NCBI RefSeq assembly: GCF_019063845.1
Contig: NZ_CP077683.1
Location: 1,860,001-1,924,000, forward strand
DNA: 64,000 bases
Reading direction: 5' to 3'
Origin: Geomonas subterranea
Lineage (GTDB): Bacteria > Desulfobacterota > Desulfuromonadia > Geobacterales > Geobacteraceae
A program made the translations under genes and the position numbers. This document shows, piece by piece, positions 1-64,000 of the stretch. The notes beneath the pieces were generated by a model, which did not search any database, had not been told where the DNA came from, and saw nothing but the letters and a program-made list of their open reading frames with translations. Position 1 is the stretch's first letter, and every line of letters starts with the position of its first letter.

Positions 1-285
1 GCCTATCAAAAAGACGAGCGGCGCCTGCTTTTTCTGATAGGCGAAGGTGCAGCGCAGTCCCTCGTCGTAAAAGAAAACCGGAGGCTTTTTCCGATGCGGC
101 ACTGCATCGAGTAGAAGTTGCCGGGTGCGGACCTGCCCGGGGAGCGCGGGCATGAGAGCCGCCGGCGTTCCGAGGATGGTGGCTTCGTACGCCCCCTTGA
201 TCGGGTATCCGTATCCGTCATCCGCCGCGATGCTCGGCAAGGGGAGCAGCAAGATGCAAGCGGTGATGAGTAGTCTTAGAACCAT
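1..285 (-). CDS. N-terminal part of an exported protein (runs off the window)
   Basis: The reverse strand reads open from an ATG at 285 to the window edge, giving 95 residues. A Shine-Dalgarno-like GGGAGG lies about 5 bases upstream. Residues 1-20 look like a signal peptide (MVLRLLITACILLLPLP, then SIAA). The mature part contains a hydrophobic PLVFLIG strand near the edge, a pattern common just before a nucleophile or oxyanion loop in alpha/beta hydrolases. That resemblance is weak and I do not assign a function. The gene stands alone here and is transcribed away from the rest of the window. Confidence 0.6.
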   Translation of the reverse strand, partial: MVLRLLITACILLLPLPSIAADDGYGYPIKGAYEATILGTPAALMPALPGQVRTRQLLLDAVPHRKKPPVFFYDEGLRCTFAYQKKQAPLVFLIG

Positions 286-731
286 ACAGGCCTCCCGATT
301 GAAATTCGTGCCTTGAGATTGATAAAGTTCCTGGCACGCGTCTACTTTTGCCGATCAGAATAGACTCTGAAGTACAACTAACGTGCCACTTGAAAACACC
401 TTATGCTTAAGCGTTGAATCGTGGAAATACGTCACACCTACCGACCTTACCCAGCACTGCACGCGGTAATCCGTAAAAATCATCTGTCGTATTTAGCAAT
501 GCCGTCACATATAGCGGCCGCCACCGTAATGCACGGGGACGCCAGGGCTCAGTCTAAAAGAACCGGGGTTGTTTTTTGTTGTCCCGTCGCCTATTTGCCT
601 TTTACATCGCCCCCACCGGCCCTGGGCACGCTAGCTGCAGCAGTCCCACCGGCCAGCAGCTGTGAGCCCAGCGGGCAGCCGAATGTCGTAAACCCGTGAC
701 CCACTGAAAAGCTGAGCAAAGGAGCAGGGCG
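286..731. other. Intergenic region, no convincing gene
   Basis: No reading frame here has both a ribosome-binding site and protein-like composition. The only signal I can support is a sigma-54-like element at 624-639, listed separately. Confidence 0.5.
624..639 (+). promoter_or_regulatory. Possible sigma-54 (-24/-12) promoter
   Basis: GGGCAC, five bases, then CTGCA. The invariant GG and GC are 12 bases apart, as in the consensus TGGCAC-N5-TTGCA. It lies about 93 bases upstream of the lipoprotein start at 732. Motif match only. Confidence 0.35.
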
Positions 732-914
732 ATGAAAAGATTAATGGCAACCCTGGGGGTGTTGGTGGCAGCCATGATGCTGTCCGGCTGCATTGTCCCT
801 TACTGGAGCGACGACGAGCGTGGTGGTTACCGGGACGGTGGTTACCGGGACGGCGGTTACCGGGATGGCGGTTACCGGGATGGTGGACGTTACGACGGTA
901 GGGACCGCCGCTGA
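732..914 (+). CDS. Small lipoprotein with GGYRD repeats
   Basis: This 60-residue protein has a signal peptide ending in the lipobox LSGC, so Cys20 should be lipidated and the protein anchored in the envelope. The mature part is short, starts with IVPYW, and then carries four copies of the pentapeptide GGYRD encoded by 15-bp direct repeats, followed by an Arg/Asp-rich tail. AAAGGAG lies at a good distance upstream. I do not recognise a functional family. The repeats make a disordered, highly charged tail likely. A sigma-54-like site lies upstream. Confidence 0.7.
   Translation: MKRLMATLGVLVAAMMLSGCIVPYWSDDERGGYRDGGYRDGGYRDGGYRDGGRYDGRDRR
822..881 (+). repeat. Four 15-bp in-frame tandem repeats
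   Basis: The unit GGYGGTTACCGGGAY is repeated four times inside the lipoprotein gene, each copy encoding GGYRD. The first two copies are identical, and the last two share GGC...GAT variants. Confidence 0.85.
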
Positions 915-1004
915 CAAAAATGTTGAGGCCGAGGGCGATCAACATGTTGCGGTCCCCCTATCGGCAGCAGACCGGTGACGCGTGGTCTTACCTAGGGAGA
1001 ACCT

Positions 1005-1322
1005 ATGCAATCAGAAAAAATAATGGTCGCCTTCGTTATAGTGCTCACCGGGGCACTGTTAACCCTCAAGCCCATCGCTTCGCGGACGGCAGAACATGCG
1101 CCCCATGCTCACGGCGGACCGGTTGCAGCGTTCGCCCCGGGACAAGTCCCCATCGCGGAGGTGGGTGCAGCTGACCGGAGCGATCGTCCTGCGGATAGCG
1201 GTGCCGAGATACCCGCGAAAAAAGCGCCCCCACATCCAACTTCCGTGCAAGGCGACCCCTCCGGAGCCCTACTTGAGGATCTGGTCAAAATGGGCCAGGG
1301 ACAGCCTACAAAGAAACCATGA
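1005..1322 (+). CDS. Small exported or membrane-anchored protein, unknown function
   Basis: The 105-residue product begins after a clear ribosome-binding site (AGGGAGA). Residues 6-26 form one hydrophobic segment (about MVAFVIVLTGALLTL) that could be a signal anchor. The rest is rich in Ala, Pro and Gly with several His, and looks disordered. It ends in a Gln/Lys/Pro-rich tail. I recognise no family. Its stop overlaps an in-frame ATG of the downstream kinase frame, but the kinase more probably starts near 1538. Confidence 0.5.
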   Translation: MQSEKIMVAFVIVLTGALLTLKPIASRTAEHAPHAHGGPVAAFAPGQVPIAEVGAADRSDRPADSGAEIPAKKAPPHPTSVQGDPSGALLEDLVKMGQGQPTKKP

Positions 1323-1537
1323 CCACTGCGCCGCGTCGAGGCAACACGCCGGCCTGGCTGCCTTCATGCCGCTTAAGCCAAGGACTTCATATGCACATAA
1401 AAATAGAGGCACTCGGACCAGGCCCGAAGCAAATACAGGGCGCCCCGAGCTCTAAGAAAAATAAACCCGGTGGAGAAACCTCGTGCCGCCATGCGCAGAG
1501 CCCGCTCTACGCCATGCCTTCTGGGAATGACCTCCCG

Positions 1538-2257
1538 ATGAGCGACGCCGACCCGTTGCACATACTGCAGGAGTTGCAACTCATGACCGAGGCCAACCAC
1601 AACCTGGAGTCGTTCAACTCCGCCATTGCACACGACCTTTGCTCCGCAATCACTGCCATCAGCGGCTATTGCCAGTTGCTCACCGAAGTTTGCAGTAACC
1701 AGCTCGATGAGCAGGGGAAGGCATACCTCGGGTGCATCTACGATGCGACGCTGGACATGAAACAGCTCATCGCGTCCCTGCTGAACTTTTCGCGCATCGG
1801 CCGCGTCGAACTGCACCGGGAGAAAATAGACCTGAGCGAGATGGCAAACGTGGTGGCTGAGCAGTTGAGACTCTCACAACCAAAGCGCAGGGTCACGTTC
1901 CGTATCGCCCGGGGCATCAGCGCCGAAGGTGACCCCGGACTTTGCCGCAGCGTGCTGGACAACCTCATCGGCAATGCCTGGAAGCATGGCTTCCATCGGG
2001 GAAATACAGTCATAGAGTTCGGCATGACACTACTGGCAGGGCAAACAACCTATTTCGTCCGGGACAATGGGCCGGGATTCGACATGGCGGTTGCGGACCG
2101 GATCTTCGCCTGCTTCCAACGCCTTCCCGGGACCACCGTCGAGGGGCACGGCATCGGCTTGGCCACCGTCGACAGAATAGTCAGGCGCCACGGCGGCCGC
2201 GTCTGGGCCGAGAGCAGACCGGGGGAAGGCGCGACCTTTCTTTTCACCATGGGATGA
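1538..2257 (+). CDS. Orphan sensor histidine kinase (HisKA plus HATPase core)
   Basis: This is a transmitter module with almost no input domain. The dimerisation and phosphoacceptor helix contains AHDLCSAITAISGY with the phosphorylatable His at residue 32. An N box (DNLIGNAWKHG) follows around residues 141-151, then a G1 box (DNGPGFD) near 176 and a G2 box (GHGIGLA) near 203. The kinase core therefore looks complete and ATP-competent. The reading frame stays open back to 1319, but that stretch has atypical composition. ATGs at 1514 and 1538 are the realistic starts. No receiver gene is adjacent, so its partner must be elsewhere. It is probably cytoplasmic, as no membrane segment is visible. 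Confidence 0.8.
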   Translation: MSDADPLHILQELQLMTEANHNLESFNSAIAHDLCSAITAISGYCQLLTEVCSNQLDEQGKAYLGCIYDATLDMKQLIASLLNFSRIGRVELHREKIDLSEMANVVAEQLRLSQPKRRVTFRIARGISAEGDPGLCRSVLDNLIGNAWKHGFHRGNTVIEFGMTLLAGQTTYFVRDNGPGFDMAVADRIFACFQRLPGTTVEGHGIGLATVDRIVRRHGGRVWAESRPGEGATFLFTMG

Positions 2258-2281
2258 CCCGCCGGCGCCTTCTTAAACGCA

Positions 2282-2476
2282 TCAAGCCTCCACTTCTGCA
2301 CTAGTGTTCACCTGCATGACAGCTTGCTGGACATCCCCCTGCACGGTTTGCACCTTGCTGGTGGTCGTTGCTGATCGCTGCATTCCGGTGGTGGCGTAGC
2401 CGCTAAGAAAGATAACGGACGCGAGGAACAGCGTGGAAATTGCGGTCAGTCGAGCCCTGAGTTCCATGACGGTCAT
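2282..2476 (-). pseudogene. Truncated remnant resembling a DUF2959-type lipoprotein
   Basis: The 64-residue frame has a signal-peptide-like N-terminus followed by LSGYATTGM, where lipoproteins of this kind carry LSGC-ATTGM, so the lipid-accepting Cys is replaced by Tyr. The following TSKVQTVQGDVQQAVMQV resembles the start of DUF2959 coiled-coil proteins, as I recall them, which are much longer. The frame then stops. In the next frame LDAFKKA follows directly, which would fit a frameshifted continuation before the sequence runs into the end of the kinase gene. I read it as a decayed gene. Expression as a short peptide cannot be excluded. Confidence 0.45.
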
Positions 2477-2550
2477 CTTTTTTTTTGTACGCGCAAGCCG
2501 TCGGACTCGGGAGCTGCTCGCCTGAATCCGACTTCACGAATGAGGCGGAG

Positions 2551-4068
2551 ATGAACATTCTGCTCGTCTATCCCGAGTATCCTGACACCTACTGGAGCTT
2601 CCGCCATGCCTTGCCGTTCATCGGCAAAAAGGCGGTATTCCCTCCACTGGGGCTACTTACCGTGGCGGCAATGCTTCCGGAACAGTGGGAGTTGAGGCTC
2701 ATCGATCTGAATGTGGAGCGACTTTCAGACGGCGACCTGCAGTGGTCCGATTACGTCTTCATCAGCGCCATGACGGTCCAAAGGGCATCGGCACAGGAGG
2801 TCCTGGATCGGTGCCGCGCCGTTGGGGTCAAGACCGTCGGCGGAGGCCCGCTTTTCACCACCTGTCATGACGAATTCCCGCAGGTAAACCACCTCGTGCT
2901 CGGCGAGGCGGAGGTCACCCTTCCGAGGTTTCTGGCTGACCTGGAAATAAAGATGCCGCAGCGGCTGTACCTTCCCGACGGCCGGCCCGACATATCCCGC
3001 ACGCCGCTTCCCCGATGGACGCTCATCGACCTGCACAAGTACGCCTCCATGAATATCCAGTATTCACGGGGATGCCCCTTCGACTGCGAGTTCTGCGACA
3101 TCACCCAACTCTTCGGACAGAAACCGAGAACCAAGACCACGGACCAGGTGATCGAGGAACTCGAAGCGCTCTACCGCGTGGGATGGCGTGGAGGGGTCTT
3201 CTTCGTCGACGACAATTTCATTGGTGACAGGCCCAAGCTGAAAAAGGAGGTGCTCCCCTCCATGATCTCGTGGATGAAACGACGTGGGAACCCATTCTTT
3301 TTCTATACCGAGGCTTCCATCAATCTCGCCGACGACCCGCATCTTCTGGAACTGATGTTCGCCGCCGGCTTCCGGGAGGTGTTCATCGGCATCGAAAGCC
3401 CCGAAGAGGATGCACTCAGGGAAACCGGAAAAACCCAGAACCGTAACCGCGACCTCGCCGCCTCTGTGCGGTGCATCCAGCGGGCGGGGCTCCAGGTGCA
3501 GGGTGGCTTCATCGTGGGCTTCGACAGCGACTCGCCGGCCATATTCGACACGCAACTCCGCTTCATCCAGGAGAGTGGCATAGTCGTGGCTATGGTGGGC
3601 ATATTGATGGTCCTTCGCGGGACCAGGCTGCATGGCCGACTCGCAAACGAGGGAAGAATCATCAACAGCTCGACCGGGAACAATACGGAGGCCTTCTTGA
3701 ATTACCGTCCGAAGATGCCCCCTCATGACCTGATTGCGGGATACCAGCGTCTGGTGAGGACGCTCTATTCCCCCAACTATTTCTACGACCGCCTGATGAT
3801 CTTTCTGAAAGAGTACCGGCTTTCGGGGACGTCTTCGTTCGCCCTTCTGCAGCCCCGGGACATCAGAGCGTTCATCCGTTCCATACTGTTTCTCGGCATT
3901 CTGGGGAAAGAGCGAATCCACTACTGGAAGGTCTTCTTCTGGACGTTACTGAGGAAACCGCGACTGCTGCCTCTGGCGATAACGCTGACGATCTACGGTT
4001 TTCATTTCCGCACCGTCGCGGCAGAAATTTGCTCATCGCCCCACCGTACATCCCCGGAACAACCGTAA
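2551..4068 (+). CDS. B12-binding-domain radical SAM protein (DUF4070 type)
   Basis: The product is 505 residues. Residues 1-140 form a Rossmann-like cobalamin-binding region starting MNILLVYPEYP and containing VGGGPL. The radical SAM core follows, with CPFDCEFC giving the CxxxCxxC cluster ligands Cys175, Cys179 and Cys182. The C-terminal third fits the DUF4070 extension. Proteins of this type use a 4Fe-4S cluster, S-adenosylmethionine and often cobalamin for difficult methylations or rearrangements. The hopanoid C-2 methylase HpnP belongs to the same broad group. I cannot tell whether the substrate here is a hopanoid. GAGGCGGAG precedes the chosen ATG. The frame extends upstream to 2485 but without a ribosome-binding site. 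It is not in an obvious operon. Confidence 0.85.
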   Translation: MNILLVYPEYPDTYWSFRHALPFIGKKAVFPPLGLLTVAAMLPEQWELRLIDLNVERLSDGDLQWSDYVFISAMTVQRASAQEVLDRCRAVGVKTVGGGPLFTTCHDEFPQVNHLVLGEAEVTLPRFLADLEIKMPQRLYLPDGRPDISRTPLPRWTLIDLHKYASMNIQYSRGCPFDCEFCDITQLFGQKPRTKTTDQVIEELEALYRVGWRGGVFFVDDNFIGDRPKLKKEVLPSMISWMKRRGNPFFFYTEASINLADDPHLLELMFAAGFREVFIGIESPEEDALRETGKTQNRNRDLAASVRCIQRAGLQVQGGFIVGFDSDSPAIFDTQLRFIQESGIVVAMVGILMVLRGTRLHGRLANEGRIINSSTGNNTEAFLNYRPKMPPHDLIAGYQRLVRTLYSPNYFYDRLMIFLKEYRLSGTSSFALLQPRDIRAFIRSILFLGILGKERIHYWKVFFWTLLRKPRLLPLAITLTIYGFHFRTVAAEICSSPHRTSPEQP

Positions 4069-4478
4069 GGCCAGGCAAAAATCCCCCACCCTAGCCACCC
4101 CGCTCTCTACCGTGATTACCCGGCGTTGTCGTAGGGAGCCCTCGCCCTGTCCAAAGACTCTCACGGCCGGAGCCGCCCGCCATGCCCATCCGGGCGCACA
4201 AATGCGCGGAGGGCCATGCTTCTCCGCGAAATATGAAGGTTCCACCAAATGATGCGGCCCGAGACTACTCCGTGGTACCGATCTGACTGCAGAGCGGTCG
4301 GAGAACCTGCCCCGGCGTGGCGCTACGCTGTTCCGTGTCCAGGCCAGCCCCATTGGCATATCCCGTGCTGTAGCATGTGAGAAGGAAATTCAAGGGAGAT
4401 CAACGTGAAAGCCTGCAAGGGTGTGGTCCAGTTGAAGAGAGGGTTTGCTGGCGCGCATGGCAACAAAAGGAGGATCTC
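4069..4478. other. Intergenic region upstream of a small membrane protein gene
   Basis: No supported gene. A sigma-54-like element is present at 4354-4369. The minus-strand open frame here has no ribosome-binding site and looks accidental. Confidence 0.5.
4354..4369 (+). promoter_or_regulatory. Possible sigma-54 (-24/-12) promoter
   Basis: TGGCAT, five bases, then GTGCT. The GG and GC dinucleotides are 12 bases apart as required for RpoN promoters. It lies 110 bases upstream of the 49-residue membrane protein and could drive that gene and the ABC1-kinase and cyclase run behind it. Motif match only. Confidence 0.4.
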
Positions 4479-4628
4479 ATGCTTTGGACAATTTGTCTGA
4501 TTCTGATAGTTCTGTGGCTTGCGGGTGTCGTCACCTCATACACAATGGGGGGCCTGATCCATATCCTGTTGGTCATAGCCATAATCGTCCTGCTGGTACG
4601 CGTCATCCAGGGGCGTAAGGTGCTGTAA
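4479..4628 (+). CDS. Tiny two-helix membrane protein (lmo0937 family)
   Basis: A 49-residue protein made of two hydrophobic helices joined by a short Gly-rich turn (TSYTMGG) and ending in a basic tail, VIQGRKVL. This is the characteristic pattern of the lmo0937 family of small membrane proteins, which have no established function. AAAGGAGGAT gives an excellent ribosome-binding site and decides the start over the longer upstream frame. The next gene follows after two bases, so they are probably cotranscribed. Confidence 0.8.
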   Translation: MLWTICLILIVLWLAGVVTSYTMGGLIHILLVIAIIVLLVRVIQGRKVL

Positions 4629-4630
4629 CC

Positions 4631-6250
4631 ATGTCGCTAGACATGGTCCCCGAGCAAAGCAACCTGGTAAGGACCGCCCCGCGCCTGTTGCAGATACTGC
4701 GGGTGCTGGCCCGGCACAAGTTCCTGGGGGGCATGCGCGGCAAGGAACACTGGCCCGGACCAAAAGAGGTACGGGAGACCTTTGAGGAACTGGGGCTGAC
4801 CTTTCTAAAGTTCGGCCAGGTGCTGGCACTGCGGCGCGACCTTCTGCCGGACGCCTACATCGAAGAACTGGAACTGCTGCACGACCAGCTCCCGTCACGC
4901 CCTATAGGTGCGGTGCGCCGCACGGTCGAGCGGGAACTTGGCAAGCCGATGGGGGACCTATTCGCAACTTTTAGCGAAACACCGCTGGCCGCTGCCACCA
5001 TCGCTCAGGTGCATGAGGCCACTTTGCACTCCGGGCGCCACGTGGCGGTAAAGGTGCAACGGCCAGGCCTTGAAGAGATGATCTCCACTGACGTCGCGGC
5101 CATGTTCTATCTGGTGAAGCTGGCGGAAAAATTTTTTCCGCGCCTGCATGCACTCGACCTGCCCGTGTTGGTGCGGGAGTTCGCCGCTACCTTGAACAGG
5201 GAAACCGATTTCAGCCACGAGGCCCGCTCCCTGGTCCTCTTCCGCAAGGCGCTGGCGGATGTCCCGGGTCTCTGGATTCCCGATGTCGTGGCTGAACATT
5301 CCAGCGGCAGCGTGCTCACCATGGAGTTCGCTGCCGGCAACAGGATCGATCTCTACGCGGATTTGCACCCCGAGGACATGCCTCGCCTCATCAACACATT
5401 GGTGAGGCTCACATTGCAGACCATCTTCGAGGAGGGGCTTTTCCACGCCGACCCGCATTCGGGAAACGTACTGGTACTCCCTGACGGGCGACTCTCACTC
5501 CTCGACTTCGGGATGACGGGTGAGTTGGACGAACCGATGCGCGATTCGCTGACGCTGCTGCTGGAAGCGGTAGTAAAAAGCGACGCGCGCGCGGCCACCG
5601 AGGCCTATCTTGAGATGACCGCGGCAAGCGAGAAGGTGAACCGGGGGGCCCTTCTGATGGACATCAAGGCGGTACTCTCCGAGATTCACCGAATCGATCT
5701 GGCGGAGGTTTCCATCGGGGATTCCTTCGGGTCGCTGCTGCGCGCCGGCAGCCGCCACGGAGTTCACAATCCCGCCGAGTTTTTCCTCCTGACGCGTACC
5801 TTCATCATCCTGGAATCGATGATACGCCAGCTCGACCCGGAACATGACTACCTGAAATCGTTTCGACAGGAGATCGCGCGCCTGACCAAACAGCACTTCT
5901 CGCTGCCGAACATCAATGAAAAAACGCGCAAGTTCGCCCGCGAGTTGGAGCGACTGGCAGGCGACGCGCCGGGCGACACGCGCCGCATTCTGCGGCGCTT
6001 TGCCGAGGGCGATCTGGGGCGGCTGCAGACTCCGGCCCTCGAGGCTCTCGGGGGACGCGTGAGCCGCAATCTGGAGCGGCTGACCGGGGCCATTGCTGCC
6101 GCAGCACTGGTGGTCGGCGGTGCCATGCTGGTACTCACTCCGCCTGGCGGCTGGAACCATGCGCTTGGAGAGACGATGGTCGTCACAGGCATCACCGGCA
6201 TTGTCATGATATGGATAGGTGCGTTGCGTCGCGACCGAGGCAGGCGCTGA
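4631..6250 (+). CDS. ABC1/UbiB-type atypical kinase, membrane-anchored
   Basis: The product is 539 residues long. The family signature helix TFLKFGQVLALRRDLLP (the KxGQ motif) lies near residue 60. It is followed by the Ala-rich nucleotide loop AAATIAQVHEA, the lysine strand HVAVKVQRPG, the catalytic HADPHSGNV and the metal-binding LLDFGMTG. Two hydrophobic segments at the C-terminus (about 485-535) should anchor it in the inner membrane. Members of this family act as ATPases or kinases supporting ubiquinone and other isoprenoid-lipid pathways. UbiB is the E. coli example. Here the gene follows a tiny membrane protein and precedes a cyclase, with no quinone genes nearby, so a specific role is not assigned. 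Confidence 0.88.
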   Translation: MSLDMVPEQSNLVRTAPRLLQILRVLARHKFLGGMRGKEHWPGPKEVRETFEELGLTFLKFGQVLALRRDLLPDAYIEELELLHDQLPSRPIGAVRRTVERELGKPMGDLFATFSETPLAAATIAQVHEATLHSGRHVAVKVQRPGLEEMISTDVAAMFYLVKLAEKFFPRLHALDLPVLVREFAATLNRETDFSHEARSLVLFRKALADVPGLWIPDVVAEHSSGSVLTMEFAAGNRIDLYADLHPEDMPRLINTLVRLTLQTIFEEGLFHADPHSGNVLVLPDGRLSLLDFGMTGELDEPMRDSLTLLLEAVVKSDARAATEAYLEMTAASEKVNRGALLMDIKAVLSEIHRIDLAEVSIGDSFGSLLRAGSRHGVHNPAEFFLLTRTFIILESMIRQLDPEHDYLKSFRQEIARLTKQHFSLPNINEKTRKFARELERLAGDAPGDTRRILRRFAEGDLGRLQTPALEALGGRVSRNLERLTGAIAAAALVVGGAMLVLTPPGGWNHALGETMVVTGITGIVMIWIGALRRDRGRR

Positions 6251-6308
6251 TCTCCTCTGGCAAGGACGCCGACCGGGCCTTGCTATTCAGTGTGAAGAGG
6301 TAGAAGGC

Positions 6309-7679
6309 ATGAAGGTATTGGGGGGAACGAAAGCGGAATTGGTTCGGGAGGTCGCTGAACTGCGCGAGCGTTGTGCCACCTTGACGCTGACGGCTCACTT
6401 ATGCCTGGAACTGAAAACCGAGATACAGGAGGCAAGGGAGTACGCCGAGAGCATCGTGCAGACCGTGCGTGAGCCGCTGGTGGTCCTTTCCTTCGATCTG
6501 AAGATAATAACGGCCAACAACAGCTTCTACGAAACGTTCAAGGTTACCCCCGAAGAAACGATCGGCTATTTCATCTACGACCTGGGGAACCGGCAATGGG
6601 ATATCCCGAAGCTGCGGGTGCTATTCGAGGAGATACTCCCCCACGATACCGTCCTAACCGGTTACGAGGTGGAGCATGACTTCCTCGATATCGGCAAGAA
6701 GATCATGCTTCTGAACGCCCGCGAGATCTTCTTGGAGAAAACGGGCTCGCGCATCATCCTGCTGGCCATGGAAGACATCACGGTGCGAAGATTAGCGGAA
6801 AAGCGGGTCAGTGAAGTCGTGCGGCAACAACAGGCCATCCTCGACAACATCCCCAACATGGCCTGGCTAAAGGACAGCGCAGGAAGGTATCTCGCGGGGA
6901 ACCAGCCGTTCACCGAGGCGGTAGCTATATCCCCTGAGGAATTGATAGGAAAGAGCGATTCAGACATTTACCCACCGAAGCTGGCTGCGAAGTACCGGAA
7001 AGACTCCCGAGAGGTGGTGGCAAGCGGCACCCGCACCTATTTCGAGGAGTCGAGCCCTGGGCCGCTGGAGAGCATTCAGTACCTGGAAAAAGTTGAGACT
7101 CCCGTTTTCGACGATAACAACGTGGTCATCGGTACTATAGGAATCGCCCATGACGTCACCGCGCACAAGGAGGTCGAGGTAGCTCTGCGTTACGAAAGCA
7201 CCCACGATGCCTTGACCGGCCTCTACAACCGGGCCTTTTTTGACGAAGAACTGGAACGGATGGACCAAGAGGATATGTTTCCCATGAGCGTGGTGATGGC
7301 GGATGTCAACGGACTGAAAGCTGTCAACGACACGGTGGGGCATGCAGCGGGAGACGAACTTATACAGATGGCCGCCCGGGTCATCCGGCACGCATTCCGG
7401 ACCAAGGACATCGTTGCCCGGATTGGAGGAGACGAGTTTGCCGTAATTCTGCCGGAGACCGAAATCAGTGTGGCCAGGGAAACCGTCCGCAGGATAATGA
7501 AATCCCCGGAGGTCATGGATGGCCGGGTGAGCATCGCCTTCGGCATAGCCACAGCAAAAAACAGGGATGAGATTAAGGACGCCTTGAAACTGAGCGACGA
7601 GAGGATGTATCGGGAAAAATCGGAGCAGAAGCAATCGCAGACAGAAGGCCTTGAAGACCAGGGAGAGGAAACGCCATGA
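6309..7679 (+). CDS. PAS-PAS-GGDEF diguanylate cyclase
   Basis: A 456-residue soluble protein. A short coiled coil at the N-terminus leads into a PAS-like domain (about 40-160), a second PAS domain with PAC tail (about 175-290, IPNMAWLKDSAG and later GIAHDVT), then a GGDEF domain. The active site is RIGGDEF (Gly373 to Phe377). An intact inhibitory site, RTKD, starts at Arg364, so the protein should make cyclic di-GMP and be product-inhibited. The start at 6309 is preceded by GAAGAGG. The frame also opens at 6219 inside the previous gene. Its stop overlaps the ferritin-like gene by four bases (ATGA), a sign of translational coupling. Confidence 0.88.
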   Translation: MKVLGGTKAELVREVAELRERCATLTLTAHLCLELKTEIQEAREYAESIVQTVREPLVVLSFDLKIITANNSFYETFKVTPEETIGYFIYDLGNRQWDIPKLRVLFEEILPHDTVLTGYEVEHDFLDIGKKIMLLNAREIFLEKTGSRIILLAMEDITVRRLAEKRVSEVVRQQQAILDNIPNMAWLKDSAGRYLAGNQPFTEAVAISPEELIGKSDSDIYPPKLAAKYRKDSREVVASGTRTYFEESSPGPLESIQYLEKVETPVFDDNNVVIGTIGIAHDVTAHKEVEVALRYESTHDALTGLYNRAFFDEELERMDQEDMFPMSVVMADVNGLKAVNDTVGHAAGDELIQMAARVIRHAFRTKDIVARIGGDEFAVILPETEISVARETVRRIMKSPEVMDGRVSIAFGIATAKNRDEIKDALKLSDERMYREKSEQKQSQTEGLEDQGEETP

Positions 7680-8161
7680 ACATTTTCGATTGTGCCATCA
7701 AGATGGAAGAGGACGCGAGGGCGCACTACCAGCAACTGGCTGAGGCAACCGACGATCAGGAACTGAAGAATCTCTTCGCCATACTGGCGGAAGCCGAGCA
7801 GGAACATCACGATGCCTTGGTACAGCTAAAAACAGGGATTAACTCAAAAAGCCCAAAATTCAAGGCGCTGCAGGAGACCGCCTGCCTTTTGAACCCCATG
7901 CTCGCCCAGCGCGAACAGATGGCAGGGCTAAAAAAAGACCCCGACGCCTATCAGGCTGTCATCCGTCGGGAACAAAGATCGATCGAGTTCTACCACGAAC
8001 TAGCTGCACAGATAAAGGACAAGGAAGCCCGTAAGATCGTGCTGAGCATCGCCGACGAGGAACGTAGACACCTGAGCATCATCGAGAACATCTATTCCTT
8101 CGTCGAGTCGCCCAAAAACTTCCTTGCCTGGGGGGAGTTCAGTAACCTCAAGGAATACTGA
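7676..8161 (+). CDS. Ferritin-like (rubrerythrin-type) diiron protein
   Basis: The 161-residue protein has the two-times-two-helix pattern of ferritin-like domains. Glu residues in MEEDARAHY, the EAEQEHHD motif near residue 40, RREQRSIEFYHEL near 105 and ADEERRHL near 130 supply a likely carboxylate-bridged diiron site. There is no C-terminal rubredoxin domain, so it is a rubrerythrin-like ferritin domain only. Such proteins handle peroxide or oxygen stress or store iron. It is sandwiched, with overlap, between two cyclic di-GMP enzymes, which hints at a redox or oxygen input to that signalling. That link is inference. Confidence 0.8.
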   Translation: MNIFDCAIKMEEDARAHYQQLAEATDDQELKNLFAILAEAEQEHHDALVQLKTGINSKSPKFKALQETACLLNPMLAQREQMAGLKKDPDAYQAVIRREQRSIEFYHELAAQIKDKEARKIVLSIADEERRHLSIIENIYSFVESPKNFLAWGEFSNLKEY

Positions 8162-8189
8162 GAGGGGACTACACCAGCAGAGGTCGATC

Positions 8190-10430
8190 ATGGAATCCGA
8201 ACGGGGAAAAAAGAAACGGTGCCGGACGGAGGACGAAACGCGGCGGCTCCTTCACGTGCTGCAGGTGCACCAGATCGAACTGGAGATGCAGAATGCGGAG
8301 CTCCGCCATGTAAGGGATGAGCTAGAGGCAACGCTTGGCAAGTTTACCGACCTCTATGATTTTGCCCCGATCGGCTACTTCACCCTGGACCGCGGGGGAA
8401 CTATCCTTGCCGTGAACCTAAGCGGCTCCGCTCTTCTGGGCATCGCACGCGGAGAGGTTTTGGGCAAGTCATTCCCGGAATTTGTGTCCGACAAGTCCCG
8501 AACTGACTTCTTTGAATTTCTCGGGAGGGTCTTCGCCTTGCAAAGGAAGGAATCCTTAGAGATGGCGCTGCACCCGCAAGGGCACGATCCTCTTTTTGTG
8601 CGCATAGATGCCGCGCTCTGCGGTTCGGGGATCGAGTGCCGCCTTGCCGTTTCGGACATCTCCGAGCAGAAGCGGGTCGCAGACGCCCTGGCGAAGAGCG
8701 AGGAGCAGTACCGTGCCATAGTGAGCAATATAAACGAGTACGTCTACAGTGCGAGCTTCGAAAATGACGCGTTGGTGTCAGCCTACCACAGTCCCAAATG
8801 CGTTGCCATCACAGGGTATTCCCCAGAGGAATACTCACGCGACCCGTTTTTGTGGCTCTCGATGGTTCACGAAGATGACCGGGAACTGGTTTCCCATTTT
8901 CTCGATGCCATTCGTGCCGGCAAAAACCCTGAGCCGATCAGGCACCGCATCCGGCACAAAAACGGCGGCGAACGGTGGATACTGAACAGCTGCACGGTGC
9001 AGAGGAGGGAAATAGAGGGGGTTGCCACGATTTCACGGCTGGACGGTTTCATCCTCGACATCACCGAGTTGAAGCTCGCAGAGGAGAGCATATTTTTCCT
9101 GGCCCACCACGATCCGCTCACCGGACTTCCCAACCGCAGCACACTGTACCAGCGGATAGGCCAGGTCATGACCGTAGCCCGGAGAACGAGCAAAAGCATT
9201 GCCCTGCTCTTTCTAGATATCGATGGCTTCAAACAGGTAAACGACACCCTGGGCCACGATGTTGGAGACAGGGTCCTCCAGTCAGTTGCAAGGCGCCTTA
9301 AGGAATGCACGCGGTACTGCGACATCGTGTCGCGGCTTGGTGGGGATGAGTTTGTCATCATGCTTTGGGATTGCGGCGCCGCGGAGGCCACAGCCGTGGC
9401 AAATAAAATCATAGCGTCAGGTTTCACCGTCGCGAAGGTAAGTGCCGCCCTGAACGCCAGCATAGGCATAAGCCTGTTCCCGCAAGACGGTACGGACTAC
9501 CTCACCCTGCTAAAGCACGCCGATATCGCGATGTACCACGCCAAGAAATCTGGCGGCAAGAGACATCAGTTCTTTACCCGCAAGTTAACCGAGCACGCCC
9601 GCGAACGGTTCATCATGGAGGCCGATTTGCGGCACGCGGTGGAGCGGAACGAGTTCGTGCTTTACTACCAGCCGAAGGTCGACCTCATTACCGGCAAATC
9701 CAGAAGCATGGAGGCGCTGATCCGTTGGCAGCATCCCGTCAAGGGTTTCACCCTCCCGGGAAATTTTATCGGCATCGCTGAGGAGACAGGACTTCTTACT
9801 CTAATCAGCAAATGGACCATACGAACCGTCTGCCGGCAGTTACGCCAGTGGAAGCAGCAGGGGGTCGGTCTTCTTTCGGTGGCCATAAACCTTTCCGCAA
9901 CCTTTTTCCAGCAGGCAGACTTCGAGGAGACCATCGAGTCGGCCCTGTATGAAACAGGGGTGCCGCCAGAATGCCTGGAATTGGAGCTGACAGAAGCCAC
10001 CCTCATGAGCGATCCCGAAAAGGTCCTGGCGAGCATGGCCGCCATGAAGGCCCTCGGGGTACAACTGTCCATCGATGATTTCGGGATGGGCTATTCCTGC
10101 CTGAATTACCTGAAGAAGCTCCCTATAGACAAGCTGAAGATCGATCAGTCTTTCATTCATAATATAGCTTACGATACCGATAACATGGCGGTGGTTCGGG
10201 CCATCATGAGCATAGGTCGAAGCATGCAGCTCAAGGTGATAGCGGAAGGGGTTGAGAACGCTTCGCAACTCGCCTGGCTTCAGGCGGAGGGGAGCGAGGA
10301 GGCGCAGGGGTTCTACTTCAGCCGCCCGCTGTCGGCAAGCAGGCTGACCCCCCTGCTCAAGCAGGAGGCCAACTACCTGCACAATCCCCGCGGCAGGCTG
10401 AGGCTGAGAGAGCCTCAACTCCTGACCTAG
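8190..10430 (+). CDS. PAS-PAS-GGDEF-EAL cyclic di-GMP protein
   Basis: The product is 746 residues. An N-terminal helix and PAS domain (about 55-165, with FAPIGYFTLD) is followed by a second PAS domain (about 175-295). A GGDEF domain comes next with LGGDEF at 383-388 and an RYCD inhibitory site at 375-378. A complete EAL domain has EAL at 508-510, the DDFGMGYS loop and the EGVE motif. Both cyclase and phosphodiesterase residues look intact, so the net direction cannot be predicted. No membrane segment is seen. AGAGG precedes the ATG at 8190. It starts 28 bases after the ferritin-like gene and is probably the last gene of that operon. Confidence 0.88.
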   Translation: MESERGKKKRCRTEDETRRLLHVLQVHQIELEMQNAELRHVRDELEATLGKFTDLYDFAPIGYFTLDRGGTILAVNLSGSALLGIARGEVLGKSFPEFVSDKSRTDFFEFLGRVFALQRKESLEMALHPQGHDPLFVRIDAALCGSGIECRLAVSDISEQKRVADALAKSEEQYRAIVSNINEYVYSASFENDALVSAYHSPKCVAITGYSPEEYSRDPFLWLSMVHEDDRELVSHFLDAIRAGKNPEPIRHRIRHKNGGERWILNSCTVQRREIEGVATISRLDGFILDITELKLAEESIFFLAHHDPLTGLPNRSTLYQRIGQVMTVARRTSKSIALLFLDIDGFKQVNDTLGHDVGDRVLQSVARRLKECTRYCDIVSRLGGDEFVIMLWDCGAAEATAVANKIIASGFTVAKVSAALNASIGISLFPQDGTDYLTLLKHADIAMYHAKKSGGKRHQFFTRKLTEHARERFIMEADLRHAVERNEFVLYYQPKVDLITGKSRSMEALIRWQHPVKGFTLPGNFIGIAEETGLLTLISKWTIRTVCRQLRQWKQQGVGLLSVAINLSATFFQQADFEETIESALYETGVPPECLELELTEATLMSDPEKVLASMAAMKALGVQLSIDDFGMGYSCLNYLKKLPIDKLKIDQSFIHNIAYDTDNMAVVRAIMSIGRSMQLKVIAEGVENASQLAWLQAEGSEEAQGFYFSRPLSASRLTPLLKQEANYLHNPRGRLRLREPQLLT

Positions 10431-10484
10431 CGCATCTTCTTTCGCGTGGCTTGAACGGTCCAGCCGTTATACCGGTTTTTTTGG

Positions 10485-10521
10485 GCCTCGTTTTCCTCCT
10501 GGGGACGAGGCTCCTTTTTTT
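10485..10521 (+). terminator. Rho-independent terminator after the GGDEF-EAL gene
   Basis: GCCTCGT at 10485-10491 pairs with ACGAGGC at 10505-10511, and seven T residues follow shortly after. It lies 55 bases beyond the stop codon. Confidence 0.75.
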
Positions 10522-10807
10522 ACCCCGCCGCCAGACAGGCCAGCGGCGTACGCTGGCGTCAAGGACCATAAGGCGGACGCCGTTTTCTGCCACACCACGA
10601 CCCGCCATATATGGCAGTTATGTCAAACATGACGATCCCGGGTGGCGCAGACGCTCTCCCCTCCCCCCGCCGGATTGAGAAGGCACGCAGTTTCAGACCC
10701 TTGCAGACAGAGTGTCAACTCGGATTCTTTGGCATGCTAGTTGTAGAACCAGATATTAAAATGGTATTGCCTAAGCTTTTGTAACCACAACGAGAGGAGA
10801 TCGAGCC
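10522..10807. other. Intergenic region upstream of the Spy-like gene
   Basis: No supported gene. It contains a sigma-54-like element at 10730-10745. Confidence 0.5.
10730..10745 (+). promoter_or_regulatory. Possible sigma-54 (-24/-12) promoter
   Basis: TGGCAT, five bases, TTGTA. The -24 half is good. The -12 half has GT in place of GC. It lies 63 bases before the ATG of the Spy-like gene. Weak-to-moderate match. Confidence 0.3.
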
Positions 10808-11326
10808 ATGAAAACAAGAACCGTATCTATCTTGCTGGCAACCGTCGCTTTTATGGCGCTCAGCGTTCCCGCGTCCTTCGCCCAGATGAAGCATATGCCG
10901 ATGGACGATCAAGGACCGGGATATGGACAGATGATGGAGCCCGGCAAAATGGGCGACATGACGGGGATGTGCCTCAAGCATGCGGAGAAGCTCGGTCTCA
11001 CCGATGATCAGATCATGAAGATGAAGCCTCTGCACCGGGAAATGCAAAAGAAGCAGGCACGGTTCGCGGCGGACCTGAAAATTGCGGAAATCGAACTCGC
11101 CGAAATCATGGACGTAAAGGATTTCGATCTGGAGAAGGCCAAGTCAGCTGTCAAAAAGATTGAAGGGATAAAAACATCCCATCATCTGGAAATGCTGACG
11201 GCTATGAAGGATATGCGGGCGATCCTGACGGACCTACAGTTTAAGGAAATGATGAAGATGGCGCCCATGAAGATGAAGATGGGCGAGGGGAAACCCGGCG
11301 CGAAACATATGAAGAAACGTAAGTAG
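10808..11326 (+). CDS. Spy/CpxP-like periplasmic protein, Met- and His-rich
   Basis: A 172-residue protein with a signal peptide cleaved near SFA-QMKH. The mature protein has a Met/His-rich start, then a helical region with EKLGLTDDQIMKMKPL and a later ILTDLQFKEMMKM. These correspond to the two LTxxQ-type motifs of the Spy/CpxP/CnrX group of periplasmic chaperones and metal sensors. The C-terminus is very basic and Met-rich. A role in envelope stress or metal handling is the family expectation. Strong ribosome-binding site (GAGAGGAGA). Monocistronic as far as can be seen. Confidence 0.78.
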   Translation: MKTRTVSILLATVAFMALSVPASFAQMKHMPMDDQGPGYGQMMEPGKMGDMTGMCLKHAEKLGLTDDQIMKMKPLHREMQKKQARFAADLKIAEIELAEIMDVKDFDLEKAKSAVKKIEGIKTSHHLEMLTAMKDMRAILTDLQFKEMMKMAPMKMKMGEGKPGAKHMKKRK

Positions 11327-11351
11327 CCCGGAACCCGCTGACGTGGGGGGC

Positions 11352-11368
11352 CTGGTCCTCAAAACCAG
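11352..11368 (+). other. tRNA-Sec-like anticodon arm, probably a fragment or coincidence
   Basis: CTGGT and ACCAG form a 5-bp stem closing a 7-base loop, CCTCAAA, whose middle would read UCA, the anticodon of selenocysteine tRNA. A G-rich stretch follows where the long variable arm would be. No acceptor stem or T arm is visible, and position 33 of the loop would be C, not U. It is not a functional tRNA. Confidence 0.2.
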
Positions 11369-11410
11369 TGAAGGGGGGGGCCATAAGTTTCCGCCATTAG
11401 CCACCTCCAT

Positions 11411-11455
11411 TAAAAGGCCTTTGGTACCCCCAAGGGCTTTTTCTTTTTCAGGTTC
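11411..11455 (+). terminator. Weak terminator-like hairpin after the Spy-like gene
   Basis: AAAAGGCCTTTGG and CCAAGGGCTTTTTC can pair imperfectly and a T-rich run follows. The pairing has mismatches, so this is tentative. Confidence 0.4.
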
Positions 11456-11581
11456 AGGAATTCAACGGTTGCCACAGCCCTTGGGCTTTCTAGTAATAAA
11501 AGCACATCTGCTGTCTAATCGTGGTATGGTACAAAGGACAGAACTTTTACGTAATGCAACTTTACGACAAGGAGTAACATC

Positions 11582-11707
11582 ATGAGTAAAGGCCAAGACA
11601 GCAAGAAATCATCCAAAAAGGAACCGGCAAAAACACAAAAAGAAAAGAAGGCCGACAAACGGCTCAAAAAAGAGGAAAAAACTGCTGGCGTAAAGCTTAC
11701 GATCTAA
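11582..11707 (+). CDS. 41-residue Lys-rich basic protein
   Basis: An ATG at 11582 follows a good ribosome-binding site (AAGGAGT) and opens a 41-residue frame. The product starts MSKGQDSKK and is about one third lysine, with repeated KKE and EKK patterns. It ends in a short hydrophobic tail, VKLTI. Similar tiny basic proteins are, as I recall, common in Geobacter genomes without assigned function. Nucleic-acid binding is conceivable from the charge alone. It stands by itself between two other small genes. Confidence 0.6.
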   Translation: MSKGQDSKKSSKKEPAKTQKEKKADKRLKKEEKTAGVKLTI

Positions 11708-11876
11708 GAAAGTCCGTCTTGATATTGTTTTTGAAGACAGCGACAGCCCGCGGTACTTTACCGTCTCTTGACAACCACCGCACAGCCGCTCTTCTTCCCT
11801 CTGAATTTCCCACGCAACGGAATCTCCTCCAGCCTGCTCTTCACGTAACAAACCGTCTGTAACAATGGGAGAAATC

Positions 11877-12002
11877 ATGACCCTCACAATAGTGGTTATC
11901 TGTGTCTTTTGTGCCGCAGCCCTCGCCCTCCTGAACAAGGGGCCAATGGACCGCCAATCCAAGCAGAGCACGACCTACTGGGCGCGATACGAGGGTAAAT
12001 AG
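11877..12002 (+). CDS. 41-residue single-helix membrane protein
   Basis: The frame starts at an ATG preceded by GGGAGA (an in-frame ATG also lies at 11865). Residues 2-20 form one membrane helix (TLTIVVICVFCAAALALL), followed by a polar tail that ends TTYWARYEGK. No family recognised. The clean ribosome-binding site and the helix-plus-tail layout support a real small gene, but this is composition-based. Confidence 0.45.
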   Translation: MTLTIVVICVFCAAALALLNKGPMDRQSKQSTTYWARYEGK

Positions 12003-12182
12003 ACCTTATACAAAATGGCGTCGTTACGGCGGCTTGCCGCTGGATAGACTTGAGCAGCATCCCGTCCTCCTGTCTTGATTTATTGGGTTCTTGGTCGAAA
12101 CCAATAATGCCAGACCTGAGGCGGGATGCACTTTTTGATGAAGCGGATCCCTCCCCTGCACCCATTTCCTTCTCTTGCGTCC

Positions 12183-14582
12183 TTACCCCTGGCCCGAGCC
12201 CACCGGGTCCTGGGGAATCGCGATGTTCACACGCGTCCCTACCCCGAGCTCGGTTTCGATCCGGAACTCGCCCCCCAAGTACTCGATCTTCCTGCGCAGG
12301 TTGAACAGGCCGAATCCACCGGTGCGACTCTTTTTCGCGGCGGCCTCAGCGGGATCGAAGCCGGTCCCGTTGTCGGCTATCTCGATAAGCATGCACTCCC
12401 CGTCGCTGCCCAACCGGATACGGGCCAGGCTGCACTGCGAATGCTTGACCACGTTCAACAGGATCTCGCGCACCGCCTGGAAGATGGAGGAGCGCACCTC
12501 GTACCTGAGCGCCGGCGGGGTGTGGTCGTCGACCAGTTCGAAGTTCAACCCGTAGTTTTCCCTGAGTTCCTCCGCCAACCACTTTATCGCCGCTCCCAAT
12601 CCCGCGTTGGCGAGTATGGGGGGGCGCAACTGGAAGGTAAGGGACCGGATGTCCTGGATGGACTGGGAAAGGAGCTTGTCGATCTCCTCGGCTACCGCTA
12701 TTTCCTTCTCGGAACCGAGTTCGTTGGCCAGCCACTGCAACTTGAGCTTCACCAGGATGAGGTGCTGACCGACCTGGTCGTGCAATTCACCTGCGATCCG
12801 CTCCCGTTCGCGCTCCTCGGTCAGGGAGAGTTCCTGGGTCAGGGCCTCCATTTTATTTTGATGCTCGAGAATCTGCTCTTCGGCCCTCATGCGCTCCTCG
12901 ACCTCGGCGCGCAGCCGGGCGTTGGCGGCGGTCAGCGATTCCGTTCTCGCGGCGACCTGGCGCTCCAGCTCGTCCCGGGCATTCTCGAGGGCCATCTCCG
13001 CAAGCTTTCGCTCGGTGATGTCGATGGTGACCTGGATGGCGGAATCCATCCTGCCATCGGTCACCAGCGGCCCGAGCACGGTCTCGAACCAGCGCGTGCT
13101 CCCGTTGTCTCCACCCCCCGAGACGATGATCCTCTGCGGAGTCTGCCGTTCGAAGGTACTCTTAAGTGCGGCGCGGTAGATCTCCTTGCTTTCGCCTTCC
13201 AGGTAATCATACGAACTGGTGCCGATCACTTTTTCCGGATCGAACCCTTCCGAGCACCGGTTGATGAATCCTATGTTCCCCTCCCGGTCGACGTTGGTCA
13301 CCAGGAAGGGAGCGTTCATCACCAGACTGCGGAACTTCGACTCGCTTTCGACCAGTTTCAGTTCGAGTTGCCTGCGCTCGGTCACGTCCTCAAGCAGCCA
13401 CAGCGTCCCCTTGGAGAGGTCCGGCGGATCGATGGCCTTGCCTATGTACCTGACGCGCAAGCGTCCCCCATCCTTTCGTATCAGATCCTGCTCCGTTTCA
13501 AACGGCACCCCCTGGGCCAGCACCGGATACGCCTCCTGCGCCAAAAGGTCGTAGGCCTCGTCGGAGGGATAGAGTTTACGCGTGGTTTGGAATTCCATCT
13601 CCTGCTTCGAATACTGGAACAGTTCCTCCGCCTTGCGGTTGATCCATATCTGTTTCCGGTCTGCGATCTTGAAGATGGCGACCGGCGCGTTTTCGAGGAT
13701 GATGCTCTGCTCCTGCATCATAGCCTTCAGTTGAGCGTTCATCTGCTCGAGCTCGCTTATGCGCTTGCGGGAGACCTCGCCGAAGGCCTCGGCGATGGGG
13801 CGTCCGGTGCTGATGATGGTCTTCCAGAAGGTGAGCACCCCGACCAGGATGCAGACCCCGCCCGTGTATTGCGCCGTCCTGCCGGCCCACCCGATGGGGC
13901 TTCCGACCGACTTCTGCAAGAGCACGCCGGTAAGCCCGGTGGCGAAAAGGGCGAGACCGGTTGAGTACCAGCGCAGCAGTTCGACCCGGGAATCGAGGTA
14001 TTGTTTCGTGCACAAGGCGGCGGTCGCGGCGTAAAAAGCGATCGCGGTGGCCAGCACAGCCTTTCCGGTCGAGGTGGCCCCCACCCCCTGCACGATGAAA
14101 GGCGCGGCAAGGTCAGTGACCGCTGCCACGACGATGCCGCCCGAGACCGCCGCGACCCCGAGGTACCCCAAAAGGACCAGGCGGAGCCGGAGCCGACGTG
14201 GGACGTCCTTGAGCCCAAGCAGCGGCGCGACGGCGCTGGCCAGGAGCAACAACCCACTGAGAAGGGCGCCGCTGTTGTAGATGGTGACCGTTGTGTTGGG
14301 CCCGTCGTGCCCGCCTATGAACCATCCGCAGACCGCCCCGCCAGCCCCCAGTGCCAACATACCGCAGCCGAGCATGAGCATGGGGAGGCGACCGACGGCC
14401 AGGAACAGCCTGGTCGAGATGAAAACGATGAACAAGGGGGTTAAAGCGAGGAAAACCGTGTTGAGGGCGGGAAGCAGGGCGGTCGGCTCCACCACCACCT
14501 GGGGGTCCACCCAGTAAAGAGTTGCTATGAGCGTCGCGAAGCACGTAAGCAGCTGCGCCGCTATATTACCTAACCTGGGCAT
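12183..14582 (-). CDS. Membrane PAS-PAS sensor histidine kinase (NarL-type HisKA_3)
   Basis: The product is 799 residues. Residues 1-270 hold about eight membrane helices, an integral-membrane input domain of the MASE kind. Two PAS domains follow (about 290-410 and 415-530), then a coiled coil (530-590). The HisKA_3 segment ERERIAGELHDQVGQHL has the phosphoacceptor His before DQVG, and the HATPase has a DNGTGFD box. HisKA_3 kinases typically phosphorylate LuxR/NarL-type response regulators. None is adjacent. I chose ATG 14582. The frame also allows a TTG two codons upstream. Confidence 0.85.
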   Translation of the reverse strand: MPRLGNIAAQLLTCFATLIATLYWVDPQVVVEPTALLPALNTVFLALTPLFIVFISTRLFLAVGRLPMLMLGCGMLALGAGGAVCGWFIGGHDGPNTTVTIYNSGALLSGLLLLASAVAPLLGLKDVPRRLRLRLVLLGYLGVAAVSGGIVVAAVTDLAAPFIVQGVGATSTGKAVLATAIAFYAATAALCTKQYLDSRVELLRWYSTGLALFATGLTGVLLQKSVGSPIGWAGRTAQYTGGVCILVGVLTFWKTIISTGRPIAEAFGEVSRKRISELEQMNAQLKAMMQEQSIILENAPVAIFKIADRKQIWINRKAEELFQYSKQEMEFQTTRKLYPSDEAYDLLAQEAYPVLAQGVPFETEQDLIRKDGGRLRVRYIGKAIDPPDLSKGTLWLLEDVTERRQLELKLVESESKFRSLVMNAPFLVTNVDREGNIGFINRCSEGFDPEKVIGTSSYDYLEGESKEIYRAALKSTFERQTPQRIIVSGGGDNGSTRWFETVLGPLVTDGRMDSAIQVTIDITERKLAEMALENARDELERQVAARTESLTAANARLRAEVEERMRAEEQILEHQNKMEALTQELSLTEERERERIAGELHDQVGQHLILVKLKLQWLANELGSEKEIAVAEEIDKLLSQSIQDIRSLTFQLRPPILANAGLGAAIKWLAEELRENYGLNFELVDDHTPPALRYEVRSSIFQAVREILLNVVKHSQCSLARIRLGSDGECMLIEIADNGTGFDPAEAAAKKSRTGGFGLFNLRRKIEYLGGEFRIETELGVGTRVNIAIPQDPVGSGQG

Positions 14583-14993
14583 GATCAATCACCATTTACG
14601 CCAACCAGCATGATGGTCATCACTGAACCAACGCCTGCACGTTGACCTGTCGAGGGTGTACCTTGACGTTGTTATCTGCTTTGTTCTTGATGCCCATCGG
14701 CAAAGGAACAGTCATAGAGTGCCGGAAAAATACCACATTGCATGTTTATTACAATAAAATAATGCCTCGTCAACCTGGTTTGCAGTTACACGGACTCAAA
14801 AGTAGATGGTTGGAATGGGCCAAAAGGCAAATCCCCACTGCCCCCCCCTTCGCAAAGGGGAAACGCGGTTCTCGTGCCGCTTGGTGGACAACATGGTACA
14901 GATCCCCGGCATTTCCCGTTGAACATGAAAAAGGCCAGGTCCTCCTGTGGACCTGGCCTTTGCCTTGCTGCGAAGCGTCAAATAAAGAAGTCA
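14583..14993. other. Intergenic region with repeat-like sequence and a terminator
   Basis: No gene is supported in either strand. A strong hairpin lies at 14930-14961. Around 14845-14870 there is a CCCCCCTTCGCAAAGGGG-type inverted repeat typical of this genome's intergenic spacers. Confidence 0.5.
14930..14961 (-). terminator. Strong terminator for the PAS protein gene
   Basis: AAAGGCCAGGTCC and GGACCTGGCCTTT form a perfect 13-bp stem with a six-base loop. On the minus strand it ends in a T run. It lies 33 bases beyond the stop of the gene ending at 14994. Confidence 0.85.
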
Positions 14994-15803
14994 TCATTCC
15001 CGCGCAGGGGGAAGGCGGTTACTGATGTCACGGTCGATGCCCCGGAAACCACAGAACGCACCCTCGGTGTCGAAGATGGGCACGGCGCTGGTCTCGAGGA
15101 GTACTTCACGGCCGTCTTTTCTGAGGTTCAGGTTCTCCATGTTGTGAAACGGTTCCCGGCGCGCAATCAACTCGCCGAAGATCATGAGGAGCCGGTCGGC
15201 CTCGCGCCGCGGCATGAAGTCGAATGGGGTCTTCCCTACCACTTCCTCCGGCGTATACCCCAGGAGGTCGAATACCTTGGGGCTGGCGTACGTGTAGACC
15301 CCCTCGGCGTTCACCTCCCAGACCCAGTCGGAAGTCACCTCCACCAGCGCCTTGAAACGCTTCTCGCTTTCCCTAAGGGCGGCCTCTGCCTTCTTCTGAC
15401 GGCTTATGTCCAGCATTACGATGCGGCATTCCCCCTGTTCCTTCGAGACGGTGGACTCCAGCAGTACCGGGGTGTCGTTGTGCAGCCGGACTTCACAATG
15501 AATCTTGCCGGTTCCCTGACACAGGCGCCCCAGGTAGTCAACAAGAGCCGGACGGTCTTCCTTGAGCACGAAATCGAGCAGATCCTTTCCCTGCAGCACG
15601 ACGCGGTCCCTTTGCAGGAGCTCGCAACAGGTGAGGTTGGCTTTCACGATGCGGCGCCCCTGCCCCAGGGTCAAATAGCCCACCGGCGCGAAGTCGTAAA
15701 GCTCCGCGTACTGGGCCAACGCCTTGTCCAACTTCGCGTAGGCGTCCAGCAGTTGCTGGTTTTGTCGTTCCAGTTCCTGGTTCTGAGCGCTCAGGTCGTT
15801 CAT
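14994..15803 (-). CDS. PAS-only signalling protein
   Basis: A 269-residue protein with a short coiled-coil start (MNDLSAQNQELERQNQQLL), a first PAS domain (about 35-140, YDFAPVGYLTLG) and a second PAS domain with PAC motif (about 145-265, VTSDWVWEVNAEG to GFRGIDRDIS). It then stops. There is no kinase, GGDEF, EAL or DNA-binding output domain, so it must act through a partner or be a truncated sensor. The terminator right after the stop argues against recent truncation. A longer frame continues upstream through the next gene in the wrong frame for that gene. The ATG at 15803 is the credible start. Confidence 0.75.
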   Translation of the reverse strand: MNDLSAQNQELERQNQQLLDAYAKLDKALAQYAELYDFAPVGYLTLGQGRRIVKANLTCCELLQRDRVVLQGKDLLDFVLKEDRPALVDYLGRLCQGTGKIHCEVRLHNDTPVLLESTVSKEQGECRIVMLDISRQKKAEAALRESEKRFKALVEVTSDWVWEVNAEGVYTYASPKVFDLLGYTPEEVVGKTPFDFMPRREADRLLMIFGELIARREPFHNMENLNLRKDGREVLLETSAVPIFDTEGAFCGFRGIDRDISNRLPPARE

Positions 15804-15829
15804 GGTTGCCCCACTGGATGCCGCGGCTC

Positions 15830-16480
15830 TCAGAACTTCAGCCTGAGACCGAGGGTTGCGTTGTGCGTTTGGAGCTCGAATTCGCTGTTGATGAAGGATG
15901 CCTTCGAGGTGCCGAAGTAGCGGTAGGCGAGGTCGAGAGAAAGCTGCCGGTTCAGGGCAACCTCCAAGCCCCCCCCTGCCTGGTAGGCGAGCACCACCTG
16001 GTCGTCTGCCCAGTACACAGGGTCTACCAGGGCGGGAGTGAAGACGTCGTTCAGATGCAGGGCGGCGAACCCGACGCCGCCCCCGATGTAGGGGGTGATG
16101 GGGCTGTCGTTGTGCATGTCGAAGAAGACGTTGGCCATGAAAGCGGTCGTATCGACGTTCCCCTCCTCGATCCGTAAGGACGGGCCTCCATCGCGGTCGG
16201 CGATCGTGTTCAACTGAATGTCCTTGTATGAAATTTCCCCTTCGAAACGCATGAAGCCGAAGTCGTAACCGAGGGTGCCCCCCACGTTGAGACCGGGATC
16301 GAACTTGATGCGATCGTTGAAGGTGGTGGGGCCCTCGAAGCTGGTCGCGTTGACTGTCTCGGGCACGGTCAGACCGACAAAACCGGAGACGTAGGGGCCG
16401 GGACGGGGCGGCGTCGCGGAAGCGGCGGCGGGAAGAGCAAGCAGGGTCAATACGAGGATAGCGAGTAGGGTCTTTTTCAT
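15830..16480 (-). CDS. Outer-membrane beta-barrel protein (OmpW/OmpA-barrel-like)
   Basis: The 216-residue protein has a typical signal peptide (cleavage near ASA-TPPR). The mature part is full of alternating strands such as PYVSGFVGLTVPE, MRFEGEISYKDIQ, TPYIGGGVGFAAL and LSLDLAYRYFGTS. It ends in a terminal Phe (LGLRLKF), the classic outer-membrane insertion signal. It therefore forms a small, probably eight-stranded barrel. It lies 26 bases upstream of the PAS-only gene and they probably share a transcript. No ligand can be inferred. Confidence 0.82.
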   Translation of the reverse strand: MKKTLLAILVLTLLALPAAASATPPRPGPYVSGFVGLTVPETVNATSFEGPTTFNDRIKFDPGLNVGGTLGYDFGFMRFEGEISYKDIQLNTIADRDGGPSLRIEEGNVDTTAFMANVFFDMHNDSPITPYIGGGVGFAALHLNDVFTPALVDPVYWADDQVVLAYQAGGGLEVALNRQLSLDLAYRYFGTSKASFINSEFELQTHNATLGLRLKF

Positions 16481-16624
16481 GGACGTCCTCCTTGTAGTAG
16501 GTCTCTTTCACAACATTCGAAAGCTACGCCAGGGCAAGCCACGGAAGTATACAGCGATCGGACCGGCTTGTACACGCTTTCGTTATCAACGTCCTGACAT
16601 AACGCCGGCGGAGCACCCTCTGAC

Positions 16625-17035
16625 TCAGTTCCTGGCCGGAGCGTCTGGCGGCTGAGTCCTCACCGCTGCCAGTGATTCATCTATGGCTGAGAAGAGATGG
16701 CGGTAGTCGATCGGCTTTTCAATATAATGATCGAGCTGAAACCCGCCCCCCACCGCATGTTCCACCGTCGCTCTGCCAGTATCCGCCGTGATGAAGATGA
16801 ATTGAACCTGCGGCTTCATCTCCCTGATTGCCCGCACCATGGCCACGCCCCCCATCTCGGGCATGTTGACATCGGTGATCACGATGTCCACCGCCCGTTC
16901 CTTGAAGAGTTCAACCCCTTTCCTGCCGTTGTCCGCGGTGCACAATAGCAGGTCGCCATACTTGCGCCGCAGCACGACGGAAAGGATCTCCAGGGTGTCG
17001 CAGTCGTCTTCAACAAGCATCATCGTCGTTGCCAT
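16625..17035 (-). CDS. Single-domain response regulator (receiver only)
   Basis: A 136-residue CheY-like receiver. Acidic pocket residues are in MLVEDD (10-13). The phosphoacceptor Asp is in IVITDVNMPEMGG near residue 55. The conserved Thr is in FIFITAD near 83, and the Lys is in IEKPIDY near 107. It has no output domain. Its start lies two bases after the stop of the sensor kinase upstream, so the two form a translationally linked pair. It may relay phosphate onward or act by protein contact. Confidence 0.88.
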   Translation of the reverse strand: MATTMMLVEDDCDTLEILSVVLRRKYGDLLLCTADNGRKGVELFKERAVDIVITDVNMPEMGGVAMVRAIREMKPQVQFIFITADTGRATVEHAVGGGFQLDHYIEKPIDYRHLFSAIDESLAAVRTQPPDAPARN

Positions 17036-17036
17036 G

Positions 17037-18887
17037 TCACACCTCTATCCTGAATTGAGCCCCGCCCGCGACGTTGCACGCCGTGAGCATACCGCCCATG
17101 TTTTTCTCTATGATGGTCTTGGACATGAAGAGCCCGACCCCGGTCCCGCTCTGCGGGCCCTTGGTGGTGAAGTACGGGTCGAAGATCTTGTCCATGATTT
17201 CCTCGGGTATCCCGCCTGCGTTATCGGTCACCGTGACCACCGCTCTCCCGTCTTGCTCGGCGATGCGGACCAGCACCTTCGGGGAGACCACCTCGCGTTC
17301 CGCTATGGCATCCCGGGCGTTAACCAGTATGTTGAGCAGTACCTGGGCAAACTCGTTCGGGTACCCCTCGATGGCGGGATCGCCATCCTGCTGCACGTCC
17401 AGGGTGACGCCAAGAGATTGCAGGCTGCCATCGACAAGCGAGAGCACCTTGGCGACTTCGTCGCAGACCTTGAAGCGCCGCTTTTCCTTGTCCGGCCTGA
17501 AGAAATTCCTGAAATCGTCGATGGTCTGCGACATGTGCTGCACGAGCGCCATCGACTTGGACTTATTCTCCTCCAGGAACTCACGATCGAGCTCCCCCAG
17601 TTCGTGGAACAGCAGCGGTTGCTGCACCAAAAGCCCCAGGGCGTTGAGCGGCTGACGCCACTGATGGGCGATATTGCCCACCATCTCCCCCAGTGCGGCT
17701 TGGCGGCTTTGCTGGGTGAGGAGGTGTTCCTGCCGGCGCACCTCTTCCATGGCCCGGATCCGTTCGGCGGTCTCGCGCTTCAGGTCTTCGATGGTGTCGG
17801 AAAGCTGTCGCTCCGCCTGGTCCCGTTCCGCCGCCCTGCGTTGCAAAAGCTGCGACGCCTGCACCAGGGCCTCCGCTACGTCCGAGGTCTCCTTGCCTGA
17901 ATCGGTGCCGATCGTCGTGGCCGGCTCGCCGCGGCCGATGGCAAGGGCGGGTTCCACCAGCGACTGGATATCCCGTGCGATCCGCCTCGCGATCCATGAA
18001 GCGAGCAATATCCCCAAAAAGGAGGTGAAAACGCCTGCGCCCACCACCCAGCGCATCCAGCTGTAGATCTCTCGGAGCGCGAATTCCCTGGGGACCGCGA
18101 CGGCCACGGTCCATCCCGACAAGGGGGACTTGGCGTAGGCGGAAAAGGCGACCCCGCCCTGGGGAGTCTTGATGCGGAGTATCCCCTCGCTGGCACGCGA
18201 CATGGCTGTGCGCAGTTCGCCGGTTAGTTCCTTGCCGACGAAGAGGTCGCCCTTGCTGGTCCGGACGGTGATCACACCGTTTCGGTCCACGACGGTGCCG
18301 TACCACTCCTTGAACACGTTCTGGCTCCGCAGCACCGAGGAGAGCTCGTGCGCGGGGAAAGACATGGAAAGATCATAGGCCACGCGGCCATCGATCATGA
18401 CCGGTACGTCGATGGCGATCACGGGACGCCTGGTTATCGCGCCGTAATAGAGGTTGCTCACGACCGGTTTGCCCCCCTCGAAGATACGGCGCACCGTGTC
18501 AGGGTTGTTGCGCTTGGGAAGCACGCTCCCCAGGGGGCGGTAGGTGTTCACGAGTTGCTGCCCGTCGGACTCGGCGACGATGATGTCCGCACCGGGGTAG
18601 TTCTTGAGGATTTCCCTGCTCTGCAGATGTATGGCGACGAAGTCGCGGGCGCGAAAGGAAGGAGAGGTACCAAGAGCGGTGAGGGAGGCCTGGACGTTGG
18701 CGAATTCGCGGTCGACCGCCATGGTCATCGAGCGGGCGTTCTCGAGGAGGTCGCGGTTCACCTGGTCCAGCTTGGTCACATAGACATGACGGGCCATCAA
18801 GGCCCAAATCATCCAGACCGGCAGGACGCAGGCGGCAACCAGCGTGGACAATTGGTGACGGATAGTTGGTTTCGCGCTAGAAAACAT
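17037..18887 (-). CDS. Membrane sensor histidine kinase with extracytoplasmic Cache-like domain
   Basis: The 616-residue protein has a membrane helix near 15-33, a periplasmic region to about 275 whose pattern (long N-terminal helix, then FSAYAKSPLSGWTVAVAVP just before the second helix) matches double-Cache sensors, a second helix near 278-300 and a HAMP-like linker. After a coiled coil comes the transmitter with the H box GNIAHQWRQPLNALGLL. The N box is ILVNARDAI, and the G boxes include DNAGGIPEE and GTGVGLFMSK. IAHQWRQPLN is typical of one branch of Geobacter and Campylobacterota kinases. The cognate receiver follows immediately. ATG 18887 is preceded by AAGG. Confidence 0.87.
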   Translation of the reverse strand: MFSSAKPTIRHQLSTLVAACVLPVWMIWALMARHVYVTKLDQVNRDLLENARSMTMAVDREFANVQASLTALGTSPSFRARDFVAIHLQSREILKNYPGADIIVAESDGQQLVNTYRPLGSVLPKRNNPDTVRRIFEGGKPVVSNLYYGAITRRPVIAIDVPVMIDGRVAYDLSMSFPAHELSSVLRSQNVFKEWYGTVVDRNGVITVRTSKGDLFVGKELTGELRTAMSRASEGILRIKTPQGGVAFSAYAKSPLSGWTVAVAVPREFALREIYSWMRWVVGAGVFTSFLGILLASWIARRIARDIQSLVEPALAIGRGEPATTIGTDSGKETSDVAEALVQASQLLQRRAAERDQAERQLSDTIEDLKRETAERIRAMEEVRRQEHLLTQQSRQAALGEMVGNIAHQWRQPLNALGLLVQQPLLFHELGELDREFLEENKSKSMALVQHMSQTIDDFRNFFRPDKEKRRFKVCDEVAKVLSLVDGSLQSLGVTLDVQQDGDPAIEGYPNEFAQVLLNILVNARDAIAEREVVSPKVLVRIAEQDGRAVVTVTDNAGGIPEEIMDKIFDPYFTTKGPQSGTGVGLFMSKTIIEKNMGGMLTACNVAGGAQFRIEV

Positions 18888-18948
18888 CAAGGTCCTTACC
18901 GGGAGACGAGGCCTCCCTCCGAGATCAGCTTAATGTGCGGGGCGTGGC

Positions 18949-19095
18949 TCATTCCAGCATCTCGGTGAGTATCGCGTCCAGACTCTTTCCCTCATAGAGA
19001 CTTTCCAGTAACTTGTGCAGGGTGGTCTGGATGCCTTTGTACTGGCAGTTTGCTACCAGCTGGTTCTCAAGGATCTGCAGTTGGTCCCTCGTCAT
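18949..19095 (-). CDS. 48-residue helical protein upstream of a sensor kinase
   Basis: A short frame from ATG 19095, with a strong ribosome-binding site GGAGGTG, encodes 48 residues (MTRDQLQILENQLVANCQYK...). The product is amphipathic and mostly helical, with one Cys at 18 and an acidic C-terminus. It ends 61 bases before the kinase start on the same strand, so it is probably the first gene of the kinase-receiver operon. I recognise no family. Possible roles as a kinase modulator are only suggested by position. Confidence 0.6.
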   Translation of the reverse strand: MTRDQLQILENQLVANCQYKGIQTTLHKLLESLYEGKSLDAILTEMLE

Positions 19096-19194
19096 TGTCA
19101 CCTCCGCTCTCTCATTATGAAGATATAGACACCAATTCTGCCAAACACGGTGCCCCTGTCAATGTGTCCCCCCTACGTCCGTGGCTGTTGAGTG

Positions 19195-19641
19195 TCATTT
19201 CCTCTCCAGCGAACGCCGAAACCAGGAGAGCACCGCCTCGGCCGACTGCGCGCCGGACAGCTGCTCCACAGATTTACCCCCGCGCAGCAGATGCAGCACC
19301 GGGATGCCGCGCACCCCGAAACGCGCCGACAGCGCCGGGCTTTGATCCGTGTTGACCTGTACCACCGCGGCCTCCCCGGCCAGTAGCGCCGCCACCTTTC
19401 GCACCGCCGGTGCGAATGACAGGCAATGCGGTCACCAGGGGGCCCAGAACTCGGCGAGCACGGGCCCCGGGTAGGAGGCGATGAAAGCGTCGAAACCGGC
19501 GTCATCCAGTTCGCGGGGGGTGCTGTAGAGAGGGGGAAGTTTGGCGCGGCAGTTGCCGCATCGCCCGGCCACCCCCTCCTTGTCGGCGGGGATGCGGTTC
19601 GCGGCGCCGCAACGGGGACATTTGAGTTGGAAGGATGTCAT
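19195..19641 (-). CDS. Selenocysteine-containing thioredoxin (TrxC-like, UPHC active site)
   Basis: Read through one in-frame UGA (19432-19434), this encodes a 148-residue thioredoxin 2-type protein. Residues 8-34 form a zinc ribbon with CPRC and CGNC. The thioredoxin fold follows, with LAEFWAPW, then UGA at residue 70, Pro, His, Cys73, exactly where WAPWCGPC stands in ordinary thioredoxins. After the UGA the same frame continues with FAPAVRKVAALL, the VVQVNTDQ strand and the cis-proline GIPVLHLL, ending in a normal C-terminal helix. A perfect 8-bp hairpin starts 15 bases after the UGA, at bacterial SECIS distance. AAAGGAGG precedes the ATG. Gene callers would split or truncate this gene. A nonsense mutation is the alternative, but its position at the redox residue makes selenocysteine far more likely. 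Confidence 0.88.
19398..19416 (-). promoter_or_regulatory. Candidate bacterial SECIS hairpin
   Basis: On the minus strand TTCGCACC and GGTGCGAA pair perfectly around GGC (or a five-base CGGCG loop if the top pair opens). It begins 15 bases downstream of the UGA at 19432-19434, with G in the apical loop. Bacterial SECIS elements lie just after the UGA and need a small loop with a G. Confidence 0.75.
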
Positions 19642-20077
19642 ATCTGCCTCCTTTGGGAATTTCGACTGCAGAATTCTACCATCCACCCAGCCATCCATCA
19701 CGCTACTATCGTTCGCGATGTCCACGAAGCGTGACCAGTGAACGGAAAGTTCTCGCTGCCAGCTTGTCCCCCCTCCCGGCCTCCCCCTCCGGGGGGAGGG
19801 GCGCGGCCCGACCGGTGTACTGTAGGGGCGAATGATCATTCGCCCGCCTTCGATTAAAGTGGACGGGCACCTGAGGAGCCAAACACGGAATGCAGAGGGA
19901 AACCTCCCTTTGACGCCCCCCTCCCGCAAGAGGAGGGGGACTAAGGGCGACCTTTTCCAGGAATACTCCGATCACCCACGCAAAGGGGGAAAGGTAACAG
20001 CGTCGTCGCGTCCTTCGGCGGACCGCGCAACCCCGACTTTCAGGAAGACCCTTTCGTTTCCGCCCACGATTCTGCGT
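19642..20077. other. Repeat-rich intergenic region
   Basis: No gene is supported. It holds a CCCCTCCGGGGGGAGGGG inverted repeat near 19785-19801, a perfect 20-bp palindrome at 19826-19845, and a further GC-rich inverted repeat around 19915-19945 (CCCCTCCCGCAAGAGGAGGGG). Confidence 0.55.
19826..19845. repeat. 20-bp perfect palindrome of the TGTAGGGGC hairpin family
   Basis: GGGCGAATGATCATTCGCCC is its own reverse complement and is preceded by TGTAG. A related hairpin occurs at 28837-28856. Confidence 0.8.
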
Positions 20078-20105
20078 TTCACATTCGTGCACTTTCTGGT
20101 ATGTT
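20078..20105 (+). promoter_or_regulatory. Possible sigma-70-type promoter of the deacetylase gene
   Basis: TTCACA, 16 bases, then TATGTT, ending 36 bases before the start codon at 20142. Confidence 0.4.
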
Positions 20106-20141
20106 GGGATGTTCGTAAATTCACCGGAGGTCTTATACCGC

Positions 20142-20960
20142 ATGAAGTACCGCATCCTGCTCCTGATCCTCGCCGTCGCCCTGCTGGCCGTACCCGGCGC
20201 GCAGGCCGTCAGCCCCGCCAAACCGGCCCAGCCCGCCGCCGGTCAGGGGGTCAACGTCCCCATACTGCTCTACCACCGCTTCGGCCCCACCGTGGCCGAC
20301 GGCATGACCATCAAGACTTCGGTCTTCGAGGAACACCTGAAGTACCTGAAGGACAACGGGTACACCGTGATCCCGCTCAGAAAGCTCGTGGACTACTACC
20401 TGAAAAAGGGCCCCGCCCCCGCTCCCAAGTCGGTGGTGATCGTGGAGGACGACGCGCACAAGTCGGTCTACAGCGACATGCTGCCACTCGCCAAGAAGTA
20501 CAACGTCCCGGTCACGGTCTTCGTGTACCCCTCCGCCATCTCCAACGCGAAGTACGCGATGACCTGGGAGCAACTGAAGACCCTGCAGAAGAACGGTTTC
20601 GACATCCAGTCCCACACCTTCTGGCACCCCAACTTCAAACGGGACAAGAAGAAGATGGCGCCCGCCGAGTTCGAGAAGTCGGTTCAGACCCAGCTCAAGA
20701 AGTCGAAGGCCAAGCTGGAAGAGAAACTGGGGACCAAGGTGGACCTGCTCGCCTGGCCCTTCGGCATCTATGACGACTACCTGCTGAAGAGGGCGGCAGA
20801 GGCGGGATACGTGGCGACCTTCACCATTGAGGCGCACCACGCCGGCCCCAACGACGTCGCCATGAAGCTGCCGCGCTACCTCCTGATCAACGCGGACCAG
20901 GGTAAATCCTTCGCCCGCATCGTCGAGGGAACCGCCCCCAAGAGAAACGTGGTGTACTAA
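20142..20960 (+). CDS. Exported polysaccharide deacetylase (NodB domain)
   Basis: A 272-residue protein with a signal peptide cleaved near AQA-VSPA. The NodB fold begins with PILLYHRFG. The metal-site Asp pair sits in VVIVEDDAHKS, replacing the usual FDDG-YKS with EDD-AHKS. The His pair is in SHTFWHPNF, and WPFGIYDD supplies a later motif. The catalytic Asp and metal-binding Asp/His/His therefore seem present. Such enzymes remove N-acetyl groups from cell-wall or exopolysaccharide sugars. The start at 20142 is chosen for the signal peptide. GGAGG lies rather far upstream (11 bases), and an ATG at 20109 is the alternative. Confidence 0.83.
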   Translation: MKYRILLLILAVALLAVPGAQAVSPAKPAQPAAGQGVNVPILLYHRFGPTVADGMTIKTSVFEEHLKYLKDNGYTVIPLRKLVDYYLKKGPAPAPKSVVIVEDDAHKSVYSDMLPLAKKYNVPVTVFVYPSAISNAKYAMTWEQLKTLQKNGFDIQSHTFWHPNFKRDKKKMAPAEFEKSVQTQLKKSKAKLEEKLGTKVDLLAWPFGIYDDYLLKRAAEAGYVATFTIEAHHAGPNDVAMKLPRYLLINADQGKSFARIVEGTAPKRNVVY

Positions 20961-20975
20961 TACCGGCCCAACAGG

Positions 20976-21014
20976 AAAAGCGGCGCCCGGCAATGGCGCC
21001 GGCGCCGCTTTTTT
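20976..21014 (+). terminator. Rho-independent terminator after the deacetylase gene
   Basis: AAAAGCGGCGCC (20976-20987) pairs with GGCGCCGCTTTT (21001-21012), with the T run continuing to 21014. Confidence 0.88.
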
Positions 21015-21037
21015 GTCACAGCCGTCGTGATGGTTAC

Positions 21038-21223
21038 ATGGAAGAAAAGAAGAACTGCGCTGAAAACTGCAAGAAATACCCATGCCCGGACTGCACCTTC
21101 TGCCAGTGGTGTTCCGATGACAGGTGCAGGATGTGCCGGGCGCGACATAAACCCGCGAGAAAACTCTCAACCGCGGAACAGATAGCTCTTTATGAAGCTC
21201 TTAACCAGAAAAAGCCCGAGTAG
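21038..21223 (+). CDS. Small Cys-rich protein (61 residues)
   Basis: The product begins MEEKKNCAENCKKYPC and has nine Cys within its first 33 residues, in CxxxC, CxxC and CxxxC spacings. A basic RARHKPARK patch and a short helical tail follow. The arrangement suggests zinc or iron-sulfur binding. I do not recognise the family. The start lies just 24 bases after the preceding terminator and lacks a strong ribosome-binding site. A longer frame to 20993 runs through that terminator and is unlikely. Confidence 0.5.
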   Translation: MEEKKNCAENCKKYPCPDCTFCQWCSDDRCRMCRARHKPARKLSTAEQIALYEALNQKKPE

Positions 21224-21296
21224 TGCCAGCCTGTTTCTCTCCCCCCCCATTCAAATCCCTCAAGTAGTATCCCCTGAATCCGAATAGTAGCTTGGG

Positions 21297-21893
21297 TCAG
21301 ATGTCAGCCCCCTCACGCACCACCACGTTCTTGACGGTCACCCGTGCCCTGACGCCGCAGATCTCGCGGAACAGGGACGCCAGGTATCTGAAGGTGACCA
21401 CCTTGTGGAAGAAGGACTGCGTCATCCCGTAGCAGAGTTTGCGCAGCCGGGAGGGGTTCCTGCTCCCCAAAAGGAGCGGGCAGTAGTCGGAAAGCTGCAC
21501 CGTGACCCGGACCCGGTCCGCGCCCGCCGCGCTCAGCAGGGAGAACATGCCGCTGTCGCACTCCCCCGGCTGGACCAGGATGCCTCCGCTGATGCAGAGG
21601 TGCACCGCCTGCGTCGTCCCCGCCGTCTCGAAGCGGGGCGCGCTGAAGGCGAGGAGGGCGCAGCGGGTACCGGTCACCCGGAACTCCACGGCGCTCGCGG
21701 TCATGACGGGTGTGATCACCCCCAGGGTGCAACGGCGCACCACCTTGAAGTAATGCTCCAGCAGGAAAGCGGGGGTGGCGCGGAACGCCGCCTCTGCAGG
21801 GAGCTCGATCCACTGCACGGAATAGACGGAGGAGTCGGGCAACAGTATCTGCTGGCAGGATATTTCCAGTTCATGCGGTCGTGGCGTGCCCAT
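21297..21893 (-). CDS. Conserved-looking protein of unknown function
   Basis: The 198-residue product is probably cytoplasmic, with mixed strand and helix composition and several Cys (CTLGVITP, RCALLAFSAP, CISGGILV). I do not recognise a domain. ATG 21893 is preceded at good distance by GGAG. The frame also opens at a GTG at 21944. It is transcribed away from the hemerythrin gene, and its neighbours give no functional hint. Confidence 0.6.
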   Translation of the reverse strand: MGTPRPHELEISCQQILLPDSSVYSVQWIELPAEAAFRATPAFLLEHYFKVVRRCTLGVITPVMTASAVEFRVTGTRCALLAFSAPRFETAGTTQAVHLCISGGILVQPGECDSGMFSLLSAAGADRVRVTVQLSDYCPLLLGSRNPSRLRKLCYGMTQSFFHKVVTFRYLASLFREICGVRARVTVKNVVVREGADI

Positions 21894-22012
21894 GAAGACT
21901 CCGGTGCATACGGCGAAGTTGGCGGCGATGGGCAAAGATAGCACAGAGTGGCTCCGGTTGGCTACGGAGCAAGACGAATTGGCTTCAACACGTCCCCATA
22001 GGGAGAAGGTTC

Positions 22013-22420
22013 ATGGAATTAATAGAGTGGTCGGATAGTCTCAGTGTGGGAATCGGGAAGGTGGACGAACAGCATAAAAAGCTGATCCAGATGATGGACG
22101 AATTGGACCAGGCCATCAGGAACAACGAGTCCGCCGACGTGGTGGAGGACGTGCTCACCAACCTTTTCAACTACGCGCAGGCACATTTCGCCGTGGAGGA
22201 AGAGCTCTTCCGGACGCATAAATACCCCGAGATGGCGCTGCACGAACTGGAACACCAGCGCTTCATCGCCAAGGCTTTCGCCTTCAAGGAGCGGCTGAGC
22301 TCCAGGAAACCGGGGCTCGCGCTGGAGCTATTGAACTTCCTCTCAAGCTGGGTGCTGAACCACATCGAGCTCACCGACAAGCGTTACGCGAAATTCCTGC
22401 ACGACTGCGGGGTGAGCTGA
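22013..22420 (+). CDS. Bacteriohemerythrin
   Basis: A 135-residue four-helix protein with the full diiron ligand set of hemerythrins: DEQHKKL near 19-24, HFAVEEELF near 58-66, HELEHQRF near 76-82 and HIELTDKRY near 111-119. It should bind oxygen reversibly at a diiron site and act in oxygen sensing, delivery or scavenging in the cytoplasm. GGGAGAAGG is an excellent ribosome-binding site. It is a single-domain form, unlike the chemoreceptor-fused versions. Confidence 0.93.
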   Translation: MELIEWSDSLSVGIGKVDEQHKKLIQMMDELDQAIRNNESADVVEDVLTNLFNYAQAHFAVEEELFRTHKYPEMALHELEHQRFIAKAFAFKERLSSRKPGLALELLNFLSSWVLNHIELTDKRYAKFLHDCGVS

Positions 22421-22430
22421 TCCAGCCGTT

Positions 22431-23630
22431 TCACCCCTTCACGGCGATGACGTACTTGAGGTAGCGTCCCTCGGGAAAGGTGACGGGGTACGGGAAGTCC
22501 TCGGGCTGGCCGCTGAAGGAAACCACCTGCAGTTGGTCCCCTCCCTGCAAGGCCCCGCGGCGCAGTTCCTTCAAGTAATCCGCAAGGTCCACCTTCTGGT
22601 GGTTGGACGAGGAGATGAGCACCCCTCCGCTTTTAAGGAGCTTGAGCGCCGCGGCCACCAGGTCAGAGGTGCCGCCGCGCGTGGTGAAGCGGCTCTTGGC
22701 CGTGGTGGAGAAGGAGGGGGGATCCATCAGGATCACGTCGTAGACCTTCTTCTGCCGGGCGAGGTCATCCAGCATGGTGAAGCAGTCCCCCACCAGGAAC
22801 TCGTGCCGCTTCGGGTTCAGCCGGTTCAGCTCGAAGTTCTCCCTGGCCTGGGCCATGTAGCTCGGGGACGCGTCAACGCTGGTGACGAGGCTCGCACCAG
22901 CCGCGGCCGCTGCGACCGAGAAGGCGCCGGTGTAGGAGAAGAGGTTCAGGAAGCGCTTTCCCTTCACCCGCGCCATGAGGTCGCGCCGGTTCTTGCGCAT
23001 GTCGAGGAACAGCCCGGTGTTGAGGCCGCGCTCCAGGCTGACCCGGAAGGTGAGCCCGTTTTCCCGCACCAGCAGAGGCTCCACCGCGGCCGTGCCCGTC
23101 AGCAGCCGGCCGTACTTCTTGTCGTCGCTTTCCGCCTCGAGCTCCCGGGTGTTCTGGGGGCGCCCCTTCTCGTAGATCCCCGCCGGCGCAAGGAGCTCCT
23201 CCAGCGACTGCGTCACCAGCTTCAGATGCCTGCGCCACCCCGAGCAGTAGACCTGCACCATGAGGTAGTCCCCGTAGCGGTCGACGGTGAGTCCCGGGAG
23301 TCCATCCCCCTCGCCGTTCACGAGCCTGTAGGCGTCCGAGTCGTCGAGGTCCGCGTGGTTTCGTCTCAGCGCCACCGCCCGCTCCAGGCGCGACTGCACC
23401 CAGCCACGGTCAAGGCGCATCCGCTCCCGCGACAGGATCCGGGCCACGATGCGGTCCTTGGGATCCAAAAGGGCCATGGCCATGAAACGCCCGCTGCCGT
23501 CGACCAGCTCCACCAGGTCCCCCGCCTCTCCGGCGGGCCACTTCCTGGTGTAGGCATCCGCGATGATCCAGGGGTGTCCCAGTTCGATCATCCGCACCGA
23601 TTCGTTTCCTACCACGTACTGTTTGGACAT
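22431..23630 (-). CDS. rlmI: Class I SAM-dependent 23S rRNA methyltransferase (RlmI family)
   Basis: The 399-residue protein starts with a PUA-like RNA-binding domain (about 1-75, VRMIELGHPWI). A central RlmI-type region follows (75-190, VDRYGDYLMVQVY), then a Rossmann methyltransferase domain with FLNLFSYTGAFSVAAAAAGA (motif I), VTSVDASP and the catalytic DPPSF motif near 300. RlmI makes 5-methylcytosine in 23S rRNA. Family membership is secure, the exact target base less so. GAAGGAGT precedes ATG 23630, which is preferred over the upstream in-frame start at 23663. Confidence 0.82.
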   Translation of the reverse strand: MSKQYVVGNESVRMIELGHPWIIADAYTRKWPAGEAGDLVELVDGSGRFMAMALLDPKDRIVARILSRERMRLDRGWVQSRLERAVALRRNHADLDDSDAYRLVNGEGDGLPGLTVDRYGDYLMVQVYCSGWRRHLKLVTQSLEELLAPAGIYEKGRPQNTRELEAESDDKKYGRLLTGTAAVEPLLVRENGLTFRVSLERGLNTGLFLDMRKNRRDLMARVKGKRFLNLFSYTGAFSVAAAAAGASLVTSVDASPSYMAQARENFELNRLNPKRHEFLVGDCFTMLDDLARQKKVYDVILMDPPSFSTTAKSRFTTRGGTSDLVAAALKLLKSGGVLISSSNHQKVDLADYLKELRRGALQGGDQLQVVSFSGQPEDFPYPVTFPEGRYLKYVIAVKG

Positions 23631-23674
23631 GTGACTCCTTCGCGGTCGCCCCATCCCGCTCATCTCCGGGAGAA

Positions 23675-23860
23675 GGTGCCCGCAGGGAGGGTAAGGGAGC
23701 TGCTGTTATGGTGCTCTTCCTTGCGGCGCCCTCACCCCGACCCTCTCCCAAAGGGAGAGGGCGAAGCTGGAGGGTGCCAGCAGGGAGGATGAGGGAGCTG
23801 CTGTTCTGGTGCTCTTTATTTGCGGCGCCCTCACCCCACCCCTCTCCCAAAGGGAGAGGG
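23675..23860. repeat. Two tandem copies of a 98-bp-period element with inverted repeats
   Basis: The stretch 23675-23761 recurs at 23773-23860 with few differences. Each copy starts GGTGCC and ends in CCCTCTCCCAAAGGGAGAGGG, a hairpin. Related GGGAGAGGG elements occur near 28695, 28790 and 49510. Confidence 0.85.
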
Positions 23861-23900
23861 AGGAACTGGAACACAGCACTGCTTCAGAAAAACAAAAAAC

Positions 23901-23932
23901 AGGGGCGGCGATCCCGTACGGGATGCCGCCCC
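23901..23932 (-). terminator. Terminator for the 125-residue protein gene
   Basis: AGGGGCGGC and GCCGCCCCT pair, with an inner ATCCCGTACGGGAT palindrome extending the stem. The minus strand continues into a T-rich run. Confidence 0.85.
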
Positions 23933-23955
23933 TTTTACCTTGCTGTCGCGGTACT

Positions 23956-24333
23956 TTAGTGGGTGACCTGGCCCGCCTGCTCGGCAGCCAGCGCCTGACG
24001 CGCCTGCTCCATGGCGTCGAGTTCTTTCAGCTTTTCGCCCAGCCAGAAGTGCAGCTCGCGTGCGGTCTGGTGGTTCACCACGACGCCGTTGATGACCTGG
24101 CGCACCAGGCTGCGGCCCAGATCCGACGGCTCAACGGCGGTCTCGGGACCGATGGTGCCGGTCGGGGTGATCTCGTGGCTGATGGAGTTGGGCAGCGGCT
24201 GACGCTCGAGGTAGAAGTTGATCACGAGCTCGCCACGCGGGGAGATACCGCCGTGCGCACCGTTGACGTAAATGGGGTTGTAATCGTAGGTGAAGATGTA
24301 TTTAAAGGTCATTTCGTTCTGGTTTTTGGCCAT
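23956..24333 (-). CDS. Conserved small protein of unknown function
   Basis: The 125-residue product begins MAKNQNEMTFKYIFTYDY and contains YNPIYVNGAHGGISPRGEL followed by a strand and a helical C-terminus (FWLGEKLKELDAMEQAR). The central pattern resembles DUF3467-like proteins, which have no defined role, but that is a loose impression. An AAGGAG ribosome-binding site and its own terminator support a genuine monocistronic gene. Confidence 0.65.
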   Translation of the reverse strand: MAKNQNEMTFKYIFTYDYNPIYVNGAHGGISPRGELVINFYLERQPLPNSISHEITPTGTIGPETAVEPSDLGRSLVRQVINGVVVNHQTARELHFWLGEKLKELDAMEQARQALAAEQAGQVTH

Positions 24334-24453
24334 TGCAGATCTCCTTTGTTTGATGTCATTGAATTACAGCACCGCTCTTATAGCACGGAGCGGGCGCTTA
24401 TGGCAAACAATCAATGTAACCAGCACTAATCTTTGCTACCGCCCTGCTCCGGT

Positions 24454-26076
24454 TCAGGCATGCGCCGTCTTGGAGAGATAGTAGTCGTAATTCCCCTCGT
24501 AGAGCCGCATCTCGCCATGATCGACCTCGATGACACGGTCAACGAGCCGGCGCAGGAAGTGGCGGTCGTGGCTCACCAGGATCACCGTCCCCTGGAAGTT
24601 CTCCAGGGCGTCCAGGAGGATCTCGCGGGAGCGGATGTCGAGGTGGTTGGTCGGCTCGTCGAGCACCAGGAAGTTGACCGGGCGCGCGAGGAGCGTGGCC
24701 AGCACCACGCGACTCTTCTCGCCGCCGGAGAGGTTCTCGATGCGCTTGTCGACATCGTCCCCCTGAAACAGGAAGGCCCCGAGGAGGTTGCGGATGACGC
24801 CGATGGTGGCCAGCGGGATCACGTCCTGCACCGTCTCGAAGATGGTCTTTTTGGGATCGAGGATCTCCATGGCGTGCTGGCTGAAGTAGCCGAGCTCCAC
24901 GTTCGCCCCGAGGTTCACGCTCCCTTCGGTGGCGTCGGTCTGGCCGGCGATGGTCTTCAGGAAGGTCGACTTGCCGGCGCCGTTCACCCCGACCACGGCG
25001 ATCTTGCTCAGGCGCTTGATGACGCCGGTGACGCCGGAGAAGATGGGGTGCACGCTGCCGTCAGGGTTCAGCCAGCTCTTGCCCAGGTTGCCCATGACGA
25101 CGACGTCGTCGCCGCTTCTGGGGGGGGTGGCGAAGTCGAACTTGACGACCCGCTCTTCGGGCGGGATCTCGATGCGCTCGATCTTCTCGATCTTCTTCAC
25201 CCTCGACTGCACCTGCGCGGCGTGGGAGGCGCGGGCGGCGAAGCGGGCGATGAATTCCTCCTCCTTGGCCAGCATCTCCTGCTGACGCTTGTGGGAGGCG
25301 AGGAGCTGCTCGCGACGGATGTCACGCTCCTTCTCGTAAAAATCGTAGTTACCGCCGTAGGTGGTGACGGTCTTGTTGGCCACCTCTACCACCCGGGTCA
25401 CAACGCGGTTCATGAAGTCACGGTCGTGGCTGGTCATGAGGAGCGCGCCCTTGTACTCGTTGGCAATCCACTCCTCGAGCCAGATGATCGATTCGACGTC
25501 GAGGTGGTTGGTCGGCTCGTCCAGCAAAAGCACGTCGGGCGACAGGGTGAGGATCCCGGCGAGCGCCACGCGCATACGCCAGCCGCCGCTGAAGGACTCG
25601 ACGGGGTTGTGGAAGCGGTCCGGACCGATGCCGAGGCCGGTCAGCACCTCCTTCGCGCGCGAGTCGAGATCATAGCCACCCCTGTGCTCGAACTCCTCCA
25701 TCGCGGAGCCGTAGCGCTCCAGCAGCGCTGTCATGTCGTCATCGGACATGGGGAGCCCCATCTGCTCCTCCATCTGCTTCAGTTCCCCGGCGAGACGCAC
25801 CGTCTCCGCCGAGACCGCCATCACCTCTTCCAGCGCCGAACGCCCCGCCATTTCACCGATATTCTGCGAGAAGTAGCCGATGGTCGTCTTCTTGGCCACC
25901 GTGATCTCACCGGCGTCCACATCTTCCTCGCCGGTGATGATCCTGAAGAGGGAGGTCTTGCCCGCACCGTTGGGGCCGACCAGGCCGGAACGGGTACCGG
26001 GGAGTATCTGGAAGCTGGCATCGCGGAACAGGACCTGCGAGCCGTGCTGCTTGGTTATGTTGGACAGATGGATCAT
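24454..26076 (-). CDS. ABC-F family ATPase (duplicated ABC domains, no membrane part)
   Basis: A 540-residue protein with two ABC domains in one chain. The first has Walker A GPNGAGKTS near 34, signature SFSGGWRMR and Walker B VLLLDEPTNHLD. A charged linker around 235-300 holds the ABC-F inter-domain arm. The second has GVNGAGKST, NLSGGEKSR and FLVLDEPTNHLD. There is no membrane segment. ABC-F proteins act on ribosomes, either as translation factors like EttA, Uup and YbiT or as antibiotic-resistance factors. The linker and C-terminus look closest to the YbiT/Uup type. No resistance context is visible. Confidence 0.9.
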   Translation of the reverse strand: MIHLSNITKQHGSQVLFRDASFQILPGTRSGLVGPNGAGKTSLFRIITGEEDVDAGEITVAKKTTIGYFSQNIGEMAGRSALEEVMAVSAETVRLAGELKQMEEQMGLPMSDDDMTALLERYGSAMEEFEHRGGYDLDSRAKEVLTGLGIGPDRFHNPVESFSGGWRMRVALAGILTLSPDVLLLDEPTNHLDVESIIWLEEWIANEYKGALLMTSHDRDFMNRVVTRVVEVANKTVTTYGGNYDFYEKERDIRREQLLASHKRQQEMLAKEEEFIARFAARASHAAQVQSRVKKIEKIERIEIPPEERVVKFDFATPPRSGDDVVVMGNLGKSWLNPDGSVHPIFSGVTGVIKRLSKIAVVGVNGAGKSTFLKTIAGQTDATEGSVNLGANVELGYFSQHAMEILDPKKTIFETVQDVIPLATIGVIRNLLGAFLFQGDDVDKRIENLSGGEKSRVVLATLLARPVNFLVLDEPTNHLDIRSREILLDALENFQGTVILVSHDRHFLRRLVDRVIEVDHGEMRLYEGNYDYYLSKTAHA

Positions 26077-26564
26077 GCTTTCTCCCTGTGCTGAATTCGC
26101 AACTGTCCAGCGTTAGCATGAACCCGGCTACAGTGACAACTTAATTTTCATCAAGGATGTTAAAAACCAGACCGTTAGCCGCGGGAGGAAATCAGAGAAC
26201 TGCACTGCAAACCTCACACTATAAGCAGACCGGTGACATGGAGACAACTGTGGGTCTGTGAAACGGCGACGCCTCTGAGAAAGCGGCGCCTGGCCCGGAT
26301 AGTCTCAGAAGTTCCCGTGGTTGTTGTTTCAATCTTGTTGGGTCATTTAGCGTAAAAACCGAACAGCACCTGTTCAAAAGCCGTACAACATGAACCTCAG
26401 GACCTACCCTACCCTGCCCTGACACGTACTCGACGCCACCGCAACATACTGTAACTACTGGCTTATAATCTTAATGAGAGATAATGTCCTTAGGAGGAGA
26501 TTTGGGCTTCGTTTATGCTACAGCGAGGGAAACCAATCTGATCCGGTAGCGGGAGGAGAAATTT
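26077..26564. other. Intergenic region with a probable promoter
   Basis: Nothing gene-like. It holds an imperfect GC-rich inverted repeat around 26265-26295 and a sigma-70-like promoter at 26441-26469. Confidence 0.5.
26441..26469 (+). promoter_or_regulatory. Sigma-70-like promoter with consensus -10
   Basis: GCAACA, 17 bases, then a perfect TATAAT at 26464-26469. It lies 95 bases before the start of the small membrane protein gene. Confidence 0.5.
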
Positions 26565-26939
26565 ATGAACATGTTCGGCGCACTGATGATGACCGTCACC
26601 ATGACCATGACCGCTGTCATGTTGCCTCGCATCTACATGTCCTGGATCGTGGCTGAACGCTACTTCCTGGAGGGAGAGGTCGAGCAGTTGATGCAGCTCC
26701 TTGTGGAGCAGAACAACTGGGTGTGGCGGCAGTTCGGTTGCGGCGCGGTGGCTGTGGCCATGATCTGGATAGTGCGCAACTCCCAGCACGACCTGGCCAT
26801 CCCGGCCTCCATGGAGGCGACGCTGGCCATCTACGCCGCCATCTCGCTTGGTTTCGCGGTACTGGAATCGCTCATCGCCCAGAGGGTGTCCGGCTTCCTG
26901 GCGCTGGTACCGGCCCGCGCCGAAACAGGTGAAGACTAG
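26565..26939 (+). CDS. Three-helix inner-membrane protein, unknown function
   Basis: A 124-residue protein with membrane helices near 6-28, 57-74 and 86-108 and a short amphipathic loop containing EGEVEQLMQLLVEQNNW. GGGAGGAGA is a strong ribosome-binding site. It overlaps the end of the convergent gene by four bases. I know no function for it. Confidence 0.65.
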   Translation: MNMFGALMMTVTMTMTAVMLPRIYMSWIVAERYFLEGEVEQLMQLLVEQNNWVWRQFGCGAVAVAMIWIVRNSQHDLAIPASMEATLAIYAAISLGFAVLESLIAQRVSGFLALVPARAETGED

Positions 26940-27169
26940 CGCTTTTTGAGGGGCTCGACCACGCGCCGCACCAGATTCGCCAGGTAGATGGAAACGAACA
27001 TGATGAGGGCCACGTTGACGAAACGGGTCCAGATAGGATCGGCGGCGAGCCCCCGTCTGGTGATATTGTCGTAGATGTACCAGCCACTCAGGAGTGCTCC
27101 CACCACGGCGCCCGCGATAACGAAGGGGCGCCGCAGCTTTGATACCTGCTTTTGCTGCTTAGGCAACAT
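26936..27169 (-). CDS. Small two-helix membrane protein downstream of yggS
   Basis: The 77-residue product has a basic N-terminus and two membrane helices (about 16-33 and 49-68). It ends in RRVVEPLKKR. It starts 12 bases after the yggS stop, on the same strand and after GGAGGAG, so it belongs to that operon. Function unknown. Its tail overlaps the convergent membrane-protein gene by four bases. Confidence 0.65.
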   Translation of the reverse strand: MLPKQQKQVSKLRRPFVIAGAVVGALLSGWYIYDNITRRGLAADPIWTRFVNVALIMFVSIYLANLVRRVVEPLKKR

Positions 27170-27181
27170 CTCCTCCCCCGC

Positions 27182-27877
27182 TCAGTGATACTGGCGCTCG
27201 CCGAAGAGGGCGGAGCCTACCCGCACCAGGGTGGCACCTTCCTCGATGGCGGCCTCGAAATCGCCGGACATTCCCATGCTCAGTTCACGCATCTCCACTC
27301 CCGGGATGGCTGCCACCCTCACCTCGTCGGCCAACTCGCGCAGCTTCCGGAAATACGGGCGCGCTCCCTCGGGGTCATCGAAGAACGGAGGCATGGTCAT
27401 CAGCCCCTTGATCTTGAGGTGAGGCAGTTGCGCCAGTTCGCGCACGAGTTCCAGGAGTTCCTCGCTGCTCGTCCCTCCCTTGGTCTGTTCGCGGGAGATG
27501 TTCACCTGGACGAGGATGTCGCACACCTTGCCCAACGCGCCCCACTGGCGGTCGATCTCGCGGGCGAGGCTCAGGCGGTCCACGGAGTGGACCAGGTCGA
27601 CCTTGCCGGCGATCTGGCGCACCTTGTTGCTCTGCAGGCTGCCGATGAAATGCCAGCAAATGCCGGCCGGGAGTTCGGGCTGCTTCGCCACCAGTTCCTG
27701 GACGTAGTTCTCACCGAAGATAGTCTGGCCGCAGCCGAAGGCCTCGGCTATCGCGGCGGCGGGTTTGGTCTTGGAAACGGCGACGAGGCGCACCCCCTCC
27801 GGCTCGCGCCCGGCCCTGGCAGCGGCCTGCGCGATCCGCTCCCGGATCTCCCTGAGATGTTCGGCAATATTACTCAT
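27182..27877 (-). CDS. yggS: Pyridoxal phosphate homeostasis protein (YggS/PLPBP)
   Basis: The 231-residue protein has the alanine-racemase-like TIM-barrel fold of this family. VRLVAVSKTKP holds the PLP-binding Lys near residue 36. FGENYVQE, WHFIGSLQSNK, VNISREQTKGG and the phosphate loop ELSMGMSGDF follow in order. YggS binds pyridoxal phosphate without a known enzymatic reaction and buffers its level in the cytoplasm. It lies 15 bases after maf, within a run of housekeeping genes. Confidence 0.93.
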   Translation of the reverse strand: MSNIAEHLREIRERIAQAAARAGREPEGVRLVAVSKTKPAAAIAEAFGCGQTIFGENYVQELVAKQPELPAGICWHFIGSLQSNKVRQIAGKVDLVHSVDRLSLAREIDRQWGALGKVCDILVQVNISREQTKGGTSSEELLELVRELAQLPHLKIKGLMTMPPFFDDPEGARPYFRKLRELADEVRVAAIPGVEMRELSMGMSGDFEAAIEEGATLVRVGSALFGERQYH

Positions 27878-27892
27878 CGCGTCCCCCTCCCT

Positions 27893-28468
27893 CTACAGTG
27901 CTCCCAGTACCCTGAGCTTCTCGACCACCTCGCACAGCGGCAGCCCCACCACGTTGGTATAGGAGCCGTCGATCTTGCGCACCATGTGCGCGGCCCCCCC
28001 CTGGATGGCGTAGCCGCCGGCCTTGTCGAAGGGACAGCCGGTGGCGATATAGGCGTCGATCTCCTCGTCGCGCAGATGTTTGAAAAAGACCTTGGTGCGT
28101 ACCGCCTCCACCAGTGCGCCGTCGCGTTCGCGGTCGTAGATGGCGAAACCGGTCACCACCTCGTGCGGCACGCCGGAGAGCTTTCTCAGCATACGCTGGG
28201 CGTCGGCGTGGTCTTTGGGCTTACCCATGATCTCGCCGTCGCAAAGGACGATGGTGTCGGCGCCGAGGAAGAAGCGCCCGTCGGTCCTTTCGGCGGCGGC
28301 CCTCGCCTTTCCTTCCGCAAGACGCAACACGTGGTCCACCGGATCTTCACCGGGAAGCTGATCCTCGCAGATGTCGGCGGGGAGGACGCGGAAACTGATC
28401 CCTGCGGATTCGAGGAGTTCGCTGCGCCTGGGGGAGGCGGAGGCTAGGACGATGGTGGTTGCTGACAT
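27893..28468 (-). CDS. maf: Maf-family nucleoside triphosphate pyrophosphatase
   Basis: A 191-residue protein with the Maf signature near the N-terminus, IVLASASPRRSELL. GADTIVLCDGEIMGKPKD carries the catalytic Asp, and the C-terminal DKAGGYAIQG and VVGLPL motifs follow. Maf enzymes hydrolyse non-canonical or modified NTPs such as dTTP/UTP or m7GTP analogues and guard nucleotide pools. AGGAGA precedes ATG 28468. The frame runs on upstream into the microsatellite, which is certainly not coding. Confidence 0.93.
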   Translation of the reverse strand: MSATTIVLASASPRRSELLESAGISFRVLPADICEDQLPGEDPVDHVLRLAEGKARAAAERTDGRFFLGADTIVLCDGEIMGKPKDHADAQRMLRKLSGVPHEVVTGFAIYDRERDGALVEAVRTKVFFKHLRDEEIDAYIATGCPFDKAGGYAIQGGAAHMVRKIDGSYTNVVGLPLCEVVEKLRVLGAL

Positions 28469-28846
28469 GTTGGTATTCTCCTGACGTCCCCGCGCTGCGG
28501 GGGGACGGATTAAATTGCCGGCCGCAACCGGCGCGGGCATCCCCTGATCCCCTGATCCCCTGATCCCCTGATCCCCTGATCCCCTGATCCCCTGATCCCC
28601 TGATCCCCTGGTCCCCTGATCTCTGATCTCTGATCTCTGATCTCTGATCTCTGATCTCTGATCTCTGATCTCAGGTCTCTGGTCCCCTGATCCCCTCTCC
28701 CCCCGGGAGAGGGTGCCCGGAGGGCGGGTGAGGGCGTTGCCGTGATCAAGAAGGGTGCGCAGCAGCGGCACCCTCATCCCGCCCCTCTCCCGGGGGAGAG
28801 GGAGGATGACAGGCGGCGGTCGGGGCACGGGCGGCCGGGCAAATGT
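28469..28846. other. Non-coding spacer filled with repeats
   Basis: It contains the composite microsatellite at 28541-28691, two GGGAGAGGG-type inverted repeats near 28692-28715 and 28785-28802, and a hairpin at 28837-28856 that runs into the end of the next gene's downstream sequence. No gene. Confidence 0.7.
28541..28691. repeat. Composite microsatellite: CCCCTGAT units then CTCTGAT units
   Basis: Eight perfect CCCCTGAT octamers (28541-28604), one CCCCTGGT and one more perfect octamer are followed without a break by seven perfect CTCTGAT heptamers (28621-28669). Two degenerate heptamers and a final octamer complete the array. The unit length changes from 8 to 7 at 28621 while the TGAT core is kept. 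It lies 73 bases upstream of maf. Confidence 0.95.
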
Positions 28847-28856
28847 TTATTTGCCC
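28837..28856. repeat. Hairpin of the TGTAGGGGC family
   Basis: GGGCAAAT, four bases, ATTTGCCC, followed by CCTACA, the complement of the TGTAGG found at 19821. Same design as the palindrome at 19826-19845. Confidence 0.75.
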
Positions 28857-29047
28857 CTACAACGCCGGCAGAAGCGGAATATCAGGACGACCAGCAGCGC
28901 GGCGGTGGCGCCGAGGGCCGTCTTGAAGTGACTGCCGGTGGCGATACCGTAGACGAGCGAGGCGACCCCCATGACGAAGACCAGGGCCTCCAGCGAAAGC
29001 AACCGCCCTACGACGCTTATCTCCTGCCGTTCCTTGTTCCCTGTCAT
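28847..29047 (-). CDS. Small two-helix membrane protein downstream of trmFO
   Basis: The 66-residue product starts MTGNKERQE and has two membrane helices (about 17-34 and 40-57). It ends in a Cys- and Arg-rich tail, FRFCRRCRGK. GAGGAGG gives a strong ribosome-binding site. It follows trmFO by 43 bases on the same strand. The last codons overlap the hairpin repeat. No function recognised. Confidence 0.6.
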   Translation of the reverse strand: MTGNKERQEISVVGRLLSLEALVFVMGVASLVYGIATGSHFKTALGATAALLVVLIFRFCRRCRGK

Positions 29048-29090
29048 GGTATCCTCCTCGATGCGCCTCCGGGGGGCGCGGCACCGGTGG

Positions 29091-30401
29091 TTATCCCGCA
29101 ACTCCAGGCAGCCAGGCTTCCAGCGCCTCAAGCCCCCGCTGCGCCAGAAGGCCGCGTTTCTCCTTCTTCTTTATGCGCCCGGGCAGCGGCGGGAAGAGGC
29201 CGTAGTTGACGTTCATGGGCTGGAAGTGCGCCGCTTCCGTGTTGGTGATGTGGCGCGCCAGCGCGCCGATGGCGGTTTCGGCGGGAGGGACGGTCAGTTC
29301 CTCCCCCTTCGCCAGCCGCGCTGCGTTGACGCCAGCCACGAAGCCGCTCGAGGCGGACTCGACGTACCCTTCCACGCCGGTGATCTGCCCTGCGAAGAGG
29401 ACCCGCGGGTCGCTCTTCAACTGGCAGGTGGCCAAGAGGAGCTGCGGCGCGTTGATGAAGGTGTTGCGGTGCATGGAGCCCAAGCGCAGGAACTGCGCCT
29501 GCTCCAGCCCGGGAATCATCCGGAAGATCCGCTTCTGCTCGGGCCAGGTCAGCTTGGTCTGAAAGCCGACCAGGTTGAACATGGTGGCCTCGCGGTTTTC
29601 CTGGCGCAGCTGGATCACCGCGTAAGGTTCCACCCCCACCCGGGGATCGGTGAGCCCCACCGGTTTCATCGGGCCAAAGCGCAGGGTCTCGATGCCACGG
29701 CTCGCCATCTCCTCGATGGGCATGCACCCCTCGAAGTGCACCACCTTCTCGAAGCTCTTCGGCTCCACCTTCTCGGCGGCGAGGAGTTCCTTCACGAAGT
29801 GGTGGTACTGCTCCTCGTTCATCGGGCAGTTGAGGTAATCGTCGCCGTCCCCCTTGCCGTAGCGGGAGGCGCGGAAGGCCTTGTCGTAGTCGATGGAGTC
29901 GGCGGCGACGATGGGAGCGATGGCGTCGTAGAAGTACAAGTAGCTGCCGGCCAGGCCGCCGATCTCTTCGGCCAGGGGGCCGCTGGTGAGTGGTCCGGAG
30001 GCGACCACGACGATCCCCTCCTCAGGGATACGGGTCAGTTCCTCGCGCACCACCTCGATGTCGGGATGCTCCTCGATCATCTTCGTGATGTAGGTGGAGA
30101 ACAGTTCGCGGTCCACGGCCAGCGCGCCTCCGGCGGGGACCTTGGTGGCCTCCGCCCCCTCCATGAAGAGCGAACCCAGGCGGCGCAACTCCTCCTTCAA
30201 AAGCCCCACCGCGTTCTCCAGGGAATCGCCGCGCAGGGAGTTGGAGCAGACCAGTTCGGAAAGCCCCGGGAGGTGATGCGCCTCGGAGTACTTGCCCGGC
30301 TTCATCTCGTACAGGCGGACCTTCACGCCGCGTTTGGCCGCCTGCCAGGCCGCCTCGCATCCGGCCAGTCCGCCGCCTATTACCGTGATCTGCTCAGTCA
30401 T
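29091..30401 (-). CDS. trmFO: Folate-dependent tRNA U54 methyltransferase TrmFO
   Basis: The 436-residue protein begins with the FAD-binding glycine motif [14 protein letters not shown]. It carries the family segments [36 protein letters not shown] and [14 protein letters not shown]. TrmFO uses methylene-tetrahydrofolate and FAD to make 5-methyluridine at position 54 of the tRNA T loop. Length and order match the family. It follows topA, a common arrangement in this group. Confidence 0.95.
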
Positions 30402-30431
30402 TACTTCTCCTAATCTTTAAAACCAAAAGCT

Positions 30432-30585
30432 TTAACGCAAAGGCGCAAAGGCGCTGAGGAAAAACCCGCGAGGCAAACATAATTACCTAACACAAAGACG
30501 CGGAGACGCTAAGAAACCAGGAAAAACTTTCGAGGGAAACGCAACCGTGTTTCTCCTTGCGCCTTTGCGGCTTTGCGTGAGATGG
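30432..30585. repeat. CGCAAAG-type intergenic repeats
   Basis: AACGCAAAGGCGCAAAGGCGCT at about 30434 and AACACAAAGACGCGGAGACGCT at about 30489 are diverged direct copies. CCTTGCGCCTTTGCGGCTTTGCG at about 30555 is an inverted copy. The spacer between trmFO and topA consists mostly of these. Confidence 0.7.
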
Positions 30586-30613
30586 GTTTGCGAGCCTGTC
30601 CCGCCAAAACTAA

Positions 30614-30635
30614 AGCGGGGTCCGAGGACCCCGCT
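30614..30635 (-). terminator. Terminator after topA
   Basis: AGCGGGGTC and GACCCCGCT pair perfectly around a four-base loop. The minus strand continues TTTAGTTTTGG. It lies 28 bases beyond the topA stop. Confidence 0.75.
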
Positions 30636-30662
30636 CACTTCGTCTATCACTACCGCCCCGCC

Positions 30663-33005
30663 CTACTCCTTGTTGCTCTGGTAGTCGCACCCTTCCTTGG
30701 GACACTTCAGGAACTCGCCTTCGCGCTTGTAGACCTTCTTCACCAGAAGCGGGAAACCGCACTTGGGACAGGGCTTTTGCACGGGAAGATCCCACAGCGC
30801 GAACTTGCACTCGGGATAACGGTTGCAGGAGTAGAAGAGCTTGCCGAAGCGGGACTTCTTCTCGATCAGCTCCCCCTTGCCGCAGGCGGTGCAGGTGATG
30901 CCGGTCCCCTTGGGCTTCACCAGCGGCTGGATGTTCTTGCAGTTGGGGTACGCGGAGCAGGCGAGGTACTTGCCGAAGCGCCCTTCCTTGATCAGCATGT
31001 GGCTGCCGCACTTGTCGCAGACTTCCTCAGAAACCACAGGCTCAACCACCTCGCCGGTTTCCTTGTCCAGCGGACGGATGTAACGGCACTCGGGGTAGCC
31101 GGTGCAGGCGAAAAACTTGCCGAACTTGCCGAGCTTCACCACCAGCGGTTTGCCGCACTCGGGGCAGACCTCGTCGGTCGCCTCGGTGGTGAGGTCGGAC
31201 TTGCTCACCTCCCCTTCCTTCAACTTCAAAAGGTTGATGAACGGTCCCCAGAACTCGTGCAAAAGCGGCCGCCACTGCTTCTCGCCGCGCGACACCATGT
31301 CGAGCTGCTCTTCCAGGTTGGCGGTGAAGTTGTAGTCGACGTACTGGTTGAAATGGTTGGTCAGGAGGTCCGAGACCACCATCCCCACGTCCTCGGGGAA
31401 GAAGCGCTTCTTGTCCAGGCGCGCGTACTTGCGCTCGATGATGGTGTTCATGATGGAGGCGTAGGTCGACGGGCGCCCGATGCCGTACTCCTCAAGGGTC
31501 TTCACCAGGGTCGCCTCGGTGTAGCGCGGCGGCGGCTGGGTGAAGTGCCGCTCGGGGAGCAGCTGCTGCAGCTTCAGGATGTCCCCTTCGGCCAGCGGCG
31601 GGAGTGTTCCTTCCTTCTCCTTGTCCTCGACCTCGTCGTCGACCCCCTCGATGTAGAGCTTCATGAAACCTGCGAAGCGGATCACGGTGCCGGCGACGCG
31701 GAAGCGGTAACCCTCACCGGCGGTGATCTCGACGGAGGTCTGGTCCAGGAGCGCCTCGGCCATCTGGCAGGCGACGGTCCTCTTCCAGATCAGATCGTAG
31801 AGCTTGAACTGGTCCGAGGTGAGGAACTTCTTCACCTCGACGGGGGTCTTGGAGATGTAGGTCGGGCGGACCGCCTCGTGGGCCTCCTGCGCGTTCTTGG
31901 ACTTGTTCTTGAAGAAACGGGGCTTCTCCAGGGCGTACTCCTTGCCGTAGAGCGAGGTGATCAGCTGCTTCGCATCCTCGAGGGCCACGTTGGAGAGCGC
32001 GACGGAGTCGGTACGCATGTAGGTGATGAGACCGACCGCACCCTCGCCGACGTCGATACCCTCGTAGAGCTTCTGCGCTGTCGACATGGTCTTCTTGGCC
32101 GAGAAGCCGAGCTTCCTGGCCGCCTCCTGCTGCAGGGTGGAGGTGGTGAACGGCGGCGACGGCGAGCGCTTTCTCTCGCTCTTGGTCACCTTGTCGACGC
32201 GGTACTCCGGGCTCGCAGGCGTCCCCACCACGAGCGGCTCCGCACCATCTTCCCCATCCTGCTTCGGGAACGCGCCGGTGCCGCCGAGTTTCTCGTAGAG
32301 CCGGAACGCCGCCCCGCGGTCAGGGATGTCGAACTTGCCGAGCTTCTTCCCTTCCGCCTCGACCAGCGCGGCGGTGAGCCCCTGCTTCTTGGCCGTCTCC
32401 AGCTTCGCGCCGATGGTCCAGTACTCCTGTTCCTTGAAGGCCTGGATCTCCTTCTCGCGCTCGCAGATGAGCCTCAGCGCGACCGACTGCACGCGGCCGG
32501 CGGAAAGACCGTAGCGGATCTTCTTCCATAGAAACGGCGAGAGGGTGAAGCCGACCAGGTAGTCCAGGATGGAGCGCGCCTGCTGCGCGTCCACCAGGTG
32601 GCCGGAGATGTCACGCGGGTTTTGCACCGCGTGCACGATGGCGTCCTTGGTGATCTCGTGGAACACCACGCGCTTTATGTCGAAGGAGATTTTCTTCTTG
32701 CCATCGAGACCGAGCGCCGCCAGGAGGTGCCAGGATATGGCCTCCCCCTCGCGGTCGGGGTCTGTCGCGAGAAGCAGCGAGGTGATCCCCTTCATCTCTT
32801 TCTTGATGGCGTCGATGTGCTTCTTGCTCTCGGGGAGCACCGCGTACTTGGGCTCGAAGTCGTGCTCCACGTCCACCGATCCCTGTTTGCTGGGGAGCGC
32901 GCGCACGTGGCCGAACGAGGCCAGCACCTTGTAATCGGGGCCGAGAAATTTTTCTATGGTCTTCGCCTTGGCGGGAGACTCGACTATGACGAGATTATGA
33001 GACAT
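30663..33005 (-). CDS. topA: DNA topoisomerase I
   Basis: The 780-residue protein has the TOPRIM domain at the start (VIVESPAKAKTIEKFLG, later LLATDPDREGEAI) and the catalytic strand VGLITYMRTDSVALS with the active-site Tyr near 320. Four C-terminal zinc ribbons follow. The first three have the usual CxxC...Cx-GYPxC pattern, and the last, CPKCGFPLL to CPKEGC, is diverged. The enzyme relaxes negative supercoils by single-strand passage. Length and domain order are normal for type IA enzymes. Confidence 0.96.
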   Translation of the reverse strand: MSHNLVIVESPAKAKTIEKFLGPDYKVLASFGHVRALPSKQGSVDVEHDFEPKYAVLPESKKHIDAIKKEMKGITSLLLATDPDREGEAISWHLLAALGLDGKKKISFDIKRVVFHEITKDAIVHAVQNPRDISGHLVDAQQARSILDYLVGFTLSPFLWKKIRYGLSAGRVQSVALRLICEREKEIQAFKEQEYWTIGAKLETAKKQGLTAALVEAEGKKLGKFDIPDRGAAFRLYEKLGGTGAFPKQDGEDGAEPLVVGTPASPEYRVDKVTKSERKRSPSPPFTTSTLQQEAARKLGFSAKKTMSTAQKLYEGIDVGEGAVGLITYMRTDSVALSNVALEDAKQLITSLYGKEYALEKPRFFKNKSKNAQEAHEAVRPTYISKTPVEVKKFLTSDQFKLYDLIWKRTVACQMAEALLDQTSVEITAGEGYRFRVAGTVIRFAGFMKLYIEGVDDEVEDKEKEGTLPPLAEGDILKLQQLLPERHFTQPPPRYTEATLVKTLEEYGIGRPSTYASIMNTIIERKYARLDKKRFFPEDVGMVVSDLLTNHFNQYVDYNFTANLEEQLDMVSRGEKQWRPLLHEFWGPFINLLKLKEGEVSKSDLTTEATDEVCPECGKPLVVKLGKFGKFFACTGYPECRYIRPLDKETGEVVEPVVSEEVCDKCGSHMLIKEGRFGKYLACSAYPNCKNIQPLVKPKGTGITCTACGKGELIEKKSRFGKLFYSCNRYPECKFALWDLPVQKPCPKCGFPLLVKKVYKREGEFLKCPKEGCDYQSNKE

Positions 33006-33029
33006 TTGTCCACCTGGTTACGGTATTGG

Positions 33030-34109
33030 TCAGACGACCACAAAGCGCTTGCCGGGAAGCTGGGTGATGATCCCCTTCATTTCCAAGCGCAGTAAAGTAG
33101 CGGAAACCTCGCTGGCTGTCAACGCGCTCTGCACGATGATGTCATCGATCTGCAGCACGCCCTGGCACAAAAGCGCGTAGAGCTCGGCCTCCTGCGGGGT
33201 GAGCGGGAAGGAGCGGGGCTGTTCCAGGGGGTGCGTGGCGAGGGGCTCGATGGCGAGTTCCTCAAGGATGTCCTCGACCCGCTCCACCAGCTTGGCCCCC
33301 TGCTTGATGAGCCCGTTGACGCCGCGGCTGCCGGACGTGGTGACGTTGCCCGGGACGGCGAACACCTCACGCCCCTGCTCCAGCGCATACTGCGCCGTGA
33401 TCAGGGAACCGCTCCCCTCACCCGCCTCGACCACGACCACCCCGAGGGCCAGGGCGCTGATGATGCGGTTGCGCCGGGGGAAGTTCTCGGGGAGGGGAGA
33501 GGTTCCCATCGGGAACTCGCTGATGAGCGCCCCCCCCTCGCACAGGGTGCGGTACAGGGTGTCGTTTTCGGGGGGGTAGATCACGTCGACGCCGCAGCCA
33601 AGGACCGCGACGCTACGCCCCTCCGCCTTGAGGCAGCCCCAGTGGCTGGCCGTGTCGATGCCGCGGGCCATGCCCGAAATCACGGTGACCCCCTGCCCCG
33701 CCAGTTCCTTCGCGAGACGGGTCGCGGTGCAAAGGCCATACTGGGAGGCATGCCGGGAACCGACCATGGCGACCGCGGTCTCGCTCCCCTCGAGCGCCCC
33801 CATGAGGTAGAAGAAGGGGGGTGGATCAGCTATCTGCATCAACAGGCGCGGATAGCGATGCGAGAGGATGTCGACCACCTGCACGCCGCTTGAGTGGACC
33901 CGCTCGCATTCCGCTTCGGCCCAGGCGCGAAAATCGTGTTCCGCGATGGAACGGGCGGCCGCGGCGCTCACCCCCTTGACGGAGGAAAGCTCGGAGACCG
34001 AGGCCTTGAGGACCTGCTCCGGGGAGCCGAAGTGCGACAATAGCCTCAGGAAGGTGACGTTCCCCACCTGCGGCACCGACTTAAGCGCGAACCAGTAGTA
34101 GTGATCCAT
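33030..34109 (-). CDS. dprA: DNA-processing protein DprA
   Basis: A 359-residue protein with an N-terminal SAM-like helical region including helix-hairpin-helix-like LSSVKGVSAAAARSIAE. The Rossmann-type DprA core follows with VAMVGSRHASQYG, VISGMARGIDTASH, VAVLGCGVDVIYPPEN, FPRRNRIISAL and SGSLITAQYALEQGREVFAVPG. A C-terminal winged-helix follows. DprA loads RecA on incoming single-stranded DNA during natural transformation. It sits directly upstream of topA with a 24-base gap. Confidence 0.95.
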   Translation of the reverse strand: MDHYYWFALKSVPQVGNVTFLRLLSHFGSPEQVLKASVSELSSVKGVSAAAARSIAEHDFRAWAEAECERVHSSGVQVVDILSHRYPRLLMQIADPPPFFYLMGALEGSETAVAMVGSRHASQYGLCTATRLAKELAGQGVTVISGMARGIDTASHWGCLKAEGRSVAVLGCGVDVIYPPENDTLYRTLCEGGALISEFPMGTSPLPENFPRRNRIISALALGVVVVEAGEGSGSLITAQYALEQGREVFAVPGNVTTSGSRGVNGLIKQGAKLVERVEDILEELAIEPLATHPLEQPRSFPLTPQEAELYALLCQGVLQIDDIIVQSALTASEVSATLLRLEMKGIITQLPGKRFVVV

Positions 34110-34128
34110 GGGGTCACCCCCTTTGGCG

Positions 34129-35130
34129 TCACCTGCTCTTTTTCATCTCCACGCGGTCGCCGCGGTAGACGGTATCGACGCTCTTCACGATCACCGCGGT
34201 CGAGCTGTTCATGCCGGTGGCAACCACCACCAGCGCGCCGACCACCTCCACCGGGAGCTTCTCGATCTTGGCGTTGGCGTAGCGCTGATCGGGTACCACG
34301 TCGCGCACGATGTAGAGCATGTTGCCGGGCTGCACCCCCTGGGATTTGCCCAGGTCGAGGAAGACGACGTCGCTCACAGCGAGGGCCTGGTTGCCGGTCT
34401 GGGTCTGCACGATGTAGCCGGTCAGGTCGCGGTCGGCGGATTTGAGCGTGATGGTCAGCTTGCGCTCCTGGTAGGGGAGCAGGAAGGAGCCGGCGCTGAT
34501 CTCCTGGAAGCTCTTGGTGACGATGGCCTTGGACGCCTTCTCCTCGAGTTCGGAGAGCTGCAGTTCGCCCAGCGGCATTACCTGCTGCCCCAGGATCACG
34601 TTGGTCACCGGGTGGCTCACCGGACCGATCTTCTTGTATATCTGGTAGCGGTCGCCCGGGTTCCCCCCCTGGATGCGCCCGATATCGGTGTAGACGATGT
34701 CGTCGGTACCGGCCATCTCGCGGTTCTGGTGCAGGGAGATCACGGTGCCGGAGGGCTTCAAGCCGTTCTCGATCAGGAACCCTTCGCTGCCGTTCACCGT
34801 GAAGGTCACCGGCTGAGCCTCCTCACGAAGTTCCTGGGGAATGGGCGCCTGGGGCTGCGGGGCGGAACCCGGCGCCGGCTCGATCTCGATCCGGTCGGAA
34901 TAGATGCGCACCTTCTGCCCTGGATAGATGAAATGGGGATTGCCGACGGCCTGATTGTTGGCCCAGACGTTGGGCCAGTAGTAGGGGTCCTTCAGGAAGC
35001 GCTGCGACAGCCCCCACAGGGTGTCGCCGGGGACGATGGTGTAGATGGTCGGTTGTTCCTGTGCCGCGGCGAACGGCGCGGCGGCCGTCAGGCCCAGGAA
35101 GAGCAGTGCCAGACAGAGGTGTTTTTTCAT
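34129..35130 (-). CDS. Exported LysM-domain protein
   Basis: A 333-residue protein with a signal peptide (cleavage near AAA-QEQP). A single LysM domain at about 27-80 (YTIVPGDTLWGLSQRFLKDPYYWPNVW to PGQKVRIY) should bind peptidoglycan. The remaining 240 residues are strand-rich, include a Pro-rich linker and carry no catalytic motif I recognise. AAAGGAG precedes ATG 35130, which is preferred over the upstream 35196. It heads the dprA-topA-trmFO run. Confidence 0.85.
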   Translation of the reverse strand: MKKHLCLALLFLGLTAAAPFAAAQEQPTIYTIVPGDTLWGLSQRFLKDPYYWPNVWANNQAVGNPHFIYPGQKVRIYSDRIEIEPAPGSAPQPQAPIPQELREEAQPVTFTVNGSEGFLIENGLKPSGTVISLHQNREMAGTDDIVYTDIGRIQGGNPGDRYQIYKKIGPVSHPVTNVILGQQVMPLGELQLSELEEKASKAIVTKSFQEISAGSFLLPYQERKLTITLKSADRDLTGYIVQTQTGNQALAVSDVVFLDLGKSQGVQPGNMLYIVRDVVPDQRYANAKIEKLPVEVVGALVVVATGMNSSTAVIVKSVDTVYRGDRVEMKKSR

Positions 35131-35519
35131 AGGCTCCTTTAGGGGCACGGTCGCCCCACCCTCCTCCTCGCTCCGTACCGGCGGCGAGGCATGCAAAGTG
35201 ATACAGCGCTCATGACATCGGTAACCAGATCAACGGCCAACCATTCATTAGTTTTCGGGACCCATTCTGAAGAGGAAGCCGGAAAAGCGCGCCGCATAAG
35301 CCACTGAAACCGCGAACTTAGATGCCCCGTCTTTTCGGCTTGCCTTCGTTGGTACCGACAAAAATTTAACATAATTAAAGCCTTTTGCCCATCAATGTCA
35401 AGGGGAAAGCGCCTTTGGGGGGTTCCCTTGTCCGGCCGGTCTGTGCTAGGTTACCCGGTGCCGGGTGTGCCGCTACAGCGCAATCGCCACCGGCGGCAAC
35501 GGGCCGACAAGGAGCACGG
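35131..35519. other. Divergent spacer with a possible promoter
   Basis: No gene supported. TTGGTA, 17 bases, TAATTA at 35349-35377 could be a promoter reading towards the U32 gene. Confidence 0.45.
35349..35377 (+). promoter_or_regulatory. Possible sigma-70-type promoter of the U32 gene
   Basis: TTGGTA, 17 bases, TAATTA in an AT-rich patch, about 140 bases before the start. Confidence 0.35.
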
Positions 35520-36803
35520 GTGACAGGTAACGGGAACGAGCTGGAGAATTCGGGGATGGGTGAAACGGACGGGGAGCGGGTGGTGCGCCCGCGGGTGAAA
35601 CCGGAGCTGCTGGCGCCCGCCGGCAACATGGAGAAGTTGAAGGTGGCGATCCGCTACGGCGCGGACGCCGTCTACCTCGGAGGGAAGGCGTTCGGGCTTA
35701 GAAACCTCGCCGGCAACTTCACCCGGATCGAGCTCGACGAGGCGGTGGCGTACGCGCACCGGCACGGCGTGAAGGTGTATCTTACGGTGAACGCCTTCGC
35801 CGACAACGAGGACCTCCCGGTCCTGGAGCGCTACCTGGCCGAGGTGGCCGGCATACCCTTCGACGCCTTCATCGCCGCCGATCCCGGTGTGGTGGCGCTT
35901 ATCGCCGAGCGCTATCCGGAGCGCGACATCCACCTCTCCACCCAGGCCAACACCACCAACTGGCGTTCCGCCCGCTTCTGGCAGGCCCAGGGGGTGAAGA
36001 GGGTCAACCTGGCCCGCGAGATGTCCCTGGACGCGATCCGGGAAACCGCGCAGCGCTGCGACATGGAGCTCGAGGTATTCATCCACGGCGCCATGTGCAT
36101 CTCCTACTCCGGGCGCTGCCTCCTCTCCTCGGCCATGACCGGCCGCGACGCCAACAAGGGGGAGTGCACCCAGCCCTGCCGCTGGAACTACTCCATCGTC
36201 GAGGAAACCCGCCCCGGCGAATACTTCCCGATCCACGAGGACGAAAGCGGCACCTTCATCTTCAACTCCAAGGACCTCTGCCTCATCGAGCAGCTCCCGG
36301 CGCTGGTGGAATGCGGCGTCGATTCGCTGAAGATCGAGGGGCGCATGAAGGGGATCTACTACGCGGCGAGCGTGATCCGGATCTACCGCGAGGCGCTGGA
36401 CCGCTACTGGGAGGATCCGCTTGGGTACCGGCTCAAGCCGGAATGGCTCGAGGAGCTGGCCAAGGTGAGCCACCGCGGCTACACCACCGGGTTCCTGCTC
36501 GGCAAGCCGCGCGACGTGGACCACGAGTACCTCTCCACCTACGTGCGCAACTTCGAGTTCGTGGCGCTGGTGGAAAAGGGAGTGCCCGGCGGCGCCCAGG
36601 TGATGGTGCGCAACCGGCTCCAGGCGGGGGACGTGCTCGAGCTGATCGGCCAGGGGGCCCAGTTCACCCGCTTCACCCTCTCCGCGATGACCGACCTCGA
36701 CGGCGTCCCCCTCACCGTGGCCCACCCCAACCAGCAGGTGATCCTGGCGGGGGTCGAGGGTGCGGGCCAGTTCGACCTCATCAGGCGGGAGAAGCTGGGG
36801 TAG
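35520..36803 (+). CDS. U32 peptidase-family protein (TrhP/YegQ-like)
   Basis: The product is 427 residues. The core starts KPELLAPAGNMEKLKVAIRYGADAVYLG and continues with the family segment EVFIHGAMCISYSGRCLLSS and KGECTQPCRWNY, whose Cys residues form the conserved cluster seen in this group. SLKIEGRMKG and a strand-rich C-terminal domain follow. Family members TrhP and RlhA are needed for 5-hydroxylation of tRNA wobble uridine or of 23S rRNA rather than being proven peptidases, and TrhP-like is the best guess. GTG 35520 has AAGGAG five bases upstream. ATG 35556 is the alternative. It overlaps the convergent cyclase gene by 23 bases. Confidence 0.88.
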   Translation: MTGNGNELENSGMGETDGERVVRPRVKPELLAPAGNMEKLKVAIRYGADAVYLGGKAFGLRNLAGNFTRIELDEAVAYAHRHGVKVYLTVNAFADNEDLPVLERYLAEVAGIPFDAFIAADPGVVALIAERYPERDIHLSTQANTTNWRSARFWQAQGVKRVNLAREMSLDAIRETAQRCDMELEVFIHGAMCISYSGRCLLSSAMTGRDANKGECTQPCRWNYSIVEETRPGEYFPIHEDESGTFIFNSKDLCLIEQLPALVECGVDSLKIEGRMKGIYYAASVIRIYREALDRYWEDPLGYRLKPEWLEELAKVSHRGYTTGFLLGKPRDVDHEYLSTYVRNFEFVALVEKGVPGGAQVMVRNRLQAGDVLELIGQGAQFTRFTLSAMTDLDGVPLTVAHPNQQVILAGVEGAGQFDLIRREKLG

Positions 36804-37749
36804 CCCCCGCCGTCACCACCCGGTTCTTGCCGCTGTTCTTGGCGCGGTACAAAAGCTGGTCCGCGCACTCGAGGAGCGCCTGGGGATCGACGCCGTCCTC
36901 CGGGAAGGAGGCGACCCCGACGCTCACGGTGACCTTCCCCAGGGGCTGGGTCTCCCTCCCCGCGAACGGGTGCTCCGCCACCCGCACCCGCATCTCCTCG
37001 GCCGCCTTCACCGCCCCCTCCTTCGCCGTCTCCGGCAGCAGGAGCACGAACTCCTCCCCCCCGTAGCGCGCGGCGACGTCGCAGGCTCTGGAATGGGACA
37101 TCACGATCCGGGCCAGCCCCTTCAGGAGCCGGTCCCCCTCGGGGTGGCCGTGGGTGTCGTTGTACTGCTTGAAGTTGTCGACGTCGAAGAAGATCAGGCT
37201 GCAGCGCTTGTCGAAGCGTTTGGAGCGGGCCACCTCCTGGGCGAACGCCTCCTGGAAGTAGCGGTGGTTGAACAGCGAGGTGAGACCGTCGCGAACCGCC
37301 ATCTCCTTGAGCGCCAGGTTCGCCTCCTGCAGCTCCTGGTTGGCCCGCGTCAGCTGTTCCAGCAATTCCCGGTTCTGCGCCACCAGGCGCGCCTTCTCCG
37401 CTGCCCGCCCCGCCACCGCCGAGATCAGGTCGAGGCTCTCGAACGGCTTCACCAGGTAATCGTAGGCGCCGGCCCGCAGCGCCGTGAGGGCGCTGTCCAG
37501 CGAAGCGTGGCTGGTCATGATCACCACCTGGGTGTCGGGGTTGTGGCTCTTGATCTCGCTCAAAAGCTCTATGCCGCTCATGCCGCTCATCCTGATGTCC
37601 GTGATCACCAGCTGGTGCGAGCCGGCCCTGAACGCCTCCAGGGCCTCCTCCCCGCTGGCCGCCTCGGAGACGGTGAACCCGTCGGCGGTAAGCACCTGCG
37701 ACACCACGCTTCTCAAGGTCTCCTCGTCATCCACGACTAAAAGCTCCAT
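36781..37749 (-). CDS. Response regulator with GGDEF output (receiver plus diguanylate cyclase)
   Basis: The 322-residue protein has a receiver at 1-120 with VVDDEE, the phosphoacceptor Asp in LVITDIRMSGMSG near 52, the Thr/Ser switch in VVIMTSHAS and Lys in YLVKPFES. A coiled coil (about 125-155) leads to a GGDEF domain with YGGEEF and an RACD inhibitory site. It should make cyclic di-GMP when phosphorylated. It follows the sensor kinase by 12 bases and closes the surface-protein operon. Confidence 0.92.
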   Translation of the reverse strand: MELLVVDDEETLRSVVSQVLTADGFTVSEAASGEEALEAFRAGSHQLVITDIRMSGMSGIELLSEIKSHNPDTQVVIMTSHASLDSALTALRAGAYDYLVKPFESLDLISAVAGRAAEKARLVAQNRELLEQLTRANQELQEANLALKEMAVRDGLTSLFNHRYFQEAFAQEVARSKRFDKRCSLIFFDVDNFKQYNDTHGHPEGDRLLKGLARIVMSHSRACDVAARYGGEEFVLLLPETAKEGAVKAAEEMRVRVAEHPFAGRETQPLGKVTVSVGVASFPEDGVDPQALLECADQLLYRAKNSGKNRVVTAGATPASPA

Positions 37750-37761
37750 GTCCGTCCTCCT

Positions 37762-39549
37762 CTATCCCGCGTTCGCCGCGGCAGGTGGGGGAAGGGTGAT
37801 GATGAAGGTGGTCCCCACCCCCTCCTCGCTCTCCAGGCGGATATCGCCGCCATGGTCCTTCACGATGCCGTAACTCACCGACAGCCCAAGCCCGGTCCCC
37901 TGCCCCGCGGGTTTCGTGGTGAAGAACGGGTCGAAGATCTTCGCCTGGATCTCCCTGGGGATCCCGGGACCGTTGTCGGAAACCCGCAGTTCCACTGCCC
38001 CCTCTTCCAGCCGGCGCGCCGACAGCCGCACCAGCCCCGCCGTCCCCCCCATCGCCTGCTGGGCGTTGATCATCAGGTTCATGAGCACCTGCTGCAACTG
38101 GTTCGCGTTGCCGCGGCAGGCGGGGAGACCGGGCTCCACCTCCCGCTCCACCTTGACGCTGTTGATCCCCAGCTGGTGGTCCACTATGGCGAGCGCGTCG
38201 GCCACCACCTGGGCCACGTCCACGTCGCCGAATTCCACCTGCTCCTGCCGGGCGAACTTCAGGAGGTTCTCGATGATGGTCTTGCAGCGCTTGGTCTCCT
38301 TCTCGATGATGTGCAGGTTCTTCTCCAGCGGGTTGCCGCTCTCGACGCCGCGCAGCGAGAGCTGCGTGATGCCGAGGATACCGGCCAGCGGGTTCTTCAC
38401 CTCGTGGGCGATGCCGGCGCCGAGGGCGCCGAAGGCGGCCATCTTCTCGGACTGCACCAGCTGCCCGTAGAGGTCCTTCAGCGCCTGTTCGCGCTGTTTG
38501 AGCTCCTGCGCCATGCGGTTGAACGATCCCGCCAGGGCGCCGATCTCGTCGCCGGAGACCGCCGGCACCTCGATCTCGAAGCGCCCCTGCCCGACCATCC
38601 TGGTGGCCTCGGACAGTTTCTCGATGGGGCGGGTGAGCCGGCGCGACCAGAACTGGCTCAAAAGGGCCGCGCCCCCGAGGAGGACCAGGGTGAGGATCAG
38701 GAGGTCGGCCAGAAGGGCCCGGGAGGTGAGAAACGCGGCGCTCTTGGGAATCTGCACCCCTACGGTCATCCCCGCGATTTCGGTGCGGGAGAACCCTCCC
38801 ACCATGGGGCGCTCGCCGAGCGGGTACTCGAGGGTCAGGCCGCTCAGCCGGGGGGTGCCGCGCACCTTGCCCCACCACGAACTGCGCACCGGCTCGCCGA
38901 TTTTGCGCCGGTCGGCGTGGGCCAGGTACCGGCCGGAGGCATCGACCAGGAAGGTGTCGAAGACACGGGAACGGCTGGCGAGCCGCTGCAGCCGGTCCAG
39001 GCGGATGACGCCGGAGGCCACCACCGGTTCCTCCCCTTTGGCGGCGGGCCCGGTTATGGTAAGGGTCAGGGTGGGAAGCCCGGGGGCTACCGTGGAGAGT
39101 TCGAGGCGGGGTCCCGCTCCGGAGGGCTCAGGTGGGATGGGGTGGTGCTCCCGGTAGGAAAGGAGCTGTTCCGGCGTCACCCCGGCGCCCGCCAGCGCCT
39201 CCTGGTCGTAGACGTTCTGCTCTCCGTCGGCGCCGGTGCGGCTCACCATGACGAATTCGCCGAACTCCTCGAAAAGCCCCTGCAGCGCCTGCTCGCGCCC
39301 GGCCATCTCCTGGTCCCCCATCAGCCGGGAAAAGAGCCTCAGCTTCTCGGTGTACCCCGCCACCAGCGTGTTCGCCTCCTCCGCGGTGTGCAGCACCATG
39401 GTCGAGGTGAGGTCGTGGATGTAGGCGGTCTTGTCGGCCTGGAACAGGTTCGCCATGGTGAAGGTGATCAGGCTCAGCACCACCGAGACCACCAGGAGCT
39501 GGGAGAGCAGCATCTTGAACCTGAGCGGGAACTTCAATCTGCTTTGCAT
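37762..39549 (-). CDS. Membrane sensor histidine kinase of the surface-protein operon
   Basis: A 595-residue kinase. One membrane helix lies near 15-35. A large extracytoplasmic sensor follows to about 280 (single- or double-Cache-like, with [16 protein letters not shown]), then a second helix near 285-307, a HAMP domain, and HisKA with the H box [17 protein letters not shown]. The N box ([12 protein letters not shown]) and G boxes ([20 protein letters not shown]) complete the ATPase. GGGAGG precedes ATG 39549. It lies between the FecR-domain gene and the receiver-GGDEF gene, so it probably phosphorylates that regulator. Confidence 0.9.
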
Positions 39550-39560
39550 GTATGGCCTCC

Positions 39561-40784
39561 CTATTCTTTGCCGTACACCACCCGCGACGCGTAGCTGGCG
39601 TTCCCCGCCTGGTCGACCGCCTCGACCCTGATCAGGTTGACCCCCGACCGGAGTTCGATCTCGTGGCTGAAGCTGCCGTCTTCCGCCATGGCGGCCGCGT
39701 CCCCGTTCACGTAGACGGACGAGCCGGGCTGGCACCTCCCCGCGAGGCGGTACCCCCCGATCCCGACCGATGGTGGCGGGAAATCGACCTCGAGCCGCGG
39801 CGGGTTCAGCTGCTGCAACAGCCGGCAGTGCCCGGTCCGGCTGAAGGGGCCTTCCCTGCCCTCCTCGACCCGGCTCACCCGCCAGTAGTAGTCGCCGGCT
39901 TCGAGGGTCCCCGCGTCGAACCCGGTCCCGTTCACCTTGCTGTCCAGCACCACCTTCCGGAAGCGGGGCTCGGCGGAGAGCTGGAAGTGGTACGCCCCCT
40001 CCGCGCCGGTCCAGTCGAAACGGACCCTCGGGGGAAGCAGGCGGAAACGGTAGAGCAGGTTATCGTTCTTGAGCCGTGGGGCAGCGGGAAGCGGGAGCGC
40101 CGGCCCCACCGGCACACCGCGCCTGAGCGTCACCCCGAAACGGGCCGGGACCCTGACCACCCTGTCCTCCCCCCGCACCTGCACCTCGCCTGCGTGCACG
40201 GTGAGGCTGGAGGCGTTTTCCCCGAGGGGGGTGAAGGTGAAGCGCGAACCCCCTGGCACCACACGGGCCAGGTGTCCTGCGGTGGCCACCTCCAGGCGCA
40301 CCCTCTTCGCGGAGGAGAAGCTGCCGCGCAGTTCCCCCTCCACGTGCACCCGGTACGACCTCGGTCCCCCCTCCAGCGTCTCGTTCAGGCGGGTCACCAC
40401 CACCATGGAGTTGCTCCCCATGGCGAGACGGTCGCCCGGCGCGAAGGAGATGGTGGCGCCGGAGCGGTCGAAGGTCTGCACCGCGTCACGGTTGTACAGG
40501 ATCATCCCCTCGCTCGCGTCCCCCCAGGCCACGGAATCGCCGCGCCGGCAGCGGACGTCCCGCACCAGGGACTGCAGGGCCGCCTCGGGACGCTTGGCGC
40601 CGGCGCGCGACAGCGGCGACGCTGCACCGGACTCGGAGACCATCTCCTTGATCGGGGTCCCGGAGGGAAAGACCGTGAACAGGAACAGGATGAAGAGCCA
40701 GAAGAGCGCGAGGACCAGGAGCAGTGCAGCCCCGGTCTCGGCTGCAACCCCGGCGAACTTTTTCAAGCGCTCCCCGCCGGTCAC
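39561..40784 (-). CDS. Membrane-anchored FecR-domain protein with Ig-like repeats
   Basis: The 407-residue protein starts at a GTG that overlaps the upstream stop codon (GTGA), preceded by GGAGGTG. One membrane helix lies near 13-35. The FecR-type beta-helical domain follows (about 65-200, with GDSVAWGDASEGMILY and VVTRLNETLEGG, later AGEVQVRGEDRVV). Then come a fibronectin-like region (AGDYYWRVSRVEEG) and a C-terminal Ig-like module (SGVNLIRVEAVDQAGNAS) of the kind found in bacterial surface proteins. It is probably periplasm-facing. Coupling to the OmpA segment suggests they work together. Confidence 0.78.
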   Translation of the reverse strand: MTGGERLKKFAGVAAETGAALLLVLALFWLFILFLFTVFPSGTPIKEMVSESGAASPLSRAGAKRPEAALQSLVRDVRCRRGDSVAWGDASEGMILYNRDAVQTFDRSGATISFAPGDRLAMGSNSMVVVTRLNETLEGGPRSYRVHVEGELRGSFSSAKRVRLEVATAGHLARVVPGGSRFTFTPLGENASSLTVHAGEVQVRGEDRVVRVPARFGVTLRRGVPVGPALPLPAAPRLKNDNLLYRFRLLPPRVRFDWTGAEGAYHFQLSAEPRFRKVVLDSKVNGTGFDAGTLEAGDYYWRVSRVEEGREGPFSRTGHCRLLQQLNPPRLEVDFPPPSVGIGGYRLAGRCQPGSSVYVNGDAAAMAEDGSFSHEIELRSGVNLIRVEAVDQAGNASYASRVVYGKE

Positions 40785-41926
40785 GGCTTCACCTCCCCGG
40801 GCGACACCAGCAGCTTCTCGGAACGCAGACGCAGGTTCATGAGCTTGGAGCAGCCGGCGCCGTTTCTGACCACCATCCCCAGCACCCGGTCGCCACTCCC
40901 CATCGGGAACTCGACCGCGAAGGAGCCAAGCGAGGTGAGCGGCAGCTCGCGGCCGTCGAGTTCCAGCCGCTCCCCTTCGCCCGCGGAGCCGGCGACCCGG
41001 CATAGGACGCCGCCGTCCGCAGAGACGCTGACGCCGGCGGCGGAGCCTCCGTAGCGGACCAGGACCGAGCCCCCCGGCTGCGCCACGGTCAAGGCCGGCA
41101 GCGGCAGCTCGGTGGCGAGGAACCTACCCCGTGAATCCCCCATCTCCACCTTGAGCCGGCCGGTGTCGCCGGGGAGGGAGGTCTCGTAGCGCCCCACCGC
41201 GTCCACCGGGACGTCGCGCCCGTTGACCACCACGAAGGGACGGGTGCGGTACCTGTCGTCCGGGTCGGTCGGCCGCAGTTTCTGGTAATCCCCCTTCAGC
41301 TCGACCCGTCGGTTCAGGCGCCGGCCGGGGGTGGTGACGTTGTCCGCCACGGGCCTCGACTTGCCGTACCAGCGCCGCAAAAGGCGCGCCGGTGCGATCC
41401 CCTCAGACCGCACCAGGTAATCCGCCGCCGCGTCGCAGCGCCTCCTGGAGAGGGCCATGTTGTACTCCGCGCCGCCGATGCCGTCGGTGTGCCCCTCGAC
41501 GATCACCTTCTCGCCGGGATGCTCGCGCAGCACCCGGGCCGCCCCGCTCAGAAGGCGCTTCGCCTCCGTGGTGAGGACGGACTTGTCAAAGACGAAGGCG
41601 CCGCCGGCCAGGGTGAGGAGGACCGCCTCGCTGCGGTTGACGCCGAAGAGCTCGCGGCCGGTCCGGAAGACGGAACCGTCCAGGTAGGTCACCTGGAGCT
41701 GGCACTGGTAGATCTCCCCCTGCTCCACCCTGCTCCGGTCGGTCTTCCCCTCCCAGTCGATCCGCCCGGGGGGAGCGCCCTTGCCCCCATTCTCCGGATC
41801 TCCTCTCCGGAGCGGTTCAGGAAGACGAGGCTCCAGGCACGGACCTGGTCCGGCTCCTCCACGCTCGCCAGTAGCCGCAGCGGCGTCGCGAACCTCCCCC
41901 CCTTGAGATCCAGTGATGCCATCCAT
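40781..41926 (-). CDS. C-terminal OmpA-type segment of the frameshifted giant surface protein
   Basis: True coding in this frame begins at about 41783, after the G-tract shift site. The stretch from there to 41926 reads as low-complexity in this frame. From GKGAPPGRIDWEGKTDR it continues a FlgD-like beta domain begun in the upstream frame. Then comes an OmpA C-terminal domain with GAFVFDKSVL, VIVEGHTDGIGG, ALSRRRCDAAADYLV and RRLNRRVELK, which should bind peptidoglycan. A strand-rich tail of about 160 residues follows. It ends in GTGA overlap with the FecR-domain gene. Confidence 0.7.
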   Translation of the reverse strand: MDGITGSQGGEVRDAAAATGERGGAGPGPCLEPRLPEPLRRGDPENGGKGAPPGRIDWEGKTDRSRVEQGEIYQCQLQVTYLDGSVFRTGRELFGVNRSEAVLLTLAGGAFVFDKSVLTTEAKRLLSGAARVLREHPGEKVIVEGHTDGIGGAEYNMALSRRRCDAAADYLVRSEGIAPARLLRRWYGKSRPVADNVTTPGRRLNRRVELKGDYQKLRPTDPDDRYRTRPFVVVNGRDVPVDAVGRYETSLPGDTGRLKVEMGDSRGRFLATELPLPALTVAQPGGSVLVRYGGSAAGVSVSADGGVLCRVAGSAGEGERLELDGRELPLTSLGSFAVEFPMGSGDRVLGMVVRNGAGCSKLMNLRLRSEKLLVSPGEVKP

Positions 41927-44748
41927 TCCCGGGAAAGGGTGACCGCGGTGGAGGGGAGCCGCGCCGCCTCCCCGTTCACCAGCAGCGTGAAGAGCTCGGC
42001 GCTCCCCGAAAGAAGCAGCGGCTCGTCGATCCGCTCCATGGTCACCAGCACGGCCGGGACCGGCTCCGGGTCAGGCCCCGGCTCGGGCGGGACCGCCGCC
42101 ACCGGCGCCGGAGGGGGGGGAAAGGGGAGCACCCTCGCGCCGGCCGATTCGAACATATCCTCGTCGAACTTCACCTTGATGCCGAAGAAGGGGCCTTGTC
42201 TCTGGTGGCTCTCCCCGGTCAGGTCGCGGTCGTCGAGCCGCGCGTAGTTGTACCCCGCCGAGAGCACCACGTTGCGGTAGACCCGGTAACCCGCGCTTCC
42301 CACAGCGCCCAGGGCATGTACCCCGGCGTCGTACTGGTTCAAAAGCTTCAGGTACGCGGAGAGTTCCCAGCGCTCCGCGAGATCGTAGGAGAGGCCGGCG
42401 AGGACCAGGTCGGTGTAGGTGTTCCAGCGCCCCCCGGTCCCCTCCGACCAGGTGAGCTTCCCGGCGTATTTCCCCTGCGCGGTCCACCGGCTCACCAGGC
42501 GGTAGGTCGGCTCGGCCGACACGATCACGCTCCGGTTGTCCGGGGTTCCCGGCACCGTTTCCCGCTTCTCCCCCTTGTAACGCACCAGGGTGAGGAGCTG
42601 GAGCGGGTCCCCCGCCAGCGGGCGGAAGGCGCCCCCGAGGTAGCTGTCCAGGGTGAGGTCGCTGCCGGTACCGGCGTCGCGGTCCCAAAGGGAAACCTTC
42701 CCCAGAAGGGTGAAGGAGGGGGTCAGGCGGTAGGCGGCGTGGGCGCCGTAGAGCGAGGCTGTTTCGCCGGGAGCGGTCCTGATCTCGTACCGGCCGGTCA
42801 GCTTCAGGTCCTTCGCGCGCAGGTATTCCCCCGCCAGGGTGAAGGCGGTGCGGGTGCCGGCGTCCCCCCGCACCGTCTGCACCCGCTCGAAGCTCGAATT
42901 CACGAAGAGCCCCTGCGCCACGCGGTAGCGGCTGTTGAGCCCAAGGACCGCCTGTCCGCGTTCGCCGGAGAGGGAGTTTTCCAGCTGATACCCGGTGCGC
43001 GAGGCGAGGTTGAACCCCTCCTGCTCCACGAGTTTGCTGTGCAGGTCGATGTTGCTCTGCTCGGTGCTGCCGGCGACGCCGCTGGAGAGCGTATAGCCGG
43101 TGGTGAGCCGCATCCGGTCGCTGAGCCTGCTCTCCAGGCCGAAGAGGGTGGCGTGCCGGATGAGGGGGGAACCCTCCTGGTACTCCTCGGTGAGAAAGGC
43201 CCTGGTACTCCTGTTCAGGCGGTAGTCGAGCTTCAAAAAGGTCTTGGACTGGTATTCCGCGATGGTGGAGGAGGAAAGGAGCTGCTCGCGCCGCAGCGTC
43301 GCGTCGAGCCTCGGGGTGAGGCTCCCCTTGACCGCACCGTAGACCAGGCCGGCGTCGCCGCTTTTTCCCTCCTTCTCCTCGCGCAGAAGTTTCACCCCCG
43401 CATCCGCGTCCAGCAGGGAGAACCTCCGCGTCATCCCCAACTGGTTCCCCAGGAGCCTGCGCCCCACGCTCTCCTCGCGCTGCACGAAGCTCTCGGCGAA
43501 GATGCGGGTGCTCCCCCCGTCCCGGTAATCGAGCCGGCCGCCGAACTTCTCGGTGCCGGTCTCGTTGCCGCTCATCGACGGGTTGAAGAAGTCCGCGTCC
43601 ACCCGGCGGTAGTACGCCGCGAGGGAAAGGGGCCCGGCCGGGTGCAGGGCGAGGTCGGTCTTCCAGGCGCTTCCCCTCCCGTTCACCAGGCTCTCGCTGA
43701 CCGCCCCCTCCCCCTTCAGGGTGAGCCATTGCCCGATGCGCCAACCGGCATCGAGGCCGTACAGGGAGGTCTCCCTGACGGCGTGCTCCTCGATCACCGC
43801 GGTCCCCCCCAGGTACCCCTGGTCGCCGCGGAACTGGGCGCGCCCGCCGTAGACGTAGCGTTTTTCCCCGCCTCCCTGGGCCTGGTAGGTGACGACGATG
43901 GTGACCGGGTTCAGGAACTGGTCCAGCGAAGCAACCGGCTCCTTGAAGAGGATCGTCCCGGCGAGGTAATCGATGGAGTAATCCGCGTAGCGGACCTTTT
44001 CGGTGACGGAGAGGACGCGCTCGGAGTGGTAGCGGTCACGCACCTCGATGCGGACCCGCTCGCTGTTCTCGAAGAGCGGCCTGCGGGACAACAGGTAATG
44101 GCCTGAGGTGCCGTTGCCTGCGATCTCGTCCCGGGTGATGGTCTCCTCGGTGCGGCTTTCGAACCCCTTCACGGTGAGGTGGTCCCGGTTCACCTCCAGC
44201 TTCGCCCCGTTGAGGGCGCGGTCGTAGCGCGAGAATTCGTTCTCGGAGAGGACGGTGCGGTAGTCTCCCTCCATGAGATAGGAACGGCCGGACTCGACCT
44301 TCATGTAGAGTTTCCCCCTGGACTGGGCGTCGTACCCGATGTCGGTGGCGTCGCCATACACCGGGTAGTACTTCTCGGGGTCGAGGGTCTGGAACACCCC
44401 ATCCCGGCGCTCCTTGTCGGAGTCGTATGCGGCGGTGAAGCGGTAGTCGCCCGACAGGGGGCCGCGGGTGTAGAAGGCGAGCCGTTCGTCGTGGAATATC
44501 CCCGCGTCGCCTCCCGTCTTGGCACCCACGGTGGCGCTCCCCAGGCCGACCAGGAGCCATTCGGCGGGGGGGGCGGGGCTCAGGGGGCCGGAAGCGGCCG
44601 GCACCAGTGGGATCTCCGGTGCGAACGGCGACGGGGGAGGCACTCCGGCGGCAGCGGCGGCGGGGGTGAGGGGGGCTCCGGTGCCGGCATCATGGCGAAG
44701 TCGGCCCGCGCGGGACCGCCGAAGGGGACGGTGACGAACTGCGACCAC
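41689..44748 (-). CDS. Beta-barrel-like central segment of the giant surface protein
   Basis: Useful coding spans about 41789 to 44669. After a Pro/Ala-rich linker it reads EWLLVGLGSATVGAK, then about 850 residues of regularly alternating amphipathic strands (for example LSGDYRFTAAYDSDKE, YGGRAQFRGDQGYLGGTA and SAGYRVYRNVVLSAGYNYA). This is the look of a large outer-membrane barrel. The region ends with GPFFGIKVKFDED, a terminal-strand-like sequence, then a Pro-rich linker and the start of the FlgD-like domain. The extreme N-terminus before the linker is out-of-frame sequence. Confidence 0.7.
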   Translation of the reverse strand: MVAVRHRPLRRSRAGRLRHDAGTGAPLTPAAAAAGVPPPSPFAPEIPLVPAASGPLSPAPPAEWLLVGLGSATVGAKTGGDAGIFHDERLAFYTRGPLSGDYRFTAAYDSDKERRDGVFQTLDPEKYYPVYGDATDIGYDAQSRGKLYMKVESGRSYLMEGDYRTVLSENEFSRYDRALNGAKLEVNRDHLTVKGFESRTEETITRDEIAGNGTSGHYLLSRRPLFENSERVRIEVRDRYHSERVLSVTEKVRYADYSIDYLAGTILFKEPVASLDQFLNPVTIVVTYQAQGGGEKRYVYGGRAQFRGDQGYLGGTAVIEEHAVRETSLYGLDAGWRIGQWLTLKGEGAVSESLVNGRGSAWKTDLALHPAGPLSLAAYYRRVDADFFNPSMSGNETGTEKFGGRLDYRDGGSTRIFAESFVQREESVGRRLLGNQLGMTRRFSLLDADAGVKLLREEKEGKSGDAGLVYGAVKGSLTPRLDATLRREQLLSSSTIAEYQSKTFLKLDYRLNRSTRAFLTEEYQEGSPLIRHATLFGLESRLSDRMRLTTGYTLSSGVAGSTEQSNIDLHSKLVEQEGFNLASRTGYQLENSLSGERGQAVLGLNSRYRVAQGLFVNSSFERVQTVRGDAGTRTAFTLAGEYLRAKDLKLTGRYEIRTAPGETASLYGAHAAYRLTPSFTLLGKVSLWDRDAGTGSDLTLDSYLGGAFRPLAGDPLQLLTLVRYKGEKRETVPGTPDNRSVIVSAEPTYRLVSRWTAQGKYAGKLTWSEGTGGRWNTYTDLVLAGLSYDLAERWELSAYLKLLNQYDAGVHALGAVGSAGYRVYRNVVLSAGYNYARLDDRDLTGESHQRQGPFFGIKVKFDEDMFESAGARVLPFPPPPAPVAAVPPEPGPDPEPVPAVLVTMERIDEPLLLSGSAELFTLLVNGEAARLPSTAVTLSREWMASLDLKGGRFATPLRLLASVEEPDQVRAWSLVFLNRSGEEIRRMGARALPPGGSTGRGRPTGAGWSRGRSTSASSR

Positions 44749-45749
44749 CCCACTCCCGCGAAGGAGGTGTTGTACGGCAGCGGGCGGAGTGCCGGGTCGA
44801 GCGTTTCCCGGTCTATCTTCAGAACGTGATTGCCCGAGGCGACGCCGGTGAAACTGTACTGTCCCTCGGCGTCGGAGAGGACGAAGGAGCCATCCTCCAG
44901 GTATATCCTCACCCCGGGCTCCCCCGCCTCGCCCGGGTCCGGGATGCCGTTGCCGTTCCGGTCCCGGAAGATCCTCCCCATGATCACCGCCTTGTCACCG
45001 AGGATGGAGGGGCGCACCTTCACTGCGGCGCTGGCGGGCGGGGATACGCTGCCACTTCCCGTCCCGGTGATCCCGGAGGCCCGGGCCCAGTTGACGCTGG
45101 TGCCGGCGGGGACTCCTGCCAGGAGAACCAGCCGGTAGGAAAGAAGCTTCACGGCAGCCGGCGCCATACTCCCGAGGTCCCAGCCGAGATGCCGCGATGA
45201 GCCTGCCGGGTCCGCGACGGCAGAGCCGTCCACGCGGCTCGAACCCTTTATGTACCGGAACCCGGCGGGGATCTGGTCCTCCACGGTGACGTGCTCCAAA
45301 GGCGCCGCCCCCACGTTCTCCACCCGCACGGTGTAGGCCACGATGTCACCCGCCTCGGCGACGGTGCTCCCCGCCTTCTTGGTGACCAGCAGGGAGCGCG
45401 CCAGCACCGTGTTGAAGGTGCTGTTGCTGAGCGTCGGTGCGCTGCTCAGGCTTGTGGTGACGCCGGCGGTGTTCACGATGGGGGCGTTGCCGGGGGCGTC
45501 CCTGCGCACCGCGGCGCGAAAGGTGATCTCGCCGCTGAAACCGGCCGGGAGCGACGGGATGTCGAAGCGCACGGCGCGGCTGCCGGCGTCGTAGCTCACC
45601 GTCCCAGCCAGTCCCTCCGGGAGCAGGGCGCTCCCGGGCTGGTACTCGAGGAGTTCGTCCAGCGGGTCCAAAAGCAGCACCCCTGAAACAGCGGAGGCCC
45701 CGCCGTTACTGAGCGCGAGGCGGTAGGAGAGGACGGCTCCCGGGAGCAC
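44580..45749 (-). CDS. DUF11 and SdrD B-like segment of the giant surface protein
   Basis: This frame carries a DUF11 domain (ARSLLVTKKAGSTVAEAGD, then YTVRVENVGAAPLEHV and VEDQIPAGFRYIKG). A Ca-binding-like SdrD B or carboxypeptidase-regulatory module follows (GRIFRDRNGNGIPDPGE, then VLSDAEGQYSFTGVASGNH). It begins near YRLALSNGGASAV, continuing the fold left unfinished by the N-terminal segment. After PAPEPP the frame degenerates because of the C-run shift. Confidence 0.7.
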   Translation of the reverse strand: MLPGAVLSYRLALSNGGASAVSGVLLLDPLDELLEYQPGSALLPEGLAGTVSYDAGSRAVRFDIPSLPAGFSGEITFRAAVRRDAPGNAPIVNTAGVTTSLSSAPTLSNSTFNTVLARSLLVTKKAGSTVAEAGDIVAYTVRVENVGAAPLEHVTVEDQIPAGFRYIKGSSRVDGSAVADPAGSSRHLGWDLGSMAPAAVKLLSYRLVLLAGVPAGTSVNWARASGITGTGSGSVSPPASAAVKVRPSILGDKAVIMGRIFRDRNGNGIPDPGEAGEPGVRIYLEDGSFVLSDAEGQYSFTGVASGNHVLKIDRETLDPALRPLPYNTSFAGVGWSQFVTVPFGGPARADFAMMPAPEPPSPPPPLPPECLPRRRSHRRSHWCRPLPAP

Positions 45750-46381
45750 CGCGCCCGCGGGGGAGACCCCTTCAGCACGGTGACGCTGCCGGGAACGGGA
45801 ACCTGCAACTGGTCGCTGACGCTGCTGCTGCGCGCCGGGAACAGCACCGAGGTCGCCGACAGGACGATCCCCGTCACCCTCCCCTCGCTCCCCGCCGCCG
45901 GAACCGCCCGGAGCACGAGGTTGACCGAGGCGCCCGCCGCCACCGGCCCCACCACCTGGACCCCCTCGGGATTGGCCGGTACCGGCGTCACCCCGTCCCC
46001 TTGGTAGAAGCGCAGGAGGGGCGCGGGAGCGCTCTCCGTCACCCCCTGCAGCGGTACCACCTTCAGCTGGAAGCTGTCGGGGAAGTTTCCCCTGTTGGTG
46101 AGGACGTGCTGGAAGTCGACCGGCACCCCCGCCTGCGCCGTAGCGCTACGGGGCGGGACCAGCTCCGGGTCCGCCAGGTCCCGCACGGTGATCTGGGTCT
46201 GGTTGGAATGGACCTGACGCGGTGAAGGGGTGGCGAACCGCGCGGAGAAGCCGTGGCTGATCACGGTCCCGGACGGGGTGAGTGCGCATACGGCAGCCGG
46301 GAGCACCATCAAAAGCGCGATGCCGAGAAGGCATGCCCGGACCAGTTCCCCTCCCATCTTGCGCCATCCCGGGACTGTCAT
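45596..46381 (-). CDS. N-terminal segment of the giant surface protein (signal peptide and first DUF11-like domain)
   Basis: ATG 46381 opens a signal peptide (LVRACLLGIALLMVLPAAVCA) and a first strand-rich domain with VLTNRGNFPDSFQLKVVPLQG typical of DUF11-like bacterial surface repeats. The sensible sequence ends at VPGSVTVLKG (about 45768). Beyond it the frame reads Arg/Ser/Cys-rich nonsense, while the neighbouring frame continues the domain. It starts 20 bases after the upstream DUF11 gene. Confidence 0.7.
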   Translation of the reverse strand: MTVPGWRKMGGELVRACLLGIALLMVLPAAVCALTPSGTVISHGFSARFATPSPRQVHSNQTQITVRDLADPELVPPRSATAQAGVPVDFQHVLTNRGNFPDSFQLKVVPLQGVTESAPAPLLRFYQGDGVTPVPANPEGVQVVGPVAAGASVNLVLRAVPAAGSEGRVTGIVLSATSVLFPARSSSVSDQLQVPVPGSVTVLKGSPPRARCSREPSSPTASRSVTAGPPLFQGCCFWTRWTNSSSTSPGAPCSRRDWLGR

Positions 46382-46401
46382 CAGTTTCCCCGATCATTTC
46401 A

Positions 46402-47709
46402 TTATTGGACCTGCGCCTTGAAGTACAGATAGATGGTCCTGCCCGGTGCGAGGATGCCGCCGGCGGCAGAGGTTGCTCCCTCGCCGAGTTGCGCGATGAC
46501 TCCCCCCTCCCCGATCCTCGCCTGGCCGCATTGCGCCGCCGCACAGGGAGCCCCCTCGCCGGTCGGGGCAAGGGAGAGCAGCAGCGAATCGGGTGCGACG
46601 ACCAGGCCGGGAGGGATGGGGCTGTCGATGCTGACGGAGGTGGCCGGGGCGGAGCCGCCGTTGGTCACCGCCATCCGGTACTGGAGCAGGTCGCCGGGCA
46701 CGGCATCCGCGCTCGCGGCGAAGATCCCCCCCCTGGTGAGGTTGCGCACCCCCTCGCTCAGGAGGACCACGGCGGACAGCAGGGTCGTGTTCACCTGGTC
46801 GGTCCCGCTCGCCCCGGTGCCGGACGCCGCGACCGTGGATTCGCCGCGCGCCCCGTCGCTCCCTGTTTCCGGGACGGTGACGGCGAGGAAGAACCGGTAG
46901 GAGGCTCCCGGTGCCAGGGAGCCGGTTCCCGCGGATCCGTTGATCTCGCCGGCCTGGCGTACCCCGTCGCCGGCGATCCCCCCCCCGGCGCCGTCATCGG
47001 CGAAGAGCTCCCCGCGCCAGCCGCTTCCCATGGTGACCGAGAGGGAGAAGGCGTTGTCACCGTTACCGACGTTGGTTACCGTGTACGGGTAGTTCACCAC
47101 GGTACCGGGGGAGCCGGTGCCGTCGGGAGGTGCCGAGACGATGACCGCGGCGGTCTCGACGCAGGCGACGGTTTCGGTCTTCACCTGGTCCACGGCCAGC
47201 GGGTCTCCGATGGAGACGGCGGTCACCGCGACGCGGTGGCTCGCCCCCGGGGTGAACGAAACCGGGCTCACCCGGACCAGCAGGGAGAGCGATTCTCCCA
47301 GCGCGAGCGACGCGCTCAGATACCCCCCCCCGGAGAGGTCGGCGGTACGGTCCACGCCCCCCGCGTCGAGATAGCCGACCGTGACGGCGGCCCCGCTCCC
47401 CGGGCCCGTCAGCAGGAAGCGGTCCGGCTGGTCCCCGGCGTTCTTCACCTGCACCCGGAACTGGGCGGCAAGTCCGGGATAGGCGGGTTGCGATCGCGAC
47501 TGGACGCTGGCGGTGCCCTCGTAGATCCCCTCCCCCAGGTAGGCGGCATCCGTTTCGCTGGCGAGGCGGACCATGAGGTCGGGCCGGCTGGCGGCGAAGG
47601 CCCCTTTTCCCATGAAGAGCAGGAAAAACAAAACGCAGCAAAGCTGCGCAAGCTGTTGGATCAGGGGGTTGTACGTATCAGGAAATTTATTAGAAGTGAC
47701 TAATCTCAT
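46402..47709 (-). CDS. Exported DUF11-type repeat protein, first gene of the surface operon
   Basis: The 435-residue protein has a signal peptide (LCCVLFFLLFMGKGAFAAS). About three tandem beta-sandwich modules follow, recognisable by AQFRVQVKNAGDQPDRF, NYPYTVTNVGNGDNAFSL and LQYRMAVTNGGSAPATSV, the hallmark of DUF11/CARDB-like extracellular repeats. No anchor or sorting signal is visible at the C-terminus, which ends in YLYFKAQVQ. It is likely secreted or periplasmic and may partner with the giant barrel protein downstream. Confidence 0.75.
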   Translation of the reverse strand: MRLVTSNKFPDTYNPLIQQLAQLCCVLFFLLFMGKGAFAASRPDLMVRLASETDAAYLGEGIYEGTASVQSRSQPAYPGLAAQFRVQVKNAGDQPDRFLLTGPGSGAAVTVGYLDAGGVDRTADLSGGGYLSASLALGESLSLLVRVSPVSFTPGASHRVAVTAVSIGDPLAVDQVKTETVACVETAAVIVSAPPDGTGSPGTVVNYPYTVTNVGNGDNAFSLSVTMGSGWRGELFADDGAGGGIAGDGVRQAGEINGSAGTGSLAPGASYRFFLAVTVPETGSDGARGESTVAASGTGASGTDQVNTTLLSAVVLLSEGVRNLTRGGIFAASADAVPGDLLQYRMAVTNGGSAPATSVSIDSPIPPGLVVAPDSLLLSLAPTGEGAPCAAAQCGQARIGEGGVIAQLGEGATSAAGGILAPGRTIYLYFKAQVQ

Positions 47710-47761
47710 GTCTTAGAAAAATATCAGACGGCGGCGCATAGGCAACCAGCGGAAAGAAAAT

Positions 47762-47790
47762 TTGTCTTTTGCACATTCAAATGGTATGAA
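47762..47790 (+). promoter_or_regulatory. Sigma-70-like promoter for the DUF4911-tldD pair
   Basis: TTGTCT, exactly 17 bases, TATGAA. It ends 32 bases before the start codon at 47823. Confidence 0.5.
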
Positions 47791-47822
47791 CGAAATCCGG
47801 GCCGGAGTGGCCCGAGGGAGGG

Positions 47823-48065
47823 ATGATGGAAACCGCCAACCGCTACTACCAGCTGGCCAACCGCGACATCGTGTACATGAAGTACATCCTGGAGGCCCAC
47901 GAGGGGCTCACCACCATGAGCACCATCGACGGCAAGCGGGGGATCGTGCGGGTCAACTACCCGGTCTGCTTCGGGGCCGAGGTCGACTCGCTGATGCGGG
48001 CGCTGGGGGAGGAGATACAGGTCACCGAGGTGACCGAGGCAGGTGAGCCGTGCTCGAAAGCGTAG
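47823..48065 (+). CDS. DUF4911-type small protein
   Basis: The 80-residue product (METANRYYQLANRDIVYMKYILEAHEGL...) has the size and pattern of DUF4911 proteins, which I recall as short conserved proteins without known role in anaerobic bacteria. GAGGGAGG precedes two adjacent ATGs. Its last 16 bases overlap tldD, indicating cotranslation with that protease. Confidence 0.75.
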   Translation: MMETANRYYQLANRDIVYMKYILEAHEGLTTMSTIDGKRGIVRVNYPVCFGAEVDSLMRALGEEIQVTEVTEAGEPCSKA

Positions 48066-49432
48066 ACGCGGCGGCGATCCTCAGGCGCGCCCTCGCTGCC
48101 GGTGGCGAGTTCGCCGACATCTACTACGAGGATGGCGCCTACACCTCGGTTGCGTGCGAGGACGGCAAGGTGGAGCGGGTGCTGTCGGCGGCGGACCGCG
48201 GCATCGGTATCAGGGTCATCTCCGGGTTCTCGACCGCTTACGCCTACACCAACCAGCTGAGCCAGGAGTCCCTTTTGCAGCTCGCCGACACGGTGAGCCG
48301 CGGGGTGCGCGGCGGCGTCCCCCACCCCGATTTCAACCTCTGCGCCCGCAAGTCCGCCCCCGGCTATCCCGCGGCCATCCCCCCGGACCAGGTGGAACTG
48401 GCGCGCAAGGTCGACCTGGTCGGCCGGGCCGACCGCGCCGCGCGCGGCTTCGATCCCCGCGTCAGGCAGGTGCTGGCGGTGTACCGCGATGCCCGCGTGA
48501 AGACCCAGAGCGTGAACTCCCTGGGTGAGTTCCACGAGGAGAGTTCCTGCTCCACGGTGTTCATCGTCCAGGTCGTGGCCCGGGACGGCGCGGTGACCCA
48601 GACCGGGTACGAGCCGCTGGGCGCGGCACGCGGCTTCGAGCTCTTCGACGGGCTCCCCCCTGAGGAGCTGGCGCTCAAGGCGGCGGCGCGGGGGGTGATG
48701 ATGCTCGGGGCGCGCAAATCGCCGTCGGGGCAGTTCCCGGTGGTGCTCTCCAGCGAAGCGGGGGGAACCATGGTGCATGAGGCGATCGGCCACGGGCTCG
48801 AGGCGGATCTGGTGCAGGCGGGGAGTTCGGTGTACCGGGGGAGGATCGGGGAGCGGGTCGCCTCGGAGCTGATCACCGTCGTGGACGACGCCACCATCCC
48901 CCATGCCCGCGGCTGCTTCGGCTTCGACAGCGAGGGGACGGCGGCGCAGAGGACGGTGCTGGTGGAGAACGGCGTTCTCAAGGGGTACCTGTACGACCGG
49001 CTCTCGGCGATGAAGGACGGCTGCGCCTCCACCGGAAACGGACGGCGCGAGTCCTACCGCAACCGCCCCATCGTTCGCATGACCAACACCCTGATCGCGC
49101 CGGGGCAGAGCGATCCGGCGGAGATCGTGAAGAGCGTCTCCAACGGCCTCTTCGTCAAGCGCATGGGGGGCGGCCAGGTGAACACGGTGACCGGGGACTT
49201 CGTGTTCGAGGTTTCCGAGGGATACCTGATCGAAAACGGCGTGGTGAGCGAGCCGGTGCGGGGAGCAACCCTGGCGGGAAACGGCCCCGAGGTACTGCGG
49301 CAGATCTCCATGGTGGGGAACGACCTTGGTTTCGGCATCGGCACCTGCGGCAAGGACGGCCAGGGGGTGCCGGTATCGGACGCGCAGCCCACGCTCCTCA
49401 TCCCGGCCATCACCGTCGGCGGCGCGCGCTAA
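48050..49432 (+). CDS. tldD: Metalloprotease TldD
   Basis: The 460-residue protein contains the TldD zinc motif HEAIGHGLE (HExxxH) near residue 244. An N-terminal domain (FADIYYEDG, GIGIRVISG) and a C-terminal domain with CGKDGQGVPVSDAQPTLLI follow the family pattern. TldD works with TldE/PmbA to process modified peptides and degrade unfolded peptides. The TldE partner is not in this window. Translation starts at a GTG inside the preceding gene. Confidence 0.93.
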   Translation: MLESVDAAAILRRALAAGGEFADIYYEDGAYTSVACEDGKVERVLSAADRGIGIRVISGFSTAYAYTNQLSQESLLQLADTVSRGVRGGVPHPDFNLCARKSAPGYPAAIPPDQVELARKVDLVGRADRAARGFDPRVRQVLAVYRDARVKTQSVNSLGEFHEESSCSTVFIVQVVARDGAVTQTGYEPLGAARGFELFDGLPPEELALKAAARGVMMLGARKSPSGQFPVVLSSEAGGTMVHEAIGHGLEADLVQAGSSVYRGRIGERVASELITVVDDATIPHARGCFGFDSEGTAAQRTVLVENGVLKGYLYDRLSAMKDGCASTGNGRRESYRNRPIVRMTNTLIAPGQSDPAEIVKSVSNGLFVKRMGGGQVNTVTGDFVFEVSEGYLIENGVVSEPVRGATLAGNGPEVLRQISMVGNDLGFGIGTCGKDGQGVPVSDAQPTLLIPAITVGGAR

Positions 49433-49499
49433 AAAAACTGGTTGAACCGATCTGTCGCCACAGGGATCGACAATCCCCTCTCCCTACTAACCTTCCCTC

Positions 49500-49537
49500 A
49501 CCCGCCCTGCGGGCACCCTCTCCCAGAGGGAGAGGGG
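49500..49537. repeat. GGGAGAGGG-type intergenic inverted repeat
   Basis: CCCGCCCTGCGGGCACCCTC then CTCCCAGAGGGAGAGGGG, the same design as the elements at 23675-23860 and near 28695, located between convergent genes. Confidence 0.6.
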
Positions 49538-49566
49538 ACAGGGGCATCGCCCCTCAGTCCCCTCCC

Positions 49567-51069
49567 CTACTTTGTTCCCCGCTGTTCCAGCTCCTTTTGC
49601 AGCCTTTTCAACACCGGCCAGATCTCCTTGCCGGCCCATATCTGCGGGTTGGACGGGGTCTCGCCCCGCTCCTCCTCCCACTTTCTGACGGTATCGCGGC
49701 TCTTTTCGAAGGCCTCGGTGAAGCTGAAGGTCCCTCTGAGCGCGTCCCCCACGAAGGCCTCGCCGAACCAGGTGTAGTTCTCGCCGAAGCCGCAGCCGAA
49801 GGATTCGTGGGTGGCGTCGGCGGCGGTGATGATGAGGCTGCCGTCATCCTGCAGCGGCTGGACGAATCCCCCCGAGAAGCAGGCCGACACCACCACGACC
49901 TTGTACCGGATCCCCGCCTTTTGCAGCATGCGCCGCAGGGATTCGGGGGTCACCTGTTTCAATTCCAGGGGGGGATTGCTCACCTCCAGCTCCTGGTCCC
50001 GCGAGCCGTGCGAGCTCAGGTAGAGGAAAAGGACGTCCTCGTCCCGGTTCATGAGCTCCCCCACCCGCACCAGGGCCCGCTCCAGGTTGGCGGCGGTAGC
50101 GAAGGGGAGCGTGGTGGCGCTCTGCGGGTTGTTGACCAGCAGCACGGAGCGCCCCGCAGTTCCGAAGCGGGTGTCGAAGAGTTGCCGGGTCGCGCTCAGC
50201 TCCTTCAGGAAGACGTCCTGCGAGGCATCCCCGGCAAACCCGACGAAATAGAGATCGCTCTGGCCGTGGCGCCCGGGGAGCAGGGAGCCGAGCTGGTCGT
50301 CCAAAAGCCGGCTCTGGGCCGTGAGCACCTGGTCGGTGAGGGATAGCTCTCCGCTCTCGTTCCCCCCTTCGTTGCTCACCCAGAGGTCGCCGCGCTGGTA
50401 GAAGTAAAGCGGAACCCCCACCAGCACGATGAACAGCGCCACGAGCCGGAGGCGGCGACGCACCCCGAGCGGGCCATCCAGGCGGAGCAGGAAAACCAGG
50501 GAGGCCGCCACCCACCAGCCGAAGAACCGGTAGTAGTGCGGCGCGGCGAGGTGGTCGGAGAGCCATTCGAAGGGGCGCCACTGGGCGAGCCATTCGAGGA
50601 TGCCGTGGGTAAGCTCGATGGGGATGCTGAAGGCGACCAGCGCTGAAGCGAGGCCCGCGATCGCCGGGGGGCGCGCCAGCAGCGGCCGGGCCGCGACCCC
50701 GAAGAGGAGTAGCAGGGGGAGGTGGAAAAGGAAATACGGGATCGACGAGTAGGAGAAACTGCCGCCGCGCCCGACCAGCAGCAGGGAGACCAGCAGGTTC
50801 AGCACGACGTCGATGCCGGCCAACAGCACCAGGTTTCCCGGCGTGGAGGTCAGCGTCTCGAAGCCCGAGCGCAAAAAGAGCGCGCCGCGCAGGGCGCCGC
50901 GAAGGTCCGACCGCAGCCGCGAGAACGCGCTTCTCGTCGTTACCGGCGCGGGGTTCGCTCCGTGGCCGGTGCTCCCTTCGCTTGCTCCGGAATCGGTGCC
51001 GGGCAAGCTTTGGGCGGGTGGTTCGGTGGGGGCGTTGGGTGTCATGTCGGTGGGGCGATCCTGAGTCAT
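49567..51069 (-). CDS. Membrane-bound C13-family (caspase-fold) cysteine peptidase
   Basis: A 500-residue protein. After a disordered N-terminus, five to six membrane helices span about 75-235. The C-terminal extracytoplasmic half has the caspase-like fold: DLYFVGFAGD, later VLFLYLSSHGS with the catalytic His near 350, and VVVVSACFSGGF with the catalytic Cys near 403. This matches peptidase family C13 (legumain type). Bacterial members of this membrane-fused kind are little studied. It stands alone, divergent from the DAHP synthase gene. Confidence 0.8.
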   Translation of the reverse strand: MTQDRPTDMTPNAPTEPPAQSLPGTDSGASEGSTGHGANPAPVTTRSAFSRLRSDLRGALRGALFLRSGFETLTSTPGNLVLLAGIDVVLNLLVSLLLVGRGGSFSYSSIPYFLFHLPLLLLFGVAARPLLARPPAIAGLASALVAFSIPIELTHGILEWLAQWRPFEWLSDHLAAPHYYRFFGWWVAASLVFLLRLDGPLGVRRRLRLVALFIVLVGVPLYFYQRGDLWVSNEGGNESGELSLTDQVLTAQSRLLDDQLGSLLPGRHGQSDLYFVGFAGDASQDVFLKELSATRQLFDTRFGTAGRSVLLVNNPQSATTLPFATAANLERALVRVGELMNRDEDVLFLYLSSHGSRDQELEVSNPPLELKQVTPESLRRMLQKAGIRYKVVVVSACFSGGFVQPLQDDGSLIITAADATHESFGCGFGENYTWFGEAFVGDALRGTFSFTEAFEKSRDTVRKWEEERGETPSNPQIWAGKEIWPVLKRLQKELEQRGTK

Positions 51070-51251
51070 GGTCGTGCATCATACCACGACGGCGCCGGTT
51101 TGGAAGAGTCTTTAACATGGCCTTCATTGATTTTATTAACTTTTTAGTTTTTCAATCGACGGCAATCCTGCTACCATTGCAACGCGTTCCCCCCGGCCGG
51201 CTTGTGCGCCCCCCCGGGATGCCCATTCTCACCGATGAAAGAGGTTTCACC

Positions 51252-52604
51252 ATGCCTACCACGAAATGGAGCAAATCGAGCTGGCGCTCTTTTCCCGCCC
51301 TGCAGCAGCCGGTGTGGCCGGCGGGGCCGGCTCTTGACGAAGCGCTGAAAACGCTGTCGCAGCTGCCGCCGCTGGTGTTCGCGGGGGAGTGCCAGACGCT
51401 CAAATCGCAACTGGCCGATGCCGTGGACGGGAAGGCCTTCGTGCTGCAATGCGGCGACTGCGCCGAGGATTTCTCGCGCTGCACCGGCCCCGACATACGC
51501 GAGCTGTTGAAGGTCATCCTGCAGATGTCGGTGGTGGTCGCCTACGCCGGCGAGAAGAGGGTCATCAAGATCGGGCGCATGGCGGGGCAGTACGCCAAGC
51601 CGCGCTCCTCGGACACCGAAGTGGTGAACGGGGTCGAGTTCCCAAGTTACCGCGGCGACATGGTGAACAGCCCCGAGCCGAACCTGGAGGCGAGAACGCC
51701 GGACCCGCGCCGGATGCTGGAGGGATACTACCGCGCCGCCGCGACGCTCAACCTGGTGCGTTCCTTCACCCTGGGTGGGTACGCGGCGCTGGACCGGGTG
51801 CAGGCCTGGCACCGCGCCTCGCTGGACGCCCTCCCGGCCGGGCAGAAGTACGAGGACCTGGTGCGCCAGATCTGGAAGACCATCAACTTCATGACCGCCA
51901 TCGGCCTCGACCCGCAGCACACGCCGCAGTTGAACCAGGTGACCCTGTACACCTCGCACGAGGCGCTTCTACTCGACTACGAGGAGGCGCTCACCCGGAT
52001 GGATTCCACCACCGGCGGCTGGTACGACTGCAGCGGCCACATGCTCTGGATCGGCGACCGCACCCGCCAACTGGAGGGGGCCCACGTCGAGTTCCTGCGG
52101 GGCGTGAAGAACCCGCTGGGGATGAAGATCGGCCCCAACTACGACCTCGACAACATCAAGGCCCTCGTCGAGCGGCTGAACCCCGAGAACGAGCCCGGCC
52201 GCCTCACCCTGATCACCCGCTTCGGCGCCGACAAGGTCTCCGGCTACCTCCCGAAGCTTTTGCGCGAGATCCGGCACGAAGGGTACAACGTGGTCTGGAG
52301 CTGCGACCCCATGCACGGCAACACCTACCAGAACGATTTCGGGCAGAAGTCGAGGAAGTTCGAGGACATCCTTCGCGAGATCAAGACGTTCTGGGAGATC
52401 CACAAGGCCGAGGGGACCGTCGCCGGCGGGGTGCACCTGGAGCTGACCGGGGACCATGTCACCGAGTGCACCGGCGGCAGCCGGCAGCTTCTGGACAAGC
52501 ACCTGCACCTGAACTACCAGACCAACTGCGACCCGCGTCTGAACGCCGAGCAGAGCGTGGAGCTCGCCTTCGAGCTGGCCGAGATGCTGCACCCCTGCAA
52601 GTGA
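51252..52604 (+). CDS. Class II 3-deoxy-D-arabino-heptulosonate-7-phosphate synthase
   Basis: The 450-residue enzyme belongs to the class II (plant/Mycobacterium) type. FVLQCGDCAEDFSRC, KIGRMAGQYAKPRS, the Gly-rich TTGGWYDCSGHMLWIGDRTRQ, GMKIGPNYD, WSCDPMHGNT and GGVHLELTGDHVTECTGG follow in family order. It catalyses the first shikimate-pathway step, joining phosphoenolpyruvate and erythrose 4-phosphate. Such enzymes use a metal bound by Cys, His, Glu and Asp, all present in these motifs. AGAGG precedes ATG 51252. It is 18 bases upstream of pepA. Confidence 0.95.
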   Translation: MPTTKWSKSSWRSFPALQQPVWPAGPALDEALKTLSQLPPLVFAGECQTLKSQLADAVDGKAFVLQCGDCAEDFSRCTGPDIRELLKVILQMSVVVAYAGEKRVIKIGRMAGQYAKPRSSDTEVVNGVEFPSYRGDMVNSPEPNLEARTPDPRRMLEGYYRAAATLNLVRSFTLGGYAALDRVQAWHRASLDALPAGQKYEDLVRQIWKTINFMTAIGLDPQHTPQLNQVTLYTSHEALLLDYEEALTRMDSTTGGWYDCSGHMLWIGDRTRQLEGAHVEFLRGVKNPLGMKIGPNYDLDNIKALVERLNPENEPGRLTLITRFGADKVSGYLPKLLREIRHEGYNVVWSCDPMHGNTYQNDFGQKSRKFEDILREIKTFWEIHKAEGTVAGGVHLELTGDHVTECTGGSRQLLDKHLHLNYQTNCDPRLNAEQSVELAFELAEMLHPCK

Positions 52605-52622
52605 CCCGAAGGGAGGTCTCCC

Positions 52623-54098
52623 ATGAAAATAGAAGTAGGTTCCGCCCATCCGCTTGAATTCGCCACCCCCGCCCTGGTCGTCGGCTGTTTCGAGGATGAC
52701 AAGGACCAGCTCTACCACGCCTGCGACGCCGCCCTCGGGGGGCTGCTTACCCGCCTCGCGGAAAGCCGCGAGTTCACCGGGAAAAACGGCTCTGCCCGGC
52801 TCTTGCACACGCTGGGGAAGCTCCCGGCCGAGCGTCTTTTGCTGGTGGGGCTGGGCAAGAAGAAGGATGTCAGCGCCGAACGGCTGCGCCAGGGGGCCGG
52901 CAACGCGGTGGCCGCCTTGCGCGGCGCCCGGGTTGCCTCTTTCAGCAGCGCCCTGCACCACGCCGTCGCTTTCCCCGCTGCCGCCGAAACCGCCGCAGTC
53001 GGGATGCTGCTCGGAAGCTACAGCTTCGAGCAGTACAAGACCAGGGAAAAGGAGCAGCGTTTCGCCTTCGACACCGTCACCGTGCTTCTGGAGTCCGGGC
53101 AGGAAGCGCAGGTTGAACGCCAGGCGCTGGAACGTGCGGGCATCGTCGCTGACGGCGTCACGCTGGCGCGCGACCTCGTCTCTCACCCCGGCAACGTCGT
53201 CACGCCCGCTTACCTCGCCCAGGCGGCCCGGGACCTGGCAGAACGCAACGGCCTCGAGTGCCGGGTTTACGAACTGGAGGAGCTCGAGCGGATGGGCATG
53301 AACGCCCTCGTCGGCGTCGGCAAGGGGGCCGCCAACCCGCCGCGCCTGATCGTGCTCGAGTACCGCGGTGGCAAAGGTCGCCCGGTGGCCCTGGTCGGCA
53401 AGGGGATCACCTTCGATTCAGGAGGGATCTCCATCAAACCCGGTGCCGGGATGGAGGCGATGAAGACGGACATGGCCGGAAGCGCGGCCGTTTTCGGCAC
53501 CCTGGAGGCGGCGGCGCGGCTGAAGCTCCCGGTGAACCTGGTGGGGATCGTCCCGACCGCCGAGAACATGCCCGACGGCAACGCTTTCAAGCCCGGCGAC
53601 ATCCTCACCTCTTTTTCCGGTACCACCATCGAGATCACCAACACCGACGCGGAGGGACGCCTGATCCTGAGCGATGCGCTCCACTTCGCCAAGGAGCGGT
53701 TCAAGCCTTCGGCCATGGTCGATCTGGCGACGCTCACCGGCGCCTGCGTGGTCGCCCTTGGACACGAGGCGAGTGGCCTCATGGGGAACGACCAGCGCCT
53801 GATCGACGCCCTGAAGCGGGCCGGCGAGGAAACCGGCGAGCGGGTCTGGCCGCTGCCGCTGTGGGAAGAGTACGGCGAGGTCATGAAAAGCGACGTCGCC
53901 GACCTCAAGAACGCCGGGAGCAGGGACGGCGGCGCCATCAGCGCCGGGTGGTTCCTGAAGCAGTTCGTCGGCAATACCCGCTGGGCCCACCTGGACATCG
54001 CCGGGACGGCCTGGAACGACAAGGCCCGCCCCTATGCCCCCAAAGGAGCCACCGGGGTCGGCGTCCGCCTGCTCATCGAGTTTTTGGAGGCACGCTGA
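52623..54098 (+). CDS. pepA: Leucyl aminopeptidase (M17 family)
   Basis: A 491-residue protein with an N-terminal macro-like domain (1-150) and the catalytic C-terminal domain. ALVGKGITFDSGGISIKPG and MKTDMAGSAAV carry metal-binding Lys and Asp residues, NTDAEGRLILSDAL is the M17 signature, and HLDIAGTAW closes it. It removes N-terminal residues from peptides using two zinc ions as a hexamer. AGGGAGG ribosome-binding site. It shares a transcript with the DAHP synthase upstream. Confidence 0.95.
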   Translation: MKIEVGSAHPLEFATPALVVGCFEDDKDQLYHACDAALGGLLTRLAESREFTGKNGSARLLHTLGKLPAERLLLVGLGKKKDVSAERLRQGAGNAVAALRGARVASFSSALHHAVAFPAAAETAAVGMLLGSYSFEQYKTREKEQRFAFDTVTVLLESGQEAQVERQALERAGIVADGVTLARDLVSHPGNVVTPAYLAQAARDLAERNGLECRVYELEELERMGMNALVGVGKGAANPPRLIVLEYRGGKGRPVALVGKGITFDSGGISIKPGAGMEAMKTDMAGSAAVFGTLEAAARLKLPVNLVGIVPTAENMPDGNAFKPGDILTSFSGTTIEITNTDAEGRLILSDALHFAKERFKPSAMVDLATLTGACVVALGHEASGLMGNDQRLIDALKRAGEETGERVWPLPLWEEYGEVMKSDVADLKNAGSRDGGAISAGWFLKQFVGNTRWAHLDIAGTAWNDKARPYAPKGATGVGVRLLIEFLEAR

Positions 54099-54245
54099 TT
54101 CAGGATTTATCCGCTCCCCGCCGGGCGCTCTTCCTCCCCCTCCCTTGACGGGAGGGGGGTTGGGGGTGGGTGAAGCTGCAAGATACGGCAATGATGGCAC
54201 CCTCCCCCACCCCCTGCCCCCTCCCGCGAGGGGAGGGGGATCACG

Positions 54246-54428
54246 CCCCCTTCACCCCTTCCCCCTTCCCCCTTCCCCCTTCACCCCTTCACCCCTGCCA
54301 TCCCGCCATCCCGCCATCCCGCCATCCCGCCATCCCGCCATCCCGCCAGTCCCGCCAGTCCCGCCAGTCCCGCCAGTCCCGCCAGTCCCCAGTCCCCAGT
54401 CCCCAGTCCCCTAGCCCCTAGCCTCTAG
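54246..54428. repeat. Composite microsatellite with units of 8, 9 and 7 bp
   Basis: After a CCCCTTC-type run (54246-54296) come six CCATCCCG octamers (54298-54345), four CCAGTCCCG nonamers (54346-54381), CC-AGT, three CCCCAGT heptamers (54387-54407), two CCCCTAG heptamers and a degenerate CCTCTAG. Each block keeps a C-rich core while the unit changes. It lies 14 bases upstream of the EEP-operon promoter. Confidence 0.95.
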
Positions 54429-54441
54429 CCTCCCGCCTCAA

Positions 54442-54469
54442 TTGACATCCCCCCCGCGCCATGTACTCT
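54442..54469 (+). promoter_or_regulatory. Promoter-like element with consensus -35 upstream of the EEP-PLD operon
   Basis: A perfect TTGACA, 16 bases, then TACTCT (weak -10). It ends 46 bases before ATG 54516. Confidence 0.5.
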
Positions 54470-54515
54470 GTAAAAGTTTTTTAATCCTAGGACCAGCGGG
54501 CCCCGGGAGCCCACC

Positions 54516-55256
54516 ATGTCCAAGACCTTTTCCGTGATGACCTACAACGTCCACAGCTGCATCGGCACGGACCGGAAACTTTCCCCGCTGCGCATCGCGG
54601 AGGTGATCGACCGGTGCAACCCAGACATCGTCGCGCTGCAGGAACTCGACGCCGGGCTGCCGCGCACCCAGATGATCGACCAGGCCCATCTCATCGCCAT
54701 GACGCTGGAGATGTCGTTTCATTTCCACTCCTCCATCCACCTCAAAGAAGGGGGCTACGGCAACGCCGTCCTGAGCCGCGGCGATGTCAGCCTGATCAAG
54801 GCGGGCGCGGTCCCCACGGACCCGCTGCACCCCTCTTTGGAGCGTCGAGGCGCAGTCTGGGCGGAGGTCATGCTGCGCGGCCACGCCATCCAGGTGGTAG
54901 CCACCCATTTCGGACTGAACCGGGGTGAACGGGTGAAGCAGGCCCGGGCCTTGACCGGGCACGAATGGCTGGAGCACCCCGAATGCACCCACCCGGTGGT
55001 CCTTTGCGGCGACTTCAACGCCATGGCCGGCTCACACGTCTACCGCCTGCTTACCCAGCACCTGCATGACGTGCAGCGGGGCGTCCAGGGGCGACTTCCC
55101 CGTGGGACCTGGCCGTCCCAGCTCCCCTTCATGCGCATAGATCACATGTTCGTGTCACGCGACCTGAAGGTTCGCGAGGTCTGGGTGCCGCGTACCCCGC
55201 TCACGAGGGCCGCCTCCGACCATCTGCCGCTGGTCGTCACGCTGGAGTTGCCATGA
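54516..55256 (+). CDS. Endonuclease/exonuclease/phosphatase-family protein
   Basis: The 246-residue protein starts TFSVMTYNVHSC, with the Asn of the EEP fold. It contains DIVALQELDAG with the metal Glu, VVATHFGLNRGER, LCGDFNAMAGS with the catalytic Asp and Asn, and FMRIDHMFVS plus ASDHLPLVV at the end with the general-base His. It is thus a complete Mg-dependent phosphodiesterase fold of the DNase I / sphingomyelinase type. It overlaps the PLD gene by four bases (ATGA), so nucleic-acid or phospholipid cleavage are both possible. Confidence 0.87.
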   Translation: MSKTFSVMTYNVHSCIGTDRKLSPLRIAEVIDRCNPDIVALQELDAGLPRTQMIDQAHLIAMTLEMSFHFHSSIHLKEGGYGNAVLSRGDVSLIKAGAVPTDPLHPSLERRGAVWAEVMLRGHAIQVVATHFGLNRGERVKQARALTGHEWLEHPECTHPVVLCGDFNAMAGSHVYRLLTQHLHDVQRGVQGRLPRGTWPSQLPFMRIDHMFVSRDLKVREVWVPRTPLTRAASDHLPLVVTLELP

Positions 55257-56785
55257 GCATCCTGAACCCCGGCACCAACTGCATGGGCATCTACGAGGCC
55301 GACGCGACCGGGGTGCTGGTCGACGCTGAGGATTATTACCGGGCCTTTTACCACACAGCCCTCGCCGCCCGGAGCTATCTGCTGCTGGCGGGATGGCAAT
55401 TCGACTCGGAGGTGCGCCTGCTGCGCGGGGAGGACGAACATGGCTCGCATGCCGACACCAGGTTCCTGAAATTCCTGGAACGCCTCTGCCAGGTGAACCC
55501 TCAGTTGCACATCTACATCCTGGCCTGGGACTTCAGCGCCGTGTTCTCCCTGGAAAGGGAGTGGTTCCAGGACATCATCTTCAACTGGACCACCAACAAG
55601 CGGGTGCAGTTCCGGTTCGACAGCGTCCACGCGACCGGGGCCACCCACCACCAGAAATTCGTTATCGCCGACGGCACCATCGCCTACCTCGGGGGGATGG
55701 ACATCTGCTCCTCGCGCTGGGACGACCGGCGCCACATGAAGGACAACCCGGACCGGGTGGACGTCGACGGCACCAGGTACGGCTCCTATCACGACATCCA
55801 GACCTACCACACCGGAGAAGTGGTCAGGGCGCTGCTCGACCTGTTCCGCCAGCGCTGGCGGGACTCCGGTGGCGGCGAGCTCAAGCTGCCGCACGCCGGG
55901 ACCATGAGCCCGGTGCTTCACGCCGGGGCCTTTCCCCTCCCCGCAACGAAAGTCGCCGTTTGCCGCACCGTGGCGCGCACGCCGCTCACCGACCAGCGGG
56001 AGGTGCACGAGATCAGGCATCTCTTCGTGAACGCCATCATGGCTGCCCAGAGCCTGATCTACCTGGAAAACCAGTACTTCAGCTCCCAGGTGGTGTTCTG
56101 GTCCCTGGTCGCCAGGATGAGCATGGCGGACCGCCCTCCCCTCCAGATCATCATGCTGCTCCCGGACCGGTTGCCGCTCACCGAGGAGTTGTTCCTGGGG
56201 CTCCCCCAGATGCGCATGATCCGCGCCCTGCAGCACGTCGCCGAAAAAACCGGCCATACCTTGAGCGTCTACTCCTCGGCGGAGATGGATCACGGCACCC
56301 GTAAGATGACCTTCATCCACTCGAAGCTCCTCCTGATAGACGACCGCTTTCTCACCATAGGATCTGCCAACGCCACCAACCGGAGCATGGGACTGGACAC
56401 GGAGCTGAATGTGGCATGGGAAGCGGACCTTTGCGGCCCGGCGGAGGAAATGACCGCAGCGATCCGCGGACTGCGCTCTTCGCTGCTGGCCGAACATGCG
56501 GGTCTTTTGGGTTCGAGCCAGGAACGGAGGTTCGAGAACATGGAGCATCTGAGCCGGAACCTGGACTCCCTGGCCGACGACCGCGATGCCCGTCTGTGCC
56601 GCTACCAGCCGGACACGACCTTCGAGAACAGTGACCTTCCCGACGTGCTGGAGCCGATCCAGCGAGTCGTGGACCCGGAGCACCCCATCGGCAACGAATT
56701 CATCTTCGAGAGCCTCACAAAATCGGAGCTCGGTTCCTTCGCAAGGGGTATATTTAAATTAAGCCAGATGATCATCGGGCTTTAA
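55253..56785 (+). CDS. Phospholipase D-family protein with two HKD motifs
   Basis: A 510-residue protein with two PLD active-site motifs: ATHHQKFVIADGTIAYLGGMD near 124-140 and FIHSKLLLIDDRFLTIGSAN near 350-370. It has no signal peptide or clear membrane anchor, in contrast to bacterial cardiolipin synthases, and resembles cytosolic bacterial PLDs. The pairing with an EEP enzyme in one coupled operon suggests sequential attack on a phosphodiester-containing substrate, probably phospholipid. The substrate itself is unknown. Confidence 0.87.
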   Translation: MSILNPGTNCMGIYEADATGVLVDAEDYYRAFYHTALAARSYLLLAGWQFDSEVRLLRGEDEHGSHADTRFLKFLERLCQVNPQLHIYILAWDFSAVFSLEREWFQDIIFNWTTNKRVQFRFDSVHATGATHHQKFVIADGTIAYLGGMDICSSRWDDRRHMKDNPDRVDVDGTRYGSYHDIQTYHTGEVVRALLDLFRQRWRDSGGGELKLPHAGTMSPVLHAGAFPLPATKVAVCRTVARTPLTDQREVHEIRHLFVNAIMAAQSLIYLENQYFSSQVVFWSLVARMSMADRPPLQIIMLLPDRLPLTEELFLGLPQMRMIRALQHVAEKTGHTLSVYSSAEMDHGTRKMTFIHSKLLLIDDRFLTIGSANATNRSMGLDTELNVAWEADLCGPAEEMTAAIRGLRSSLLAEHAGLLGSSQERRFENMEHLSRNLDSLADDRDARLCRYQPDTTFENSDLPDVLEPIQRVVDPEHPIGNEFIFESLTKSELGSFARGIFKLSQMIIGL

Positions 56786-56813
56786 GAAAGACCCCGGAAA
56801 GGAGGATACGACC

Positions 56814-57023
56814 ATGACAGACGAGAAACGGGAAACCGGAGTGGAATTGGACGATCACGCGTGCGGCGTCAGGGTCTGGAGTTCGTCCTGTGAGCGCAAC
56901 GTGTACACCAATGAAAGCGACAAGTACCTCTGCGCCACCTGCGGCACGATAGAGGGGTTGACCCACGAGATCCACCACGAGCATTTCCCCCACCTGAGCG
57001 GCGACAGCGACGAGATGAGCTAA
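56814..57023 (+). CDS. Small Cys/His-rich protein after the PLD gene
   Basis: The 69-residue acidic product contains four Cys (ACGV, SCER, CATC) and a His-rich segment, HEIHHEHFPHL, suggesting metal binding. AAAGGAGG at good distance makes the gene convincing. It follows the PLD gene by 28 bases and ends at a shared terminator. Family unknown. Confidence 0.68.
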   Translation: MTDEKRETGVELDDHACGVRVWSSSCERNVYTNESDKYLCATCGTIEGLTHEIHHEHFPHLSGDSDEMS

Positions 57024-57057
57024 GGTCCGCTTTCACGAACCTCCAGAGGCGCACAAA

Positions 57058-57087
57058 AAAAGGGACGGCATCCAAGCCGTCCCTTTT
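57058..57087. terminator. Bidirectional terminator between convergent operons
   Basis: AAAAGGGACGGC and GCCGTCCCTTTT form a perfect 12-bp stem around ATCCAA, with A and T runs on both sides. Confidence 0.88.
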
Positions 57088-57112
57088 CACTTTCCCTTTA
57101 CCGACACCTTTG

Positions 57113-58387
57113 CTAGCGCGGCAGTCCCGGCCCATCCCCCGGTCCCACCGATTCGACCCTCGGCACCACGTCCCTGAAAAGCAGTCGGGCCACGTCCCGT
57201 ACCTCTTCTGCCGTGACCGCCGCGATGGCCTCCAGGGACTGCTCGATCGGCTCCGGCGCTCCCAAAAGCGAGGTGGTGTTGGAGATCCTGCGCACCTGGG
57301 TCTCGCAGTCGTCCAGCGCCATGAGCCGCGCGCACCGGATCTGCTCCTTGGCGGCCATCAGGACGTCCTCGGTCACCAACTCGTCGCAGAACCTCAGCAC
57401 CTCGCCGTGGCAGACGTCCACCGCCTCCTGGGCACGCTCCGGGCCGGTTCCGGCGTAGATCATGAGGCCCGCCGAGTCGGTGTAGGAGGACATCATCGAG
57501 TAGACCGTGTAGGCGAGGCTCCTGCGCTCGCGCACCTCGCGGAACAGGCGGGAGTTCATCCCGCTACCGAGCACCTGGTTGAAAACCGCAAGCTTATGCC
57601 GGTGCTCGTTGCCGGCCGGCGGAAGGGGATACCCCATGTAGAAGTGGGTCTGCTCCATGGCGCGCTGGTAGTGCACGTTTTGCCCGATTGACACCCGGTA
57701 GTCGGGATCGGGCTTCCTGGTCCTGGGGATCCCGGTCGGCAGTTCACCCAGGAGGCGGGCCGCCTGCTCCACCATCTGGTCGTGATCGACGTTGCCGGCC
57801 ACGCTCACGATGGTGGCGTTGGTCAGGTAGTTGGTCAGCTTGTGATCCATCAGGCGCTGCCGCGAGATGGCACCGATGGTTTCGGCGGTCCCGAGGATCG
57901 GCGTCCCTAGCGGGTGCCCGCGCCAGAACCCCTGGTGGAACTGGTTGTAGATGAACCTGCCTGGGTTGTCCTGGTTCATCAGGATTTCCTGCAGCACCAC
58001 GCCGCGCTCCTTCTCCACCTCATCTTCGGGGAGGGAGGAGTGGACGAACATGTCGGCCAGGATCTCGAAGGTGGCAGGGATGATGGAGGCAAGCGCAACG
58101 GCGTAGTAGAAGACCTCCTCCTGGCTGGTGTATGCGTTGGCCCGGGCGCCGATGCTGTTGAACTCGTCGGTGATCTGGTCGGCGGTGCGGGTCGGTGTCC
58201 CCTTGAACAGGAGGTGCTCGATGAAGTGGGAGGCGCCGCCGGTCTCCGGCTCCTCGTTCCTGGTGCTGCTGTCGATGCGGATGCCGATGGCGGCGCTTTG
58301 CATCCCCGGGATCTGCTGGCTCACCACCCTCACCCCGTTAGGGAGCGTGGTGAGGCGGAGTTTAGGCGGAGTCGACGAAGTAAACAT
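57113..58387 (-). CDS. M16-family zinc metalloprotease
   Basis: The 424-residue protein has the inverted zinc motif HFIEHLLFKG (HxxEH) near residue 54 with the distal Glu in ERGVVLQEILM near 130. Two similar halves follow, the second inactive with FNQVLGSGMNSRLFREVRERRSLAY. This is the PqqL/YmxG-like single-chain M16B type that forms dimers and degrades peptides. It has no signal peptide, so it is cytoplasmic. It is transcribed towards the shared terminator. Confidence 0.92.
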   Translation of the reverse strand: MFTSSTPPKLRLTTLPNGVRVVSQQIPGMQSAAIGIRIDSSTRNEEPETGGASHFIEHLLFKGTPTRTADQITDEFNSIGARANAYTSQEEVFYYAVALASIIPATFEILADMFVHSSLPEDEVEKERGVVLQEILMNQDNPGRFIYNQFHQGFWRGHPLGTPILGTAETIGAISRQRLMDHKLTNYLTNATIVSVAGNVDHDQMVEQAARLLGELPTGIPRTRKPDPDYRVSIGQNVHYQRAMEQTHFYMGYPLPPAGNEHRHKLAVFNQVLGSGMNSRLFREVRERRSLAYTVYSMMSSYTDSAGLMIYAGTGPERAQEAVDVCHGEVLRFCDELVTEDVLMAAKEQIRCARLMALDDCETQVRRISNTTSLLGAPEPIEQSLEAIAAVTAEEVRDVARLLFRDVVPRVESVGPGDGPGLPR

Positions 58388-58474
58388 ATAAGCTCCTTAA
58401 AGCTGTGGAATCGTTTTGATTTGGCTGTCAGGAATTATAACACGCCGCCTTGAGGAAAACAGTCAGGTAAAAAA

Positions 58475-58502
58475 TACGCCTGCCGGTGCTCCGGCAGGCG
58501 TA
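58475..58502 (-). terminator. Terminator for the cytochrome P460 gene
   Basis: TACGCCTGCCGG and CCGGCAGGCGTA pair perfectly around a four-base loop. The minus strand continues with TTTTTT. Confidence 0.88.
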
Positions 58503-58529
58503 CGGTCGCGGTGGGAAGGGAATGAAGGC

Positions 58530-59006
58530 TTACTTGAAGTCGGCGTAGCGGGAGAGGACGAAGCCCCTGTCCTTCGCGTCCTTGTCGTGGCAGCTGAAGC
58601 AGTCACGCTTGCCGTCCAGGCCGGAGGGCTTGCCGTCCGGGGTGAAACCGACGAAACGCCACCCCCCGGTCTCCTGTTGCTTCTTGTCCCTTTGCATCAT
58701 CACGATCATGGTCTTCTTGCCCGGCACCTGCTTGCCCCCCTCCTCCTTGATGGAGTAGTTGACGGCGACGAAGCGGCTGCCGTCGGGATAGGTGGCGCCG
58801 CCGGACTTGTAGGTCGGCATGGCCTTCTTGTTCACGTAGATGTAGTGGATGCCGTAAAACATCGATTTCTTGTCGGTGATGACCCTGGCCTTGCTCTTTT
58901 CCCAGCTCTCGTAGTTTCTGGGGAGCGAGCCCTGGTCGGCGGCGCAGGCGGCGCCGGCGGCGCCGAGGACGGCCGCGAGGGAGAGGATCGAAAATACCTT
59001 TTTCAT
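58530..59006 (-). CDS. Periplasmic cytochrome P460-family protein
   Basis: A 158-residue protein with a signal peptide (cleavage near CAA-DQGS). A single CFSCH heme-binding motif lies near residue 137, close to the C-terminus as is typical of P460-family cytochromes, and WRFVGFTPDGKPSG precedes it. P460 proteins in nitrifiers oxidise hydroxylamine with a Lys-crosslinked heme. Members in metal reducers have no established reaction, so only heme binding and periplasmic location are inferred. CGGAGG ribosome-binding site and an own terminator suggest a monocistronic gene. Confidence 0.83.
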   Translation of the reverse strand: MKKVFSILSLAAVLGAAGAACAADQGSLPRNYESWEKSKARVITDKKSMFYGIHYIYVNKKAMPTYKSGGATYPDGSRFVAVNYSIKEEGGKQVPGKKTMIVMMQRDKKQQETGGWRFVGFTPDGKPSGLDGKRDCFSCHDKDAKDRGFVLSRYADFK

Positions 59007-59123
59007 GTCAGGCCTCCGGAGATTGAAGAGTCGTCCTTCTCGGACTAAAACGGGCTAACGGCTATGCGCGCCTACAGGGATACCACAGCGGGCTGTACGT
59101 TCCAAGCCGAAACGGGAATTTTT

Positions 59124-60005
59124 TCACCTGTCGACGCCCCGGCCGGCCGGGGCCGAAGCTGCCGGGGACCAGGGATAGTCAGCGAGATGCGAGGCAAGCT
59201 CATCCTTGTGGTAGCGGTCGAGCTTCTGCAGAAAGAGCACCAGGGTCATCACCACCGGGAGCGTGAAGATGAAGAGCCCGGTGATCCCCATCAGGTTCTC
59301 GCCGATGTAGAAGGTGACCCCCAGGTTGAAGGCGATCACGCAGAGGTAGAGGAAGGGGCCGTACAGCGAGCGGTAGGGCGCCGCGCCTACACCTGCGGGA
59401 CGCTCCTTGCCGGACCCGAAGCGGTCGATGCCCTGCAGCACCAGAATCAGCAGGGCGCTCACGAGCCACCACCCCAGGTAGTTCGACATGGGGATGCCGA
59501 AATGCGTCCCCACCTCGCGGTAGCCGTAGATCCTCCCCAGGAACCACCGGCTCCCCTGCAGCGCCACCGGGTCGGTGACGATGTCAAGAAACACCTGGAA
59601 CAGCGAGCCGAGCAGCAGCACGGCGAAGGAGCGCCTTAGCCGGCTGGTCTCGAGAAGGACCAGGTCCCCCTTGATCCGCTTTACCGGCGCCAGCACGAAA
59701 AGCGCGGTGGCGTAGCTGCAGTAGGTCAAAAAGACGTAGGAAAGGGAGTCGAAAAAGGGGACCCCGGCGATCCAGAGTTCGCGGTCGCGGGTGACGTCGA
59801 CGTAGTAGTACCAGCCATAGGGGAAGCCGTTGTTGATGGAGGAAAATTCGGAGGCGAAGGCGACCAGGTAGCCGCAGACGGTGAACCAGCAGGTCTTCTT
59901 CCACCCGAGGTGCAGCACCGCCGCTACCAGGTAGACGGCGAAAAAGGCGAAGACGTAGGGACGCATGGTAACGGTCCCCACCGCGATGTCGAGGATGTGG
60001 GTCAT
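59124..60005 (-). CDS. Carotenoid biosynthesis-type integral membrane protein
   Basis: A 293-residue protein with about seven membrane helices. Characteristic segments are FASEFSSINNGFPYGWYYY, FFDSLSYVFLTYCSYATA, DIVTDPVALQGSRWFLG and NYLGWWLVSALLI, the pattern of the CruF / DUF422 family that hydrates or processes carotenoid ends. No other carotenoid gene is near it, so the substrate stays open. AGGAG precedes ATG 60005. Confidence 0.75.
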   Translation of the reverse strand: MTHILDIAVGTVTMRPYVFAFFAVYLVAAVLHLGWKKTCWFTVCGYLVAFASEFSSINNGFPYGWYYYVDVTRDRELWIAGVPFFDSLSYVFLTYCSYATALFVLAPVKRIKGDLVLLETSRLRRSFAVLLLGSLFQVFLDIVTDPVALQGSRWFLGRIYGYREVGTHFGIPMSNYLGWWLVSALLILVLQGIDRFGSGKERPAGVGAAPYRSLYGPFLYLCVIAFNLGVTFYIGENLMGITGLFIFTLPVVMTLVLFLQKLDRYHKDELASHLADYPWSPAASAPAGRGVDR

Positions 60006-60095
60006 GCCGGAGAGCTCCTCAGAAAAGGTGGCTTACGCAAACGTGGGGACGAATCAGATCCGCCCCCACGCCACCAGCCAAAGTGAATTTTGCAG

Positions 60096-61166
60096 CTAGA
60101 ACAGGGTACCCACAATGGAGCCGAGCACCGAGATCGGGCCGGTATCCCCCAGCCCCTCCATGGCGCGCTCGGCCTTTTTGAGGGTGGCCGTGGTGTCGCG
60201 GTAGAGCTGGTCCTCGTTGACCAGCTTGCCGATGGTCCCCTGACCGGAGTTGATCTTCTGGCTGATCTCCTTCACGTTCTTCGAGGCATCGCGCAGTTCG
60301 GTGTAGAGGCTGTCGTCGTACACCAGCTTGCCAAGGGTCCCTTCCCCCTTGTTGATCTTCGCGGTGATGTCCTTCACGTCTTTCATGCCGGCGTTCAGGT
60401 CCTTGACGCCGCTCCTGAGATCCTTGATGAGGGCGGATGCGTCGTTGTAGACGGTCTCGTCGTTGACCAGCTTGCCGAGGGTCCCCTCCCCATTCTCGAT
60501 CTTGTTGGAGACGACCTTCAGGCTGTTGACCGCGCTGGAGGCGTCGTCGAAGAGCTTCCTGTCGTTTAGGAGCATGGCCAGCGATCCTTCGCCGCGGTCC
60601 ATCTTGCCGGTGATGCTGCTGATGTTGGCGATGGAATCCCTCAAGTTGCCGCGGTTCTCATCGAGCATGCCGGACACCTTCTGCAGCACGTCCTCCTGGT
60701 TCTTGTTCAGGTTGTTGATGAGGACCTTGGTGTCCTTCACCACGTCCGAGAGGTTGTCCACGATGATGTCTATGTTGGCGACGTCCTTGCCGCGCACCGT
60801 CCCCCCCTCGGGGAGCAGTGCCCCGTTGGGAGAGCCGAAGGAGAGCCCGAGGAACTGGCCGCCGAGGAGGTTCGTGAGCCTCAACCCCGCAACGGTGTCG
60901 ACCTTGATGCGGGTCCCCGGCTTCACCTCGAAGTCGATCTCGATCTTGTCGTTCAGGACGATGATCTTCGTGATGCGGCCGACGTCGACCCCGGCGAGAC
61001 GGACCGGGTCCCCCACCTTGAGACCGGTGATGCTGGTGAGGTAGGTCCTGTACATGACGTTCTTCTGGAACGGGTTCCATTTCTCGCCGACCTCGAGCAG
61101 AATGCCCAGGATGATGAGACCGAACACGAAGAACATGCCGACCTTTTTCTCAACTGACAGAGCCAT
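60096..61166 (-). CDS. MlaD/MCE-domain lipid transport protein with repeated C-terminus
   Basis: The 356-residue protein has one N-terminal membrane helix (about 8-25) and an MCE domain at 35-115 (YRTYLTSITGLKVGDPVRLAGVDVG). A long helical region follows with four imperfect repeats of the type KIxxGEGTLGKLVNDExxYxDA (residues about 185-330). MCE proteins form hexameric rings that pass lipids between inner and outer membranes. The repeat tail should form an extended coiled channel as in longer MCE proteins. It follows mlaE by 36 bases. Confidence 0.87.
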   Translation of the reverse strand: MALSVEKKVGMFFVFGLIILGILLEVGEKWNPFQKNVMYRTYLTSITGLKVGDPVRLAGVDVGRITKIIVLNDKIEIDFEVKPGTRIKVDTVAGLRLTNLLGGQFLGLSFGSPNGALLPEGGTVRGKDVANIDIIVDNLSDVVKDTKVLINNLNKNQEDVLQKVSGMLDENRGNLRDSIANISSITGKMDRGEGSLAMLLNDRKLFDDASSAVNSLKVVSNKIENGEGTLGKLVNDETVYNDASALIKDLRSGVKDLNAGMKDVKDITAKINKGEGTLGKLVYDDSLYTELRDASKNVKEISQKINSGQGTIGKLVNEDQLYRDTTATLKKAERAMEGLGDTGPISVLGSIVGTLF

Positions 61167-61202
61167 ATATCTCTTCCTCCGGAAACAGAAAACGTGAAAC
61201 TG

Positions 61203-61979
61203 CTACATGAGCAGCCTGGTGAGGACGTAGTCGGCCACCAGGATCAGCATGAACGAAAGCACGACGGACCTGGTGGTGGACTGGCCGATCCCCCTGGCCC
61301 CCCCCGAAGTGGCGAAGCCGACGTAGCAGCAGACAAGGGCGATGATGCCGCCAAAGGCCATGGACTTGGTGAGGCCGATGCCGATTTCCTTCATCTTGAG
61401 CGCGGCGGTGAGGCTGTCGTAGTAGGTCGCGTAGGAGACGAAGATCTGCGGATGCAGGTTGCTGATCAGCGCGCCGCCGATGATGCCGATCAGGTCCGAG
61501 TAGAGCACCAGCGCCGGTACGCAGATGACGCAGGCGATGAAGCGCGGCATGGCGAGATAGCGCACCGGGTCGATGTCCAGCGTCTTCAGTGCGTCGATTT
61601 CCTCATACACCGTCATGACGCCCAGTTCGGCGGCCATGGCGGAGCCGCAGCGCCCGGCCACCAGGAAACTGGTCATGACCGGCCCCAACTCCCGCACCAT
61701 GGAATGGCCGACGATGGCGCCGATGATGTTCTGTCCGCCGTACTTCTGCAACTCGACGCCGGTCTGCAGGGCGAGCACCATGCCGACGAAGAACGCCATG
61801 ACCGAAGCGACCGGAAGGGTATCCCAGCCGATGATGGCCATCTGGGTCAGTATGCTCGGGATGTTGCGGGGAGCCTCGCGGATGAAGTAGACGATCTTCC
61901 CCATGAGGATGGTCATCTCTCCCAGCACCTGGTAGAAGTAGAGCACCCTCTTGCCTAGCGGTTCGAAAACTTGGGTCAC
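61203..61979 (-). CDS. MlaE-family lipid transport permease
   Basis: The 258-residue protein has five to six membrane helices and the family motif around ELGPVMTSFLVAGRCGSAMAAELGVMTVYEEIDAL, which contacts the ATPase MlaF. It also has the C-terminal CYVGFATSGGARGIGQSTTRSVV motif. It starts at a GTG that overlaps the stop of the upstream gene (GTGA). It is the membrane part of an Mla-type phospholipid transporter with the MCE protein downstream. The MlaF ATPase gene is not adjacent. Confidence 0.92.
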   Translation of the reverse strand: MTQVFEPLGKRVLYFYQVLGEMTILMGKIVYFIREAPRNIPSILTQMAIIGWDTLPVASVMAFFVGMVLALQTGVELQKYGGQNIIGAIVGHSMVRELGPVMTSFLVAGRCGSAMAAELGVMTVYEEIDALKTLDIDPVRYLAMPRFIACVICVPALVLYSDLIGIIGGALISNLHPQIFVSYATYYDSLTAALKMKEIGIGLTKSMAFGGIIALVCCYVGFATSGGARGIGQSTTRSVVLSFMLILVADYVLTRLLM

Positions 61980-63565
61980 TTATCCCCCCATTTCAGTCCG
62001 AAGGGGAGCCAGAAGAGACTCAGCTCCTCCTGCCCGCCGTCTCGCTTCAGGCTGACCAGCCCCTTCAGAAATTTCAGGTCCCTCTCCTTTTCGGTGTTGC
62101 GGTAGGAGATGAACGGGAAGAGCTCGTAGGCGAGGTCTTCGCCGCGCCTTTCGTGCCAGAACAGGTTCCAGAGCACGCTGGAGGCGGAGTTGCCTGCCCG
62201 GTCCCAGCGCCGCTGGTAGATACGCCACAGGGGCGCCCAATCCTTCTCGATCCCCTCCTTGTCCAGGATCGGCTCGATGAGCGCGGGGAAAGAGAGGGAG
62301 GAAACCCCCTCGGTGCTCCTGCGGTACAAAAACAGCGGCCACATCGCGGTGCGGCGCCGCTCGTTGCCGTCCTTGGGCCAGTACTCATGGTTGTCGCGGT
62401 ACAAAAAGAAGAGCACCCGGTCCTGGTCCTGCCCGAAGCTTTCCGACTTCAGCTCCTCGTGTTTGTACAGGGGCCACAGGTACCAGCTCTTCTCGCCGCC
62501 GCTGAAGGTCTCGTGCGAGTAGAACGGGAGGAAGCTGTCGCTGTTTTTCTTCTCGCCGCGCACCTTGGTGATGAACGGCCAGAAGTAGTCCACCTCCTCC
62601 TGCTTCCTGCCGCGGTCCTCCGTGTAGCCGAAGAAGGGCCACAGGTAGCTGCGCGAGGTCTTCTTGGGCGAATCGGTGGAGGCGTAGAGCGGGAAGATGA
62701 ACTTTTTCCGCGTCGGGTTATCCGTGTTGAGCCCGGTGCTCTCCGATGTGTAAAAGGGCCAGAGCACGAACCGCTTCTCGTAGACCCCGCTCTTGTGCGA
62801 CTGACCGTAGAGCGGGAAGACGTCGAACCCCGACTCGTTATCCCCGGAGGTGGTTGCGAAGAAGGGCCAGAGGTAGTGCCTGGTCGTGGTTCCTTTCTTC
62901 ACGGTGCTGCCGTAAAGCGGGAACAGCACGAAATGGTATTCGTCGCGCCAGAACCGGTCGTAGATATTGCCGTAAACCGGGAAGAAGGCGTGGTAGCGGC
63001 CGTGCCGCTCAGACTCGCCCGAGATGTAGAACGGAAAGAGCATGGTCGACTTTTCCCGCTCGGGTTCCGGTTCCTGCTTGCGATAGCTCGAGGTCCTATA
63101 GAGCTGCAGTATCTCGAAATTGTCCGCCTCGGGGGTTTTTTGCTGGGTGGCGACCGGATACAGGTAGTAGGACGAGGTGGCCTCCTCCCTGGCGTAACTT
63201 GACCTGTAAAACAGCGGGCGCAGGGCGATATCCCTGTCATCCCCGTGTTTTTGGTACTTGAACAGCGGCCCGAGAATGGCGAGGTTGCTGAAGCCCTCCT
63301 TGGGGCTCTCGCGGTAGTCGATCAGGGGCCACAGGGTGAAGATGGTCCCTTTTTGCTCGCCCGCCTGCGCAGGCTTCTGCACGGCCTGCTGCACCGGCTG
63401 TGACTCAGGCTCCCGCTCGCTCTTCTGTCCGCCGGCCTGCCCGGACACCTGCTCAGGCTGCTGCAGGGACTCGGGCTTCTGCGCGGACTGGGGCTCCGCG
63501 TGGGCCGCGGAGGCCACGAACAGCAGAGCAGACAGCGCGGTTATGGACAACGTGGAACGAGTCAT
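61976..63565 (-). CDS. Exported aromatic-repeat protein coupled to mlaE, unknown function
   Basis: A 529-residue protein with a signal peptide (cleavage near AHA-EPQS), a Gln/Pro-rich linker (about 25-75), then some 450 residues built from a recurring strand-like unit. Its core is a variant of LWPFF or FPLYG roughly every 25-35 residues (FVLFPLYG, HYLWPFF, DVFPLYG, FVLWPFY, FIFPLYA, SYLWPFF, WYLWPLY). The regular aromatic girdle and alternating pattern suggest an outer-membrane barrel or beta-solenoid. Its coupling with mlaE and mlaD suggests an envelope lipid-transport partner. ATG 63565 is preferred, with AAGAGG upstream, over 63583. Confidence 0.72.
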   Translation of the reverse strand: MTRSTLSITALSALLFVASAAHAEPQSAQKPESLQQPEQVSGQAGGQKSEREPESQPVQQAVQKPAQAGEQKGTIFTLWPLIDYRESPKEGFSNLAILGPLFKYQKHGDDRDIALRPLFYRSSYAREEATSSYYLYPVATQQKTPEADNFEILQLYRTSSYRKQEPEPEREKSTMLFPFYISGESERHGRYHAFFPVYGNIYDRFWRDEYHFVLFPLYGSTVKKGTTTRHYLWPFFATTSGDNESGFDVFPLYGQSHKSGVYEKRFVLWPFYTSESTGLNTDNPTRKKFIFPLYASTDSPKKTSRSYLWPFFGYTEDRGRKQEEVDYFWPFITKVRGEKKNSDSFLPFYSHETFSGGEKSWYLWPLYKHEELKSESFGQDQDRVLFFLYRDNHEYWPKDGNERRRTAMWPLFLYRRSTEGVSSLSFPALIEPILDKEGIEKDWAPLWRIYQRRWDRAGNSASSVLWNLFWHERRGEDLAYELFPFISYRNTEKERDLKFLKGLVSLKRDGGQEELSLFWLPFGLKWGDK

Positions 63566-63583
63566 GAACCTCTTACAAAACAT

Positions 63584-63842
63584 TTATATTGGGTTGGATT
63601 TTGGATAGTAACTGCTGCAAACAGGCATAGTCAATGAAAATATACTCTGCAAGGCAGGCAATACTTGATCTGGAGGGAAAGTCTCTGGAGAATCGGCCCC
63701 GTCGCAGCCTCGATATCAAGTGCCACGCGAAAGTTATGCCACTTCTTCATGGAATGTCCAGCAATGGAATGAAAAACGAACGAGGCAGGAAACGTAGTCT
63801 CCTGCCTCGTTGCATTCATGATTCAGGTGTTAACGGTGCGGG
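63584..63842. other. Spacer between the Mla operon and the next gene
   Basis: Apart from the terminator at 63780-63810 it shows nothing gene-like. Confidence 0.5.
63780..63810 (-). terminator. Terminator of the gene entering from the right edge
   Basis: ACGAGGCAGGA and TCCTGCCTCGT pair around a nine-base loop. The minus strand then runs into CGTTTTTC. Confidence 0.8.
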
Positions 63843-64000
63843 TCAGTACTTGCTGTCCGCGTAGTCAACCCAGCCGCCGGCAAGAACCAGCGCCTTGTCA
63901 AAAGGAGAGATATCGAACTGCATCGACTCCTCGCGCCCCCCCCCCTTTATGGTGAGGGTGCTGTTGGCAACGTCCACCTCGATACTGGCGTCGGCCGAGC
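63843..64000 (-). CDS. C-terminal fragment, aconitase/LeuD-superfamily protein
   Basis: The final 52 residues of a gene running off the window. IEVDVANSTLTIKGGG, then FDISPFDKALVLAGGWVDYADSKY, resembles the end of the swivel domain in aconitase-superfamily proteins such as isopropylmalate dehydratase small subunit (LeuD) or aconitase. The fragment is too short to choose between them. An own terminator follows the stop. Confidence 0.5.
   Translation of the reverse strand, partial: SADASIEVDVANSTLTIKGGGREESMQFDISPFDKALVLAGGWVDYADSKY

Follow-up and report, generated by a model that had tools for sequence, protein, structure and literature searches.

A thioredoxin 2 gene with a conserved in-frame UGA and a SECIS-type hairpin: a probable selenoprotein of Geomonas subterranea and its relatives

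Results and Discussion

A thioredoxin 2 reading frame with a single internal UGA

The window analyzed here is a stretch of 64,000 nucleotides from the genome of Geomonas subterranea, a single contig of 4,991,523 bases. On the minus strand of the window, a frame that runs from an ATG at 19641 to a TGA at 19195 has one interruption only, a TGA at codon 70, where a thioredoxin would have its first catalytic Cys. An earlier note on this DNA had read the two abutting minus-strand open reading frames as one frame split by this codon, and our analysis confirmed that what a plain ORF call divides in two is a single gene. The note also expected automatic annotation to report a 69-residue stub and a start-less remainder; the mechanical ORF list differs from this, with an N-terminal part of 165 amino acids starting at an upstream TTG and a C-terminal part of 69 amino acids starting at a GTG. 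The features of the locus are collected in Table 1.

Table 1. Features of the thioredoxin 2 locus (window coordinates)
Feature	Position	Strand	Basis or remark
Probable Sec-thioredoxin 2 gene, 148 codons plus TGA stop	19195..19641	-	Reading frame, homologues, Pfam and NCBIfam matches
Shine-Dalgarno-like AAAGGAGG	19647..19654	-	5 nt upstream of the ATG, seen directly
Zinc ribbon CPRC...CGNC (Cys 8, 11, 28, 31)	19549..19620	-	Pfam PF21352 and sequence
Thioredoxin domain, residues 44-141	19219..19512	-	Pfam PF00085
Redox motif U-P-H-C, residues 70-73	19423..19434	-	Sequence
In-frame UGA codon, putative Sec70	19432..19434	-	Sequence; common to 38 of 48 family genomes
Putative bacterial SECIS UUCGCACC-GGC-GGUGCGAA, 8-pair stem, 3-nt loop	19398..19416	-	Conserved pairing
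Pro114 of G-I-P	19300..19302	-	Sequence; cis-proline of the thioredoxin fold by homology

The N-terminal part contains the TrxC-like zinc ribbon and the WAPW stretch described in the earlier note, and the ribbon passes the Pfam Zn_ribbon_Thio2 model narrowly (E = 3.6e-6; 27.2 bits against a cut-off of 27.1). The UGA is followed by Pro-His-Cys and the rest of a thioredoxin fold, likewise as described: with the TGA taken as a residue, the Pfam thioredoxin domain matches at E = 5.2e-23 (81.5 bits against a cut-off of 23.5), and Pro114 is presumably in the cis state that is typical of the thioredoxin family. The NCBIfam TrxC model spans residues 6 to 146, i.e., both sides of the UGA, at 102.1 bits, which misses its cut-off of 125. 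The protein is of the Trx2 type and falls short of the TrxC equivalog class. Its PDB relatives across most of the length include the thioredoxin-2 entries 2ppt and 7d6l, with which it has the zinc ribbon and the thioredoxin domain in common, whereas its active site reads W-A-P-W-U-P-H-C in place of the CGPC of TrxC. In a scan of named genomes, the closest were those of Geomonas species, the top five being 84-89% identical downstream of the UGA. The host genome also encodes a thioredoxin with a CAPC motif, so the putative Sec-thioredoxin 2 is not the only thioredoxin of this organism.

The UGA is conserved at the same position among relatives

With the aim of assessing conservation, we searched 48 genomes of the family, all of which gave some match at E 0.001, and counted copies with the TGA as orthologues. 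Such an orthologue occurs in 38 genomes as 40 copies (two each in G006 and G007), and in every copy the TGA precedes Pro-His-Cys. Two copies are cut by contig ends (G001 and G031), and one has extra stops (L041, from G004). The 48-genome search returned no Cys match spanning both the ribbon and the active site. In the other 10 genomes (G002, G005, G026, G034, G039, and G042-G046) the matches begin at query residue 41 or later, indicating that the ribbon is missing there. Since completeness is 90% or more and contamination 5% or less in three of these genomes (G002, G044, and G046), true loss is likely and the gene seems dispensable. Four loci (L039, L041, L078, and L118) form a sub-branch in which the Trp before the putative Sec is replaced by Thr (WAPT or WSPT before UPHC), and both G006 and G007 have one copy of this type beside a WAPW copy.

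A broader sample of 395 genomes from the phylum yielded 82 with a match at E 1e-24. U-P-H-C was seen in six of these genomes, all from Geobacterales, the order of the window genome. Among the phylum-sample matches, we read 24 Cys-type zinc-ribbon homologues from outside the order, of which 20 have CGPC and one each has CPSC, CGVC, CGHC, and CGAC. The named-genome scan gave 40 loci, 34 with TGA and 6 with Cys; its patterns contained PHC or a second stretch and are therefore biased toward P-H motifs, with no bias toward Sec over Cys. Inspection of residue 70 in TrxC homologues, a check proposed in the earlier note, returned TGA in 38 of the 48 family genomes and Cys in 6 of the 40 named-genome loci and in the 24 homologues read from outside the order. 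None of 47 pattern matches in viral contigs was a relative, and 12 plasmid records all had less than 60% identity, 10 of them being annotated and named thioredoxins.

The earlier note had also proposed looking for selA, selB, selC, and selD, and all four components were found in the host genome: a tRNA-Sec at C1:563471 (73 bits; anticodon tca, ARAGORN), SelA (600.3 bits), SelB (395.7 bits), and SelD (360 bits), whose own gene contains one in-frame TGA. Across the 48 family genomes, SelB was above its cut-off in 43, tRNA-Sec in 41, and SelD in 46.

A SECIS-type hairpin lies just downstream of the UGA

A 19-nt hairpin is located at +18 to +36, counted from the U of the UGA, and takes the form UUCGCACC-GGY-GGUGCGAA across loci. 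Among 43 loci, all eight pairs form in 37, seven in 5, and six in 1; with named genomes added (77 TGA-PHC loci, 55 of them distinct), the corresponding numbers for distinct loci are 49, 5, and 1. In 54 of these 55, none of the six core pairs is broken, and G is the first loop nucleotide in all 55. Overall, 98.4% of the pairs are formed in the distinct loci; shifting one arm by 1-3 nt lowers this value to 36-62%. Compensatory changes were observed within the set of 43 at three pairs, namely +20/+34 (C-G to U-A, four loci), +18/+36 (U-A to C-G, three loci), and +19/+35 (U-A to A-U, one locus). In addition, the three fourfold codons within the hairpin are nearly invariant (Ala GCA in 53 of 55 loci, Pro CCG and Val GTG in 55 of 55), with third-position entropies of 0.23, 0, and 0 bits, compared with 1.02-1.94 bits and mixed codons at the 15 fourfold sites outside the hairpin that satisfy the same rule. 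At this site, 0-5 of the eight pairs form in the 24 Cys homologues that lie outside the order.

Taken singly, the sequences are less striking. A 55-nt stretch of the window gave a folding z of -1.40, with 21 of 200 shuffles as good, which is not outstanding; the predicted minimum structure differs from the hairpin described here in some of the 43 loci; and when synonymous codons are resampled gene by gene, 1-16% of the draws pair as well as the real sequence. The loci are related rather than independent, we assign them no joint probability, and the case rests on the set of related genes. This comparison indicates that the hairpin is under selection at the RNA level. As a conserved hairpin just downstream of the UGA, it would qualify as a SECIS and is a putative SelB site.

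Bacterial SECIS elements of the fdhF type are stem-loops located just behind the UGA. In general plan, the candidate element shares this placement and the G that starts the loop, and is set apart by its eight-pair stem and three-nucleotide loop.

Cysteine orthologues are nested within the Sec clade

Six orthologues in named genomes have Cys instead of the putative Sec, as CPHC in L106, L109, L112, L117, and L133 and as CTHC in L121. We placed them in a tree of 147 columns and 83 distinct rows (104 before copies were removed), which left out L119 and L085 as too short, L041 for its extra stops, and L062 and L065, not yet recognized at that point, and which kept L105, which comes from a MAG and contains an internal stop. 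The Sec rows and the six Cys rows together make up one side of a branch with support of 99/96. Within it, the Cys rows are nested in two places: five adjoin the Sec rows L103 and L105 (99/93), and L117 groups with two Sec rows named Oryzomonas or Geobacter (99/92). Given that Cys-type homologues lie outside the Sec clade, this arrangement points to one gain of Sec followed by two reversals, counts alone being unable to separate gain from loss.

The hairpin has decayed along with the codon in most of these genes. Five of the eight pairs remain in L106, L109, and L133, and seven in L112 and L121, where one core pair is broken. The first loop G is gone and the core is broken in all Cys orthologues except L117; a broken core occurs in 1 of the 55 Sec loci. 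L117 has all eight pairs and the GGC loop beside a TGT codon; either it reverted very recently, or the TGT reflects base calling in a MAG. SelB and tRNA-Sec are kept in all six Cys-orthologue genomes (12 genomes were searched, and 11 had each), so the genomes of the CPHC revertants retain the Sec machinery. Collectively, the CGPC relatives, the UPHC proteins, and the CPHC revertants with their decaying hairpins form a natural series in which the benefit of Sec to a thioredoxin could be studied. A 2006 survey, in the parts available to us, reports Sec-to-Cys changes in four families only, and its Table 1 shows none for thioredoxin (PMC1794560); later work may differ.

A second set of Sec-type thioredoxin 2 genes has UGHC and a different hairpin

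Outside Geobacterales, eight loci (L062, L065, L141-L145, and L147) have a TGA at the same residue, within U-G-H-C in seven and U-G-Y-C in one; two of the eight had come already from the phylum sample. In the order of genome G143, a search at E 1e-20 gave matches in 33 of 46 genomes. The hairpin of this set lies at +24 to +42 (CCGGUUC-UGGAY-GAACUGG) and forms 7 of 7 pairs in all eight loci, compared with 5 and 4 of 7 in two Cys relatives. L147 has one more in-frame TGA. A test of one origin for the UPHC and UGHC sets gave p-AU 0.647 with two second-set rows, the tree that held the sets together being the likelier, and p-AU 0.462 with seven. A later row set than that of the 83-row tree left out the long rows L061 and L064 and did not include L145, L146, and L148. 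The difference in hairpin position between the two sets leans toward two origins.

The UGA is very probably decoded as selenocysteine

The comparative evidence for Sec decoding is strong: across relatives, the UGA is kept within a coding frame, and Cys substitutes where the TGA is missing. We therefore consider it very probable that the gene encodes a 148-residue thioredoxin 2 with Sec as the nucleophilic active-site residue, decoded via SelB and the hairpin. The reading of the UGA as Sec in a UPHC site, put forward in the earlier note, thus gains support from the Sec machinery, the conservation of orthologues, and the SECIS-type hairpin. In the mechanism that we propose from sequence comparison, SelB carrying Sec-tRNA-Sec would bind the hairpin just 3' of the UGA and insert Sec at codon 70. 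By analogy with thioredoxin chemistry, the selenolate of Sec70 would then attack disulfides or other oxidized substrates, and Cys73 would resolve the mixed selenosulfide. The P-H dipeptide may tune the active site, whose redox potential may be altered, as the earlier note suggested, and the zinc ribbon is that of the Trx2 family.

No partner gene conserved across the clade was found, which makes a role as a general reductant likelier than a partner-specific one. A different function is possible, if rather unlikely: Sec70 may be real and the UPHC protein an oxidase or isomerase with a DsbA-like P-H, or a handler of peroxide or selenium, rather than a disulfide reductant. This alternative bears on function alone and leaves Sec decoding untouched. 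Against it, zinc-ribbon Trx2 proteins act as reductants, visual inspection showed no signal peptide in the window protein, and no conserved partner gene was found. In its favor, P-H occurs in a Sec clade whose Cys homologues outside the order mostly have CGPC (20 of 24), and CPHC is named, in the accessible text of one study, as a DsbA motif put into thioredoxin (PMC3526497). The window protein resembles DsbA in having P-H between its redox residues, a likeness of motif only, and differs in its zinc-ribbon thioredoxin domain and in the Sec that would replace the first Cys.

Alternatively, the codon could be a true stop behind a functional 69-residue zinc ribbon, or be read through by a non-Sec tRNA, as near-cognate tRNAs are able to do at UGA codons in bacteria. 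We regard this as highly improbable, given that the downstream half retains Cys73 and the thioredoxin residues (seven sequences), that the hairpin closely follows the UGA in a genome with tRNA-Sec and SelB, and that all 6 of the 40 named-genome loci without TGA have Cys at that position. That a former CPHC thioredoxin acquired the UGA by nonsense mutation, or that the codon is a sequencing error to be corrected to TGC or TGT, as the earlier note had allowed, deserves hardly any credence: an in-frame UGA does look like such a mutation, and the draft-genome orthologue L041 has further stops, but the same codon stands at the same place in 37 other family genomes and in 34 of 40 named-genome loci, both halves are conserved, and synonymous sites are constrained downstream of it.

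With Sec decoding as the preferred reading, we also raise a more speculative idea, which we hold to be doubtful at present. The gain of Sec in Trx2 may have been coupled to a His before the resolving Cys (UPHC, and UGHC in 7 of 8 loci), tuning the selenosulfide potential beyond the CGPC context, with the His kept after later loss of Sec (CPHC and CTHC). If true, this coupling would allow the 'vicinal residue' notion of how Sec is acquired, which appears in the consulted text of the 2006 survey (PMC1794560), to be tested in a small soluble protein.

Relation to known selenoproteins

In its relevant part, that survey (PMC1794560, 2006) names a thioredoxin as one of the selenoproteins of G. metallireducens, G. 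sulfurreducens, and G. uraniumreducens, and a later study (PMC1914089, 2007), in the text available, gives GSU3446 as the example for a thioredoxin TGA cluster of three members. A UxxC thioredoxin family is also listed in the available portions of PMC9312934 and PMC13188914. The window gene is thus new, while its kind is already known. It resembles the Geobacter proteins, as listed, in having a UGA for a putative Sec in a thioredoxin; the zinc ribbon and UPHC motif are reported here for the window gene. We did not find UPHC in the selenoprotein literature, in a search that was not exhaustive, so other work may have it. Within the records that could be consulted, no literature on a zinc-ribbon or TrxC-type thioredoxin 2 selenoprotein was found, and none of the matches listed for selenocysteine-containing thioredoxin was a bacterial Sec thioredoxin by title. 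Less expected were the switch from CGPC to UPHC, the apparent two Sec-to-Cys reversals, and the UGHC set with its different hairpin.

Neighborhood and local sequence

Only near relatives share neighbors with the window gene: these recur at roughly 8 to 14 of 46 loci, and the loci include duplicate fetches. Similarly, clustering of neighbors across the 40 named-genome loci revealed none conserved clade-wide, the largest clusters being the gene itself or overlapping frames. A scan for promoters and terminators gave no terminator and a single promoter-like site, downstream of the gene, and no repeats were found at 19641-19960. The promoter-like site precedes a 48-residue ORF (18949-19095, minus strand) that lies behind the thioredoxin gene and has matches at 9 of 46 loci; two or more of these 9 are one place that was fetched twice. 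Elsewhere in the window, positions 23672-23870 hold two head-to-tail units of ~99 bp, 89-90% alike over their matched parts, with CCCTCTCCCAAAGGGAGAGGG palindromes.
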